A stretch of DNA of 64,000 nucleotides from Dysgonomonas sp. 520 (lineage in GTDB: Bacteria > Bacteroidota > Bacteroidia > Bacteroidales > Dysgonomonadaceae). Where the stretch lies: contig NZ_QVMP01000002.1 of NCBI RefSeq assembly GCF_010501095.1, positions 49,280 to 113,279 on the forward strand, written 5' to 3'. Under the pieces are notes generated by a model, which was not told the DNA's origin, made no database searches, and saw only the letters and a list, made by a program, of their open reading frames with translations. The translations under genes and the position numbers were made by a program. Shown one piece after another: positions 1 through 64,000 of this stretch. The first letter of the stretch is position 1. Each line of letters begins with the position of its first letter.

Positions 1-82
1 TGTTCAGGATGACAAAACCAATATGAATCTTATAATAAATAAGTTTATATCAAAGGCCTAAATGCACCACGGGTTATTTTTA
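1..82. repeat. family C repeat, partial copy at window edge
   Basis: GACAAAAC..TATRAATCTTATAATAAATAAGTT..CAAAG..ACGGGT shared with 54168-54231. Confidence 0.65.
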
Positions 83-1795
83 ATTTTCCCGATTCAGCAC
101 ATGCCGGCGATATTCGTCGGGGGTGAGTCCATAATATTCACGAAACTGACGGTAGAAAGTAGATCGTGACCCGAATCCCGATTCGTAGCCGATGCGTTCT
201 ACGGTTTCGGTGTTGCCCGTGTCGGACAATAATTGGCGTGCATGCCGCACCCTTTTGTGCGAAACGTATGTGGAGTATGTTTGTCCGTAATGTTCCATTA
301 TAAGCGTACGCAGGTTTTTTTCGCTTATGTTGAGCTCCTCCTGAACATCTTTTCTCGACAGCTTGTTGTCGGTGTATCGCTTGTTGGTGTCCATCAGCTG
401 TTGCAATGCTTCAAGCCATTGCAGGTCGGTATGTTTTAGCAGGTCTTCGCCCATTGGTTGCAGCTCCTTTATTTGCTCTTCCAGCAGGCTGTTTCTCTTA
501 GCCAAAGCGTCTTGTTCCTGAAGCCGCAACACAAGCCTTTTGTTTTTGAAGTTTATACGGCGGCTGTTGCGGTACATAACCACTGCTAACACAACAAGCA
601 GAAGCGCAACAACGGCTATGGCAACAACTATGCGCCGTGTGAATTGCAGTTGCATACGGTCTTCCCGTGCTTGCTGCTCGATGCGGTTGAGGTCGTATAA
701 GATGCTCAACTCGTTCAACTGCAGTTTATATTCGCTACGGTTGTTTTCTTTCTGTTCTGCTATTGCTTCGGCATAGGCTTGCACGGCTTCGCTATGGCGA
801 TTGAGGTGCGCCAGCAACTCGGCTTTGTTGATAAGCACTTCGGGCAGGTCGGATTGTAGTTCATATTGCCTTATCAGTTGCAACATCCGCTCGTTGTATG
901 TGTATGCCTGCTGATACTCTTTGCGTTGCGTGTGGTAATTGACATACATCTGGTCGAGCAGGAAACGGAACGAGAGAGGGTAGTCTTCGTTGTATAGTTG
1001 TTCAGTTTTGTCGATATGTTTTTTTGCTTGTTCTTGCCTGTTCAGGTAGATATTTGCCTGAGCCAACAGATATTCGGCAATGAAAACCGATTCCGCATCA
1101 TTACTCCCTTTCTCTTTGCGTCTCAAGTTGATGCAGACATACATGGAGTCGGCATAAAGTATGGTTTGCTCGTATTTCTCAAGACTTAAACCGATAAAAG
1201 CCAGTTCCTGATAGTTTTCGAGAGTCAGGGCAGAAGTTGCCCCGCCATCGGTCTGCCTCAGTAATCCTAAACTTTCGTGCAGATAGGTGGAACTTTCTTC
1301 ATACTGATTCATGTGTTTATGGGTGTTTGCCAACGCCGCAGTCGCCCGTGCCATATTGAGGTTGTCGTTCAGATTGCGGGCTTCGTCGTACATCTGGCGG
1401 GCTTTAGCCAATGCCAGAGTGAACATACCCTGATTGGCATAGCGTTGTATGATGGTTTGCTGCACCACAAACATGATATCGTATTCTTCGTGTTTGCGGG
1501 CAAATGTTTCGGCAGCTTCGGCAGCAGCAACAATGCTGTCGTTGTCGAACTGCGGGTAGTAATATTCTACCATCTTGGCTTTTGCCTTTGCCTGATTGCG
1601 GGTGTCTTTTTGTCGTTCGGCTTCTTTTTCAAGTTCAAGAACAAAGTTGCGTCCTTTTATCGGGTTTGTGTAAAAGTATTGCTTTACGGAGTCGAGCAGG
1701 TTGTCTGTTTTTTGCTTGTCGTTGCCGGCACAACAACAGCCGACAACTGTAAGTGTCAGTAACAATAAAAAATAGCGTATATTGATATTTGGCAT
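80..1795 (-). CDS. TPR-repeat transmembrane AraC-family transcriptional regulator
   Basis: Signal/lipoprotein-like N-terminus (start likely at MPNINIRYF..CCCAG), TPR-like helices, one TM segment, C-terminal AraC HTH (RIGYESGFGSRSTFYRQFREYYGLTPDEYRR). ORF track starts at 1846; internal Met at 1795 preferred. Confidence 0.85.
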   Translation of the reverse strand: MPNINIRYFLLLLTLTVVGCCCAGNDKQKTDNLLDSVKQYFYTNPIKGRNFVLELEKEAERQKDTRNQAKAKAKMVEYYYPQFDNDSIVAAAEAAETFARKHEEYDIMFVVQQTIIQRYANQGMFTLALAKARQMYDEARNLNDNLNMARATAALANTHKHMNQYEESSTYLHESLGLLRQTDGGATSALTLENYQELAFIGLSLEKYEQTILYADSMYVCINLRRKEKGSNDAESVFIAEYLLAQANIYLNRQEQAKKHIDKTEQLYNEDYPLSFRFLLDQMYVNYHTQRKEYQQAYTYNERMLQLIRQYELQSDLPEVLINKAELLAHLNRHSEAVQAYAEAIAEQKENNRSEYKLQLNELSILYDLNRIEQQAREDRMQLQFTRRIVVAIAVVALLLVVLAVVMYRNSRRINFKNKRLVLRLQEQDALAKRNSLLEEQIKELQPMGEDLLKHTDLQWLEALQQLMDTNKRYTDNKLSRKDVQEELNISEKNLRTLIMEHYGQTYSTYVSHKRVRHARQLLSDTGNTETVERIGYESGFGSRSTFYRQFREYYGLTPDEYRRHVLNREN

Positions 1796-1836
1796 GCCCG
1801 TTCCGTTTCTTAGATAGTACAAAGTTATCGAAAAAA

Positions 1837-2347
1837 TTAATGCCAATCGGTATTTGGATTTACTATAACAAAAAGGTTTTTTTTTATTCTACTTTTTTTA
1901 CTGCCGCGCATCTGTCGATGCTTGCCTTCGTTCATTTTGTCTTGACACAAAACGAACCAAAAGGTCAAGACTGTGACTTCTATACGACCCGCAGGCAACT
2001 TGCTTCGCAGAACAAAAATAACTCGGACCTGTCAGTCCTCAAACAGCTTTTGTTCTGTTTGCTCCGCTTCGTTGTGCGGGTGCCCCGTATATTAGCCAAT
2101 GTCATTTCTCGCGTAAGCCGGGACGTGCATCAGTGACGCAGCCGGGTTACCTGACCGGTGAAGTTGACATAAAAACTAAATTCTGTTTGAGCCTGAAAGG
2201 CGAGTTTATTTAGTTTAGTCAACAAGCCGCATTGTCAGGTCGGCGAGGAGCGAAGCACTGTTTTTTGCAACTTTTTGACACCAAAAAGTTGATAAGAAAA
2301 AAGTAAAATAAAAAACCAACCTTTCTCAACTACTGATTCGCATTATT
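1837..2347. mobile_element. TIR-bounded non-coding element, family A (511 bp)
   Basis: Left TTAATGCCAATCGGTATTTGGATTTACTATAAC; right CTCAACTACTGATTCGCATTA: inverted copies of one end sequence; no ORF. Confidence 0.65.
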
Positions 2348-2411
2348 AATAAAATGTACTATGGGGGGGGTAAGGTAAGATGTGTTTTTGTTACGAGACT
2401 TCTAATAGCAA

Positions 2412-3422
2412 TTATTCGTTGTTTGGCTCACAAACAATGTGCCATTTAATCTCTGTTTTCGTCAAGTCGATAGCTTGCCTCGAACTTCTGGACGATGGTT
2501 TTGTACCCAAACTCAGATTAAATGTATATTTCTTACCCATTTCGAAAACGAAATCGTCATCAAGCGTATATCTGCCTTTCGTTTCACTGTTGGGTGTACC
2601 AACTTTTTCATAGCTTACAACTATTTCAAAATTATTCACTGGTTTTTCGATAGGATATACCATTTTTTGAGGGAGTACCATCAACCCCCCAACTTCCTTA
2701 TAATCACCACATTGTGTCTCGAAGGGGTATTTTTGATATACAACATAATTTTGTGGTACGAGATGTTCGTACCACAACCAGGTTGAAGTTTCTCCGGCAG
2801 CCACTCCCGTGATAAGCCCCGTGCTGAATAAGTTGATTAGTTTTATTTCATTTATGCGGAATGCTACATTAGGTTCGTTGCTGCATGCCTGAAAAACAAC
2901 ACTGGAGAGTGCATGCTGAAACTTGAGTTTGACCGGAGATTCTCTTCTGTCGAGACTGGTAGCTACCAAAAAGTCTTCTTGCTGCTGATAGTTGGTGCTA
3001 ACATTGTATTGAATGGTGATTTGATTTGCAGAATTGTTAATATTAATCAATTCCGGATCTACCCCCGACGGTGTTGCCGGGCTGTAAGCAAAAAAACTGA
3101 CCGAACCGTATCCCGGAAAATATCTTATTGGCGAATATACCCAGCTGTCTCCTTGTTTTTCGACCAGCTGGTTGGTCATAAACGGCTCGTAGACTCCTGT
3201 TTCTTTTTCCCAAATGGCCGACACGCGAAAATATTGCATATCGTCGGTCACGGCTTTTGCGGCACGCAAATTTGACGTTGAACAATCGAACGCAATGGCA
3301 TTTTCGCCCATTCCATTGTCTATGTCGTTATCGTCTTTAGAGCACCCGGCAAAAAATAGAACTATCAGGAGAGAGAAAATCATCCTCTCGATATTTAGCC
3401 TGTATTTGTTGTTCGTTTGCAT
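2412..3422 (-). CDS. fimbrillin family lipoprotein
   Basis: Lipobox FFAGCS; fimbrillin-like segments (SWVYSPIRYFPGYGSVSFFAYSP, KLKFQHALSSVVFQA, FEMGKKYTFNLSLG). Confidence 0.8.
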   Translation of the reverse strand: MQTNNKYRLNIERMIFSLLIVLFFAGCSKDDNDIDNGMGENAIAFDCSTSNLRAAKAVTDDMQYFRVSAIWEKETGVYEPFMTNQLVEKQGDSWVYSPIRYFPGYGSVSFFAYSPATPSGVDPELININNSANQITIQYNVSTNYQQQEDFLVATSLDRRESPVKLKFQHALSSVVFQACSNEPNVAFRINEIKLINLFSTGLITGVAAGETSTWLWYEHLVPQNYVVYQKYPFETQCGDYKEVGGLMVLPQKMVYPIEKPVNNFEIVVSYEKVGTPNSETKGRYTLDDDFVFEMGKKYTFNLSLGTKPSSRSSRQAIDLTKTEIKWHIVCEPNNE

Positions 3423-3538
3423 GTTTTTGCGTGACTTTTATTTTTTTTATTAGTAACCGGAAGGGGAACATTCAACCCCTTCCGGCTTATAGATTCTACA
3501 CCATTCTAATTAAAAAGGAAGGCATAGGGTGAGGCAAA

Positions 3539-5626
3539 TTATGGAGTTGGAACTGGTTTTATTTGTGTTCCATCAACTGTTTTAATAATGTTCACAAGTC
3601 CTTTGTCACCAGCGTTTGAATGTATGTTCACTATATTATTAGCGTTTAAATAAGCTTGAGTACATCCATCCCAAACAGTCAAAACATTTATTGTGTAAGC
3701 ATAACGTATATTCATCATTTTGATATTCTTACTGTCTGATATATCAAAATTGTTTATCACATAAACATCCGAGCCGGAACCAGGTGAAACGGTTTCATAT
3801 CTTTCTAAAGCAGTATTTCCTTTTGCATTTAGCAAACCTGTTCCAGAAACGCCTGTTCCTTTTCTAACAGAACTCTTCTCAAAGTTAAACGTTTTCAGCA
3901 ATGTGTTGTTTGAGATATCCAGGTTCTCGAAAGTAGAATTTGATATAGAAAGAGTTACAAACTTATTATTCGACAAGTTAAGATTAGTCATTTTACCCGA
4001 AGTCATGGTAAAGGTAGTCAAACTACAATTTGACAAATCTAAGTCAAATTTAGCAGGACTAGCACCATTAATAGTCACACCGGAAAGATCTACTGCAATT
4101 AACGAAGGATTGTTTGATAAATTCAAATCACCATCTATTTTAGTAGTTGAAGCGAAAGTTAAAGCATCGAGTTTATTGTTGTTCGATGCATCCAATGATG
4201 TAAACGTATTGTTTCCAGAGAACGCTAGTTTTGCAAGAGTACCATTCAGCAAGTTCACGTCACCAAGTGTAGAACCATTAATAGCCACTTCGGTAATCAA
4301 TGGATTTTTAGATATGTCTAAGTCTCCACCACCGGTAACATTATTAAGCGTAAGTTTAGTAACTCCCTTGAAGTATTCGATACCTTTGAACCCAAAGTCG
4401 CCAGTAGCAACCAACTCTCCTGTTACAGAAGCTATATCTGCTGCAGTTACCATATTGTTGTTTGTCGGGTCAAACGCAGAGTTTGCTTTCTTCGCCAATT
4501 GATTACTGATAAGTGGTGCATAGTTATCCAATTCAGGAATATATTGGTCAGGAGTATCGCTCCATGGGCTTACACCAACTTCGAAGCTTACTTCACCACT
4601 AACGTCTTCACCAAAGCCAAGATAGAAATTGTATTGGCGTCCCATCTCGAACGTGATACCTAGGTCTTTTCCATTATCTTGTGCACCATTAATATCTTTT
4701 ACTGCAAAATATTTCACTTCCGGCTTTGCTGCGCTTCCCGCATAATAGATATCATCAACAAATGCTTTGTAAGCTACTTTGATTGCAAATTCGCCTGAAG
4801 CAGGAGCTGTTTTACCTGTTCCGTTTGAAGAGATTTTAGTTGCTTGTGGCAATACCAGCATAGCACCTGTTTTACCCAATATAGATTTATACTCGTTAAG
4901 CAAGTAGATAGGAGAAGCACCCATGTCTACAGCATAATCGGTCAGAGTTTCCTGATCTCTCCAAAGTACAAATGGGGCAGTGCCATAAGCCAATGTTCCT
5001 GATTCTGCAATAGAGTCGTTGCTGATATCCAAAGTACCAGTTTGGTTCAGTTGCAATAATTCTACACTTTCGATAGTATAAGTTATATTCTTCTGAGAGG
5101 TTTTAGCGAAGAACATAACGCGCGAAAGAGCGTGGTGGAAGTTCAATTTAACAGTTCCTGTGTTTTTGTCTTGTTTTTTAATCTGCGCAACCAAGAAGTC
5201 TTCCTGTGCATTTGTTTCGTCAATTTCAGGAACTGTGTACTTCAGACGAGATGTTGCTGGCACAAAATCCATAAGTCCCGAGGCTAAGTTCTTAGAAGAA
5301 GAAGGACTATAGGCAACAAAGTCTACAGTTCCGTCTGCAGGCCAATAGCGTTTTGGTGTGTAAGCCCAACTGTCATCCTCACCTCTTGTAATGCCAAATG
5401 CATTGAACAAGTAGTCGTTGTCCATACTCTTGATACCTGTAACTGTAAAGCTCAGGATATTGTCTCCATTGGTGATAGCTGCACGCAAGTTGGATGATTT
5501 ATCCGTTAGTGTACGAAATTCTATCGCACCGCTTGTGCCATTGTCCACAAAGCCTAAATCTTCATCGTTGGAGCAAGATGCCAACGTAAGAGCGATTGTT
5601 GCAATAAATAAAAATAATTTTCTCAT
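3539..5626 (-). CDS. fimbrillin family lipoprotein with C-terminal leucine-rich-like repeats
   Basis: Lipobox LASCSN; N-terminal fimbrillin pattern (WAYTPKRYWPADGTVDFVAYSP, VKLNFHHALSRVMFFA, FEMGRQYNFYLGFG); C-terminal half has repeated LDISNN/LNLSNN motifs. Confidence 0.8.
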   Translation of the reverse strand: MRKLFLFIATIALTLASCSNDEDLGFVDNGTSGAIEFRTLTDKSSNLRAAITNGDNILSFTVTGIKSMDNDYLFNAFGITRGEDDSWAYTPKRYWPADGTVDFVAYSPSSSKNLASGLMDFVPATSRLKYTVPEIDETNAQEDFLVAQIKKQDKNTGTVKLNFHHALSRVMFFAKTSQKNITYTIESVELLQLNQTGTLDISNDSIAESGTLAYGTAPFVLWRDQETLTDYAVDMGASPIYLLNEYKSILGKTGAMLVLPQATKISSNGTGKTAPASGEFAIKVAYKAFVDDIYYAGSAAKPEVKYFAVKDINGAQDNGKDLGITFEMGRQYNFYLGFGEDVSGEVSFEVGVSPWSDTPDQYIPELDNYAPLISNQLAKKANSAFDPTNNNMVTAADIASVTGELVATGDFGFKGIEYFKGVTKLTLNNVTGGGDLDISKNPLITEVAINGSTLGDVNLLNGTLAKLAFSGNNTFTSLDASNNNKLDALTFASTTKIDGDLNLSNNPSLIAVDLSGVTINGASPAKFDLDLSNCSLTTFTMTSGKMTNLNLSNNKFVTLSISNSTFENLDISNNTLLKTFNFEKSSVRKGTGVSGTGLLNAKGNTALERYETVSPGSGSDVYVINNFDISDSKNIKMMNIRYAYTINVLTVWDGCTQAYLNANNIVNIHSNAGDKGLVNIIKTVDGTQIKPVPTP

Positions 5627-5679
5627 TTTGTCAAGTTTAAATTTATTAAATAATTAGCGTAATATTAATATTTTGAGGT

Positions 5680-6663
5680 TTACAAATAGACATCTACGTT
5701 GTCCCATTCTCCAACCCCGATTTCAAATCCTCCTCCATCGCCGGGATTTCCCCCGGGTTCTGGTATTTCTGGTATTTCGTCTTTATTTTCTATAAGAATG
5801 TCATACCCATCCCTTTGCAATTTAGCTTCCCTATCGGCCATCGACTCGCCTATCTGACCCGACACATCCCAATAGGCCGTGTAATATCCGTTTATTTTTG
5901 ATAGTATTTCTATCGTAAATCTATTCTGATATGGATATACAGGTCCAAAAGTATAGAAAGAGCCTTCAATGTATCCCACTCCGTTTTCGTCGATTCCCAC
6001 GGTCGAATTTTCGAACAAAACGGTTGAGCGTTCGGTGGTCAGTTCATCTGTTTTGAAGAAATATGTCGCAGCCATTCCGGATATGGCACCCCGCGCTTCC
6101 GCTATATTTTTCGTCCCCGATATGCCGTTAATCCGGTAGGTGAACTCACGAAGTATATTTTTAGGATAGAAGTTAAGAATCAGAAAATCTTCGCATTCGT
6201 TGCAAAATATGACATCGAATGTTTCTTGCCACGAGTGTACAAAGAAATCTCCTTTTGGGTCTATCACCGTTTTTTCGCCCGATACGGGCATGGCTTTCAG
6301 GTTGTAGGTTTGGCGCGAAGTTTCGGCACAATACGCCTGAAAAGACTCAAGTGTGGTTTCGTTTCTCAAACTTACGTTCGAGTTGTTGTCGTAGCATAGC
6401 GGAATATAAGATGCGTTGGTGACCAGCTTTATCATTTTTTCGCCACTGATCGGGATGTTATTCCTTCCGTAATCTATTACCCCACTGGTTTGTGAAAAAA
6501 TATTCATTCGCATAACCCGTACGTCAGCCTGGTCTTCCCAATTCACAACCACCTTGATGGCTACATCCCCTTCCACACACAAGCCCGCATCGCACAGGCT
6601 CTTGTTTTTGCAAGAAACCGTGGTCAATAAAGCCAATATGAACAGGAACAGAATATTTCTCAT
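5680..6663 (-). CDS. DUF5119-like (FimB/Mfa2-like) fimbrial-locus lipoprotein
   Basis: Lipobox TTVSCK; co-located and overlapping by 4 bp with the DUF3575-like gene upstream; Mfa2/DUF5119-like layout. Confidence 0.6.
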   Translation of the reverse strand: MRNILFLFILALLTTVSCKNKSLCDAGLCVEGDVAIKVVVNWEDQADVRVMRMNIFSQTSGVIDYGRNNIPISGEKMIKLVTNASYIPLCYDNNSNVSLRNETTLESFQAYCAETSRQTYNLKAMPVSGEKTVIDPKGDFFVHSWQETFDVIFCNECEDFLILNFYPKNILREFTYRINGISGTKNIAEARGAISGMAATYFFKTDELTTERSTVLFENSTVGIDENGVGYIEGSFYTFGPVYPYQNRFTIEILSKINGYYTAYWDVSGQIGESMADREAKLQRDGYDILIENKDEIPEIPEPGGNPGDGGGFEIGVGEWDNVDVYL

Positions 6664-7991
6664 CGTTGGTTCTCCTTTCCTTTGCTTTTACCGAAAACGT
6701 TACCTATCAGCCACACCAGCGAAATATTGGCTTTGGTTAGTCCTATATAATTTCTTTGATGTGTGCTTTTCCACGGGAAGACACATTCATCGCATGCCCC
6801 AACAGTGTATTTGTGATATTTTCCGCCAAAATATCCGGCACCGATCCCAAATTCGAGGTTAAACCTTTTGGCGATGGATATGGCATACCCAAATGTTAAT
6901 CCGCCCGAATAGCTCCAATTGCTTAGCTGCCCTTCGTCGCTGTTTTTCTTTGTAAACAAGCGTATGTCGTAGGTTCCTCCGTATCCGTATGCACCAACAA
7001 ACCATCCGGTGAGTGGCTTTTGATCTTTTTCCCGATTAAACCATCGGCGCAGCTCAACTCCCGCTATTTGTATACGATGATAATAGTAGCTGCTGGCATC
7101 GGTATTCCACCACGACCAGTTTCCTTCTATTCCTGCCGACCAATTGTAATTGCGCCCGAAAGGAATTTCAATTGCCAGGTTGGGCAATAGTGCGGCATCG
7201 TAGATCAAGTTGTTTTTGACAGCCATGACAAACGTCTTCTTCCGGTTTGGAAATATATTTTCGGGACAGATGGTGTCGATCCTAATCACTTCTTTTTCTA
7301 TGAAAACGGTGTCGAAACGCACCACTTCTACCGTGTCTGTCCTAACGGGTTGCTCTTTCTTTGGTGTGTATATCGTACCGGTAACACTTCCTCGCAGATA
7401 AGGCAGTATATGTTTCAGTAAATATTTGTATGGTTCTCCTCTGTGCAATTTTTTTATTCTTATTTTCTTACTTTCCCAACTGAGACTGCTGTTAAGGATA
7501 TTCAGCAATTGGGTGCGTCCGGGCACAGCCTCATCCTCTTCAATCATTCTTATAAGTCCGTCCCAGTCTTCGGCTGTGGGGAACATTACAAATTGGTTGT
7601 CTCTAATTCTGGGATATTTTTTTCTTATGTAGTTTTTGAGCGAAATTGCTCTTTCTTTTGCCAACCATTCGTTGTTTGCAAAACCACCTTCGGGTGAGGC
7701 GGTACTGGAAATGACAATTAAATCTTCATCTTCCATTGAAGAAAACATTTTATCTATAATGCTCAATGTATTGGCATTGCCCATATAATTACTATCTATT
7801 TCTGTGCGATTTACACGATAATAAATACGTACAGATGTGGGAAAAGAAGAGTTGCTTTCTTTTTCTGTGTTCAAGAAAATCTCGACAAAATCGCTATCGG
7901 ATGTAAATGTGGTGGCTCCCAACGAACTTACAATACAAACTAACCCACTCCAGAAGAGGAGTATTCCCCTAAGTTGTCGTAGAATCATGAG
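6660..7991 (-). CDS. DUF3575 domain outer-membrane protein with OmpA-like N-terminus
   Basis: ISSTASPEGG (OmpA-like) followed by a C-terminal beta-barrel segment (NLAIEIPFGRNYNWSAGIEGNWSWW...). ORF track starts at 8054; start at M22 likely. Confidence 0.7.
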   Translation of the reverse strand, partial: LMILRQLRGILLFWSGLVCIVSSLGATTFTSDSDFVEIFLNTEKESNSSFPTSVRIYYRVNRTEIDSNYMGNANTLSIIDKMFSSMEDEDLIVISSTASPEGGFANNEWLAKERAISLKNYIRKKYPRIRDNQFVMFPTAEDWDGLIRMIEEDEAVPGRTQLLNILNSSLSWESKKIRIKKLHRGEPYKYLLKHILPYLRGSVTGTIYTPKKEQPVRTDTVEVVRFDTVFIEKEVIRIDTICPENIFPNRKKTFVMAVKNNLIYDAALLPNLAIEIPFGRNYNWSAGIEGNWSWWNTDASSYYYHRIQIAGVELRRWFNREKDQKPLTGWFVGAYGYGGTYDIRLFTKKNSDEGQLSNWSYSGGLTFGYAISIAKRFNLEFGIGAGYFGGKYHKYTVGACDECVFPWKSTHQRNYIGLTKANISLVWLIGNVFGKSKGKENQR

Positions 7992-8344
7992 TTTTGAAAA
8001 ATTTGCTCTTCTGTTTGTAATAATACTAATGAATTTGTACCCTAATCTAAACAATTAAAGGCAAAGGTACTGAAAAAAAGATAAATAGCAAGAACTTCTT
8101 TCTAAAAACAGTCTTTTTTTAAAAAAATATTAGGTTATTTTACACTTACCCCCCTTCATTTCTATTCAGAATTGCTTACCCTAAAAAAAGCGATTACAAT
8201 TTTATGTATTTTTTAACATATTGAAATTTGATGAATTAATCCGGACTTATTACCAGCTGAAAGACTACCTTTTACCCGTGATGCAATAGTGTTTTATACA
8301 GACTCAGTCGTTATGAAGGTAGTCTTTCGCTGTTGACAGAGGTT

Positions 8345-9343
8345 TTATAAGTTCGGATTTATCGAATTCCATTTATCTATTTCGGGAATAACTCCTGATT
8401 TGATAAGCTCGTCTCTCAAATTACATAAATGCCGGTAACTTTGTTCTAATGCCTTTTGCTCTTCGGCAGTACCCTCCACAATCTGATAATGTACTCCACT
8501 TTTGTCAAGTGTTGTTTCCATAGCCATCATGATATTCGAAAACTTATTGCTCGATACATATACACCCACCGGCCAGTTGAACTTGTCTCCACCCATAACG
8601 GCCTGCATCATCTCAAGAGACAGGTATGCCGGACTTTGAAACGAGGAACGCCCCCTTAGTTCGATAATTCTTTTTCCTCCCTGTATTACTTTTTCCTTGA
8701 TGCCCTTCCATGTTTCGTTAGTGAGAATAGGTGTTCCGATCAAATCGTTCAGAGGTTTGCCGTCTACACTTGCCGTAGAAGAAAACACAGCCATTTGCTC
8801 CCCGTGCCCTCCGTATGTTCTGCAATTAGTCACGTTGTCAGGATGAATGTTAAAGTGTTTTGCCAACTCGTTACGTAGTCTTGTACTATCCAAAGCTGCC
8901 AGAGTGGATACCTGCGAAGGTTTTAATCCTGAATAGAGCAAAACCAGTAGCCCTGTTATATCAGCAGGGTTAAAAATCACCACAACATGTTTCACCTCAG
9001 GGCAGTATTGCTTAATGTCTTTTCCAAACTGTATGGCAACTTCGGCATTTCCTTTCAGCAAATCTTCCCGTGTCATTCCCTCTTTGCGTGCAGCGCCTCC
9101 CGAAGTAATAACATATTTGCTGTCTTTCAACGCTTCGTCTATATTGTTGGTGTAGGTGATGGTAACTCCTTTGAATCCGCATTGCAGTAATTCTTCGGCA
9201 ACACCCTCCAAGCCTTTAGAATAAGGGTCGTATAAACAAATATTAGATGATAACCCCATAAGAATGGCAGATTGCGCCATATTAGAACCTATCATTCCGG
9301 CAGCTCCGACAATTGTTAATTTTTCTGATGTAAGAGTTTTCAT
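8345..9343 (-). CDS. mdh: malate dehydrogenase
   Basis: NAD-binding KLTIVGAAGMIGSNMAQ, STRLRNELAKHFN, YGGHGEQMAVF. Confidence 0.85.
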   Translation of the reverse strand: MKTLTSEKLTIVGAAGMIGSNMAQSAILMGLSSNICLYDPYSKGLEGVAEELLQCGFKGVTITYTNNIDEALKDSKYVITSGGAARKEGMTREDLLKGNAEVAIQFGKDIKQYCPEVKHVVVIFNPADITGLLVLLYSGLKPSQVSTLAALDSTRLRNELAKHFNIHPDNVTNCRTYGGHGEQMAVFSSTASVDGKPLNDLIGTPILTNETWKGIKEKVIQGGKRIIELRGRSSFQSPAYLSLEMMQAVMGGDKFNWPVGVYVSSNKFSNIMMAMETTLDKSGVHYQIVEGTAEEQKALEQSYRHLCNLRDELIKSGVIPEIDKWNSINPNL

Positions 9344-9377
9344 ATCGTTTCTCGATTTTATTAAAGTTTATATATAG

Positions 9378-9516
9378 AAGTCATCTAGACTTTTTAAATT
9401 ATACTTAATTTTTGAGTTTTTGTCATGTTGAACGTAGTGAAACATCTAAAAAACAGATCCTTCGATACTCTCAGGATGACAAAATTGAATAAAACGAAAA
9501 AGTCTAGACGGTTTCA
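9378..9516 (+). mobile_element. family B MITE-like element, copy 1
   Basis: TCTAGACTTTTT...AAAAAGTCTAGA 12-bp perfect TIR; near-identical to the reverse complement of 22671-22808. Confidence 0.85.
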
Positions 9517-9815
9517 TAGTTTATTTTTAGTTGTTCAAATTTAGACAGACAGCAAAAACACAAAGAACGCAGAGTTTTTATTCTGTCATGCTGAGTATAT
9601 AGTAAACATGGCATAACACTTTATTCGATGTAATATTCATTTTTCAAAAAAATGAGCCACTGTACTGTAATTATAATAACAAAAGTTATCGGCTGTTGTT
9701 CAAGGGAAAATTGAGTAATCCTTTAAATCAGAACATTAGTTCCTTCTGCGCATGAATGAGGGTTGATGATCGTTCAATAATAACTATATTTACATGCAAA
9801 ACATTTTCAAATATA

Positions 9816-10619
9816 ATGAGTATGTCTGTTATAGAATTGATAAAAGAGCGTAAATCGGTACGAAGCTACACCGGAGAGCCGTTAAACAAAGAACTTGTTG
9901 ATAGTATAAACAACTATATAGAACGGCTTAATCCTCCTTTCGGAGCAAAAGCAAGGATACGGTTAATCAGTGCAAAAACAGGCGAACAGCCTGTCAAACT
10001 CGGCACTTATGGTGTGATAAGCGGCGCAACGGACTTTCTGCTCCTGATTGGGGAGAAAGGTTTAATGTCGGAGGCCGGAGCGGGTTATATGTTTGAGCAG
10101 GCTATTCTTTTTTGTACCGGACTAGGACTCGGAACCTGCTGGCTTGGAGGGACATTGAAACGTGGCGACTTCTTAACACAGATTCGTCTTTCCGGCGATG
10201 AAGAACTGATTGTTATTTCTCCTGTTGGCTATAAAAGAGAAAAAAGAACACTCTTGGATTCAATAATGAGAACCGGTGCAAGGAGTGACAAACGTAAACC
10301 TTTTGGGTCTTTATTCTTCAATGGCACATTTGAAATACCTTTAACAGAAGCGGATGCCGGCAACTATAACACTCCATTGGAAATGGTACGGCTTGCCCCA
10401 TCTGGCAGCAACAAGCAGCCTTGGCGTGTTGTAATGAAAGACGGGGGTTTTCATTTCTACTATCGAACAGGACGCTTCTCTGTGAATGACATTGGAATTG
10501 CCCTCTGCCATTTCGAACTCACTTGCAATGAGTTAGGATTGAATGGGCATTTTGAAAGAATCGCTGATATATCAGGCTCTAATGATGTGGAATATATAAT
10601 GTCATGGATAACTGAGTAG
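9816..10619 (+). CDS. nitroreductase family protein
   Basis: MSVIELIKERKSVRSY, GTCWLGGTL, APSGSNKQPWRVV. Start moved from 9756 to 9816. Confidence 0.8.
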   Translation: MSMSVIELIKERKSVRSYTGEPLNKELVDSINNYIERLNPPFGAKARIRLISAKTGEQPVKLGTYGVISGATDFLLLIGEKGLMSEAGAGYMFEQAILFCTGLGLGTCWLGGTLKRGDFLTQIRLSGDEELIVISPVGYKREKRTLLDSIMRTGARSDKRKPFGSLFFNGTFEIPLTEADAGNYNTPLEMVRLAPSGSNKQPWRVVMKDGGFHFYYRTGRFSVNDIGIALCHFELTCNELGLNGHFERIADISGSNDVEYIMSWITE

Positions 10620-10654
10620 AAAAAATTGCTATAAACTTAAAGCAACAGAGGGAG

Positions 10655-11404
10655 ATGCCTAAAAACGCTATTGAATCGAAGTCGAAAATGTGGAATCCCT
10701 GGCATGGCTGTCATAAGCTGAGCGCAGGCTGTAAGCATTGCTATGTGTATCGGGGCGATTCGAGGCGGGGTGTTGACAGTAGCGTTGTTACCAAAACCAA
10801 GAATTTTGACCTGCCTCTGCAAAAAAAACGAAACGGCGAATATAAAATTCCTTCCGGGTCGTTGGTTTATACCTGTTTTACTTCCGATTTCTTTCTGGAT
10901 GACGCTGACGAGTGGCGCGTGGAGGCGTGGCAGATGATGCGGGTCAGAAGCGATCTGAGATTTATGATGATAACCAAACGTATCGATCGCTTTCAACAGT
11001 CTTTACCCGACGATTGGGGAGAGGGGTATGACAATGTAACCATTTGTTGTACTATCGAAAATCAGGACAGAGCCGATTACCGTCTGCCTGTATTTAAAGA
11101 TGCTCCCATAAAACATAAAATAATTATTTGCGAGCCGCTTCTCGAACGGATTGACCTCAGTGGGCATGGTATTGGCTTATGGGCAGAACAGGTTGTTGCC
11201 GGAGGCGAGTCGGGCTACGAAGCACGGCACTGCAACTTCGAATGGATTATGGAGTTGCGCAACTTGTGTGTAGAACAGAATGTTTCGTTCTGGTTCAAAC
11301 AAACCGGAGCAAAATTTATCAAAGACGGAAAGCTGTATAATATCAATCGCCGATTTCAACACTCCCAAGCCCGCAAATCGGGGATTAACTTTGATGCAAG
11401 GTAA
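10655..11404 (+). CDS. DUF5131 / phage Gp37-Gp68 family protein (three-Cys motif)
   Basis: WNPWHGCHKLSAGCKHCYVYR, CCTIENQDRADYRLPVF, VAGGESGYEARHCNFEW, FWFKQTGAKF. Confidence 0.85.
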   Translation: MPKNAIESKSKMWNPWHGCHKLSAGCKHCYVYRGDSRRGVDSSVVTKTKNFDLPLQKKRNGEYKIPSGSLVYTCFTSDFFLDDADEWRVEAWQMMRVRSDLRFMMITKRIDRFQQSLPDDWGEGYDNVTICCTIENQDRADYRLPVFKDAPIKHKIIICEPLLERIDLSGHGIGLWAEQVVAGGESGYEARHCNFEWIMELRNLCVEQNVSFWFKQTGAKFIKDGKLYNINRRFQHSQARKSGINFDAR

Positions 11405-11410
11405 AGATTG

Positions 11411-11941
11411 TTATTTTATTCCGGGATTGATTATTGAATAACACTCATGATCGAGAATTTTTTCATCGTAGCGTTCTTCTGCCAATCGGAGCAACCCTTC
11501 GTAATTGAATCCGCACTTCTTCAAAACATTCTTCGATCTTTCGTTGAATGGGTAACAGTAGGCGGAAATCAGGTCAAGGTTAATATCCTCGAAACCAAAA
11601 CGAAGTATGGCAAGTGTAGCTTCCGTCATAAATCCTTTACCCCAATAATCCTCCCCGATAGCGTATCCGATCATTTTTGTTCTGTCGTTTTGCCTTTTTG
11701 GGTCGGGAATCAAACCGATAGAACCAAACAGCTTGCCTGTTTCTTTCAACTCCATGCCAAAAACAAAGTCTTGATCTAAAAAGACGAGTTTGATAATTTC
11801 GCGCGATTCTTCAATGCTTTCATGAGGTTTCCACCCAGCATTTGAGCCTACATTTTCATTCTTGCAGTATTCAAATATTGCTTCTGCGTCGTTTTCTTTT
11901 ATCGGACGAAGAACCAATCGTTCGGTTTCTATTATTTTCAT
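11411..11941 (-). CDS. GNAT family N-acetyltransferase
   Basis: ETERLVLRPIKENDAEAIFEY, GYAIGEDYWGKGFMTEA, FNERSKNVLKKCGF. Confidence 0.85.
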   Translation of the reverse strand: MKIIETERLVLRPIKENDAEAIFEYCKNENVGSNAGWKPHESIEESREIIKLVFLDQDFVFGMELKETGKLFGSIGLIPDPKRQNDRTKMIGYAIGEDYWGKGFMTEATLAILRFGFEDINLDLISAYCYPFNERSKNVLKKCGFNYEGLLRLAEERYDEKILDHECYSIINPGIK

Positions 11942-12202
11942 TTTAAAGTCTTTTTCAATCGGATTATGTTAGTTGTTGTTCTCTACAATTCGCATTCTAC
12001 AGGGATTGCAAATCCCATGCGACGACAACATCCCATCCGCTTGTAGGGACAGGCTTCCAGTCTGCCCGAAAGCAGGAGTTCATTCACTGTTGGCAAAGAT
12101 ATACCTTTAATGGAATTATCCGGTTGTTTTTCATCGTATTTAAATAGTTATTTGTAACAAAAAACGGAGATATTCTTGTATTTTTACAAATTGAAAAAAA
12201 TA

Positions 12203-13537
12203 ATGAAAATGGAGAAGAAATTTATTCGGACTAAGGAAAATTTCCGACAATTGGGCGAAGTGTTAAAATTATTGTTACCTCAAGGAAAGCAAGAGTGTAT
12301 ATTGTTTGCGGGTTTCTTTGTTTTCTACTTTTCGTATTCCATTTTGCTCGTTTTCAATACATCTGTCATAGACAACCAACACTTGATATATGATGTGTAT
12401 TTTTCGTTCGACAATCCCATCATATACAACAAAGGTTACGTCTACATGGAAGGCCATCCTCTGATGGTGTATTTCACATATCCGTTTCTCCTTCTCGGAA
12501 ATTGTTTGGGCACGTTTCTGGGGTATAAAGCAAAAACCGTATTGCTAGTGCTGCTTTGCCTGTTTTTCATATCCATGTCGGTTGTGTATGTATATCGCTA
12601 TTTGAAGGAAATTGTGAAAGTAGAAGGTTTTGCTCTTTCGCTTTTTGTCTTATTCTATGGATTCTTCTCCACCAGCCTTATTTTGTGTTTCACCCCCGAA
12701 TCGTTTACCGTGACAGCCTTTTTGCTATCATTTACAATTTATTATTATGCGCACTGCATGCAACAGGGAAAAGGCGTGAGGTTATTAACCAATGGTTTCT
12801 TTGCCATCGGTTTGGGAGGAATTACGGTTACAAACTTTGCCAAAGGCATAGTGCCCATGCTTTTTGCCAAAGAAAGCCGTAAGACAATTGTCCGTAAGAT
12901 CATTATAGTCGGTGTTGTTTTCGGGCTGTGCATCTTGTGGATACAATATAAATACGACTTCATCAGCCAGATAAAGTTTCGGTTGGATAGTAATATCAGC
13001 CTGCCGTCGAGAGGTGTATATTATGAAAAAATAATTGATATGCTATTCTGCGGCCCGATACTTATGCCCGGAATATTCCTCGACTCTATCAGGGTTTACG
13101 GCTTGATGGAAACCGTAATATCGGTAGATTATTACAGGCATTGGTGGCAGTATGCCTTTGCCCTTACTTTATTCGCAACATTGGCTTATAGTGTAGTAAA
13201 AAATTATAAAAACAAGTACGTACAGGTGCTATTGTTGATGCTTTCTGTTGATATTGTGATTCATGCCATCATCAGATACGGGCTGAGGGATTCTTTCATT
13301 TATGGAGGGCATTGGGTGTTTATTGTACCCATGTTGCTGGGGTGGCTCTATTCTACTCTGAAAGAACTGAGATACAGAAAGATTATGCTTGTGGTTGTAT
13401 CTGTATTATTCGTGGTTATGTTGGTGAATAACATTTATCAATTGGTTGATTTTGTTAATCTCTCGATCGAGAATTTCCCTCCACATCCCGAATCGGAAGT
13501 CGATCTCTGGAAAACATACGATGCCACATACAATTGA
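12203..13537 (+). CDS. polytopic membrane protein (DUF6080-like / glycosyltransferase-39-like)
   Basis: Multiple TM segments; upstream of UbiA-type prenyltransferase and HAD phosphatase. Confidence 0.55.
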   Translation: MKMEKKFIRTKENFRQLGEVLKLLLPQGKQECILFAGFFVFYFSYSILLVFNTSVIDNQHLIYDVYFSFDNPIIYNKGYVYMEGHPLMVYFTYPFLLLGNCLGTFLGYKAKTVLLVLLCLFFISMSVVYVYRYLKEIVKVEGFALSLFVLFYGFFSTSLILCFTPESFTVTAFLLSFTIYYYAHCMQQGKGVRLLTNGFFAIGLGGITVTNFAKGIVPMLFAKESRKTIVRKIIIVGVVFGLCILWIQYKYDFISQIKFRLDSNISLPSRGVYYEKIIDMLFCGPILMPGIFLDSIRVYGLMETVISVDYYRHWWQYAFALTLFATLAYSVVKNYKNKYVQVLLLMLSVDIVIHAIIRYGLRDSFIYGGHWVFIVPMLLGWLYSTLKELRYRKIMLVVVSVLFVVMLVNNIYQLVDFVNLSIENFPPHPESEVDLWKTYDATYN

Positions 13538-13632
13538 TATGCAGACCCTGAGCCAATACCTTAACTGCTGATTTACACGATTAAGTAATTTTGTTAACTT
13601 TGCATTAGAATATAACCCATACTACTGACAAA

Positions 13633-14520
13633 ATGCAGAAGGTAAAGTCATATATAAAGTTAATCAGGGTGGATCAATGGATAAAAAACATGTTCATTTT
13701 CGCTCCTATCCTGTTTTCCCTCAGTTTCAACAATTATGACGCAATATATAATGCTATCTTGGCTTTCATAGGTTTTTCCTTCATCGCCAGTTCTATATAC
13801 GTAATCAATGATTGGTGTGACATAGAGGCAGACAAGCTGCATCCAAAAAAGAAATTCCGACCTTTGGCATCGGGAGCCGTAAATAGAAAGGAGGCTTTGA
13901 TTCTTCTCATATTCCTTGTGTTTGCAGGAGCATCTGTATTCCTGTTTATTCTTGACAATTACAAGGCGGCTATTGTTGTGTTATGCTACTTTATTCTCAA
14001 TCTCGCATACTCTCTGAAACTGAAACAGTATGCCATTATTGATATAACAATTGTGGCATTGTGTTATGTTATCCGCGTCTTTGTGGGTGGATTGGTTACC
14101 GGTATTATGCTGACTCACTGGCTCATTATAATGACGTTTCTTGGGGCATTGCTCATTGTTCTGGGAAAACGCAAGCACGATGTAGCCATATACGAAGAAA
14201 CGGGCAGGCAAATGCGCAAAAGCATTACGGGATATAATAGTGATTTTCTCACGGCTATAATAATGATAGTAACAGCCGTTACGATTGTTGCCTATATCAT
14301 GTACACCATTTCGCCGCAAGTGGTGGAACGGAATGGCGAATATCTTTATCTGACATCTCTGTTTGTGGGCGTGGGACTGCTGCGCTATCTGCAAGTGCTT
14401 TTCCTTGACAAAGGTGGGGATAACCCGACAAAACTTTTCTTGAAAGATAAGTTTCTGTATATCAGCTTCCTCTTGTGGCTTGTCTCGTTCATACTTATTT
14501 CGTATCTGAAAGTTTTTTAA
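13633..14520 (+). CDS. UbiA-family prenyltransferase (decaprenyl-phosphate phosphoribosyltransferase-like)
   Basis: IRVDQWIKNMFIFAPI, NDWCDIEADKLHPKKKFRPLASG. Confidence 0.85.
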   Translation: MQKVKSYIKLIRVDQWIKNMFIFAPILFSLSFNNYDAIYNAILAFIGFSFIASSIYVINDWCDIEADKLHPKKKFRPLASGAVNRKEALILLIFLVFAGASVFLFILDNYKAAIVVLCYFILNLAYSLKLKQYAIIDITIVALCYVIRVFVGGLVTGIMLTHWLIIMTFLGALLIVLGKRKHDVAIYEETGRQMRKSITGYNSDFLTAIIMIVTAVTIVAYIMYTISPQVVERNGEYLYLTSLFVGVGLLRYLQVLFLDKGGDNPTKLFLKDKFLYISFLLWLVSFILISYLKVF

Positions 14521-15120
14521 TTGATGAACACCTCCAAGCCTGTCATAGCAGCTTTCGACTTTGATGGAACCATCACAACAAAGGATACCTTGTTCGATTT
14601 CATTAAATTCTATCATGGGAAAACGAAACTCTTGCTTGGCATGATTTGGCTCTCTCCTGTTCTTATTCTTTTCAAATTAGGTTTCATCCGCAATGACAGA
14701 GCCAAGCAAAAACTATTCTCCCATTTCTTTAAAGGAGTCAATATCAATGATTTTAATCTCGTTTGTGCAAACTATTCCTTGAGGATTGATTCTATCTGCA
14801 AAGCAAAAACCTTGGAGCGAATAAAATGGCACAGAAATCAAAATCATCAGGTAGTAATCATAAGTGCATCTGTTGAAAATTGGATAAAGCCTTGGGCATT
14901 AAAATCGGGGCTAGGTGATGTGCTGGCTACACAGATAGAGGTTGAGGGAGATATTCTTACAGGCAGATTCAGCAGTCCGAATTGTTATGGACAAGAGAAA
15001 GTGAACAGGCTGAAAGAGACATTTCCAAACAGGGAAGATTATACCCTCTATGCTTACGGAGACAGTAGGGGCGACAAAGAACTACTGGCTTATGCCGATT
15101 ATCCTACATTGTATAAATAA
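14521..15120 (+). CDS. HAD-IB family hydrolase
   Basis: FDFDGTITTKDTL, VVIISASVENWIKPW, YAYGDSRGDKELL; starts at the base after the stop of the preceding gene. Confidence 0.85.
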   Translation: MMNTSKPVIAAFDFDGTITTKDTLFDFIKFYHGKTKLLLGMIWLSPVLILFKLGFIRNDRAKQKLFSHFFKGVNINDFNLVCANYSLRIDSICKAKTLERIKWHRNQNHQVVIISASVENWIKPWALKSGLGDVLATQIEVEGDILTGRFSSPNCYGQEKVNRLKETFPNREDYTLYAYGDSRGDKELLAYADYPTLYK

Positions 15121-15197
15121 CGGAGAATTTTTCAAGAAAAAAAAGAAATAACGAATGGTAATCAGGAGCAGGCTTCTGGTTTGCCCGAAAGATTTGT

Positions 15198-16658
15198 TTA
15201 TCTTCTCCAGAAAGCAGGCATAAACAGCGAAAGAACGGTAAACAGTTCGAGACGCCCTGTTACCATCAGGAAGCACAAATACCATTTGGAAAAAGTGGGC
15301 ACATCGGCAAAATGTCCGCTTGGTCCGGTTTCGCCTAACCCGGGACCAACATTGCCCATACATGTAAGGGCAGAACCAACCGATTCTTCAAATCCCATTC
15401 CTGACAAGGATAATACAAGAAGACTCACGACGATTATTCCCAGATACAAAAATATAAATGCCAGAATTTTGGTAACTATCTCGATGGAAACAACTTGTCC
15501 GTTAAGCCTTACAGGCAGAATAGCATTTGGGTGTACTTGCCGTTTAAACTCGTTTATCGCATTCTTGAACAAAACGATGATACGTACAATCTTGATACCT
15601 CCCGATGTTGATCCGGCACAGGCGCAGAAAATCATCAACAGACAGAGGGCAAATGTATAGAACGCACCCCATGTGGTATAGTCTGCCGTGGCAAATCCCG
15701 TTGTGGTGATCGTTGAAATAACCTGAAACAAAGATGTGCGGAAGGCCTGCTCAGGATTGGCCATTTGTTTTGTGAAAAAGAGCATGGATGCAAGGGCAAT
15801 CACAAATATCCCCACAATTACGGCATACCACCTGAACTCTTCGTCTCTGAACAATCTTTTGGGTACTCCTTTGAAAACAAAGTAGATGAGGGCAAAATTT
15901 GTTCCCCCTATAAACATAAACAAGCTGATGATATATTCCAGATATGGAGAATTCCAGTATGCAATGCTCGCTTGTTTGGTCGAATATCCGCCCGTTGCCA
16001 TTGTTGACATGGCATGACATACAGAATCGAACAGATTCATAGGTCCCAGCCAAAGCAAGAAACACAATATTGCCGTAATGGTGATGTAGACTCCCCAGAT
16101 GCGTTTTGCAATCTGGGTTACACGAGGCTGAAAACGTTCGTGCACTATGCCTGTGGTTTCGGCATCGTACAAGGCTGAAGCATTTCCTCCGATCATCGGC
16201 AATAGAGCCAATGCAAAGACGATTATCCCCATACCACCGATCCATTGGGTCATGCAACGCCAGAACAGCAGTCCGTAGGGCATTTCGTCTATATTGAGCA
16301 GTATGGAAGAGCCTGTGGTTGTGAAACCCGACACAGTTTCGAAGTATGCGTTGCTTATATCCGGAATAGCGCCACTCAGGTAGAAGGGGAGCATACCGAA
16401 AGCCGACATTATGAGCCAGCTAAGGGTAACAACAAGGAAACTTTCCCTTTTCCCTATCGGACTTTGAAAATTTTCCGTGCCGAAGATTCTGAAAAACACT
16501 CCGCTGATGATGGTTATCACCGAAGATAACAGCATGGCATCGCTGCAATCTTCCTCGTAATAAAAAGAGGTAACAGTCGCCGTCATCATAAAAATGGACT
16601 CTATTATCAATAGAAATCCAAGTGTTTTGAGAACAAAGCGAAAGTTAAATTTATTCAT
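15198..16658 (-). CDS. trkH: TrkH family potassium uptake protein
   Basis: ETVSGFTTTGSSIL, CMTQWIGGMGIIVFALALLP, CAGSTSGGIKIVR, TCMGNVGPGLG. Confidence 0.9.
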   Translation of the reverse strand: MNKFNFRFVLKTLGFLLIIESIFMMTATVTSFYYEEDCSDAMLLSSVITIISGVFFRIFGTENFQSPIGKRESFLVVTLSWLIMSAFGMLPFYLSGAIPDISNAYFETVSGFTTTGSSILLNIDEMPYGLLFWRCMTQWIGGMGIIVFALALLPMIGGNASALYDAETTGIVHERFQPRVTQIAKRIWGVYITITAILCFLLWLGPMNLFDSVCHAMSTMATGGYSTKQASIAYWNSPYLEYIISLFMFIGGTNFALIYFVFKGVPKRLFRDEEFRWYAVIVGIFVIALASMLFFTKQMANPEQAFRTSLFQVISTITTTGFATADYTTWGAFYTFALCLLMIFCACAGSTSGGIKIVRIIVLFKNAINEFKRQVHPNAILPVRLNGQVVSIEIVTKILAFIFLYLGIIVVSLLVLSLSGMGFEESVGSALTCMGNVGPGLGETGPSGHFADVPTFSKWYLCFLMVTGRLELFTVLSLFMPAFWRR

Positions 16659-16685
16659 TTTTTCAGTTATCAGTTTTAATCCGCT

Positions 16686-17085
16686 AATATACTAATCAGC
16701 ATTTTGAAATAGGTTCTTTTTTTATTTTACAAATTGTATTTTTCCGACAGGAACAACGCATACCGGGCGTAAGATTTTACACCCTCTACTTTCGGAGGTG
16801 TCCAAAAAGTCTTTTCTATCCCTAATCCCCTAAAGGGGACTTTTGAAACAGCTGAGAATCAGAGCCCTGTCGTCGCATGGGATTTACAATCCCATGCTTG
16901 GCTACTATCCGGATTTTAAATCCGAAAAATAATAACTTCGGGGTTACAAACCCCCGAAGAACAGAATTTGGGAACTTTTTGGACGCCTCCTTACAAAACG
17001 CACCCTACACCCGAAAATGTAATTTACGCAAAATTAAAAGAACGTTTTTGCTATAATAAATTCAAACTACTGATTAACATCAATT
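16686..17085. mobile_element. diverged family A element between trkA and trkH
   Basis: Right end AAAGAACGTTTTTGCTATAATAAATTCAAACTACTGATTAACAT; left end CTAATCAGCATTTTGAAATAGGTTCTTTTTTTATTTTAC resembles reverse complement of the 2347 end. Confidence 0.55.
16794..16990. mobile_element. nested inner inverted-repeat element (197 bp)
   Basis: GGAGGTGTCCAAAAAGT (16794-16810) and ACTTTTTGGACGCCTCC (16974-16990): 17-bp inverted repeat with one mismatch. Confidence 0.75.
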
Positions 17086-18417
17086 AAAGAACTTTTCGAT
17101 ATCGAGCAAGGCATCTTCCAGACAGAAAACAACAACATGATCGTAAGGTTCAACCTGAGTATCTCCGTTTATCATCATAGGCTCACCATTTCTTATCAGT
17201 CCTCCCAAAGTTACATTCTTTGGTAATGTGAGGCGTTTTATCTCTTTCTTGGTTATCCTCGAATTTGGGCGCGCCACTATTTCCGCTACATCGGCATTTG
17301 CAAATGCCAGAGATTTAACCGTAGAAACATCGGCGTTCAGAAGAAAACGGTATATGTTATTAACCGTTATCAGTTTTTTGTTGATAATGGTTCCTATGCC
17401 CAGATTTTCTGCCATTGATATGTAATCCATGTTTTCAACTTCGGCAACGGTTTTTCTCACCCCGAATTGCTTTGCAGCCAAGCATGCCAATATATTGGCT
17501 TCGGAGTTGCCTGTCACTGCAATGAAGGCATCTGTGTCGTAAATGCCTTCCTGCAACAGGAAATCGGCGTTGCGCCCGTCGTCGTTGTAAACCGTTACGT
17601 TTTTAGGTAACACTTCCAGCAACTTGTGACATTTATCCCTGTCTACCTCCAATAGCTTGATATTTGTTTTATCCGGCAAATACTGGCTTGTGCGGATAGC
17701 GATGCGGCTACCGCCCATCATCATCACATTTTTTATCTCGAAGTCTTCCTTTCCTGCCAGTTCGGGAAGTTCCTGTACAAATTCGTTTGTTGTTGCAAAG
17801 AATACAATATCGTTTTCCAGTATCTGGAAATCTCCCGTGGGAATTATTGTCCTGTTGCTACGCTTGACGGCTACGATGTGGAATTTCTTCCGTTCATTGC
17901 CCAAGTCGTAGAGATGTTTATTTACCAGCGTGGAGTTTGACCTCAACTTCACCCCTGCCACAATGATAGCACCACCACAAAGCTCGACCCAGAATCTTAC
18001 CCAAGGTCGTTTTATGGCCGATACAATTTCTTTTGCAGCAAGCATTTCGGGGTATACCATGGCATGGACACCCAGCGATTCGAAGAAGTCTTTATTTTTA
18101 GGTAAAAGGTATTCGTAGTTATCTATGCGGGCAAAGGTTTTCTTTGCGCCCATGCGGGATGCAAGCATGCAGGAAGTAATGTTGACCGACTCGTCGGGGG
18201 TAACAGCAATAAACATATCTGCTCCCTTAATGCCCACTTCGTCCAAATCTTTGAGGGAAGTAGACGAACCAACCATGGTTATCATTTCCAGATTGTTGCG
18301 GAAGAAGTTCAGCTTTTCTTTGTCAGGATCCATCAGTATTACATCCTGATTTTCCATAGAAAGCAACTTTGCCAGATGCGTTCCGACGGCTCCTGCCCCT
18401 GCTATTACTATTTTCAT
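17080..18417 (-). CDS. trkA: Trk system potassium transporter TrkA
   Basis: MKIVIAGAGAVGTHLAKLLS; duplicated RCK N/C architecture. Confidence 0.92.
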   Translation of the reverse strand: MKIVIAGAGAVGTHLAKLLSMENQDVILMDPDKEKLNFFRNNLEMITMVGSSTSLKDLDEVGIKGADMFIAVTPDESVNITSCMLASRMGAKKTFARIDNYEYLLPKNKDFFESLGVHAMVYPEMLAAKEIVSAIKRPWVRFWVELCGGAIIVAGVKLRSNSTLVNKHLYDLGNERKKFHIVAVKRSNRTIIPTGDFQILENDIVFFATTNEFVQELPELAGKEDFEIKNVMMMGGSRIAIRTSQYLPDKTNIKLLEVDRDKCHKLLEVLPKNVTVYNDDGRNADFLLQEGIYDTDAFIAVTGNSEANILACLAAKQFGVRKTVAEVENMDYISMAENLGIGTIINKKLITVNNIYRFLLNADVSTVKSLAFANADVAEIVARPNSRITKKEIKRLTLPKNVTLGGLIRNGEPMMINGDTQVEPYDHVVVFCLEDALLDIEKFFN

Positions 18418-18418
18418 A

Positions 18419-20332
18419 TTATTCTGCTTTTAACACAGATAATAATTTGTTCTTTATGCCCTCTTCGTCCAGTTCACACAGCTTATTCAGTTCTTTTATT
18501 GAGCCATGCGTCACAAATTCGTCCGGCAATCCGATGCGGGTCACATCTATATCTTTATATTTATTATCTGCAAAAAATTCAAGTACGGCAGAACCTAATC
18601 CACCTGTGATAACACCATTTTCGATAGTAACAACTTTCTTGAAATTCTGTGCTATTTCTGTCAGCATTTCGGTGTCGATCGGCTTTAAGAAAATAGCGTC
18701 ATAATGGGCAATAGTATAGCCTTGTTGCTCAATATCCATGATTGCTTTTCGTGCAGTGTTTCCGATTGGCCCTATCGAAACAACCGCCAAGTCTTTTCCG
18801 TCTTTCAACTTACGGCCTTTTCCTACCTTGAGAATTTTCATGGGACATTCCCAGTCGGTCAATTCGCCTTGCCCCCTCGGATAACGGATAACAAAAGGCC
18901 CGTCGTTTCCGTAGGTTGCTGTATACATGAGGTGGCGAAGATAGTGCTCGTTAAATGGAGACGCTACAACCAAATTGGGCACACATCGCATAAATGCGAG
19001 GTCGAATGCTCCGTGGTGAGTTGGTCCGTCTTCACCAACAAGCCCGGCTCTATCGAGGCACATAACAACGTGTAGCTTTTGAATTGCCACATCGTGAATC
19101 ACCTGATCATAAGCTCGTTGCATAAACGAAGAATATATATTGCAGAAAGGTATCAAGCCTTCTTTTGCCAATCCGGCCGAGTAGGTTACGGCATGAGCCT
19201 CGGCAATGCCGACATCAAATGCCCGGTCGGGAAGTTCACGCATCATAATGTTCATTGACGAACCCGATGGCATGGCGGGAGTTACTCCGACAATGCGGTC
19301 GTCTTTTCTTGCCAATTCAAGCAATGTATGCCCGAAAACATCCTGATACAATTGTGGCTGATCTTTCGATTTAACAACAATACGTTCTCCTGTTTCTTTG
19401 TTAAACTTACCGGGAGCATGCCACTCGGCTGCCGACTCCTCGGCAGGTTTGTATCCTTTTCCTTTTATCGTGTGAACATGAAGTATCTTAGGGCCTTTCA
19501 GGTCTTTTATGTTATTCAAAATGCGCACCAGTCCGGGCAGGTCGTGTCCGTAGACAGGGCCAAAATAGCGGATATTGAAGCCTTCAAACATATTCTGCTG
19601 TTTGGTCAGAAGAGACTTAAGGCTATTATTGAACCGGAGAATGAAGTTTTTGCCTTTTTCCGTTATCAGGTTGTTTTTCTTGAATTTCTGATACACGTCG
19701 TAGCGCAATCGGTTGTATGTTTGCGATGTGGTCAGTTTCACCATATAGTCTCGGAAACCACCCACATTGTCGTCAATTGCCATGTCGTTATCATTCAGAA
19801 TGATCAGCATGTCGTTGGGTTGCGAACTGGCATTGTTGATGGCTTCATAAGCCAACCCGCCGGTCATGGAGCCGTCTCCGATTACTGCTACTACATGCCT
19901 GTTTTCATTTTTCAGCGTAGAAGCCACAGCCATACCCAATGCTGCCGAAATGGAGTTGGAAGCATGTCCTGCAATAAAAGAATCGTATTCACTTTCTTCG
20001 GGATTCGGGAACCCCGACAAACCTCCGAATTTTCGGTTGGTGGAAAATTTATCCCGTCTGCCGGTCAATATTTTATGGCTGTATGCCTGATGCCCCACAT
20101 CCCACACAATGCGGTCGAACGGAGTGTTGTAAATATAGTGCAAGGCAACGGTAAGTTCTACGGTACCCAGACTAGACCCGAAGTGTCCGGGATTGGCACA
20201 CAGCTGGTCTATGATGAATGTTCTCAATTCGTCACAAACTGTCTCCAATTGTTCTATAGTAAGATTTTTTAAATCTGAAGGATAGTTTATTTGGTTTAGA
20301 AGTGAAATATTATTGCTGTTTTGTTCTGACAT
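18419..20332 (-). CDS. dxs: 1-deoxy-D-xylulose-5-phosphate synthase
   Basis: [62 protein letters not shown] track start 20398; MSEQ start preferred. Confidence 0.93.
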
Positions 20333-20459
20333 AGTTTTTGTTTCCGATTTAAGCAATCCATTTTTATGGATAAGCGAAAGGACAAAAATATAAAACAAAC
20401 AGAACTAATCCTACACAAATTTCAGTTTTTAGTTGTTTGTGTAATGTTAATCTGCTTGT

Positions 20460-21602
20460 CTAGCTTTTTAACTGTTCCATGTTGGCGTTCTTAATCTTCT
20501 CTGTCATCAGTATGGTATTTTTCATGTATTCGTATTCCTGCATGAAACATTCGCTGAATATATGATCTTTTTCTATATTTTCTTCAATCTGTTTCATTGT
20601 CCAGAATTTGCCGTTCAAATTATCAAATCCCGATAACGTTTCTTCCGAATCCATACGTAATGTGTACAGGAAAACCAACCTGTTGACTTCTTCGTTCTTG
20701 TAACTGTATTTGATCAGGAATCGGAAATTCGAATCTTTTTCTTTATCCAGAATATCGGCAATACTGTTTCGGGCGGCAATATTTATTTCGTCGTTGAACA
20801 TGAGATATTTTTCGAAAGGATGATCCCAAGCGCCAGTCTCAAGGTCTAATTCTTTCTTTCGGGGTTGCAGGTAAATCTGGTCTTTGTATATCAAGGCAAT
20901 CCTGATGACGGGGTGCATGAACTTGTTTTTCAGCTTCAATGTTTCTGATTTTGCGATTTTCCCCGATACTTCTCCTTTTTCGTTTACGATGGGTAGCCAC
21001 GATTCCTGGCTCAGTCTTCTCGAAAGCCTTATAATCTTCATGTTTTCGTAGATGATTGTTCCAATGCCGCAAAGGAAAGGAAACCATACATAACTGAACA
21101 TATCTATAAATTCATATCCTGCCGACCTGTCGCGTATGTAAAGGTATATGATCATGTAGAAAAGATGCAGCGTCAGTATGTACTGTGTGAATCGTGCCGT
21201 ATTGAAAAAATCGTCGAGAAATGGCTTCTGACTGTAATTTTTATTCCAGAAAAAACTCCTGATTATCTGATCTTTGAAAGCTCTGGCTATCATTAACAGA
21301 CAAACGAGGTACATTTCTGTGAGAAGTATGTACAACCCTGAACTATATATGTGATTTACAAGAATTAACTTGGTGATGAGTGTAAGTAACAGAGGAAACG
21401 AAACAACCCCGAAAGTGAGAAATGATACTTTTGATTTTGCATAATATCTCAAAAAAGCCTCAACAATCAGAGCATACCCAAGGCCAATAACCAGCGACGC
21501 TACAATCTCGAGCGAGAAAGCAAAGCTCAATAGAAAAACCATAAAAGGGGTAAGCCCTAATGTGGGATTTTTCAAATATTTTTTATGTCCGCTAGTAAGC
21601 AT
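20460..21602 (-). CDS. polytopic membrane protein fused to degenerate Nudix-like domain
   Basis: About 6 TM helices then VNEKGEVSGKIAKSETLKLKNKFMHPVIRIALIYKDQIYLQPRKKELDLETGAWDHPFE, resembling YfcD/IDI-type Nudix but without a canonical REuxEE box. Confidence 0.6.
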   Translation of the reverse strand: MLTSGHKKYLKNPTLGLTPFMVFLLSFAFSLEIVASLVIGLGYALIVEAFLRYYAKSKVSFLTFGVVSFPLLLTLITKLILVNHIYSSGLYILLTEMYLVCLLMIARAFKDQIIRSFFWNKNYSQKPFLDDFFNTARFTQYILTLHLFYMIIYLYIRDRSAGYEFIDMFSYVWFPFLCGIGTIIYENMKIIRLSRRLSQESWLPIVNEKGEVSGKIAKSETLKLKNKFMHPVIRIALIYKDQIYLQPRKKELDLETGAWDHPFEKYLMFNDEINIAARNSIADILDKEKDSNFRFLIKYSYKNEEVNRLVFLYTLRMDSEETLSGFDNLNGKFWTMKQIEENIEKDHIFSECFMQEYEYMKNTILMTEKIKNANMEQLKS

Positions 21603-21754
21603 ATTGTTGTGAGGTACTTCTCAAAGAATCCTTTTTTGTACCGTATTAGTATAGATTTAGTGTATTTATCAGTTGTCATTTTTTTTGATTAGGATGTCTA
21701 TTCCTGTATCAGCCTGTGTGTATTAAACAATCTTAAATCAATTTTGTTCATAAT

Positions 21755-22597
21755 TTAAAGTGATTTATCTGCAAAATAAGATGACCTGACAAGCGGCCCG
21801 CTTTCTATGTGGCTGAATCCCATAGAAATACCGACAGTCTTGTATTCTAAAAAAATTTCAGGAGAAACGTATTCCGATACAGGAATATGCTTGCGTGTGG
21901 GTTGCAGATATTGCCCTATTGTGAGGCGTTTGCATCCTGCTTGTATAAGGTCGTTCATTAGTTCGAAAATTTCTTCTTTCTTTTCGCCTAAGCCTACCAT
22001 TATGCCCGATTTCGACCTGCATCCGTTTTCTCCGATGCGTTTCAGAACTTTCAGGCTTATATCATATTTCGCTGCGCTCCGCACTTTTGGAGTAAGGGCT
22101 CTTACGGTTTCCATATTGTGCCCGATAATATCCGGCTTGGCACTGCATACCAAGTCTACAAGTTGTTCTTTGCCTTGAAAATCGGGTATCAAAACTTCGA
22201 TGGTGGTTTCGGGGTTCAGCTGCCTGATGGCATGGATTGTTTCAACCCAATGCGAAGCTCCCAGATCGGGCAAGTCGTCACGGTCTACCGATGTGATGAC
22301 AGCATGCTTCAATTTCATTAGTCTGATGGATTCGGCTACATGTGCCGGCTCGCTCTTGTCGAGAGGCAATGGCTTCCCTGTGAGGGTATTGCAAAACTTG
22401 CACGAGCGGGTGCATACATCTCCGGCAATCATAAAAGTGGCGGTTCCCCGCTCCCAACATTCACCCATGTTGGGGCATTTCCCGCTGGAGCATATCGTAT
22501 TCAGACAATGGCTTTCCACAATCTTTTTAGTTTGTGTAAACCGCTCGTTGCCACCCAATTTTATTTTAAGCCAATCCGGCTTTTTTATTCGCTCCAT
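21755..22597 (-). CDS. lipA: lipoyl synthase
   Basis: CSSGKCPNMGECWERGTATFMIAGDVCTRSCKFCNTLTG; VMVGLGEKKEE; QYLQPTRKHIPV. Confidence 0.95.
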   Translation of the reverse strand: MERIKKPDWLKIKLGGNERFTQTKKIVESHCLNTICSSGKCPNMGECWERGTATFMIAGDVCTRSCKFCNTLTGKPLPLDKSEPAHVAESIRLMKLKHAVITSVDRDDLPDLGASHWVETIHAIRQLNPETTIEVLIPDFQGKEQLVDLVCSAKPDIIGHNMETVRALTPKVRSAAKYDISLKVLKRIGENGCRSKSGIMVGLGEKKEEIFELMNDLIQAGCKRLTIGQYLQPTRKHIPVSEYVSPEIFLEYKTVGISMGFSHIESGPLVRSSYFADKSL

Positions 22598-22670
22598 GCC
22601 AAATGTATCAGTATATACTTTTTCGGTAAAAAGAATTCAAAAATAGCTTTTTATTTATGTTCTTTTGCTG

Positions 22671-22808
22671 AAACTGTCTAGACTTTTTCGTTTTATTTAA
22701 TTTTGTCATCCTGAGAGTATCGAAGGATCTGTTTTTTTTAGATGTTTCACTACGTTCAACATGACAAAAACTCAAAAATTAAGTATAATTTAAAAAGTCT
22801 AGATGACT
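22671..22808 (-). mobile_element. family B MITE-like element, copy 2 (inverted)
   Basis: Reverse complement matches 9378-9516 except for poly-T length and a base near the end. Confidence 0.85.
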
Positions 22809-22845
22809 TTGCTATAAAAGTCAGCATTTTTAGACAAAAATATCC

Positions 22846-25008
22846 CTATTTCAGGTTTCTTTTCAGAAAATTTACAACATTTCCGAACAAATATGTCCTG
22901 TTTTGCTCTCCTCGCATCGAATGATCTCGATCGGGCATAACAAACATTTCGAAGTGTTTTCCTGCATTAATCAGTGCCCTTGCATACTCCATCGTATTTT
23001 GGAGGTGGACGTTGTCGTCGGCAGAGCCATGAATCAGCATCAGATTGCCTTGCAACTTGCTTGCCAGAAGTATCGGAGAACCATGATTATAACCGTTGCT
23101 GTTTTCTTGCGGGGTACGCATAAAACGTTCTGTGTAAACCGTATCGTAGAACCGCCAATCGGTTACGGGCGCAATTGCCACACCTGCCTTAAATACATTG
23201 CTCCGGCTCATGCTCATCAGCACATTGTATCCGCCAAAGCTCCATCCCCAAATGGCAATGTTGTTCGGGTCGATGTATGACAGCGAACCAAAATATTTTG
23301 CCGATTCTATCTGGTCGTCCGATTCTTTTATACCGAGATTCATATAAGTCGATTTTCCGAAGTCGGTTCCTCGTCCTCCTGTTCCCCGTCCGTCTACACA
23401 GGCCACAATAAAGCCTTGTGAAGCCAGATAATATGTCCAGTCTATATTGAAACGATCCAAAACTTCTTGCGAATAAGGACCGCTATATTGAACCATCACA
23501 AGGGGGTATTTCTTGTTCGGATTAAAATCTACAGGTTTCATTATCCAGGCGTTAAGACTGATGCCCGAATTGGAAGGTACGGTAATAAATTCTTTTTGAG
23601 GGAGTTGAGAGGATGCCAGAATGGATTTAACCTCGGCATTGTCTTCCAATGTTCGGATTTCTTTTCCCGAAGCATCATTCACCGTGATGCGGTTAGGCGT
23701 TTTAGAATCCGACCAATTGTTTACATAATATTTTCCGTTATTACTAAATTGGGCTATGTTATATCCTTCTTTCTGTGATAGTTTTGCTTTCGTTCCTTTC
23801 ACCAAATCAACCTTATAAATGCTTCGGCGAAGCGGACTTTCTTCTGTGGATGAATAGAAGACTGTTTTTGCAACAGGGTCGACAGCCAACAATTCCTTGA
23901 CATCAAAATTGCCCGATGTCAGCATTTTTTTCTGAACGCCTGTGTTTTCGTAAAGATAAATATGGCTGTACCCACTCCTTTCGCTGATGTAAGTAAATTG
24001 ATTATCGAAAAAATGTATCGAATTCAGAAATTCAATGTTTATGTATTGCTTGCTTTTTTCTTGCAACACCATACGAGACACTGCCGAACGGGCATTGGCA
24101 TAATACATGTTAAACTCGTTCTGCTCACGATTCAGAGTCATTATGGCCAGCTGGTCACCTTCCGGCAAAAAAGCTATACGTGGAATATACTCCATACCAT
24201 CCGGTATATTCATCGGGCGGATTGTTTTGGAGTCGATATCGAACACGTTGCATGTTACTTTCGAGTTCTTTTCTCCTGCTTTCGGGTATTTGAATGATAG
24301 TTGCGATGGGTATAATTGTCCGTTATAGACAGGGAAAGAATATTCGGGTACTTCCGTTTCGTCGAAGCGGACAAATGCCAATAGTTTGTTGTCGGCCGAA
24401 AAATCCATGAGGTGTGTTGTCATAAGTTCTTCTTCATAAACCCAGTCCGTCGCGCCATTTATTATTTTTCCGAATGATCCGTCTTTTGTTACTTGCGACT
24501 CAGAATCGTAATCAAATTTTGCCAACCAAATATTGTTATCTACAACGAAAGCCAACATTCGCCCATCTTTTGAAAAGACAGGAGCCATTTGTTTCGATTT
24601 GTTTTCGGTGAGGGGTCGAATCAGATTGCGGCGAATGTCGTAGTAAAAATAATTGGCTTTGAAAGAGTGCCTGTAAATGCTCTCGGCATCATTATACACA
24701 ATAAGCCTTTTTTCGTCGGGACTCATCTCAAAACCCTGAAAGCTATCGAACGTACAGTTTCTGGCTCGTTTTGTGTCGAACACCGTATCAACGGGCAGTC
24801 CTGTTTTGAAGGAATATTTTATTATTTTTGATTGTCTTTCATCTGGTTGATAATAAAATTCACCGTCGGCAGACGAAACAAACCCGTTTGTTCTTTGAGG
24901 AATATATTTTCCGCCTGTAATATCTTTTAAGGATAGTTTTTGCGCTGATAAAGACAGCACCGAGAAACCGATCAATATTAATGCCAATAATCTATTCATA
25001 TACATCAC
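22846..25008 (-). CDS. S9 family peptidase (dipeptidyl peptidase IV)
   Basis: WTYYLASQGFIVACVDGRGTGGRG, IWGWSFGGYNVLM, MLIHGSADDNVHLQN, MPDRDHSM. Confidence 0.92.
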   Translation of the reverse strand: MMYMNRLLALILIGFSVLSLSAQKLSLKDITGGKYIPQRTNGFVSSADGEFYYQPDERQSKIIKYSFKTGLPVDTVFDTKRARNCTFDSFQGFEMSPDEKRLIVYNDAESIYRHSFKANYFYYDIRRNLIRPLTENKSKQMAPVFSKDGRMLAFVVDNNIWLAKFDYDSESQVTKDGSFGKIINGATDWVYEEELMTTHLMDFSADNKLLAFVRFDETEVPEYSFPVYNGQLYPSQLSFKYPKAGEKNSKVTCNVFDIDSKTIRPMNIPDGMEYIPRIAFLPEGDQLAIMTLNREQNEFNMYYANARSAVSRMVLQEKSKQYINIEFLNSIHFFDNQFTYISERSGYSHIYLYENTGVQKKMLTSGNFDVKELLAVDPVAKTVFYSSTEESPLRRSIYKVDLVKGTKAKLSQKEGYNIAQFSNNGKYYVNNWSDSKTPNRITVNDASGKEIRTLEDNAEVKSILASSQLPQKEFITVPSNSGISLNAWIMKPVDFNPNKKYPLVMVQYSGPYSQEVLDRFNIDWTYYLASQGFIVACVDGRGTGGRGTDFGKSTYMNLGIKESDDQIESAKYFGSLSYIDPNNIAIWGWSFGGYNVLMSMSRSNVFKAGVAIAPVTDWRFYDTVYTERFMRTPQENSNGYNHGSPILLASKLQGNLMLIHGSADDNVHLQNTMEYARALINAGKHFEMFVMPDRDHSMRGEQNRTYLFGNVVNFLKRNLK

Positions 25009-25097
25009 TTTTTATTGAAACGAACAAAGATAAACATTCTTTTTTATTGAAATGGCTTGTAAAAAATTATACCTTTGGCAATTAAAGAAAATTTAGG

Positions 25098-26003
25098 ATG
25101 AAAAAAGAAGAGAAAGACATTATATTACAAACCCTAAAAGTGGAAGAAAAGGCTCAATTATTGCCCTTCCTCATCGATCAGAAAGTACGGAAAAGCCGCA
25201 ACGCAATAAAATCGCTTCTAAGCCACAAACAAGTGAAAGTGAACGGAAAGGTCGAAACTCTGTTCAATTTCGAAATTTCGGCAGGCGATGTCGTTACCAT
25301 TCACAAAGCCAGTCATGCTTACGACACAAAACAACTGGATGGGGTGCAAGTGATTTTCGAAGATGAATATTTGTTGGTTGTGAGCAAAGACGCTCGATTG
25401 CTGTCAATTGCCACCGATAAAGAAAAACTGGAAACGGCATACGGTGTTGTATCAAGATATTTGCGTACGGCAAATCCCGATGCCCGTCCTTATGTGCTTC
25501 ACAGGCTTGACAGGGATGTTTCGGGCTTGATGATTTATGCGAAAACGCCATTCATTCAGGAGAAAATACAGAAAAACTGGAACGATATAATCCTTGCTCA
25601 AAAATATGTTGCGGTGGTTGAAGGCAGGCCTTCGCCAACGGAAGGCACGATAGAAACATGGCTGACCGAAGATAAAAACTATGTGATGCACTCTTCCGAC
25701 AGGGACAATGGTGGGCAAAAAGCGATAACACATTACAATACCCTGAAGTCTGTTCGCCGGTTTGCAATGTTGGAGATAGTAACCGAAACTGCCCGAAAAA
25801 ATCAGATAAGGGTTCACATGAAACACATTGGGCACTCGATAGTGGGCGATAAAAAATATGGGGCAAGTATCAACCCGATAAAAAGAATGGCATTGCATGC
25901 TCACGAACTTGTTATAAAGCATCCTGCCACAAACGAGACAATAGTGCTTAAATCTCCCATTCCTCAGTTGATGCAAAAGTTGGTGGAACCTGTTGTTCAA
26001 TAA
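25098..26003 (+). CDS. RluA family pseudouridine synthase with N-terminal S4 domain
   Basis: RKSRNAIKSLLSHKQVKVNGK, YVLHRLDRDVSGLMIYAKT. Confidence 0.9.
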   Translation: MKKEEKDIILQTLKVEEKAQLLPFLIDQKVRKSRNAIKSLLSHKQVKVNGKVETLFNFEISAGDVVTIHKASHAYDTKQLDGVQVIFEDEYLLVVSKDARLLSIATDKEKLETAYGVVSRYLRTANPDARPYVLHRLDRDVSGLMIYAKTPFIQEKIQKNWNDIILAQKYVAVVEGRPSPTEGTIETWLTEDKNYVMHSSDRDNGGQKAITHYNTLKSVRRFAMLEIVTETARKNQIRVHMKHIGHSIVGDKKYGASINPIKRMALHAHELVIKHPATNETIVLKSPIPQLMQKLVEPVVQ

Positions 26004-26019
26004 GAGATGCGAGTCTGTA

Positions 26020-26787
26020 TTAGAAGAACGTTTCCGGCTTTTTCCTTTCCGAATAAGACGATTCAAATTTCTTTCGAACAGCCGTATATAGCAATCCTTT
26101 GAATCTCCGTGCTTGCTTGGGGCATACAGCTATGCAACGGGCACAAGCCATACACAAATCTTTGTTTGTTTTTCTTGGATTATCCGAGGAAATGGCATTT
26201 ACAGGGCATTTCTTGACACAAGTTCCGCAATTGTCACATTTTGAATCACCCGTAGGGGCGAACGGTATTTTGGATGGCTCTTTGTATGGGAAGTTTCCTT
26301 TTACTGTCAAGCTTGTGCCTTTAACGTCTTCCAAGTTCAAGAATCTTTGATAACATTGTTTGCCAAACTCTATCAACTCCTGATCGTCCGATTTATCGGG
26401 GCGGTTTTGTGCTACTCTTGGAAATATAGAATGGCGTGCGATAAAAGCTCCGGCTGCAATTGGTACAAACCCATTCTTTTCTGAAATATCTTTCAGTTCA
26501 AGCAAAGCATCATCATAGTCTCTGTTGCCATAGACACATACAACAACAGCTGGCGTATCTTTTCCTTTTATCTTGTCCAAAATATCTACAGCGTGGGCAG
26601 GAACACGTCCGGCATAAACGGGGATACCTAATATTACCAGTTCATCCCTCCCAAAAGACAATGGTTCTTTTATGCCTTGCGTTATATCATGCTCTTTGAC
26701 CGGAACATTCAAATTATCGGCAATGACACGAAGCGTTTTCCTTGTTGAAAACGCAGGACTATAATAAACAAGGTGTATTCTTTCCAT
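26020..26787 (-). CDS. EFR1 family flavodoxin-ferredoxin
   Basis: Flavodoxin N-terminus (YYSPAFSTRKTLRVIA) and two 4Fe-4S motifs (CDNCGTCVKKCPVNA, CMACARCIAVCPKQA). Confidence 0.85.
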   Translation of the reverse strand: MERIHLVYYSPAFSTRKTLRVIADNLNVPVKEHDITQGIKEPLSFGRDELVILGIPVYAGRVPAHAVDILDKIKGKDTPAVVVCVYGNRDYDDALLELKDISEKNGFVPIAAGAFIARHSIFPRVAQNRPDKSDDQELIEFGKQCYQRFLNLEDVKGTSLTVKGNFPYKEPSKIPFAPTGDSKCDNCGTCVKKCPVNAISSDNPRKTNKDLCMACARCIAVCPKQARRFKGLLYTAVRKKFESSYSERKKPETFF

Positions 26788-26860
26788 ACTGTTTTTTTTG
26801 ACCTTTAAACTTATTGCTTTCGAGATTGTTTCTAAAATTAGACATAAAATTTTAAATAGA

Positions 26861-27064
26861 ATGGAAGAAGATAAAAAAAAGCAAGATAACAGAATATCGT
26901 CGGACGAGAATGCCCGTGCAGAGGCAAAGAACCTGATATATCAAAAAGAGAATATAGAAAGGGATGAAGAGCGTTACACAGCGGAAGAAGTTTCGGACGA
27001 AAAAGTGGAGGATGTGAATAAAAAACTCAGTCCCGACAAAGAAAGCATGGACAGCAGAGGCTGA
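26861..27064 (+). CDS. small charged hypothetical protein
   Basis: Highly charged 67-aa ORF from internal Met at 26861, followed by a terminator-like hairpin. Confidence 0.5.
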   Translation: MEEDKKKQDNRISSDENARAEAKNLIYQKENIERDEERYTAEEVSDEKVEDVNKKLSPDKESMDSRG

Positions 27065-27195
27065 TGTAGAAGTTTCTGCAATTTCAATTGTGTCCCTCCC
27101 TGCTAATGGTGAGGGATTTTTTGTTTACACAACAAAAAACAGAAAAATTACAGAATCTTATTATCTTTGCTATCCAACGTAACACACATTCTACC

Positions 27196-27900
27196 ATGAA
27201 TATTCATTGCAAACTTATTTTCTTCGCCTTTTTGCTTCTTCCGGTTTGCTCTTTTTCTCAAGGCAAAAACATTCAAGATAAATGGTATACCTTGAAGTTC
27301 GAAGACCATAAAGGATATATGCACTATGTGGTGAACGAATATGCCGATGAATATGAGATATTGATGGAACTGAGGATGGCAGAAGGTGGTATTTTCGCTT
27401 TCGATGCAAAGATAACCAACGAAAAAGATAGCTTCCTGACAACGAAAACTGCGAGAATAGATGTGGGTAAAAGGAATTACCGTCATACACTGGTGGGAAC
27501 CGTGAAAAAGTTGGATAATAGCTTGTTGCAATGGGAAATAACTGCAGACAAGATAGAACGCATTATAACATCGGAATATCCTACCGTTGATATGTATTCT
27601 TCTTTTTTCTTACTGACAAAACTCAATTATCACACAAAAGGAAAAATCTTGAATTTCAACATGATGGATATTAAAAATATATCTTGCGACAACAATGTCA
27701 GTTTTGAATATACGGAGGATGAAAAAATTCAACTTGGAAACAAAAATGTTTTAGCAAAAAAGGTGGTGATAGAGGGTTATGGTTCAAACCGCCCTGCGTT
27801 TTGGTTAAACAATACTAATGAGGTGGTTAAGATCAGAATAGATGATATAGATATGATCTTGTGTAAAAAGGAAGATATAAACTTAAACGAATTTCAATAA
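27196..27900 (+). CDS. secreted hypothetical protein
   Basis: Signal peptide IFFAFLLLPVCSFSQG; start moved from 27088 to 27196; TATCTTTG promoter element upstream. Confidence 0.6.
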   Translation: MNIHCKLIFFAFLLLPVCSFSQGKNIQDKWYTLKFEDHKGYMHYVVNEYADEYEILMELRMAEGGIFAFDAKITNEKDSFLTTKTARIDVGKRNYRHTLVGTVKKLDNSLLQWEITADKIERIITSEYPTVDMYSSFFLLTKLNYHTKGKILNFNMMDIKNISCDNNVSFEYTEDEKIQLGNKNVLAKKVVIEGYGSNRPAFWLNNTNEVVKIRIDDIDMILCKKEDINLNEFQ

Positions 27901-27908
27901 CAGAGACT

Positions 27909-28994
27909 ATGAAAAGATATTTCGCAACACTGTGCGCCTTACTGTTCATCGCAGCAAGTGTTTATTCGCAGGAACAGAAAGTAAGCCTGCTGTTTGCAGG
28001 TGATGCCATGCAACACCAACGGCAGTTGGATGCAGCCAAAACCAAAACAGGCTACGATTATTCGTCATACTACCAACACATTAAAGATGAAGTCAGCGCG
28101 GTTGATATAGCGGTTGTGAATCTGGAAACAACTTTGCCGGGAAAAAATTATACAGGATATCCGAAATTCGGGTCGCCCGACAGCTTTGCCTTTGCCCTGA
28201 AAGATGCAGGATTTGACATTTTCCTCACCGCAAACAACCACTCGGCAGATAAAGGAAAGCTGGGTATAGAGCGTACATTAGATATATTGGATTCGATAGG
28301 CGTGAAGCACTTGGGCACGTACAAAGATCAAAAGCACAAGGATAACAGCTACCCTTTGCTTGTTGTGAAAAATGGCATTCGCATAGCCATGCTTAACTAT
28401 TCGTACGACACCAACGGGATGCCCGTTCCTGCGCCCAATATTGTGAATCTTATCAATAAGAAGCAGATATTGAGGGATATCGAATTATGCAAAATAATGA
28501 AAGCCGATATCATCGTAGCCAATATGCACTGGGGCGAAGAATATAAACTGAAGAACAATAAAACACAGGCCGGCTTGGCTCAATTCTTGATTGACAATGG
28601 TGTGCAGCTTGTAATTGGAGGGCACCCTCATGTTGTGCAGCCAATAGATATAAGGAAGGCAGGAGACTCTATCGAAAACATTGTAGTTTATTCTATGGGC
28701 AATCTGGTTTCGGGTATGCGTGTGGTGAATACGGACGGGGGAATGATGGTAAAAATAGAGATCAGCAAAGAGAGTGAAGATGCCCCTGTGAAGATTGACA
28801 ATTGCTCCTATTCTTTGGTATTTGTGCATAAACCTGTCGAAAACGGGCGGGCAATGTATCAATTAATCCCAGTGGAAAAATATAATAACGAAGAGGGTAA
28901 AGCATTTATGGGAGCCGAAGCATTTGGCAAGATGGAGGTATTTTATAAAAACGCAAAGGCTGCGGTTGAAAGCTTATGGAATAAGCAAAATTAA
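27909..28994 (+). CDS. CapA family protein (poly-gamma-glutamate synthesis-like metallophosphoesterase)
   Basis: LLFAGDAMQHQRQ, VVNLETTLPGKNYTGYPKFGSPDSFAFALKDAGFDIFLTANNHSADKG, MHWGEEYKL, GGHPHVVQP. Confidence 0.88.
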   Translation: MKRYFATLCALLFIAASVYSQEQKVSLLFAGDAMQHQRQLDAAKTKTGYDYSSYYQHIKDEVSAVDIAVVNLETTLPGKNYTGYPKFGSPDSFAFALKDAGFDIFLTANNHSADKGKLGIERTLDILDSIGVKHLGTYKDQKHKDNSYPLLVVKNGIRIAMLNYSYDTNGMPVPAPNIVNLINKKQILRDIELCKIMKADIIVANMHWGEEYKLKNNKTQAGLAQFLIDNGVQLVIGGHPHVVQPIDIRKAGDSIENIVVYSMGNLVSGMRVVNTDGGMMVKIEISKESEDAPVKIDNCSYSLVFVHKPVENGRAMYQLIPVEKYNNEEGKAFMGAEAFGKMEVFYKNAKAAVESLWNKQN

Positions 28995-29073
28995 CCTTTT
29001 GTTATACAACAACTTGAACATTATATTTCTATATTTGTTCAATATACATAATACTTTAAAAACTATAATTGTT

Positions 29074-29409
29074 ATGGGAAAATTTGAAATCTCTTTAAGA
29101 AAGAATGGTGAATTTCAGTTCAATTTGAAAGCCACTAACGGACAAGTTATTTTAAGCAGCGAAGGCTATACAACAAAAGCCAACTGCAAAAACGGAATCG
29201 AATCGGTAAAGAAAAACGGACCGATAGATGAACGTTACGAAAGAAAAGAGTCGAAAAACGGAAAATGGTATTTCAATCTGAAAGCCACTAACGGACAAAT
29301 CATCGGCACGAGCGAAATGTATGAAAGTGTTGCGGGCAGGGACAATGGCATCGAGTCTGTTAAGAAAAATGCGCCGGATGCAGACACAGTGGATTTAACA
29401 GAGAATTAA
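29074..29409 (+). CDS. YegP family protein (duplicated DUF1508)
   Basis: Two tandem copies of FQFNLKATNGQVILSSEGY / WYFNLKATNGQIIGTSEMY. Confidence 0.9.
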   Translation: MGKFEISLRKNGEFQFNLKATNGQVILSSEGYTTKANCKNGIESVKKNGPIDERYERKESKNGKWYFNLKATNGQIIGTSEMYESVAGRDNGIESVKKNAPDADTVDLTEN

Positions 29410-29431
29410 GTAAAACTGATATTGAAAAAGA

Positions 29432-29460
29432 GGCACAAGTAAAAGACTTGTGCTTTTTTA
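29432..29460 (+). terminator. rho-independent terminator
   Basis: GCACAAGT-aaaag-ACTTGTGC followed by TTTTTT, downstream of the YegP gene. Confidence 0.85.
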
Positions 29461-29494
29461 GTTTCGGATGTTATCGAAATCTTATCTTTGCAAT

Positions 29495-30562
29495 ATGAAT
29501 TATGATATTGACGATTTATACTATAAAGCTGTCGACTTGCTGAAAGAAATGATTTCAATCCCATCTTTCAGCAGGGAAGAAAAGCAAGTGGCCGACATGC
29601 TCGAAACCTACATGAGCAGCCATGGCTATTCTGTTGGAAGGATAGGAAATAATCTGTGGATGAAGTCGAAGTGTTTTGATGAATCAAAGCCAATCATCCT
29701 GCTCAATTCTCATATAGATACGGTGAAACCTGTATCAGGGTGGACAAAAGAACCCTTTATCCCCAGTGCGGACGATGATATTTTATACGGTTTAGGAAGC
29801 AATGACGCAGGGGCAAGTGTTGTTTCACTGATTCATTCTTTTTTTCTCCTCGACCAAAAAACGCAAAGCTATAATCTCATATTTCTGGCATCTTGCGAAG
29901 AAGAGGTTTCCGGCAAAAACGGCATCGAATTGGCTCTTAATGAATTGCCTGTGCCAACTTTTGCCATTGTTGGCGAACCCACGGGAATGCAACCCGCCAT
30001 TGCAGAAAAAGGCTTGATGGTATTGGATTGTACTTCGTATGGCAAATCGGGGCATGCGGCACGTAATGAGGGCGAAAATGCCATCTATAAGGCTATGCAA
30101 GATATAGAATGGTTCAGGACTTTTCAATTTCCGGAAGATAGCGAAATGCTCGGAAGCGTGAAGATGACAGTAACCATGATAAACTCAGGAACCCAACACA
30201 ATGTTGTACCTGATAAATGTGAATTTGTTGTAGATATACGCTCCAACGAATTATATAGCAATCAGCAAATATTTGAGCTGATAAATAAACATACAGAATG
30301 TGAAGTAAAGGCACGCTCATTCAGACTTAATTCGTCCGGCATCGCAATTGAAAACCCTTTTGTGCAAAGGGCGATAATGATGGGGCGTAAACCTTTTGGC
30401 TCCCCGACTCTATCCGATCAGGCTTTGATGAATTTTCCATCGGTGAAAATCGGTCCGGGAGATTCTGCCCGGTCACATACGGCAGATGAATATATACTAT
30501 TAAGTGAAATTCGTGAAGCTATCGAATTCTATGTAAAACTTTTAGATGGTTTAAGAATCTGA
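29495..30562 (+). CDS. M20 family metallopeptidase (acetylornithine deacetylase-like)
   Basis: LNSHIDTVKPV, ASCEEEVSGKNGIE, VGEPTGMQPAIAEKG; start moved to 29495. Confidence 0.85.
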   Translation: MNYDIDDLYYKAVDLLKEMISIPSFSREEKQVADMLETYMSSHGYSVGRIGNNLWMKSKCFDESKPIILLNSHIDTVKPVSGWTKEPFIPSADDDILYGLGSNDAGASVVSLIHSFFLLDQKTQSYNLIFLASCEEEVSGKNGIELALNELPVPTFAIVGEPTGMQPAIAEKGLMVLDCTSYGKSGHAARNEGENAIYKAMQDIEWFRTFQFPEDSEMLGSVKMTVTMINSGTQHNVVPDKCEFVVDIRSNELYSNQQIFELINKHTECEVKARSFRLNSSGIAIENPFVQRAIMMGRKPFGSPTLSDQALMNFPSVKIGPGDSARSHTADEYILLSEIREAIEFYVKLLDGLRI

Positions 30563-30580
30563 TTCAAAAAAAGACATAAA

Positions 30581-31621
30581 ATGAAGCTCTCTGTTATTAT
30601 TGTAAACTATAACGTAAAATATTTTCTGGAACAATGTTTACTTTCTGTCTACGAATCAAAAACAGATTTCGAGATGGAGGTCATTGTGGTAGACAATAAC
30701 TCTACAGATAATTCGCAACAATATATAACAGAACGGTTTCCGCAAACACATTATATACAAAACACAGATAATCCCGGATTTTCAAAAGCCAATAACCAAG
30801 CCATCAAGATAAGCAGAGGAGAGTATGTGCTTCTTCTAAATCCAGATACAGTCGTTGGTGAAAATGTTTTGCAAAACATTTGCCGATTCATGGATATCCA
30901 TCCTGAATCGGGAGCTATTGGCGTAAAAATGATAAACGGATCTGGACAGTTTCTTCCTGAATCAAAAAGAGGATTCCCTTCTCCATGGAATTCTTTTTGT
31001 AAAATATTCGGGCTAACTAAACTGTTTCCTAAATCTAAAGTATTCGGGAAATACCATCTTCGATATCTTGACGAAAATAAAACACACAAAGTTGATGTTT
31101 TGGCAGGTGCTTTCATGATGTTACGTAAATCGGTCATTGATAAGGCAGGATACTTAGATGAAACTTTTTTCATGTATGGGGAAGATATTGATTTATCGTA
31201 CCGGATAGTAAAAGCCGGATATAAAAATTATTATCTGCCCGAGAAAATTATTCACTATAAGGGTGAAAGTACAAGTAAAGACGAAATGAAGTATGTAAAA
31301 GTCTTCTATCAGGCAATGTTCATTTTCTTCAAAAAGCACTACCCCAATTATGGGAAAATATACTCCTTCTTTATTTCTTCCGGTATATGGCTAAGAGCTT
31401 CCGTTTCTGCCCTTAGGCGATTAATTGGTATTAAAAGCGAAGAATTGCCCAATGATAATATAGTTTTACTCGACCACACATCTTTGTCGTACGAAGAAAT
31501 TATTTCGATAATGGACTCGAACAAACAGAAAGATATACAATATCATATCTATTCTCCAAAATCAGGTATGACTATAGGAGCACACTTTGCTCAAAAAAAA
31601 GAAGAGAAGACCAACTTTTAA
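30581..31621 (+). CDS. glycosyltransferase family 2 protein
   Basis: MKLSVIIVNYNVKYFLEQCL, NTDNPGFSKANNQAI, LLLNPDTVV, FFMYGEDIDLSYR. Confidence 0.92.
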   Translation: MKLSVIIVNYNVKYFLEQCLLSVYESKTDFEMEVIVVDNNSTDNSQQYITERFPQTHYIQNTDNPGFSKANNQAIKISRGEYVLLLNPDTVVGENVLQNICRFMDIHPESGAIGVKMINGSGQFLPESKRGFPSPWNSFCKIFGLTKLFPKSKVFGKYHLRYLDENKTHKVDVLAGAFMMLRKSVIDKAGYLDETFFMYGEDIDLSYRIVKAGYKNYYLPEKIIHYKGESTSKDEMKYVKVFYQAMFIFFKKHYPNYGKIYSFFISSGIWLRASVSALRRLIGIKSEELPNDNIVLLDHTSLSYEEIISIMDSNKQKDIQYHIYSPKSGMTIGAHFAQKKEEKTNF

Positions 31622-31661
31622 TTTATCTTTGCACACCAAAGAGAAATAACTAACTAACATT

Positions 31662-32435
31662 ATGAGAATATTGATATTAGGAGCAGGAAAGATGGGGTCT
31701 TTCTTTGCAGATGTGTTGAGTTTCGATCACGAGTTGGCGGTTTTTGATGTAGATCCTCAAAAATTGAGATTTACGTACAATACTGTCAGGATGAGCGACC
31801 CGAAAGAAATTACGGAGTTCGATCCTGAGTTGGTTTTGAACGCATCCACAATAAAATATACGATTGACGCTTTCAAGTTGATATTGCCGTATATAAGCGA
31901 AACTTGTATAATATCGGATATAGCATCCGTGAAAACAGGATTGGAAGATTTCTATAAATCCGTTAAGCAACCTTTTGCCTCTTCCCACCCTATGTTCGGC
32001 CCCACTTTTGCCGATCTGCGTGACTTGAGCACTCAGAATGCCATTGTTATATCAGAATCGAGCGAAAAGGGGAAACAATTTTTCTTAGACTTATACAATA
32101 AGCTGAACTTGAATGTTTTTGAATACACATTCGACGAACATGACCAGACTATTGCTTATTCCCTGTCCATACCTTTTGCGTCTACTCTTGTTTTTGCTTC
32201 GGTTATGAAGCATCAGGAAGCTCCGGGTACAACATTCAAAAAGCACATGGACATTACCAAAGGACTTCTTTCGGAAGATGATTATCTGCTGACCGAAATC
32301 CTTTTCAACCCTTACACCCCCCAACAAGTGGAACAAATAAGGGCAGAACTGGCACATCTGCTGACTATAATAGAGAAAAAAGATTCGGCAGAAATGAAAC
32401 AATTCCTAACACAATTGAGGAAAAAAATAGGATGA
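31662..32435 (+). CDS. prephenate dehydrogenase family protein
   Basis: MRILILGAGKMGSFFADVL, ISDIASVKTGLEDF, SSHPMFGPTF. Confidence 0.85.
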   Translation: MRILILGAGKMGSFFADVLSFDHELAVFDVDPQKLRFTYNTVRMSDPKEITEFDPELVLNASTIKYTIDAFKLILPYISETCIISDIASVKTGLEDFYKSVKQPFASSHPMFGPTFADLRDLSTQNAIVISESSEKGKQFFLDLYNKLNLNVFEYTFDEHDQTIAYSLSIPFASTLVFASVMKHQEAPGTTFKKHMDITKGLLSEDDYLLTEILFNPYTPQQVEQIRAELAHLLTIIEKKDSAEMKQFLTQLRKKIG

Positions 32436-32450
32436 AAACAGAGGTAAAAG

Positions 32451-32481
32451 TTTGTATATCAAAAAATAACTTTTACCTTTG
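32451..32481 (+). promoter_or_regulatory. Bacteroidetes-type promoter of rpsO (TTTG-N19-TACCTTTG)
   Basis: TTTG at 32451-32454 and TACCTTTG at 32474-32481 with exact 19-nt spacer, matching the Bacteroidetes TTTG/TAnnTTTG consensus. Confidence 0.8.
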
Positions 32482-32512
32482 CACCCACATTTAATTTTAT
32501 ATAATAAATATC

Positions 32513-32782
32513 ATGTATTTAGATTCAGAGAAAAAGAAAGAAATCTTCGCTAAGTACGGAAAGTCTAACACTGATACTGGCTCACCAGAAGCGCAGATAG
32601 CATTGTTTTCGTACCGTATTTCGCATTTGACTGAACACTTGAAGTCAAATCACAAAGATTATAACACTGAAAGATCCTTGAAAATGTTAGTAGGTAAACG
32701 CCGTCGTTTGTTGGATTATCTTATCGCAACAGACATTAGCAGATATCGTGCTATCATTAAAGAACTAGGTATCAGAAAATAA
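32513..32782 (+). CDS. rpsO: 30S ribosomal protein S15
   Basis: YGKSNTDTGSPEAQIALFSYRISHLTEHLKSNHKDYNTERSLKMLVGKRRRLLDYL. Confidence 0.97.
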   Translation: MYLDSEKKKEIFAKYGKSNTDTGSPEAQIALFSYRISHLTEHLKSNHKDYNTERSLKMLVGKRRRLLDYLIATDISRYRAIIKELGIRK

Positions 32783-32800
32783 TCTGCTTAGTAAAAAATA

Positions 32801-32836
32801 AATGAGCCTGTCAAACTAACGACAGGCTCATTTGTT
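32801..32836 (+). terminator. rpsO terminator
   Basis: AATGAGCCTGTC-N8-GACAGGCTCATT followed by TGTT. Confidence 0.8.
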
Positions 32837-32856
32837 ATATAACCAAATCAAATGGT

Positions 32857-33801
32857 ATGGATATTATGAGAAAAGAAGTTTTGAAGAAAGGTTTGTTTAT
32901 TATTATTGCAATTGTGTGTTTACTTCCTTTTGTTGAGCCTCCAATAGCTTTATTGGCAGGGTTCTTTTTTTCGTTTTTTATAGGGACACCCTTCAAGAAA
33001 GAAACAAGCAAAGCAACGAAAATACTTTTACAGGCATCTGTTGTAGGGTTAGGTTTTGGGATGAACATCTACGAAGCTGCCGAAGTGGGTAAGGATGGAT
33101 TGATTTTTACAGTTTCGACAATCGTCTTAACTCTTGCATTTGGTATGCTGTTAGGCAAACTATTTAAAACAGCTCAAAAAACAAGCGTCCTCATTTCTTC
33201 GGGAACGGCTATTTGCGGCGGCAGTGCCATTGCAGCTATGACACCCATTGTGGATGCGAACGAAGAAGAAACCTCTGTTTCTCTCGGTATTATCTTCGTT
33301 CTTAATTCCATTGCCCTGCTTATATTTCCTGTGATCGGGCATTTGCTCAACTTGACACAAGAACAATTTGGCGTGTGGTCGGCAATCGCAATACACGATA
33401 CCAGCTCTGTGGTTGGCGCAGCACAAAAATACGGAGACGAGGCGTTACGTATCGCCACCACCATAAAACTGGAGCGGGCACTCTGGATTATACCTCTCTC
33501 GTTAATTGCAACATTGTTCTATAAAAGAAACGGGAAGAAATTTTACATTCCATACTTTATATTCCTATACGTTGTGGCAATGGTTATAAACACATTTGTT
33601 CCTCAAGTGCAAACCATAAGTCCCACCATTGTTATGATAGCCAAAAGGGGGCTAACCTTGACCTTGTTCCTGATTGGTGCAGGGTTGACAAAAGAAGCAT
33701 TAAAGGTGATCGGTTTCAAGCCTCTACTACAAGGCATCATCCTTTGGATATTTATCTCGGTAATATCATTAATTGGCATATTGAATATCTCTTCGATATA
33801 A
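32857..33801 (+). CDS. YeiH family putative sulfate export transporter
   Basis: SSGTAICGGSAIAAMTPIV, AIHDTSSVVGAAQKYG, FLIGAGLTKEAL. Confidence 0.88.
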   Translation: MDIMRKEVLKKGLFIIIAIVCLLPFVEPPIALLAGFFFSFFIGTPFKKETSKATKILLQASVVGLGFGMNIYEAAEVGKDGLIFTVSTIVLTLAFGMLLGKLFKTAQKTSVLISSGTAICGGSAIAAMTPIVDANEEETSVSLGIIFVLNSIALLIFPVIGHLLNLTQEQFGVWSAIAIHDTSSVVGAAQKYGDEALRIATTIKLERALWIIPLSLIATLFYKRNGKKFYIPYFIFLYVVAMVINTFVPQVQTISPTIVMIAKRGLTLTLFLIGAGLTKEALKVIGFKPLLQGIILWIFISVISLIGILNISSI

Positions 33802-33819
33802 AATTGTCGGAAGAAAATA

Positions 33820-33850
33820 AAAAAGGTCAACTTTGATAGTTGACCTTTCG
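33820..33850. terminator. bidirectional terminator between convergent genes
   Basis: AAGGTCAACT-ttgat-AGTTGACCTT between convergent YeiH-family gene and guaB, flanked by A-rich and T-rich runs. Confidence 0.75.
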
Positions 33851-33869
33851 TTGTATATTTACGAGAATC

Positions 33870-35384
<1,515 letters not shown>

Positions 35385-35450
35385 TCATTTCCAACCAAAA
35401 ACTGCGTGATAGTGTAAGAAAATATTCGCTTTTTAACTAAAAACTCTATA

Positions 35451-35746
35451 TTAATGCCAATCAGTAGTTGGATTTACTATAACCAAAACGTTCTTTCAAA
35501 TTGTACAATGTCTTCCTAGTAGGGGCGTAAAATCTTACGCCCTCATATCAACAATATCGGGTGAATTTTCTTGTTCTCCGGGGTTTGTAACCCCGGAGAA
35601 CAAGATGTTAACTGTTATGTGTTCTTTAGATGCTTCGCGTTGCTCAACATGACAAATCTTTCGGGCAGGCTTCTAGTCTGCCCCTACACCCCCCCTCTCT
35701 TTTGGAGAGGGGGGAGAGGTGTATCTCAACTACTGATTGGCATTAA
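35451..35746. mobile_element. TIR-bounded non-coding element, family A (296 bp), perfect 20-bp TIRs
   Basis: TTAATGCCAATCAGTAGTTG (35451-35470) and CAACTACTGATTGGCATTAA (35727-35746) are exact reverse complements. Confidence 0.85.
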
Positions 35747-35762
35747 CGACCAATTATTCCTT

Positions 35763-36596
35763 CTAGTTGATACGAACACAAGCTCCACCGGATATCTGTA
35801 GCCCTCCTTCTCCTGCTCTTACCTTAAAAACTCCGTTCTCCCTAGCGAAACTTGGTCCAGGGCTAGACCAAAACAAAACATATACTCTCTGATTGTCTCT
35901 TTCTGTTGTAATTATTTGATTCATAGTCCCAAATAAAGATGTTCCCTTTCTTGCTGTGTTCTCGACTTCAAGATCCACTATCATCAGAGGTTGTTCATAA
36001 GATCCTAAAAAACGTATACCATTATTAGTATAATCATCAGGGTTATTCGTTGATCGGAAGATTAATGCAGAGCGTCCCAGTTTTTCATATAAGGTACTGG
36101 CAACAGGTGTGCTTACATCAATTCGCATAGCTAAAGAAATAAAATAAGTACCTCTACTACCTAAAGTAAAAGAATAACCGGTATCATAAAACATAGTATC
36201 TGTAAAATTTATAACAGGAGATGTGTATCCGGGAAGTTGAGCAAATTCACTAAACCCCGGAGCAGACCATCTTCCGTTGCCATTGGCATCGCTGGTTAGT
36301 ACCATGCTATTGCCTTGTGTTCCATCCTGTAAGCGAAAACCACCTCCTTGAGTACTGCTTCTTATATCCACTTTGGTTTGAGGATCGTTTGTCCCTACGC
36401 CTAGGTTTCCACTACTATTTACTATCACATCGTCCGCCACATTTGTGTCCCCGCTTGTATCTCGTGCAGCATCAATGTGAAACACGCCTTGTGGCGATTC
36501 GGTATTGACTCCTACTTGTGCTGTTAGTGTAGCTGTAAAAAATAGAGCCGATAATATTAATAACTTCTTCTTCATTGTTTTTTGATTTTTTTTCAT
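35763..36596 (-). CDS. secreted/surface hypothetical protein with GVGTNDPQTKVDI-type motif
   Basis: Signal peptide LLILSALFFTATLTAQVGVNTESPQGVFHIDA; LGVGTNDPQTKVDIR motif seen in Bacteroidetes surface proteins. Confidence 0.65.
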   Translation of the reverse strand: MKKNQKTMKKKLLILSALFFTATLTAQVGVNTESPQGVFHIDAARDTSGDTNVADDVIVNSSGNLGVGTNDPQTKVDIRSSTQGGGFRLQDGTQGNSMVLTSDANGNGRWSAPGFSEFAQLPGYTSPVINFTDTMFYDTGYSFTLGSRGTYFISLAMRIDVSTPVASTLYEKLGRSALIFRSTNNPDDYTNNGIRFLGSYEQPLMIVDLEVENTARKGTSLFGTMNQIITTERDNQRVYVLFWSSPGPSFARENGVFKVRAGEGGLQISGGACVRIN

Positions 36597-36666
36597 ATCG
36601 CTTTTTGTTTTGTGTTAGTATGTCTTTGTTTTATTATTTGTTTGAATATTAACGCTTTACATATCC

Positions 36667-36686
36667 GTCACTTTAAGGGTGACAGA
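36667..36686. promoter_or_regulatory. dyad GTCACTTTAAGGGTGACAGA, copy 1
   Basis: GTCAC-N7-GTGAC dyad in the intergenic region between divergent 35763..36596 and the AraC gene. Confidence 0.55.
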
Positions 36687-36918
36687 GCCTTAATATTGAA
36701 GTGTTTACATAGTTGATTATGAGTGATTTATGAAATATGGATAAGAAGAGATTATGCTTTTTGTCAAACAGTTGTGTAACATGAAACAGGCGAGTCGATT
36801 TTTGGCTCAGTAAACAATTAATAAACAGATCGTTATATGTTTTCTGGAATTGTGAAAAATTAAATATCACACAAACATTAGTTAAACATGCAGAAATACA
36901 AATACTTAAACAACAAAA

Positions 36919-37827
36919 ATGATGGATTATGAAAAATTTGAATTAGACGATCGAAAACTGCCAATACGGTTTTTGAACCTTAAAAAGGATGAGAAATGTA
37001 CGGTCGAACAAAGTGAAAGTGGAATTGTATTGCTGACGGAAGGGCGATTAAATTTTTCAATCCCGATGTACGGGGAAAAGAATGTTTCTTCGGGAAAACT
37101 TTTCTTTTTACCCTCAGGAGGTGTACTCTCTATGAGTACTTTAGAAAAATCTTCGATCATCTTTGTAGATATTTGTGAAGAAAATTATCTGTTCGGCAAG
37201 CAGTATTTTGATAAACCTGAGGAATGTGAAGACCAGGGAAACGAATATATTATTCCCATTTTAAATATCAATGAGGGTGTTTCGGGTTATATACAATCTC
37301 TTTTAGTGTATCGGAATAACAGTGTGAATGACAGATGCTTGCTTGAGATTAAAGCAAAAGAACTAGTCTGCATCATTAAGGCTTTTTATAAAGAAAAAGA
37401 CTTTGTCAGGCTTTTTAGTATGTTCCTGACCAACGACCTGAATTTTTCTCAACAGGTGCATCGTCTTTCTCAGAATATCAGGAATGTGAGGCAGTTGGCC
37501 GAGAAAATGAATTATAGTTATTCGGGGTTTAACAAGCGTTTCCGCAAGGTTTTTGGCGTGTCGGCCTACTTGTGGCTCAGGAACAAACGGGCGAATACTG
37601 TTTATTATGAATTGTATCATACGAACAAAAGCCTGAAACAAATATCATCGGATAATAAGTTCTGCACCTTGTCTCATTTCAATGAATTTTGCTATAAAGT
37701 GTTGGGCGGTTCGCCCAGACAAATCAGAAACAAAAGGCGAGATACGCCAAGTGCAAAAAAAGAAACATCTGTCACCCTTAAAGTGACAGATGTTTCTTTT
37801 TTCAAAGCATTTACCATGCAAAGATAG
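36919..37827 (+). CDS. AraC family transcriptional regulator
   Basis: C-terminal HTH: VRQLAEKMNYSYSGFNKRFRKVFGVSAYLWLRNKR...LSHFNEFCYKVLGGSPRQIR. Confidence 0.8.
   Translation: MMDYEKFELDDRKLPIRFLNLKKDEKCTVEQSESGIVLLTEGRLNFSIPMYGEKNVSSGKLFFLPSGGVLSMSTLEKSSIIFVDICEENYLFGKQYFDKPEECEDQGNEYIIPILNINEGVSGYIQSLLVYRNNSVNDRCLLEIKAKELVCIIKAFYKEKDFVRLFSMFLTNDLNFSQQVHRLSQNIRNVRQLAEKMNYSYSGFNKRFRKVFGVSAYLWLRNKRANTVYYELYHTNKSLKQISSDNKFCTLSHFNEFCYKVLGGSPRQIRNKRRDTPSAKKETSVTLKVTDVSFFKAFTMQR
37762..37806 (+). terminator. strong hairpin plus T-tract overlapping the 3' end of the AraC ORF
   Basis: GAAACATCTGTCAC-CCTTAAA-GTGACAGATGTTTC followed by TTTTTTTC; lies inside the ORF, which ends at 37827. Confidence 0.7.
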
Positions 37828-37868
37828 GAAAAAAGTTTTCATTATACCCGATTTACAATCGAAAAAAT

Positions 37869-38933
37869 CTATTTACCCTCCCAAAGTAAAGCGCTGGCTC
37901 CCAATACGGCAGCAAGAGAATTGCTGTTCAGCTGAGAGATTTCCACTTCAACGTTTCCTTTATAGATGCTTAAAAGAGACTGGTTCATATATCTGATGGC
38001 AGGCTCTAAAATGAACTCTCCGGCATTAGCCAAACCTCCAAATATGAAAATCTTTTCAGGGTCGCTGAATGCCACAAAATCGGCAAGGGCATCACCCAAT
38101 ATCTTGCCTGTATATTCGAATATCTCTTTTGCTGTCGGATCTCCTTCTTTTGCAAAATCGCATACATCTTTCGATGTAATCAACATGTCTTCTTTATTCT
38201 TATCTCCTAAACCTTTAGCCTTTCGTTCCAGATAGTATTCCCTGAATTTGCTCGGATTGTCTTCATCTTTTTTACTTACATCCAGAAATTCGATGGCTGT
38301 ACGTGCAAGTCCTTTTGCAGAACAATATGTTTCTACACAACCGTATCTCCCGCATCCGCATTTGCGCCCCTCGTTTCGCCTTACTATTACGTGACCAAGT
38401 TCGCCTGCAAAGCCATGTTTGCCACGCAGCAGTTTTCCTTCCGAAACAATTCCGCTACCCAACCCTGTGCCTAGGGTTATCATAACAAAATGCTGCATTC
38501 TTTTATCTTTGCAACTCCCGTCTACATCTTTCCCTTTGGCTCCGCCATATAGCCATTCGCCAAGTGCGGCACAGTTGGCGTCGTTGTCTAGGTAAACTTG
38601 CAGAGCGATGCGTTCTTCTACCATTTTCACAATATCAAATTCCTTCCAAGGAAGATTGGGGGGATTTGTTATCTTGCCCGTCAGGTAAGAACCATTGGGA
38701 GCGCCAATTCCAATGCCTTCTATCTGGTTTATTCCTCCTGCCTTGTCTATCAATGCATTAATAACTCTGCAAAGGGCATCTGTATAGCTTTTCGGAGTAG
38801 CATAATCCGTAGTAATCAGGCTTAACTCGGGATCATTACAATTTGAATGGACAACTTTTCCATTTGTCCGGTTTACAATGCCGACAGTTGTGCTGCCTCC
38901 GCCAATGTCAATTCCTACGGCAAGATCTCTCAT
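37869..38933 (-). CDS. ROK family protein / glucokinase-like
   Basis: AVGIDIGGGSTTVGIV, LDNDANCAALGEW, LGTGLGSGIV, GHVIVRRNEGRKCGCGRYGCVETYCSA. Confidence 0.9.
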   Translation of the reverse strand: MRDLAVGIDIGGGSTTVGIVNRTNGKVVHSNCNDPELSLITTDYATPKSYTDALCRVINALIDKAGGINQIEGIGIGAPNGSYLTGKITNPPNLPWKEFDIVKMVEERIALQVYLDNDANCAALGEWLYGGAKGKDVDGSCKDKRMQHFVMITLGTGLGSGIVSEGKLLRGKHGFAGELGHVIVRRNEGRKCGCGRYGCVETYCSAKGLARTAIEFLDVSKKDEDNPSKFREYYLERKAKGLGDKNKEDMLITSKDVCDFAKEGDPTAKEIFEYTGKILGDALADFVAFSDPEKIFIFGGLANAGEFILEPAIRYMNQSLLSIYKGNVEVEISQLNSNSLAAVLGASALLWEGK

Positions 38934-39136
38934 GATTAGTTAGTTTTAAAGGGTGAAAAAAATATATTTGTTCCGATTTTTTCCGAATTTAACTATAAAA
39001 CTAAGTAATATAATCGAAAAATATTGCAGAAATACCTAAAAATGAAGAGGAATTAACAACTTTATTTCCAAATTACGACCTATGCCGAAAACACCCTGAC
39101 ATCGTAACTTTAGCGTGTTTTTCAGCCTGATCTGCC

Positions 39137-41929
39137 TTATAGTTTTTCCTTAAGGAATTTTCCTGTATACGACCTTGCGTTCTTTGCAATATCTTCCGGT
39201 GTGCCCTCGGCAACCACTTCGCCCCCACCTTTTCCTCCTTCGGGACCTATATCTATAATATGGTCGGCGCATTTTATTACATCCATGTTGTGCTCGATGA
39301 TTATGACAGTATGTCCTCTGTCTATCAAAGCGTTGAATGCTTTTAGCAAGGTTTTTATATCGTGAAAGTGCAAACCTGTTGTCGGTTCATCGAAAATGAA
39401 GATGGTAGGCTCTGCCTTTTCTTCACCCAGAAAATAAGCAAGTTTGAGGCGTTGGTTTTCACCGCCCGAAAGAGTTGAAGACGATTGCCCCAGTTTCACG
39501 TAGCCAAGCCCTACTTCCTGCAAAGTGCTGATGCGTTTCAGAATTTTTTTCTCGACACTGCCTTTCTCCTTGGCAAAGAAGTCGATTGCCTGATCTATCG
39601 TCATTTCCAGAATGTCGTGGATGTTTTTTCCTCTGTATTCAACATCCAGTATGTCTTGTTTGAAGCGTTTTCCTTTACAAGCCTCACACTCCAAAGTAAT
39701 GTCGGCCATGAACTGCATTTCAACTGTAATCCGCCCGTCGCCCTTACATTCTTCGCACCGCCCTCCTTCTACATTGAATGAGAAATAGGCAGGAGTAAAG
39801 TGCATTTGTTTTGATAACGCCTGATCTGCAAACAGTTTTCTTATCTCGTCATAAGCCTTGATGTATGTTACAGGGTTGGATCGTGACGATTTGCCTATCG
39901 GGTTCTGGTCTACCATTTCCACATTGGAGACGAGCTTCAAATCTCCCGACAACTTGTTATACTCGATGTTTGAATCTCCCGATTCTTTATAATATTTTTT
40001 CAAGGCATTGTTGAGAACGTCGGTCACAAGAGAAGATTTTCCCGATCCGCTGACCCCTGTCACCACAGTCATAACATTCAATGGAAAACGTACATTCACG
40101 TTTTTCAGGTTGTTTTGCCTTGCGCCCTCCACCGCTATGTAGTTGTTCCATTTTCTGCGCTGTTTTGGCACTTCGATGTGCTCCTCACCATTCAGATAGC
40201 GAACTGTATAGCTGGCAGTGTTCTTTTCCAGACCGGATAAGTTGCCTTGATAAACAACCTCACCGCCCAACCGCCCGGCCTGTGGCCCTATGTCGATGAT
40301 ATAGTCTGCCGCTCGGATTATTTCCTCATCATGTTCCACAACAATCACTGTGTTGCCCAAGTCTTGCAGTTGTTTTAGAACCTTGATTAACAAGTCTGTA
40401 TCTCTCGAGTGCAGTCCGATGCTCGGCTCATCAAGTATATAAAGAGAGCCTACCAAACTACTACCCAGAGATGTGGCAAGATTTATCCGTTGACTTTCAC
40501 CTCCCGACAATGAATTAGACAGCCTATTCAGTGTAAGATAACCCAATCCGACATTGATAAGAAACTGTATGCGGTTGTTTATCTCGGTCAGCAGGCGTTT
40601 TGCCACTGCGGCATCGGTTTCGTCCAAATCCAGCTGATCGAAAAATATTTTCAATTCCGAGATCGGTATATTTACCAAATCTGCTATTGTTCTGTCCCCG
40701 ACCTTTACGTACAATGCCTGAGGCTTCAGCCTTGAGCCTTTACATTCGGGACAGGTTGTTTTGCCCCGGTATCGGGCAAGCATCACTCGGTATTGTATCT
40801 TGTATTGGTTTTCTTCAAGCATCCTGAAAAAATCATCGAGTCCGAGTACTCCCGGAGCACCTCTCCACAACAAGTCTTTCTCCGAATCTGTCAGTTCGAA
40901 GTAGGATCTGTGAACAGGGAAATTATATTCCATGGACGACCTGATAAACTCTTTCTTCCATTCGCTCATTTTTTCGCCTTTCCAGCAGATTATAGCATCT
41001 TCGTATAATGACAAAGATTTGTTAGGCACTACCAGATTTTCGTCTATTCCGATAACTTTTCCAAAGCCTTCACATTTGGGGCATGCACCAATCGGACTGT
41101 TGAAACTGAACATTAAATCCGTCGGTTCATCGAACTGAATTCCGTCGGCTTCGAACTTTTTAGAGTACTCTTTTGTTATAGTTTCATCGGGAGTATAGAA
41201 TCGAACCATACACTCTCCCTCTCCTTCGAAAAATGCAGTCTCAATTGACTGCGAAAAACGGCTTATGTTGGCATTATCCTGCATACATACCAGTCGGTCT
41301 ATGAGCAGAAATGTATTATCGTCGCCCATCTTACTTATTGATTCAGAAGATAATAGATCATCTATTCGTTCAAACTCGCCATTCACCTCTACTCGTGAGA
41401 AACCTTCTTTGAACAAAACGTCCAGTTGCTCCTTGTACGACCTATTTTCCCTCAAAATTATCTTTGTGAGGATAGCCAACCGGGTCGATTCGGGGAAGGA
41501 AAGCATATCATTTACGATATCTGCCACCTGATGTTTTTTTACAATTTCGCCCGACACGGGAGATATTGTTTTCCCGACACGGGAGAACAACAATCGCAGA
41601 TATTCGTATATTTCGGTAGATGTTCCGACGGTGGAACGTGGATTGCGTGAACTCACTTTCTGTTCGATGGCAATGGCCGGCGGAATACCTTTTATGTAAT
41701 CCACTTCGGGTTTGTTCATCCTGCCAAGAAACTGGCGTGCATAAGACGAAAGGCTTTCCACATAGCGTCGTTGTCCCTCCGCATAAAGAGTGTCGAAAGC
41801 AAGTGAAGATTTTCCGGAACCGGATAGTCCTGTGATCACCACAAACTTGTTGCGTGGAATGTTCACATCAATATTTTTCAGGTTGTTTACCCTTGCTCCT
41901 TTTATCTGTATATTTTTTTCTGTTGACAT
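39137..41929 (-). CDS. uvrA: excinuclease ABC subunit UvrA
   Basis: [57 protein letters not shown] zinc fingers; [12 protein letters not shown]. Confidence 0.95.
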
Positions 41930-42062
41930 GCGATAATCCGGTAAAGTATTTTTTCTTGAACCTGTAAAGATACGAATTTAGTGTCAAAAAGACTTCATAT
42001 AGACAACATGAGGCTAAGCTAAAAAAGCTTAACCTCAGTGCCAATAAGTTTGCGCAATGCTT

Positions 42063-42548
42063 CTAGTTCAATCTCACAAGATTTCCCCTTTCGTTTTGGG
42101 GTATTTCGTTAATATCTTTTATAATCAGAGATACATCCGATCCGTTTTCAGGATTCAGCGTTGCATTTATGGTTTCAGTGTCGAGTGTCCACATAGCACC
42201 TGTTGCAGGGTCTACGATCAACATCCCGATTAATCCGCCGAAAAGAATATTTGCAAAATACCAACCTTCAATGCTGGAGTTGATGGTAATGAGTCTGTCT
42301 GCATAGCCATCCATACTGATTTTGACTTGATATTCCGCTTTTGAAAAGAATCCTGAACTTGATTTCAACTTCACAATTGAAGGAGTCTTGCCAACAAACA
42401 CTTCATTTCCTTTTTTGTCTGTGATGACAAGATTTGCGTCTGCTGGAGTAGAATTAATTGCTACGGGATAAGTAGATTTAGTGAACATGCTTGCGCAGTT
42501 TGTGAACAATAATGGCATACAAACCATCATTAGTACGATTTTTTTCAT
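42063..42548 (-). CDS. PEGA-domain-like lipoprotein
   Basis: Lipobox LLFTNCAS; GKTPSIVKLKSSSGFFSKAEYQVKISMDGY. ORF track start 42629; MKKIVLMM start preferred. Confidence 0.55.
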   Translation of the reverse strand: MKKIVLMMVCMPLLFTNCASMFTKSTYPVAINSTPADANLVITDKKGNEVFVGKTPSIVKLKSSSGFFSKAEYQVKISMDGYADRLITINSSIEGWYFANILFGGLIGMLIVDPATGAMWTLDTETINATLNPENGSDVSLIIKDINEIPQNERGNLVRLN

Positions 42549-42659
42549 AGTAGCTACTTTAGTTTTTTTCTTACTTATTCTTAAAAACGCAGCAAATATA
42601 TGAATATATATTAAATAATGAAACATCAATCTCTGTCATTGAGTATTGTACTTAATAAA

Positions 42660-42815
42660 GGATGAGGTATTATATCGAAAAAAAACGTATTACCGCAGTT
42701 CCTACAATAATATTTGTGCGACAATGACGAAGTATCTGGTATTCCCACCTATTCAGAATCTTCCAGTGATACATCTTCAGAACCACTTTAGGGCATGAGT
42801 TTTTTCTTTGCTCAT
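42660..42815 (-). pseudogene. decayed small zinc-ribbon protein
   Basis: Minus-strand reading with frameshifts: MSKEKT..CPK(x)GSEDVSLEDSE*VGIPDTSSLSHKYYCRNCGNTFFFD; in-frame TAG and apparent indels between two Cys pairs. Confidence 0.45.
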
Positions 42816-42828
42816 CTTATCAGTGAGC

Positions 42829-42924
42829 CTAAATAATATGAAAAAACATTCCAATAATAGCCGCAAATCCTAATAGTAATAACAACAACTGCAGGTGTAA
42901 TTTACTTAGCCGGATAAACCTCAT
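42829..42924 (-). CDS. 31-aa putative single-pass membrane microprotein
   Basis: ATG..TAG encoding MRFIRLSKLHLQLLLLLLGFAAIIGMFFHII; not in the supplied ORF track; no strong RBS visible. Confidence 0.3.
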   Translation of the reverse strand: MRFIRLSKLHLQLLLLLLGFAAIIGMFFHII

Positions 42925-42983
42925 TGTAGGTTTGCAGAAATAATGAGAAACTCCCCAAACAGTTCTGTTCGAGGATTCTAATA

Positions 42984-43015
42984 TTCGTGGAGCACAGCAC
43001 CAAAGTCTCGAACTC
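42984..43015 (-). other. tRNA-Ala 3'-end-like fragment
   Basis: Minus strand ..GTTCGAG..GCTGTGCTCCAC; 12-nt exact match GTGGAGCACAGC (42987-42998) to 44146-44157 in the 3' end of tRNA-Ala. Confidence 0.5.
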
Positions 43016-43058
43016 TTTTTGTGAGGATTATGAGAAAATTGTTAGCTTTATCAAAGAA

Positions 43059-43619
43059 TCAATTATTTAAATATAAACTTCTCAAAAAAGAAACAATTTG
43101 TTCTCCATCCCATCCTTTTGCTACTTGAACAGAATAGTTCTTTGCAACATTATTAGATTCTCCAAACAAAAAACAACATTGGATTGGATTATTATCCACA
43201 TTTCCTTGAATAGTCCATATGATATAGTTTTTAACAGGGTCTTCTTCTTCAATGTTCACCTGTAAACCATGAGTTTTAGAAAGGTATTCAGAATCCCATT
43301 CATAAAATGATTTTGTGAATTCAAATCCTTTTTTTGAATTATCCTGATTAAACTCAAACCCATTACTGGGAACAATAGCTATTGCTATTATCACACTATC
43401 TTTATTAATGAAATATTGTTGTTTACTTGTCGAATTATATGTCGTTTGTTGCCATTCTCCAGGTATATATACAGAACCAAGGGGGAATTTGCTATAATAT
43501 GTGACATTCTTGGATTTATCATATTCACACGAAACAATATAACTTGTTCTGCTTGAAGAACAGCTCATTCCTGAAAGGATGATTGTTATGGCTATAGAGA
43601 AGTAATAGATTGCTTTCAT
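43059..43619 (-). CDS. lipoprotein, hypothetical
   Basis: Lipobox LSGMSCSSS; no recognised domain. Confidence 0.6.
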   Translation of the reverse strand: MKAIYYFSIAITIILSGMSCSSSRTSYIVSCEYDKSKNVTYYSKFPLGSVYIPGEWQQTTYNSTSKQQYFINKDSVIIAIAIVPSNGFEFNQDNSKKGFEFTKSFYEWDSEYLSKTHGLQVNIEEEDPVKNYIIWTIQGNVDNNPIQCCFLFGESNNVAKNYSVQVAKGWDGEQIVSFLRSLYLNN

Positions 43620-43652
43620 ATTGTCATATTAAAATACTCTACAATAATAATT

Positions 43653-43686
43653 AAAAATCCCCAGATATTTCTATCTGAGGATTTAT
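43653..43686. terminator. intergenic hairpin terminator
   Basis: AAATCCCCAGAT-attt-ctATCTGAGGATTT with A/T flanks. Confidence 0.6.
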
Positions 43687-43711
43687 TAAAGCTATTTGAA
43701 TATTTTAGTTT

Positions 43712-44080
43712 CTATTTTTCGTCTTCAGTAACTTTATCTAAATCATTCTCAGAAATAGATTTTTTCAATAACCAATGGTAAACATTTTGGTTGTTGGTGG
43801 TTACAACATATGCCTGAACAAATTCCCATCCTTGTTTTCCCATAAAGTTCATTGCATCGACCATCGAATTGAAAGATTTATTTTTCCCATTTTCATCTTT
43901 AAGATAGGCTACACCTTTCCAATAACTTGTTTCTTGTCCATAGTCTACTTGAACATTCACTTTAGAACTCAGAAATTTACCTGTGCCCACTAATTCGCAG
44001 TAAACATAACTGTCTCCGTTTTGAGCAAAAACCGAAATGAAGAAAATAGAAAATAAAATTGTAGTTAGTAGTTTTTTCAT
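43712..44080 (-). CDS. secreted hypothetical protein (DUF4177-like)
   Basis: Signal peptide; GWEFVQAYVVTTNNQNVYHWLLKK. Confidence 0.6.
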   Translation of the reverse strand: MKKLLTTILFSIFFISVFAQNGDSYVYCELVGTGKFLSSKVNVQVDYGQETSYWKGVAYLKDENGKNKSFNSMVDAMNFMGKQGWEFVQAYVVTTNNQNVYHWLLKKSISENDLDKVTEDEK

Positions 44081-44108
44081 AATATAAGAAGTTAAGTTTT
44101 ATGTTATT

Positions 44109-44142
44109 AAAAAAACTTACATTTTTTCAATGTAAGTTTTTA
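44109..44142. terminator. hairpin terminator between tRNA-Ala and 43712..44080
   Basis: AAAACTTACATT-TTTTC-AATGTAAGTTTT. Confidence 0.65.
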
Positions 44143-44146
44143 TCTG

Positions 44147-44220
44147 TGGAGCACAGCGGACTCGAACCGCTCACCTCAACACTGCCAGTGTTGCGCTCTA
44201 GCCAGATGAGCTAGTGCCCC
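44147..44220 (-). tRNA. tRNA-Ala (anticodon GGC)
   Basis: GGGGCAC TA GCTC..GAGC G CAACA-CTGGCAG-TGTTG AGGTG AGCGG-TTCGAGT-CCGCT GTGCTCC A; G3:U70 identity pair present; CCA not encoded. Confidence 0.95.
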
Positions 44221-44269
44221 GTTATTTTCGACAAAGATAAAATATAATCTTGATATATTTTAAAAAATA

Positions 44270-44297
44270 AAGGCAATCTTTTCGTCCAGATTGCCTT
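44270..44297 (-). terminator. terminator of the T9SS operon
   Basis: AAGGCAATCT-N8-AGATTGCCTT followed on the minus strand by a T-rich tract, downstream of gldN. Confidence 0.75.
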
Positions 44298-44324
44298 ATT
44301 CTATATTTTGCGAACTTTTTTGAG

Positions 44325-45368
44325 TTATCGCCTTCTGTTTCTCATACTTTTGGCAGGAGCACTGGAACTTTTAGCCTTTTCAGCTTTCGGTGTGCTTTCC
44401 TTCTTTTTTTCTCCACGTTTTGCACTGGTGGAGGTACTTTCTTTTTTTTCTGCTTTTTTCACCGTTTTTGCATCGGCAAGCTGAGGTACAGTGTCATTCA
44501 CAGCCCACAGTTTTTTATTGAAGTCGACAAGCTGGTTTTCAATCTTGCGTTGCTCTCTTTTCATTAACGAATCTGTTGGGCAATACTGAGCAAGTGTTTG
44601 ATTACGCATGTTGGTGGTTTTGTATATTTCACCGTCGTAGCTGCGTTTGCGGAAATAGTCGTCTATCGTTTGATTCTGTGCATTGTTAAGGTTCGATGTC
44701 ATGATTGGCATACGTTGCGCATAAGGGCGTATATTCTCGTATGGGAGCCAAAACAGAGGGTAACGTGTGGTGTCTACCCCAAAGTCGTCCTGACGGAACA
44801 ATATAGGGCAAATAGCTAGTATTTTGGTGTCTACAACCGAACTCGATTTATCAAAATACCATGCTTCTTTCACATAATATCCCAAAACCTCATTGCTTGG
44901 AATGTCAAAATCTTCTACAACGAATTTTCCGTTTTCTTCTTTATACAAGATGCCTTGATTGTCAAGAAAGTCTTTCATCTTCAGTTTGTATGCTTCGGTG
45001 AAGACTTCCCGTCCGTCGGGGAGATATTCAAACGCCTCTATTTCTCCGTTAGCCAAGAGCTTGAATGCCATAGTGAAGAGGTTCATCCTGTCGCCTATGG
45101 GCATTTCGGGGAAATATAACGCTGCGTTTTTCTCCTTATTCATATCCACATAGCGGTATATCTCGCGCAGCCACGGAGCGTCGCCAATCTCTTGTTTCTG
45201 GTCGGCGTTCATGTTCTCGGCTCTGACCGTCAACTGAGGGATCGACTTATCTTGTTGTTGCGCTTGCCTCCTGTTTATCCTGTCTCTCACAGATTCCTGT
45301 GAAGATAGGCTTGCAGTGAAAGCAAATCCGCAAAATGTGATCAATGCTATCGAAAATAATCTTTTCAT
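44325..45368 (-). CDS. gldN: type IX secretion/gliding motility protein GldN/PorN
   Basis: Last gene of the gldKLMN cluster; DAPWLREIYRYVDMNKEKNAALYFPEMPIGDRMNLFTMAFKLLANGEI; Lys/Ser/Ala-rich basic tail. Confidence 0.88.
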   Translation of the reverse strand: MKRLFSIALITFCGFAFTASLSSQESVRDRINRRQAQQQDKSIPQLTVRAENMNADQKQEIGDAPWLREIYRYVDMNKEKNAALYFPEMPIGDRMNLFTMAFKLLANGEIEAFEYLPDGREVFTEAYKLKMKDFLDNQGILYKEENGKFVVEDFDIPSNEVLGYYVKEAWYFDKSSSVVDTKILAICPILFRQDDFGVDTTRYPLFWLPYENIRPYAQRMPIMTSNLNNAQNQTIDDYFRKRSYDGEIYKTTNMRNQTLAQYCPTDSLMKREQRKIENQLVDFNKKLWAVNDTVPQLADAKTVKKAEKKESTSTSAKRGEKKKESTPKAEKAKSSSAPAKSMRNRRR

Positions 45369-45417
45369 TGTGCTCTTATATTAAATTCTTTTTGATAAGA
45401 ATATATATTGTTTCTTT

Positions 45418-46986
45418 TTAGTTTACTCTGACCTCTATTGCCGCAACATCGTTACGCTGAATTCCGTCCGGACCGATTGCCTTCACATCCGAGATAAAGA
45501 ACGACCTGCCTCGCTGCAAACGCCTGATCTGTTCTTTCTGACGATCCGAGAAGTTTGCCCCGTCCGAAACCTCACGTATACCATTTCCCATATTATCAAA
45601 AAATACGATGGTGAAGCCTGTTACTGTGAATGGTATATTCAGTATACCGTCATCCACTCCCGCTTTTATTCCGGGAACGGAAAGCACATCGGCTTTGTTT
45701 ATTCGTCCTCCCTTAAACATTTTAGGGTTTCCGTCCTTGTCTGCATATTCTATATATGGAGTAGGGTCGGGCAACGCTCGAACCTTGAATGTATGTTTGG
45801 CTACCTCCATACGTTTGCCATTCATTTCGGCAGTTACGGAAACAATCATGTCTTGCCCTACTTTCGACGGACGTGCGTTCCATGATTTGTTTGTTGCTGT
45901 CACTGTTCCGTTTCCATTTGCTACGGATGCTTGTATCTTATCGCTCGTAACACCCGGAACGGAGATACTCAGTTCGTTGTTTATTCCCGCATAGAGTACA
46001 TTCATACGCATGGATGCAACTGTTGCCATTGGCTCAATAACGGAATAGGTAGAACTAAACGGAATTTTCAAAGGATCTTTCCCTGCTCTTTCCCACTCTA
46101 TGTGCCCTGCGAATGTTTTATTTGTTCCTGCCGCCCCTGCTCCGATCTGAAATTTTCCTTGATTGGATTCGGGAAGTATCGTATTTCCAATATATATCTT
46201 AGGACGTTTTGTCGTATCAACTGCCGCAAGAAGGATTTCTCCTTCGTAGCTGCTACCTTGCATCACGATCATTGATCTGGGTATAACTGCAGCAGTCAGG
46301 CTATTAACACGATAATCGTCTCCTCCGATGTTTGACCACAGGTCATTTAATACTTCACCTTGTACGGCACGGATATCACTCTGAATGCGTGTGAGAAGCG
46401 TTATGGCTGCTGCCGTTGGCATCTGGTCGAACATAGACTGTTCCCAGTTCATGTTGTTTTCCTTCGCTTTCTTGGATGGTTCCGTGTTTAGTCTTTCTAT
46501 TATAGATGTTCTTAGTTTCGAGTCGCTTACGAGTTTTCCCGCATTTTCCCGATATGTAATTAATGCTTCTTTCAGTTTTGTTCCACGTTGATCTTTGCTC
46601 AACATGATCTGATAAGCTGCATCAACGCTTTCTTTGTTGTCTATATTGCGGACATCCCCGTCCACACCGTCAGCATATTTTACTATTTTTTCTTTCAGGT
46701 CTTGAATGCGGCTGAAAAGCGAATCCGATTCTTTAGCGAATTGATTTGCCGAATTATACCACATCATAGCCTTTACGGGGTTTTGCTGGTACGATTCTTC
46801 CAGTTTTCCGAGAATCAGGTTGTTTTGGTTCTCGGTGCTGGATATAGTTTGTTGAAGTCCGTTTTCCACCAATTCAAAGCCTTCAAGCACTTCCGACGAA
46901 ACGTTGAGTGCCATCATAGCGATGAAAATCAGATACATCAGATTTATCATCTTCTGTCTTGGTGAATTTGGAGAGTTTGCTGCCAT
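45418..46986 (-). CDS. gldM: type IX secretion/gliding motility protein GldM/PorM
   Basis: NSPRQKMINLMYLIFIAMMALNVSSEVLEGFELVENGL N-terminal TM, periplasmic domains. Confidence 0.93.
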   Translation of the reverse strand: MAANSPNSPRQKMINLMYLIFIAMMALNVSSEVLEGFELVENGLQQTISSTENQNNLILGKLEESYQQNPVKAMMWYNSANQFAKESDSLFSRIQDLKEKIVKYADGVDGDVRNIDNKESVDAAYQIMLSKDQRGTKLKEALITYRENAGKLVSDSKLRTSIIERLNTEPSKKAKENNMNWEQSMFDQMPTAAAITLLTRIQSDIRAVQGEVLNDLWSNIGGDDYRVNSLTAAVIPRSMIVMQGSSYEGEILLAAVDTTKRPKIYIGNTILPESNQGKFQIGAGAAGTNKTFAGHIEWERAGKDPLKIPFSSTYSVIEPMATVASMRMNVLYAGINNELSISVPGVTSDKIQASVANGNGTVTATNKSWNARPSKVGQDMIVSVTAEMNGKRMEVAKHTFKVRALPDPTPYIEYADKDGNPKMFKGGRINKADVLSVPGIKAGVDDGILNIPFTVTGFTIVFFDNMGNGIREVSDGANFSDRQKEQIRRLQRGRSFFISDVKAIGPDGIQRNDVAAIEVRVN

Positions 46987-47017
46987 TTATTTATGTTTGG
47001 TTATAGCCTATTCTTTC

Positions 47018-48073
47018 TTACTTATTTTCAGTATTGCTTTCTTGTGGAGGTATATTGCCCGGATTGTTAAATCCGCCTCCCATGCCCATGTTCATGTTGG
47101 TGGTCATGGCTTGAAGCATACGGGCATATACTCGGTTCAGTTCGGCAAGTTGTACAGCCATTTTTTCTGTCTCATTCTTGAATATCGAACTGTCGACAAG
47201 TGAACCTGCATACAGATTCTTGATTCTGTCCAGACCTGCATTTATCTGCTCGATAGTGCTTATCTGTCCGCTTACGCCTTTCAACTGAATTTCGTATATC
47301 GTGTTCAATCCTGCAATATTACGGTTCAGGTTTTGCATTTGGTCTACGTAAGCCTGTGTATTTATGCCGATGCTATCGGGATTGTCGGTTACGGTCTTAA
47401 ATGAATTGAGCAATGTATCCGATACCTTGGTCAGTGATTCGGTCACTTCTGCAAATTTTTCCATATTTGCAGTCATTTTGTTCAACTGATCCGCATATTT
47501 TTCGGATGCTTCCATCACTTCTGCTGCTTCTGTCGGGTCGATAGGACCTCCCAGATTAATGCTTCCACCAGTTGCAGAACCTCCTTCGGATACTGTGCTT
47601 TCAGCACCACTGCTTGCGCCTGTGCTTCCCGAACCTGAACCCCCAACAATGATTGTGGTTGATCCGCCTCCGGCGTTGGCGGCACCTCCACGCGACGAGG
47701 GTTTTGATGTATGCATAATTGCAGGGCCTGTGCGTTCTTCGCCGGCAGCAGCAATTGCAGCTTCTATCTCCCGTTCTTCTTCAGTCAAAGGTTCTTCGCC
47801 CTCTTTTTTCTTGTTCAATCCCGGAAATATGCGATCCCACTTGTATTCACGGGCAGGAAGGTCGAACGCCGAGATAAAGAAAATAATGGCTTCCACAACC
47901 ATACCCACAACCAGAATCTCTGTTCCGTATTTCCAGTGGTTGATTTTGAAAAGAGCACCAATGATAACGATAGACGCACCCCAGCTATAGAAAAAGTTGA
48001 AGTAGCGTTTTCCTTTTTCACTCGCCATGAATTTTTCGAACGAGTTTTTATATCTTCTATATTTTTTGCCCAT
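47018..48073 (-). CDS. gldL: type IX secretion/gliding motility protein GldL/PorL
   Basis: FFYSWGASIVIIGALFKINHWKYGTEILVVGMVVEAIIFFISAF. Confidence 0.93.
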   Translation of the reverse strand: MGKKYRRYKNSFEKFMASEKGKRYFNFFYSWGASIVIIGALFKINHWKYGTEILVVGMVVEAIIFFISAFDLPAREYKWDRIFPGLNKKKEGEEPLTEEEREIEAAIAAAGEERTGPAIMHTSKPSSRGGAANAGGGSTTIIVGGSGSGSTGASSGAESTVSEGGSATGGSINLGGPIDPTEAAEVMEASEKYADQLNKMTANMEKFAEVTESLTKVSDTLLNSFKTVTDNPDSIGINTQAYVDQMQNLNRNIAGLNTIYEIQLKGVSGQISTIEQINAGLDRIKNLYAGSLVDSSIFKNETEKMAVQLAELNRVYARMLQAMTTNMNMGMGGGFNNPGNIPPQESNTENK

Positions 48074-48103
48074 AATTGTAAGCTTTTCTATATTCTGTTT
48101 TTC

Positions 48104-49525
48104 TTATTTTTTTGCTTTTGAAAATCCGATTTGTGATCTCACACACCTGAATCCGATGTAAGAGCGTGGTTGATTCTGAAACTCCGAATCACGCATATCG
48201 CCCCGGATGAATGTGCCGACATCTTTCCACGAACCGCCTTTCACTACTTTTTTCTTGATAGAATAGGGGTCTTCTTTAGCTGCATTGTAGCTATATTGCG
48301 GGTTGAGGTCGTCCATGTTCAGCGCTCCTGCCTCTGTGTATGTTGTTGAAGTCCATTCGGCTACGTTACCTGCCATGTCATACAATCCAAACCGGTTGGG
48401 CGAATAGCTGGCAACCCTTGCCGTAACAAGGTTTCCGTCTTTGGTGTAGTTTCCTTCACCCGGTTTAAAGTTAGCCATGAAACAATCGTTTTGTGTTGTC
48501 GAGTTTGAGTCCCACGGATATTTGTTCTCTGTTTTTCCGTTACGGGCGGCATATTCCCATTCTCCTTCCGTTGGCAGGCGGTATGGTTCTATGTCTCTCG
48601 AATTTGGTCCCATGCCCATACGATAGAACATTGTTCTCCATTCCGAAAATGCTGTTGCCTGTTCCCATGTTACACCCACTACCGGATAGTCGTTATATCC
48701 CGGATGTGAGAAATACAATCTCATGTAAGGCTCATTGTACGAATTGTTAAAGTCGTTCACCCAGACTGTGGTATCCGGATATACGTTGATGATTTTTGTA
48801 TTCAGAAAATCATATAATGAACTCAGTGGACGGGTGATTGTCTGGTTCACGATCGCCCCCTCTTCGGTGTAGTAGGCTGTATCTTTCGATATCATTACTA
48901 TGGCGTTGGGGTCGATAACAATATCTGTGTTCAGTATGCGCTCGTTGGGGTTCAGCCTGTTTCTTCTTTTGGCAGCCTCGGTGTGATCGAACCATTCGTA
49001 TTTGAAGTTCATCTGAGCATGGTCTACGCCAACCTCGCCCGTAATGGGGTTTGTGAACATGGTACTGTTTATGGCACGTTCTTCGTCTTCTGTGGCACGT
49101 TTCCACGGAATTGCTTTTCGCCAGTTGAGATAAGGCTTTATGGGTTCGCCATAGCGGTCTTCCGTTATTTTGAATGTCTCATCGTTACCATAGTTCGGAT
49201 CGGCCAAGCGTTCGCGGATGATGGAGTCACGTACCCAATATACGAATTGACGATATTCAGAATTTGTAATTTCCGTGTCGTCCATCCAGAAAGCGTCAAC
49301 GGAAACTCCTTTTGCATTGGCTTCTATTCCCCACAAGGAGTCGACCTCCGAAGGTCCCATTGCATAAGAGCCGCGCGATACAAGTACCATTCCGTAAGGA
49401 CTTGGTTCTGCCCATCCGCTTCCACCCATTCCCATCAATTCGCCACCGGTGGTGCTTCCTGATGGTCTACCACACGAAGAAAGCAGGATAACAGACCCGA
49501 ATATTGCAATAAATATTTTTTTCAT
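48104..49525 (-). CDS. gldK: type IX secretion lipoprotein GldK/PorK (FGE-sulfatase-like fold)
   Basis: Lipobox LLSSCGR; VLVSRGSYAMGPSEVD, YRLPTEGEWEYAARNG, FGLYDMAGNVAEWTS, IGFRCVRSQ. Confidence 0.94.
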   Translation of the reverse strand: MKKIFIAIFGSVILLSSCGRPSGSTTGGELMGMGGSGWAEPSPYGMVLVSRGSYAMGPSEVDSLWGIEANAKGVSVDAFWMDDTEITNSEYRQFVYWVRDSIIRERLADPNYGNDETFKITEDRYGEPIKPYLNWRKAIPWKRATEDEERAINSTMFTNPITGEVGVDHAQMNFKYEWFDHTEAAKRRNRLNPNERILNTDIVIDPNAIVMISKDTAYYTEEGAIVNQTITRPLSSLYDFLNTKIINVYPDTTVWVNDFNNSYNEPYMRLYFSHPGYNDYPVVGVTWEQATAFSEWRTMFYRMGMGPNSRDIEPYRLPTEGEWEYAARNGKTENKYPWDSNSTTQNDCFMANFKPGEGNYTKDGNLVTARVASYSPNRFGLYDMAGNVAEWTSTTYTEAGALNMDDLNPQYSYNAAKEDPYSIKKKVVKGGSWKDVGTFIRGDMRDSEFQNQPRSYIGFRCVRSQIGFSKAKK

Positions 49526-49603
49526 ATTCTAATTTCTAAGCATGAGAGACGTGCTCTCTTCTTTTTATTATATATTTATTCTCTTTTTTTTTATTCTCAA
49601 GTA

Positions 49604-50554
49604 TTACAAAACCCGCACGCTTTTGCGCCTGTTTTTCTTTGGCTTATCCAAATTCAGGGGCATGGCATAACGCACAAAAAACTCGTGTGTACCTTTACTC
49701 ACTGTTGATATTGCCGATGTGCTCAGGTCGTAAGCATAGCCAACATCAAAGTTTCGGAACGTAACACCAAGCAAAAATATAAAACCATCGTCTTTCCGCC
49801 AAGATATTCCTCCATTAAACATCTTGTTATATACTGCCCGTGCGGTGACGTCTATTTGTGTAGCCACCAAATCTGACTTTACCAGAAATGACGGTTGTAA
49901 TTCTATTAACGGATTCCTCAGTTTTATATTGTATCCACCTGTCAAATAAAATGTTCGTGGAATGTATGCCGAACGGGTTTTGTCTAGTGTTATGTTTGGT
50001 TCCATTACGTGTGTTGCCGAAAATCCCACATAGTAGTTGGGTGCTATCCACGAAACTCCCAGTCCCATGTCGAACGCCGACGAGTTGTCTGCGTCGCTTC
50101 CCGGAATGCCTTCGTCGCCCTTGTCGTGATCGTTGCTATCGGGTATTTCTATCCCTGCCGCATCGAACGATATATTTGCGATACCCAGTTGTATACCCAC
50201 ATTCAACAGGTTTTTCTTGAATTTCTTTTTATAGACGTATTGCCCTGACATTGTAGTATTCTTGAAAAGTCCCTTCGATTCGGTAACAACCAACGCCCCA
50301 ACTCCGTGTTTCCGATCTAAGAAGTTGAAGGGCATATCTGCGGATATGATCGTTGCTTTAGGTGCATTGTCTATACCAACCCATTGTTGGCGATGTAGTC
50401 CTCCCACATGCAAACTGTCTATTTCTCCTGCAAAGGATGGGTTATAGTAAGTTTTTATCCTCCAATACTGGCTTATTTGTGTATCCCATTGCGCATGCAC
50501 TTCGGCAAAGCACATGCAAACAGAGAAAAGGAGGATAAGGGTTCTTAACTGCAT
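49604..50554 (-). CDS. porP: type IX secretion system membrane protein PorP/SprF family
   Basis: QISQYWRIKTYYNPSFAGEIDSLHVGGLHRQQWVGIDNAPKA; beta-barrel; first gene before gldK. ORF track start 50584. Confidence 0.9.
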   Translation of the reverse strand: MQLRTLILLFSVCMCFAEVHAQWDTQISQYWRIKTYYNPSFAGEIDSLHVGGLHRQQWVGIDNAPKATIISADMPFNFLDRKHGVGALVVTESKGLFKNTTMSGQYVYKKKFKKNLLNVGIQLGIANISFDAAGIEIPDSNDHDKGDEGIPGSDADNSSAFDMGLGVSWIAPNYYVGFSATHVMEPNITLDKTRSAYIPRTFYLTGGYNIKLRNPLIELQPSFLVKSDLVATQIDVTARAVYNKMFNGGISWRKDDGFIFLLGVTFRNFDVGYAYDLSTSAISTVSKGTHEFFVRYAMPLNLDKPKKNRRKSVRVL

Positions 50555-50715
50555 CAAGTATATCGTATATTGCTTAAAAGTCAATCAGACGGTAAAATTA
50601 GCATTAAATTATTAATTATTAACTTGAAATAGCAAGATATATTGTGCAGACAGTTGGAAATTTGAGAAAACCTGATGTCCTGATCGGTTTTGCCTTTGTT
50701 TGTTTTTATTTCGAT

Positions 50716-51519
50716 TTAATTTTTAAGTCCTTGAGATCTTTTCAGTATAACTCTCATCGAACCGATTTTCAAACTGCTTTCTATTCTGATAGGAATACGG
50801 TTGCTATCGGCCGAAAGGTATATCTTCATGGCTTCTTTCTTGTTCTGGAAAGCATCGTCGCTCGTGACAAGCGATAGCTTGTAGCAACTGTATTTTTTGC
50901 CATCGTTTGCCTTTATGGTTTCTGTGCCCTGAAGCACGATATCCATATTTTGCCGTTTTTTGCCGGATATGAAGCTGATGCGTGTTCTGTTGCCGTTTTT
51001 CATTGCCGGATAGTTCAAAGCACGGGCAAAGGAAACCACACTTACAAAGTCGTATGTGCATTGATTGGTGTTGATTGTTTCCGTATATCTATGTTTGCCG
51101 TTTTTTGTACGGGTAGTGGATATGCTGACAGCGTTGTTAGCATAAGTGTAGTTTATTCTTTCAACGTTATAATCGCCATCTTCATGTGCATACTTGAAGA
51201 ATGCCAATGGAGCCAATCCTGTATTGACAAAAGCCTTGAGCGTATCGTCGACCGAAAACGCAGCGTCTACAACACCTGTCGATTTTGTCAGCATATCTAT
51301 CCTGTATGCCGATTGCCCGTTGTAGGTGGTGCTGGTGGTTCTCAGCGAAGCGTTGCCCGCTTTGGTATTTATCAATCCGTATTTGAAATACAAATCGTAT
51401 TGCAAAAATTCACCGCCTTGAAAGGCACTGTTGGGCAATGTGCATTGTGCCAGTGATGGTATGGCAAATATTGACAATAGTCCGAGCGAAATAGCTATTT
51501 TTTTAATGGATTGTATCAT
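50716..51519 (-). CDS. DUF3108 domain-containing protein
   Basis: NSAFQGGEFLQYDLYFKYGLINTKAGNASL, SGKKRQNMDIVLQGTETIKANDGKKYSCYKLSL. Confidence 0.75.
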   Translation of the reverse strand: MIQSIKKIAISLGLLSIFAIPSLAQCTLPNSAFQGGEFLQYDLYFKYGLINTKAGNASLRTTSTTYNGQSAYRIDMLTKSTGVVDAAFSVDDTLKAFVNTGLAPLAFFKYAHEDGDYNVERINYTYANNAVSISTTRTKNGKHRYTETINTNQCTYDFVSVVSFARALNYPAMKNGNRTRISFISGKKRQNMDIVLQGTETIKANDGKKYSCYKLSLVTSDDAFQNKKEAMKIYLSADSNRIPIRIESSLKIGSMRVILKRSQGLKN

Positions 51520-51543
51520 AGCGTAAAAATGAATTTTAATTAG

Positions 51544-51923
51544 TAATGCGAATCCGTATTTGAAAAATATTTTTTTAAAAAATTAAGAAAACCGCAAAGA
51601 TATAAAGATCGCAAAGTTTTTCGATCTGTCATTGAGTCGCCTTCGCTCCTCGAACGCTGTTTCTGAACGGAGTGAAGGATCTGTTTTTTTAGATGCTTCG
51701 CGTTGCTCAGCATGACAAACATTTCGGGCAGAGCAGAGCCCTGCCCCTACAAACGCCCCCTCGTCGCATGGGATTTGCAATCCCATGCTTGGCTACTCTC
51801 CGGATTTTATATCCGAAAAATAATAACTCCGGGGTTACAAACCCCAGAGAACAAAGAAATGATTTGTATAATATTAAAGAACGTTTTTTTTGTTATAATA
51901 AAACCAACTACTGATTGGTATTA
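51544..51923. mobile_element. TIR-bounded non-coding element, family A (inverted orientation)
   Basis: Left TAATGCGAATCCGTATTTGA; right AAAGAACGTTTTTTTTGTTATAATAAAACCAACTACTGATTGGTATTA matches the reverse complement of the 35451 end. Confidence 0.7.
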
Positions 51924-53870
51924 GTAACTACCGCCTCTCGAGCGGTTTTCTTGTTGACGCTGTTGTTCTTCGTCCCGTTTTCTTTTCTTATTGTTTTTTT
52001 CATCTTGCTTTTCAAGCTGTTCCCGTTTTGTTTCTTTTTTCACGGGTTTATTTTTTGTTATATCCAGAGGCTTCTGCTTATCTAAAGATATGGCTGTAAT
52101 GTCCCAATCTTCTTCCGACTCCCAATTTGCCCTGATTTCTACATACTTATCGAAATAATAAACCATTTCGGGTTGTTTTAGTTCATCATAGTCTCCGGTA
52201 TCCCAAACACCGTTGTTGTTACTGTCGAGAACAATGCGTGCATAATATTTCCCCGGTTTCAGGTTAGAAAACATAACCTTATCATTTATGACTGTTTCTT
52301 TCCAAAAAGGTTTATCGGATGAGTCCAGAATTTCGACGAAAGCATGCTGTCCCTTCTCCAATCCGGAAAGAAACAATTGGAGACTGCCATACTCATCAAG
52401 TTTCCTTACCGAAAACTTGCTGTCTATTTTGTCTGTCCATCTTCCATAGTATGAGTTGAATATCGCCGAATCGGCTTGTATGGCGTATTGCTTGCCCGGC
52501 TCTATTTTGAAATCGAGAATATATTTTCGAGGGTTTAAAGAATCCGTTTCTATTTCGTACGGCATATCCGTATAAAGCGTATCGACAAGTATTTGCAGTT
52601 TGAGTTTGTCTTTCGAGAAATCGAGTAAAGGTTCTTCAAATTCGAAATATAGTTTGTCGTATACCTCAAGTGACTGTGTGGCATTGGTAACGACTTTAAG
52701 AAAGTTTACAGGTTCGTCTTTATCCTTTTTCTTGTCGTCCTTTTTTTCAGGCTTTCTGTTTCGGTTGATAAAGTTGCAAGTATCAGTCACTTCTACTGCC
52801 CGGTTTAAAGAATCTGTTTTCAGATATGTCATTTCGAAAGTCAGGGTGTCGATGGATGCTATCGACTTGTCGACGATCCAATAGGTCAGAGAGTCGTTTT
52901 CGACAGTCTTTTCCAATAAAGCCCATTCAGCAGAGGATGGCGTGAAATTGAGAGGCTCCAATTTGGGCATTTGTGTTGGAGAACCGAAATATACTTTCAA
53001 GGCATTGTCATTCGGTCTTTCGTGTTTCAGCAGATATTGCCGCTTAAAGTCCGAAGTAAAAGACCTGAGGATTATATCATCGGGCAAAAACCGTGTATAT
53101 TGACTGGTTATGACAGTATCTAACGTCAATCCATCTTCAAGGAAGATAGAGTCTACCCTTGTGGCTTCTGTGGTCGATGGCTTGATGGTGGTGTCGAAAA
53201 ATGCAATTGCTTCGGCGGGGTCATCGTATTTGTAGTCCCGGTTTATATCGTTCAGGGCATACAAGCGATACTCGCCTTCGGCAATCCCTTTGATCGAAAA
53301 CAGACCGTTTTCATTGGTGCGTGATATACGCAGAAAAGGCTCTGTTACGAAAGCCGAATCGGCAAGGTTGGAATGTAATCCTACATACACTCCCGGCATG
53401 GGTTCCAGATTGTCTGCCGATAAAACTTTACCTGAGATAATGAGCGAGTCTATCTGATTTCCCGTTGAAAAAGAAAGGGAAAAATTCTCCAATGCGTTTT
53501 TCTCGTTGTAGTCCATTATGGCGTCGGTGAAGTCGATTGTGTATGTGGTGTTGGCCACAAGAGTATCCTTCAGCTCGACCGTCACCTTTTTACTTATGGC
53601 CTGAATAACGGGCAACGTTTTCTGGGGAGGTGTTATAATAACTTTCTCCTCCGGTTTTTCCAACTGTACCAATTCGTCGAAAACGATCTCTATCTTATTC
53701 GTTTTCACATTTATCTCATTAAACCCCGGTGTGCTTTTCATCACCTTGGGAGGATCAAGATCGTATTCGCCTCCCGATGGAGTGCCGATACTAGCACAAG
53801 CCGTGATAATGCAGAAAACAGCAAAAAAGAATAAGGTCTTGAGGTTTGGGTTAGAGATCGGACTGGTCAT
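51921..53870 (-). CDS. Ig-like domain lipoprotein
   Basis: Lipobox FCIITACAS; DPPKVMKSTPGFNEINVKTNKIEIVFDELVQL; basic Gln/Arg-rich tail. Confidence 0.75.
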   Translation of the reverse strand: MTSPISNPNLKTLFFFAVFCIITACASIGTPSGGEYDLDPPKVMKSTPGFNEINVKTNKIEIVFDELVQLEKPEEKVIITPPQKTLPVIQAISKKVTVELKDTLVANTTYTIDFTDAIMDYNEKNALENFSLSFSTGNQIDSLIISGKVLSADNLEPMPGVYVGLHSNLADSAFVTEPFLRISRTNENGLFSIKGIAEGEYRLYALNDINRDYKYDDPAEAIAFFDTTIKPSTTEATRVDSIFLEDGLTLDTVITSQYTRFLPDDIILRSFTSDFKRQYLLKHERPNDNALKVYFGSPTQMPKLEPLNFTPSSAEWALLEKTVENDSLTYWIVDKSIASIDTLTFEMTYLKTDSLNRAVEVTDTCNFINRNRKPEKKDDKKKDKDEPVNFLKVVTNATQSLEVYDKLYFEFEEPLLDFSKDKLKLQILVDTLYTDMPYEIETDSLNPRKYILDFKIEPGKQYAIQADSAIFNSYYGRWTDKIDSKFSVRKLDEYGSLQLFLSGLEKGQHAFVEILDSSDKPFWKETVINDKVMFSNLKPGKYYARIVLDSNNNGVWDTGDYDELKQPEMVYYFDKYVEIRANWESEEDWDITAISLDKQKPLDITKNKPVKKETKREQLEKQDEKNNKKRKRDEEQQRQQENRSRGGSY

Positions 53871-54031
53871 GAGTTTATATTAAATTCTTTTAGTTACAAG
53901 TGGACGAGATACATGGTACGGGTTATTTATGCTAACCTTGCACAATGTTAAACGACAAAAATACAATGTTTTTTATAGACAAGGTCCGATTGCATCCTTT
54001 AAAATAACTTAAGAGGATAGAAAAAACTATT

Positions 54032-54231
54032 GATTAACTCGTAGTGCATTTAGAAAATGAAAGATAACTAACTGAAACATAATGCATATTTACATTGTCA
54101 TCCTGAGTAAAACGAAGGATCTGGATTGATATACACAGATTTTTCACTTCGTTCAAAATGACAAAACGGGTATAAATCTTATAATAAATAAGTTAACGCC
54201 AAAGCCTTTAATACTCTACGGGTATTGATTA
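54032..54231. mobile_element. family C repeat, full copy
   Basis: Left GATTAACTCGTAGTGCATTTAG, right CTTTAATACTCTACGGGTATTGATTA (imperfect TIR); right part repeated at window start. Confidence 0.55.
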
Positions 54232-54900
54232 GTCCTTTAAAAGCAGTTTTGCAACTTCCAGATCGAAAGGAGTGGTTATTTTGATATTCGTAGTTTCGCC
54301 TTTCACCAAATGCACAGCTATGCCAATGGACTCTACTACGGAGGCATCATCCGTGAAAACCGACGTATACTCTTGCCGATATGCTTCTTTCAATATATTT
54401 GCAGAGAACACCTGTGGCGTTTGCACAAGCCTTATTTTGCTGCGGTCTATAATTTTGCTGTGTGTGCCATCTGTCATCTCCCTCAGGCTGTCTGTGGCTT
54501 CTATTGCGGGGACTACGGCTTTCAGTGAGTCGATATTCTCGAAACACCGTTCTATCAAATCGTTCGACACGAAAGGACGGGCAGCATCATGCACGGCTAC
54601 AACGTCACTCGTTACCAAACTTAAACCGTTTTTTACCGAATGATAGCGCGTTTCGCCTCCTTGGGTCATTTGATGGGGAATACTGAACTGATATTCCTCG
54701 CATAGTTTTTGCCAATAGTCATAATAGTCGGGGGATAGAACCAATACGATATCGACCTGGGAATCGTAGTTGTAGAATGCTTCCATTGTGCGCATTAGCA
54801 CAGGTTTGCCTCCTATGGGTATAAACTGTTTCGGCAGATCGTGCCCCATGCGCAGCCCTTTTCCTCCTGCTACTATTATAACTGACTTCGTTTGTGGCAT
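54229..54900 (-). CDS. ispD: 2-C-methyl-D-erythritol 4-phosphate cytidylyltransferase
   Basis: VIIVAGGKGLRMGHDLPKQFIPIGGKPVLMRT, VHDAARPFVS, TDDASVVE. Confidence 0.93.
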   Translation of the reverse strand: MPQTKSVIIVAGGKGLRMGHDLPKQFIPIGGKPVLMRTMEAFYNYDSQVDIVLVLSPDYYDYWQKLCEEYQFSIPHQMTQGGETRYHSVKNGLSLVTSDVVAVHDAARPFVSNDLIERCFENIDSLKAVVPAIEATDSLREMTDGTHSKIIDRSKIRLVQTPQVFSANILKEAYRQEYTSVFTDDASVVESIGIAVHLVKGETTNIKITTPFDLEVAKLLLKD

Positions 54901-54917
54901 TTGAACAGTTGTTTTTT

Positions 54918-55361
54918 TTAGTTCTTTTTTCTTCTCAGGTCTTTACCTTCAAATTCGCAAATAGCCTTTACCCATTCGTCTTTCAAAGGGTTTGTTTGCC
55001 GTTCTATCAAATCGTAAGCGACCATAGTGGAGCGGCCAACACATTTTTCTTCGTTCGTATCCATATCAATGATTCGCTGAGTAAGGTCAAAACTCTTTGT
55101 GCCGATACCTGTTACTGCCGTTTGCACAGCTATGTTGTCCGTACTGTAAATCTGAGCTTTGAAAGTTACTTCGATATGTACAACTACAATCGCATCTGCT
55201 TTCCAATTCACATTGGGACAGACAGTTCTGATGTAATCGGTTTTTGCTGTATCATAAAAATTAAGATAAACCGAGTTGTTGACATGCCCAAATTGATCCA
55301 TATCGTTGAAGCGTATTTGAAGTGGCAAGGAATGGTTGTATACTATTTCGTCTTCTTCCAT
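54918..55361 (-). CDS. acyl-CoA thioesterase (4HBT hotdog fold)
   Basis: LQIRFNDMDQFGHVNNSVYLNFYDTAKTDY. Confidence 0.85.
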   Translation of the reverse strand: MEEDEIVYNHSLPLQIRFNDMDQFGHVNNSVYLNFYDTAKTDYIRTVCPNVNWKADAIVVVHIEVTFKAQIYSTDNIAVQTAVTGIGTKSFDLTQRIIDMDTNEEKCVGRSTMVAYDLIERQTNPLKDEWVKAICEFEGKDLRRKKN

Positions 55362-55505
55362 AAATTGATAAAGTTTATATTGAATGATATTGTATGTGGC
55401 TTATTTTTTAGTCGATTACGTTGAGTATTGTTTTAAATTCGACCTGTTTTTCAACTACTGATTCGCATTATTCAGAAAGAACGGGAAGAATAAAACAAAC
55501 GATTT

Positions 55506-56513
55506 TTAGATATTTTTTTTCTTTATCGAAGACGGTTTTTGTCTTGGTTTTGCCTTCGCACCCGATTTATTCGCTGCCACCTTTTGTTTTCCGACCCTTA
55601 GTCCGCTAGCCGGTTTACCTTTGGTTCTAGGCTTTGGTTTACCTGTCGGAGTTTCAGTTTGTGCAGCAGTCGTTTGGTTGGTTTTATTCGACTTTTTAGT
55701 AGATTTCGAAACACTGTTGGCCTTGCGATAATCCTTTTTCAGATCGGCTTTTTCAAGAGCTTTATTAAAACTCTTATTGCTGTTCATCTCTTTTTTCGAT
55801 GGCGCTATCTTTTCCGAATCTTCGAGCATATCAAACAATCCTTCCAGTTCCGATTCAGTAAGATTTCGCCAGTTTCCTTGCCCAAGGTTGCCCAGTTTAA
55901 TATTCATTATCTGAATGCGCTCCAATTTGACTACTTCGTAGTCGAAATACTCACACATGCGCCTGATTTGCCTGTTCAAGCCTTGAATGAGCGAAATTTG
56001 AAACATGTAGGGGTTTATCTCCACAATTTCACACTTGCGGGTGACTCTGTCCAGAATAGGCACACCGTGAGCCATGCGGGTTAAGAACTCTTTTGTTATA
56101 GGTTTATTCACCTTCACCAGGTAATCTTTTTTGTGATTGTTGCCTGCCCTTAATATTTTATTTACAATATCTCCGTCATTAGTCAACAGGATTAATCCTT
56201 GCGAATCCTTATCCAAACGTCCTATGGGAAATATACGTTGCTCGTGCCTGATAAAATTGGTAATGCTATCCTTCTCCTGAGGGTCGGTAGTGCTCACAAT
56301 ACCAACAGGCTTGTTGAAAGCAATGTATACAGGCTCTATGCTATTCACAATAAGCTCTCCGTTTACTTTCACCTTTTGCCCGGGAAGAACACGCATCCCC
56401 ACCGACGCCCGTTTTCCATTCACTGTTACCCGTCCTTCTTCAATAAAGCGGTCAGCCTCACGGCGTGAGCAAAATCCCGAACTGCTGATATATTTGTTTA
56501 GCCTGTATTCCAT
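55506..56513 (-). CDS. RsuA/RluF family pseudouridine synthase with basic C-terminal tail
   Basis: S4 domain [48 protein letters not shown]; Lys-rich tail. Confidence 0.9.
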
Positions 56514-56585
56514 TTATTCTGTGTTTTATAAAAAGCCACAATGACTTTTTTTTTGCCGGAGCAAAGATATTACATTCATTTCTGA

Positions 56586-57335
56586 TTATGCCTTAAATAG
56601 CCTCAAAAATTCTTCTTTATAACTGGGCGAGATTTCTATTTCCGTCTCATCAGACAACACAACATATCCTCCCGAACTTTTGTGATACGATTTCACGTAA
56701 TCGCAGTTGATAATGTGCGATTTATGCACACGTACAAAAGGATAAGGTAGTATTTCGGCAAAATGCTTGAGAAAACGGCAAACCATTTTCTTGCTTTTGT
56801 TGGTGAGGTAGATATCCGTAAAATTGCCGTTTCCCTGCAAACGGAGAATTTCTTCCATTTTCACCACCTCAAAACCTTCGAGAGTTGGCAAAATGACTTG
56901 CTGCTTTTCGGGGCGTGATTCCTTGAAATTTTCTACAAGTACCCTGTTTCTGTTAAATATTTCTTTGTTGATAATATGTTGCTGCACTTTGTTGACTGCC
57001 AGAATCAGATCTTCTATGCTTACGGGTTTCAGCAAATAATATGCTGCACTCTGGTTAAGTGCCCGAAGCGAATATTCGGAAAAAGCCGTAACAAAAATGG
57101 TTTCGAAATAAAGGTCTTTACACCCCTCCAAAACATCGAAAGCGTTGCCGAATGGCATTTCCACATCCAGAAAAACCAATTCGGGTTCCAGCTCATGCAG
57201 AAGGGGGATGGCTTCCTGACAGTTGTGTGCTTCACCGATTACTGTTACCTGTGGGCAGTATTTTGACAGATAGTTTTTCAGCACCTCTCTGGCTGCCGGT
57301 TCGTCTTCAACTATAACGCTTTTTATTTGGTACAT
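56586..57335 (-). CDS. LytTR family DNA-binding response regulator
   Basis: REC domain (VIVEDEPAAREVLKNYL, LVFLDVEMPFGNAFDVL) and LytTR (FVRVHKSHIINCDYVKSY). Confidence 0.93.
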   Translation of the reverse strand: MYQIKSVIVEDEPAAREVLKNYLSKYCPQVTVIGEAHNCQEAIPLLHELEPELVFLDVEMPFGNAFDVLEGCKDLYFETIFVTAFSEYSLRALNQSAAYYLLKPVSIEDLILAVNKVQQHIINKEIFNRNRVLVENFKESRPEKQQVILPTLEGFEVVKMEEILRLQGNGNFTDIYLTNKSKKMVCRFLKHFAEILPYPFVRVHKSHIINCDYVKSYHKSSGGYVVLSDETEIEISPSYKEEFLRLFKA

Positions 57336-57346
57336 ATCTTTTTGTA

Positions 57347-57409
57347 GTTACGAGTTACGAGTTACGAGTTACAAGTTACGGGTTACAAGTTACGAGTTAC
57401 AAGTTACGC
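57347..57409. repeat. 7-bp tandem repeat, about 9 copies of GTTACRA
   Basis: gttacga gttacga gttacga gttacaa gttacgg gttacaa gttacga gttacaa gttacgc, read directly. Confidence 0.95.
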
Positions 57410-57448
57410 GTAAACGAGTTGGAAGTTATTCATATTTTTACGTTTTAC

Positions 57449-59224
57449 CTAGAGCAATTTTTTGTTCAAGAAAGGAAAACTGAACATCACAATCACCCCT
57501 GTTTCGTCTGCTGTTTTATCTTTTATTTCCATAAAGATATCTATGTTGTAAAGGCTATTCAGCAGGCTTATCCGTTCTTGCGTATTGGTCAGTCCTCTCG
57601 ATTTGTGTTCCCGTTGGTGTTTTGTTTTCAGTTCATTACTCCTTTTTATGCCGATTCCATTATCTTCTATGATTACAGAAAGTTTGTTCCCATCGTTTTT
57701 CACAGTGAGGGTAAGCAAGCCATTTGCCTCGGAATATCGCAGACCATGCCAAACGGCATTCTCCAACTGTGGCTGGATAAGCATGTTAGGGATGGAAACA
57801 GCATCAGTGTCCAAATCTTTATCTATATTGATCTCATACCTGAACTTATCGTGAAAACGCATATACTCCAATTCGAGATATTCTTTCAACTGCTCTATTT
57901 CGGCAGACAGGGGTATAAAATCTTTGTTAGAATTTTCCATCACATTGCGCATGAGCTTGGAATAGGACGAGAGATATTTGTTAGCCTCCAACTCGTTGTT
58001 TTGTGCAATAAACTGGTTTACACTGTTCAGGCTGTTGAAAATGAAATGAGGGTTCATCTCTCTGCGCAACGATTGCAACGCTATTCGCTTGTTCTTCTTC
58101 TTTATCGAATACAAGGCTTTCGCTATGAAAAACAGAAAAACAAGGACAAAAAGAATGAATCCCGACAATACATAATTGAATATGTTTTGCTTCTTTATCA
58201 ACTCGTCTTTCAGCACTTTTTCTTTTTCCAATTGTGTAATCCTGCCTTCCTGAATCTGAAAGGCTTTCGTGTCAATCAGTGTGCTGTCGGCTTGTATCAT
58301 CGTTTCCAGATTATCCATAAATCCGGCATAGGCATCAAGAGCCTTTTGAGTATTTTTTTCTTCCCGGTATTGCTCTGTCAATTGTTTCAATACGTTTTTT
58401 GCTTCAATGGTGCGCCCCGTATTCATTGCCAAATCGTATGCCTGCTCCAGCAAATCAATACTTTTCGATCTATCTTCGGCTTCAAGGTAATTGGACGACA
58501 AAGCCTGTAATTGCTCAATTTCGACTTTTACATCTTTCGTTTTCTTTGCTTCTTCAACCAGATTTTCATTGATCTCGATGGCCTTATCCAGTTGATTGTC
58601 GGCTACATATACGTTGGCAATTTCGCGTTGTATTTCGAAAGCGGCTTCGGGTTCATCCATCAGAGCATCTTCAAGGTTCGATATGGCTTCTTCTTTATTG
58701 CCTTGTTGCACATTAATCTGAGCCATCTGCTGATGAGCCTGCGACCGTTCTTTTCGCTGAGCAGAGGAATTCATCAAACCGATATTACTCTGAATGTTCA
58801 TCGCTTGCACTTCAAGATTGGCGGGAGCACTCAACCGGTTGGCGTCGTTCGAGTTTATAGCCTGTATATCTTTTTTCGCTGAAATTTTGCTGGCAGAAGA
58901 ATAGCTGGTTATGGCTTCACTTATTTTGCCCTGAGCCTCCTGCACTTTAGCAATCTCACGGTCGACAGCCGCAATCTTTTCCCTGTTGTTTTGCTTTACG
59001 TACAGGCTTTTGGCTCTCTTGAAATAATCTTCGGCTTTTGCATAGTCCTTTTTCTTGACAAGCTCCTTTGCCATATTCTCATAGTCCTGTGCGATGTCTT
59101 TATCCGACTTATTTCTCTCAAGCGATTCAGATAGCCTCGACGCATTGGAGTTTATAGTGGTTTGCCCAAAAGTTGTACCGCTTATGGAGAATAGGATTAA
59201 TAATATGGTGAATAGTTTTTTCAC
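57449..59224 (-). CDS. TPR-containing sensor histidine kinase (LytS/YehU-type)
   Basis: TPR-like N-terminus, TM segment, MNPHFIFNSLNSVNQFIAQN, QPQLENAVWHGLR, IEDNGIGI. Confidence 0.92.
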   Translation of the reverse strand: MKKLFTILLILFSISGTTFGQTTINSNASRLSESLERNKSDKDIAQDYENMAKELVKKKDYAKAEDYFKRAKSLYVKQNNREKIAAVDREIAKVQEAQGKISEAITSYSSASKISAKKDIQAINSNDANRLSAPANLEVQAMNIQSNIGLMNSSAQRKERSQAHQQMAQINVQQGNKEEAISNLEDALMDEPEAAFEIQREIANVYVADNQLDKAIEINENLVEEAKKTKDVKVEIEQLQALSSNYLEAEDRSKSIDLLEQAYDLAMNTGRTIEAKNVLKQLTEQYREEKNTQKALDAYAGFMDNLETMIQADSTLIDTKAFQIQEGRITQLEKEKVLKDELIKKQNIFNYVLSGFILFVLVFLFFIAKALYSIKKKNKRIALQSLRREMNPHFIFNSLNSVNQFIAQNNELEANKYLSSYSKLMRNVMENSNKDFIPLSAEIEQLKEYLELEYMRFHDKFRYEINIDKDLDTDAVSIPNMLIQPQLENAVWHGLRYSEANGLLTLTVKNDGNKLSVIIEDNGIGIKRSNELKTKHQREHKSRGLTNTQERISLLNSLYNIDIFMEIKDKTADETGVIVMFSFPFLNKKLL

Positions 59225-59598
59225 TTTCTTAGCTATTAGTTTTCTTTTTTGTCATCCTGAGTGAAACGAAAGATCTGTTTTTATTGCCGCGTCTCTTGCT
59301 GAGACTTTTGAAATTGAACGTATTTCGGGTGGAGTAGAACCCCACCCCTACACCTCTCCCTAACCCTCTCCAAAAGAGAGGGAATAAACTCCTACTTCTT
59401 GTTCTCCGGAGTTTGTAACCCAAAAGAACAGACAATATTATCACACTGACTTCTTCGGAATGTAAAGTAAATAATTTTTGAACATTTTCGCATCATGTTT
59501 CACCAACCGAAAGAGACGATTCACCCATTTTGCCCGATTTCCTATTTTTCAACTACTTACATTTGAACTATAATTTAAATAACACAATACAAATATTT

Positions 59599-61038
59599 AT
59601 GAAAAAACTAACCTCAATCATTCTTCTTACTTTGGCATGTTTCCCGCTGATTGCTCAATACGGAATAAGCGCAGGATCGTTGCAATATACACGCGACTAT
59701 ACAAGCAATAATGCGAATCTGCCTGAGTGTGGGGCATCATCTTCATGCCACTACAATTACAATAAAAAGAAATCTTTATCTATGCCAAATCCCGAATCAT
59801 TTATTGTGGAGGATTTTATGAATTATCATGTTCATGATATTGACATTCCACAAAACAAGGATGTGGCTCTGAGCATAGATTATGACAACTCTTTGTTGGA
59901 CAGTAATGGCGAATTTATTGTTCAAGTGGGTTTGGCAACACAACCCGCCAATCTGCGAAGCGAAAAGCAAAACAGGTTAAATGTGTCGTTGGTGGTTGAT
60001 GTGAGTGGCTCCATGAACGGAATGAAAATAGTGAATGCACGGGAAGCACTCTCCAGATTTGTAGAGTCTATGAACGAGGGCGATTATTTATCTATCGTGA
60101 CATTCAACAGTTCGGCTAAAGTTGTTTTGCCTGCAACACGAATATCGAACAATAAAAAAGGTATACAGAAAAAGATCAAGCATATCGGGGTAGAAGGCTA
60201 CACAAACCTGAATGCAGGCATGGTGCTGGGATATAAAGAGGCAATGAAAAATCATTCGAACAGAGTAAACTCCAGAGTTATTCTGCTTACGGATGGAATG
60301 ACCAATAGAGGAGAAACAAATTTGGACCGGATTATAGCAAATTCGTCGCAGTATAATACGAAAGGTATTGATATATCTACCATAGGAGTTGGGCAGTCGC
60401 TAGATTTCATGCTGTTGCGGGAATTGGCAGACAAAGGTCGGGGCACTAACTACTTTATCGGGGAAAACGAAGAAGATATGTATAAAGTATTTAATGACGA
60501 ACTTGAGGCGATGATGTATAACATCGGGAAAAGGCCAACCTTGAAAATAAATTTACCAAGTGGTTGCGAGGTTACAAAATTCTATGGATACAATCCGAAA
60601 TACAATCGAGACAATTCTATTTCGATAGATATAAGCAATCTGGGTGCAAGCTCAACAAGAATATTCCTGATGAAGGTGAAAAGCAAGACCGAAGGAAACG
60701 GAGTTATTTCGGCTAGTTTGAAGTACGACAAAAAAGGAGAGATCGTCAGCCTTGAAAAATCGGTAAAGCATAAATCGGATATAGACAAAACAAACGATGA
60801 AATAGAAAAGAATTTTGATATTGCCTTTATGGCTCAGAACATGAAAGATGCTGCCTTGGCTTGTAAACAAAGCAATTATTCGAAGTCGGAAAGGATATTG
60901 AATAACACTAAAACCTGGATGCAGGATTCACCTTACACCGAAGATGAAGATTTCAGAAGAGTATATGATATTCTATCTCAATATGTTCCGGAGAAAGAGG
61001 CACGGAGTATATCTGCACGAAGATATATTATGGAATAA
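59599..61038 (+). CDS. VWA domain-containing secreted protein
   Basis: Signal peptide; LNVSLVVDVSGSMNGMKIVNAREAL (MIDAS). Start moved to 59599. Confidence 0.88.
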   Translation: MKKLTSIILLTLACFPLIAQYGISAGSLQYTRDYTSNNANLPECGASSSCHYNYNKKKSLSMPNPESFIVEDFMNYHVHDIDIPQNKDVALSIDYDNSLLDSNGEFIVQVGLATQPANLRSEKQNRLNVSLVVDVSGSMNGMKIVNAREALSRFVESMNEGDYLSIVTFNSSAKVVLPATRISNNKKGIQKKIKHIGVEGYTNLNAGMVLGYKEAMKNHSNRVNSRVILLTDGMTNRGETNLDRIIANSSQYNTKGIDISTIGVGQSLDFMLLRELADKGRGTNYFIGENEEDMYKVFNDELEAMMYNIGKRPTLKINLPSGCEVTKFYGYNPKYNRDNSISIDISNLGASSTRIFLMKVKSKTEGNGVISASLKYDKKGEIVSLEKSVKHKSDIDKTNDEIEKNFDIAFMAQNMKDAALACKQSNYSKSERILNNTKTWMQDSPYTEDEDFRRVYDILSQYVPEKEARSISARRYIME

Positions 61039-61086
61039 TCGAAAATATTGACTCATATAGTTAGAAACTTATAAAAACGAAATACA

Positions 61087-62271
61087 ATGAAAAAGATTTT
61101 ATTACTAAGCACCATTTTGTTGATGTCTATGACAACAATCAGCAGTTGTAACAGAACAGCATCGGCAAACGAAGAAAAGACAGTGGAAGTTTCAGCACCG
61201 ACACCTGACGAAGTGGATGCCGCTCCGGCTGTGACAAAGATACAGGTTGCCATTTTGCTCGATACTTCGGGCAGTATGAATGGTTTGATTGAGCAGGCAA
61301 AAGCCCGTTTGTGGAACATTGTGAACACATTAACCACTCTGAAATATAAAGGAAGAACACCCAAAATTGAGATTGCCCTTTACGAGTATGGCAGCAGCAG
61401 AAGATTTGACGGAGATTATATTCGCCAGATAACGCCGCTCACTACTGATTTGGACAAAATTTCGGAAGAATTGTTCTCCCTCACCACTGGCGGAAGCGAA
61501 GAGTATTGCGGAACGGTGATAAGCAAGGCTACCAAAGACTTGGAATGGGGAAACAATGAGGCTGATATGAAACTGATATACATTGCCGGGAATGAAATCT
61601 TTGAGCAAGGGCGTATATCTTACAAAAATGCAATACCGGAAGCATTGAGAAAAAACATCTATGTGAACACAATTCATTGCGGAAACGAATCGACCGGAAT
61701 CCGTGACCTGTGGCGTGATGCAGCGAACAGAGGGAAGGGCAAATTCTTTAATATAGATCATAACGAGCGGGTACGTCATTATGTAACCCCTTACGACGAT
61801 CGCATCAGCAGTTGCAATGCACGCCTGAATGATACCTATATCAGTTATGGAAGTTCCGGCTATGCAAGACAACAAATGCAGATGAGACAAGATGAAAATG
61901 CAAAATCAGTGTCGTCGTCCAATTTGGCGGAAAGAGCAGTGAGCAAATCAAAGTCGGTTTATAGCAACAGCGAATGGGACTTGGTTGATAAACTTTCGGA
62001 AGACAGCAACGCCCTAGCCGAAGTTGAACAAGAATATCTGCCTTCGGAATTGCAAGGCAAATCGAATAAAGAAATAGAAAAAGTGATAGCTGAAAAACAA
62101 AAAGAACGTGAAGCTATTCAGAAAGAAATAAATGATCTGGCGAAGAAACGTCAGGAATACATTGATGCGGAAATGAAAAAAGGAAATAGCGGTGACGATT
62201 TAGGCAAAGCCATCGCGGAATCCATTACAGAGTTTGCCAACAAAAAAGGATATACGATAGACAAAAACTAA
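61087..62271 (+). CDS. VWA domain-containing lipoprotein
   Basis: Lipobox TTISSCN; VAILLDTSGSMNGLIEQAK; coiled-coil C-terminus. Confidence 0.88.
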   Translation: MKKILLLSTILLMSMTTISSCNRTASANEEKTVEVSAPTPDEVDAAPAVTKIQVAILLDTSGSMNGLIEQAKARLWNIVNTLTTLKYKGRTPKIEIALYEYGSSRRFDGDYIRQITPLTTDLDKISEELFSLTTGGSEEYCGTVISKATKDLEWGNNEADMKLIYIAGNEIFEQGRISYKNAIPEALRKNIYVNTIHCGNESTGIRDLWRDAANRGKGKFFNIDHNERVRHYVTPYDDRISSCNARLNDTYISYGSSGYARQQMQMRQDENAKSVSSSNLAERAVSKSKSVYSNSEWDLVDKLSEDSNALAEVEQEYLPSELQGKSNKEIEKVIAEKQKEREAIQKEINDLAKKRQEYIDAEMKKGNSGDDLGKAIAESITEFANKKGYTIDKN

Positions 62272-62388
62272 CCGAACAAAAGACGACCTTGTTTGCAAAT
62301 AGCTTCCTACGAGGTTTTCGAAAACATACATATTCAGTCAAAACCCACATGTGTGATTCAAAAAATGCGCAAATTGGTGGACTAAAAC

Positions 62389-62423
62389 AAAAAAGCAACC
62401 ATGTAAAATCAGATGGTTGCTTT
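62389..62423. terminator. hairpin terminator between VWA gene and tRNA-Pro
   Basis: AAAAGCAACCA-N12-TGGTTGCTTTT. Confidence 0.75.
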
Positions 62424-62431
62424 TGCGTATG

Positions 62432-62504
62432 TCGGGATGAGACGACTCGAACGTCCGACCTCCACGTCCCGAACGTGGCGCGCTACCAACTGTGCTACAT
62501 CCCG
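62432..62504 (-). tRNA. tRNA-Pro (anticodon CGG)
   Basis: CGGGATG TA GCAC..GCGC G CCACG-TTCGGGA-CGTGG AGGTC GGACG-TTCGAGT-CGTCT CATCCCG A. Confidence 0.93.
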
Positions 62505-62728
62505 ATAATTTGATGAGTGCAAAGTTAAATCTATTTCTAATTTTTTACAATAGTTTTCAATGAAAAAAAGAAATGTTATGAGAAAAATGTGGGACTGTCC
62601 CCTAAAAAAGCTTTTCTGCAAAAGAGGTATTCCTGAGAAAGTTCTTTGCCTGTATTACAATAGCGTTGAGCTGGATGAAGTTCATCACAGCTCAACACTA
62701 ATTTCATCAATACGTTAGATGTGAACCC

Positions 62729-64000
62729 TTATTGTTTCACTTCCACCCACATTCCTTGGGTTCGACCTTGTTCTTCGGGTTTATACATTGCTTCGCATGC
62801 AACTGCGGGCAAATAGAACCGTCCGCAATAGGCGGCTTGTAGCCTGATCTTTACGGATGTTGAATATCCTTTGTTCAGGTTGAAATAAGAATAAACCCTG
62901 TCGTCTCTGATATCCTGATAATTCAGGGAAGATGCTTGCTCCGAGCCGTTGCTCATCAAACGTTCGTTAAATATTTCCCATCCTGATGCAAATACCTGAC
63001 TCAACACCAAGTCTGTGAGGTATTCACCCGAAACATTCTGAATTACGACATTTGCAAAAAACTCCGTGCCTTGCTTCAAGGATGTAACATCAATCTCTTT
63101 TCCGCTCACATCAACATATTTCACATACAACTTGATTCCTTCATCCATCATTGGTGGATTTTTATCTTCAAATGGTTGTGTGAATCCTACCAGACGGACA
63201 AACAATTCTCCCTGCCCCTTATTGGTGAAATTGATGTTGATCTTTTCCTGTGGTTTGAGCGTAATGTTCTGGAATAACAACCCTTCGTTTGTCGCTTTTT
63301 GAGGAACCCCGTTAAGCGTCCATTCGTAATCCATGTTTCCGCTACCCATTTTTTCGGCCAATTTGGACATGGCAACCAACCCGAAGGCCGCCGTTTGAGT
63401 GGAAACATATCCTGAACTCAGTTTCTCCGAGAGTTTACGAGCCAGGCCAAGCGCCTTATCCGTTTTGCCCAATAGCAAGTATGTTTCCATGATCATGGCA
63501 CGGTCACGATCCGAGTCTCCATAGGTATTGTTACTGCTAACATAAGGGTTAACCGTGTCGGAAGTATTGAGTATTAACTGGCTGGCAGCATCTTTTTTCC
63601 CTGCAACAGCATAAGCCGCAGCAAGTCTCCACCGTGCTTGCACGGAGAGGGTTTTCATCTCTTTCAGACGGTTCATCGCTCCCAGTTCGGGCGATCCGGC
63701 AAGAGCAAGGGTATACAGGCGGTATGCTTGCTGTAAATCGCTCATGGAATAGGTGTAGTAAGATTTATACAGGTCGCCTTTGTTCCAGGTTTGCGCTGTT
63801 TTCTTCTGGAATTGTATCCATTTCGAGATTACCGATTCGGGAACATTATAACCCTGCTTTTGCGCTTCGATCAGGAAGTGCCCGGCATAGGTTGTTACCC
63901 ATTCGGTCGGATACCTGTTTCCCGGCCAGTAGGCGATGCCTCCGTCGCTCAATTGGCGTGAACCTATAATCTTGATGGCTTCGTTTATGGTTGCCCTCAT
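62729..64000 (-). CDS. alpha-2-macroglobulin family protein, C-terminal part (truncated by window edge)
   Basis: IGSRQLSDGGIAYWPGNRYPTEWVTTYAGHFLIEAQKQGYNVPESV and C-terminal ATLNYQDIRDDRVYSYFNL-type segment. Confidence 0.85.
   Translation of the reverse strand: MRATINEAIKIIGSRQLSDGGIAYWPGNRYPTEWVTTYAGHFLIEAQKQGYNVPESVISKWIQFQKKTAQTWNKGDLYKSYYTYSMSDLQQAYRLYTLALAGSPELGAMNRLKEMKTLSVQARWRLAAAYAVAGKKDAASQLILNTSDTVNPYVSSNNTYGDSDRDRAMIMETYLLLGKTDKALGLARKLSEKLSSGYVSTQTAAFGLVAMSKLAEKMGSGNMDYEWTLNGVPQKATNEGLLFQNITLKPQEKININFTNKGQGELFVRLVGFTQPFEDKNPPMMDEGIKLYVKYVDVSGKEIDVTSLKQGTEFFANVVIQNVSGEYLTDLVLSQVFASGWEIFNERLMSNGSEQASSLNYQDIRDDRVYSYFNLNKGYSTSVKIRLQAAYCGRFYLPAVACEAMYKPEEQGRTQGMWVEVKQ

Follow-up and report, generated by a model that had tools for sequence, protein, structure and literature searches.

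What is a 296-bp segment with inverted repeats at its ends and a row of hairpins inside doing between two genes of Dysgonomonas sp. 520, and how did the hairpins come to lie there? The element (positions 35451-35746 of the 64,000-nucleotide stretch that we analysed, called the window throughout) sits between guaB, the gene for IMP dehydrogenase (33870-35378), and an ORF at 35763-36596, both of which run leftward. We consider it highly probable that the element is a non-autonomous MITE of an IS982-like insertion sequence, and that its hairpin cargo resembles the REPs associated with RAYTs (REP-associated tyrosine transposases).

The sequence-only reading of this locus had described perfect TIRs of 20 bp. 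Inverted arms that are perfect over 20 bp are indeed present in the window (35451-35470 and 35727-35746), but when the insertion sequence and 43 copies are compared the edge of the element falls at ATGCC, so that the TIR proper is the 17 bp ATGCCAATCAGTAGTTG and the outer three bases on each side (TTA/TAA) are flank (Table 1). Two of the three palindromes reported in the interior, GGGCGTAA-N4-TTACGCCC and GGGCAG-N9-CTGCCC, are present as described (at 35523-35542 and 35663-35683), while the third, given as a 16-bp stem around a TGT loop, is a genuine hairpin with a stem of 17 bp (arms 35569-35585 and 35589-35605). Beyond these three there is a fourth palindrome, CCCCCCTCTC/GAGAGGGGGG.

Table 1. 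Parts of the element at 35451-35746 and related copies in the window.
Feature	Position	Strand	Remark
Left TIR, ATGCCAATCAGTAGTTG	35454-35470	+	TIR of the IS982-like element is ATGCGAATCAGTAGTTG
Right TIR, same 17 bp as left	35727-35743	-	
Left target-site 5-mer TATTA, fits WANTW	35449-35453	.	Right 5-mer (35744-35748) is TAACG, no duplication
Subterminal segment GATTTACTATAACCAAAACGTTCTTTCAAATTGTACAATGTCTTCCTA, end type A	35471-35518	+	REP junction in the 8-locus class
GTAG-type REP, GTAG + GGGCGTAAAATCTTACGCCC	35519-35542	+	
17-bp perfect hairpin, CTCCGGGG..CCCCGGAG family	35569-35605	.	Similar arrays flank the C68 RAYT gene
GATGCTTCGCGTTGCTCARCATGACA repeat	35629-35654	+	Also in element 51545-51922; similar repeat downstream of the C68 RAYT gene
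GTAG-type REP GTAGGGGCAGACTAGAAGCCTGCCCGAA	35660-35687	-	C14 RAYT gene has a similar type within it and upstream
CCCCCCTCTC..GAGAGGGGGG hairpin (module P)	35690-35714	.	
Sister MITE, REP/hairpin interior	51546-51921	.	Perfect TSD TAGTA
Sister MITE, body-type interior	1840-2343	.	
Sister MITE, degenerate ends; REP and TTCGGGGTT hairpin interior	16686-17083	.	
Solo end, partner not found	55452-55469	-	

Is this one member of a family? Within the window the TIR is matched six times at up to three mismatches, compared with 0.01 matches expected, and the related ends that had been noticed from the letters alone (1837/2347, 51544/51923, 16686/17085 and a solo end at 55452-55471) are real. Across the host genome, a 3.9-Mb draft in 68 contigs, we counted about 124 ends versus 4 for the reversed pattern that served as a control; this catalogue was made stretch by stretch and may lack some weak ends on the last contigs. 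Pairing of ends gave 47 pairs and left about 41 ends unpaired, and 43 of the pairs enclose 97-609 bp of non-coding DNA, so the further two-ended copies whose existence the sequence-only reading had proposed to check do occur, and the family is short, non-coding, bounded by TIRs and present in many copies, as a MITE family should be. Two types of end, A (...GTTTATTATAACAAAAACGTTCTTT) and B (...GAAAAGTGTTCTTTT), can be distinguished within the TIR. Long end pairs of 826-2,297 bp (L023, L048, L050, L067) were rejected as chance pairings; the three examined hold ordinary genes or no clear ones, and no transposase. Likewise, a 1,379-bp pair in the genome G025 (L122) proved to be a solo end and an adjoining 567-bp MITE with an unrelated ORF between them. 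At one locus (L054, G000:C43:135271-135650), MITE ends stand nearly back to back, the second starting 4 bp past the first element.

A 5-bp target-site duplication (TSD) with the consensus W-A-N-T-W is perfect in 21 of the 43 copies, whereas 10,000 shuffles averaged 2.5 and never exceeded 9. Apparent duplications of 3 bp and 7 bp were discarded as separate classes, being the same 5-bp duplication with bases removed or with fixed element bases added. The copy at 35451-35746 has no duplication: because its flanks read TATTA and TAACG, either its own duplication was lost or the copy is a recombinant. For three copies carried by relatives (L131, L141, L103) the orthologous loci in congeneric genomes are free of the MITE, and these empty sites cover body-type copies in other genera rather than the 35451-35746 locus. 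The duplications and empty sites that the sequence-only reading had proposed to look for are thus found in the family, though the copy that it described has no duplication.

Which enzyme could have moved these ends? Many contigs of two genomes (G032 and G014) break in an identical sequence that opens with the MITE TIR, and searching with this contig-break end uncovered a complete element in Dysgonomonas sp. 216 (G013), which runs from ATGCGAATCAGTAGTTG to AATACTGATTCGCAT, has the TSD TAATT and holds one ORF of 303 aa. Copies that share its ends and length (n = 22; 1,044-1,085 bp), nine of them with a perfect 5-bp TSD, lie in records labelled Dysgonomonas, Paludibacter, Parabacteroides, Tannerella, Bacteroides reticulotermitis, Alistipes and others. 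The best NCBIfam model for the 303-aa ORF is that of IS982 (NF033520, E 1.9e-31), and since the score of 109.5 bits is below the cut-off of 130, we call the partner IS982-like and not IS982; for the Pfam models DDE_Tnp_1_3 and DDE_Tnp_1 the cut-offs are barely exceeded. Its layout (approximately 1 kb, one ORF, TIRs and a short TSD) is that of the IS982 family, classical IS982 TIR and TSD lengths aside. The end of the insertion sequence had no viral or plasmid match. In Dysgonomonas alginatilytica (L087-L120) and Dysgonomonas sp. PH5-45 (L125-L129) many contigs end inside the IS982-like element, which points to many near-identical, probably recent copies in both genomes.

The MITE-like nature proposed for the element is therefore supported by copies across the genome, by the 5-bp TSDs of the family, by the empty sites and by an autonomous insertion sequence with the same ends. 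The autonomous transposase that had been sought was found in related Bacteroidales and not in the host itself, in whose draft genome we detected no copy of the matching IS982-like element or its transposase, and because the partner was not found there the copies in this genome are probably immobile now. The host does have a canonical IS982-family element (L161:1261-2184), which scores above the IS982 cut-off; it was rejected as the partner, its ends being different and its identity 26%.

Could the ends instead belong to a tyrosine transposase, so that ends and hairpins alike are moved by a single enzyme? An arrangement in which long TIRs flank a RAYT gene (TIRYT) has been reported (PMC3733652), and RAYTs are present in this genome. 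Neither RAYT locus (L186, L187), however, has MITE ends, and in many genomes these ends, with the same TSD, sit on the IS982-like element with its DDE enzyme. To our knowledge, 5-bp TSDs are also not expected of HUH Y1 transposases. We regard a single tyrosine enzyme as extremely improbable, and the suggestion that a RAYT with the same ends might be found had to be abandoned: it is the IS982-like element that shares the ends, while the RAYTs match the internal hairpins.

The hairpins themselves have the features of GTAG REPs, namely GTAG followed by a palindrome of 20-40 bp, many copies (86 sites of the GGGCG type in the genome) and inverted doublets. The genome encodes two Y1 transposases, one on contig C68 and one on C14, which score 104.6 bits (over the cut-off) and 68.3 bits (under the cut-off of 80), respectively, with the RAYT model NF047646. 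On both sides of the C68 gene lie GGGTTGCAAACCC / GGAGTTTGTAACTCC arrays of the same kind as in the MITEs, and the C14 gene (L169:1462-2013) has two in-frame internal REPs, GTAGGGGCGGGGTTCTACTCCGCCCG and GGGCAGAGCAGAGCCCTGCCCCTAC, with two more just upstream. RAYT genes with the same REPs adjoining are thus present, one of them under the model cut-off, and we infer that the C68 and C14 RAYTs move these hairpins.

How closely are REPs and MITEs associated? Among 50 exact GGGCG hairpins, 16 are enclosed by two MITE ends, a further 21 have a single end no more than 500 bp away and 13 have none, and standalone REPs with no MITE occur at L182, L183, L170 and L180. A facing end within 500 bp was therefore found for 37 of the 50 REPs sampled, compared with a control rate of 0.35% per 480-bp window; the preference of REPs and MITEs alike for intergenic DNA would on its own increase the overlap several-fold, yet hardly to 74%. 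In the relative G006 most REP doublets stand alone; by hand count, only 7 of 88 are situated inside a MITE end at a distance of up to 500 bp.

Reading of the copies and mapping of their modules divided the interiors into two lineages, a body of about 500 bp (b1-b2-b3 or b6-b4-b5) and REP arrays. Similar bodies occur inside copies of G005, G018, G019, G006, G025 and G032, and the body is conserved across several genera although it is non-coding and has no Rfam match (L130-L141, L091-L106). In the arrays the REPs are of the types GTAG+GGGCGNA..TNCGCCC, GTAG+GGGCAG..CTGCCC and GTAG+GGGTGGGG..CCACCC, frequently as inverted doublets, and are accompanied by CATGGGATT, CCGGATTT and CTCCGGGG hairpins and two longer repeats. 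Their order is mostly R2 or R3, -R1, -R4, -P, R5, from which copies depart by losses, by insertions or by inverted doublets. Both end types occur with both lineages, and we found end swaps, truncations, inversions of REP pairs and chimaeras of body and REP interiors (L018, L028, L038). The chimaeras show recombination between copies, while within each lineage the modules are mostly collinear and not freely shuffled. The idea of interchangeable cassettes consequently survives in part, in the swaps, inversions and chimaeras, and has to be given up for the near-collinear order within the two lineages.

A major question arising from these mosaics is whether REP-bearing units ever moved. Did the MITE insert with its ancestral body and merely serve as a landing strip on which REPs arrived later, locus by locus? 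The REPs outside MITEs, the mostly standalone REPs of G006 and the RAYT genes in the genome all accord with such a course. It is difficult to reconcile with the 24 end-to-first-REP junctions, which include classes common to 8, 4, 3 and 2 loci: matching junctions recur at unrelated loci, several of which have perfect duplications, and the element at 35451-35746 belongs to the 8-locus class. REPs arriving independently would seldom hit an identical base twice, so that each REP-bearing unit was most likely copied whole; for some shared junctions recombination at a similar subterminal stretch is an alternative. We therefore judge purely local accumulation of REPs unlikely, and the proposal that the ends mobilise hairpin cargo is supported by these junctions.

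Under the explanation that we favour, a MITE with IS982-like ends and REP cargo, an IS982-like transposase would have acted in trans on the MITE ends, mobilising any DNA that they enclosed. The cargo, GTAG-type REPs and other palindromic repeats resembling those at the two RAYT genes, may have come from REPs that landed in, or recombined into, MITEs; the REP-bearing MITEs would then have been re-mobilised, as the junctions suggest, and recombination between copies could have swapped ends and joined body-type to REP-type interiors. Weighing against it are the missing TSD at 35451-35746, the failure to find a matching transposase in the host genome, the below-cut-off scores of the IS982-like transposase and the C14 RAYT, the coverage of the empty sites, which concern body-type copies of other genera, the 13 REPs that lack a nearby end, and the shared intergenic preference, which inflates the association. 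That the IS982-like (DDE) and RAYT/REP (HUH) systems jointly built composites, in which REPs ride between the ends of another transposon, is a more tentative claim, to which we give slightly less than an even chance.

Have the elements instead been retained for a function in RNA or regulation (as hairpin arrays, terminators or mRNA 3′ ends) and not as mobile relics? Both strands fold very strongly (z of -11.0 and -13.7), the elements are intergenic and for several copies a few bases separate the element from the close of an open frame, and a transcribed hairpin RNA between the genes is possible. Strong folding, however, is a consequence of palindromic composition and the interiors vary between copies. 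Searches of the element returned no Rfam family and no terminator-like site. Retention for such a role is, in our estimate, improbable, and the MITE explanation remains the one that we prefer.

Both parts of the element are of known kinds, and the habitual nesting of REP hairpins in a MITE is the unusual point. The IS982-derived MITECca01 of Cardinium likewise combines IS982-family ends, high copy number and a mostly intergenic position in a Bacteroidota host, but it is about 240 bp long with a uniform interior and its parental insertion sequence is present (PMC9769881), whereas here the interiors are mosaics with REPs and no partner was found in the genome. GTAG REPs have been recorded in Proteobacteria, Cyanobacteria, Chloroflexi and PVC, with no Bacteroidetes among their hosts and most REPs unassociated with other repeats (PMC3733652); our system shares the GTAG and palindrome, the inverted doublets and the RAYT genes with REPs beside and inside them, and differs in its Bacteroidales host and in that most sampled REPs lie in or at MITE ends. 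BrickBuilt of Porphyromonas gingivalis is also a Bacteroidales MITE with insertion sequence-type ends and internal repeats, although its ends are of the IS5 type and its repeats an internal minisatellite (PMC4596501), in place of IS982-like ends and palindromic REP arrays. A composite of IS982-like ends and REP arrays was not found in a limited search of the literature. If our explanation is correct, REPs have a second route of spreading, carried along inside a transposon to which they are unrelated. The analysis also gives a MITE family that is widespread in Dysgonomonadaceae its likely autonomous partner and places GTAG REPs with RAYTs in Bacteroidales, and the family offers many natural junctions for testing how REPs amplify.

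A minor observation concerns the edges of the elements. At five copies (L017, L020, L053, L055, L077) the TA of the duplication and the first A of the element together form the TAA stop of a frame at least 120 aa long, the element giving the last base, and 12 of the 43 copies, as a raw count, have such a frame end no more than 15 bp away.
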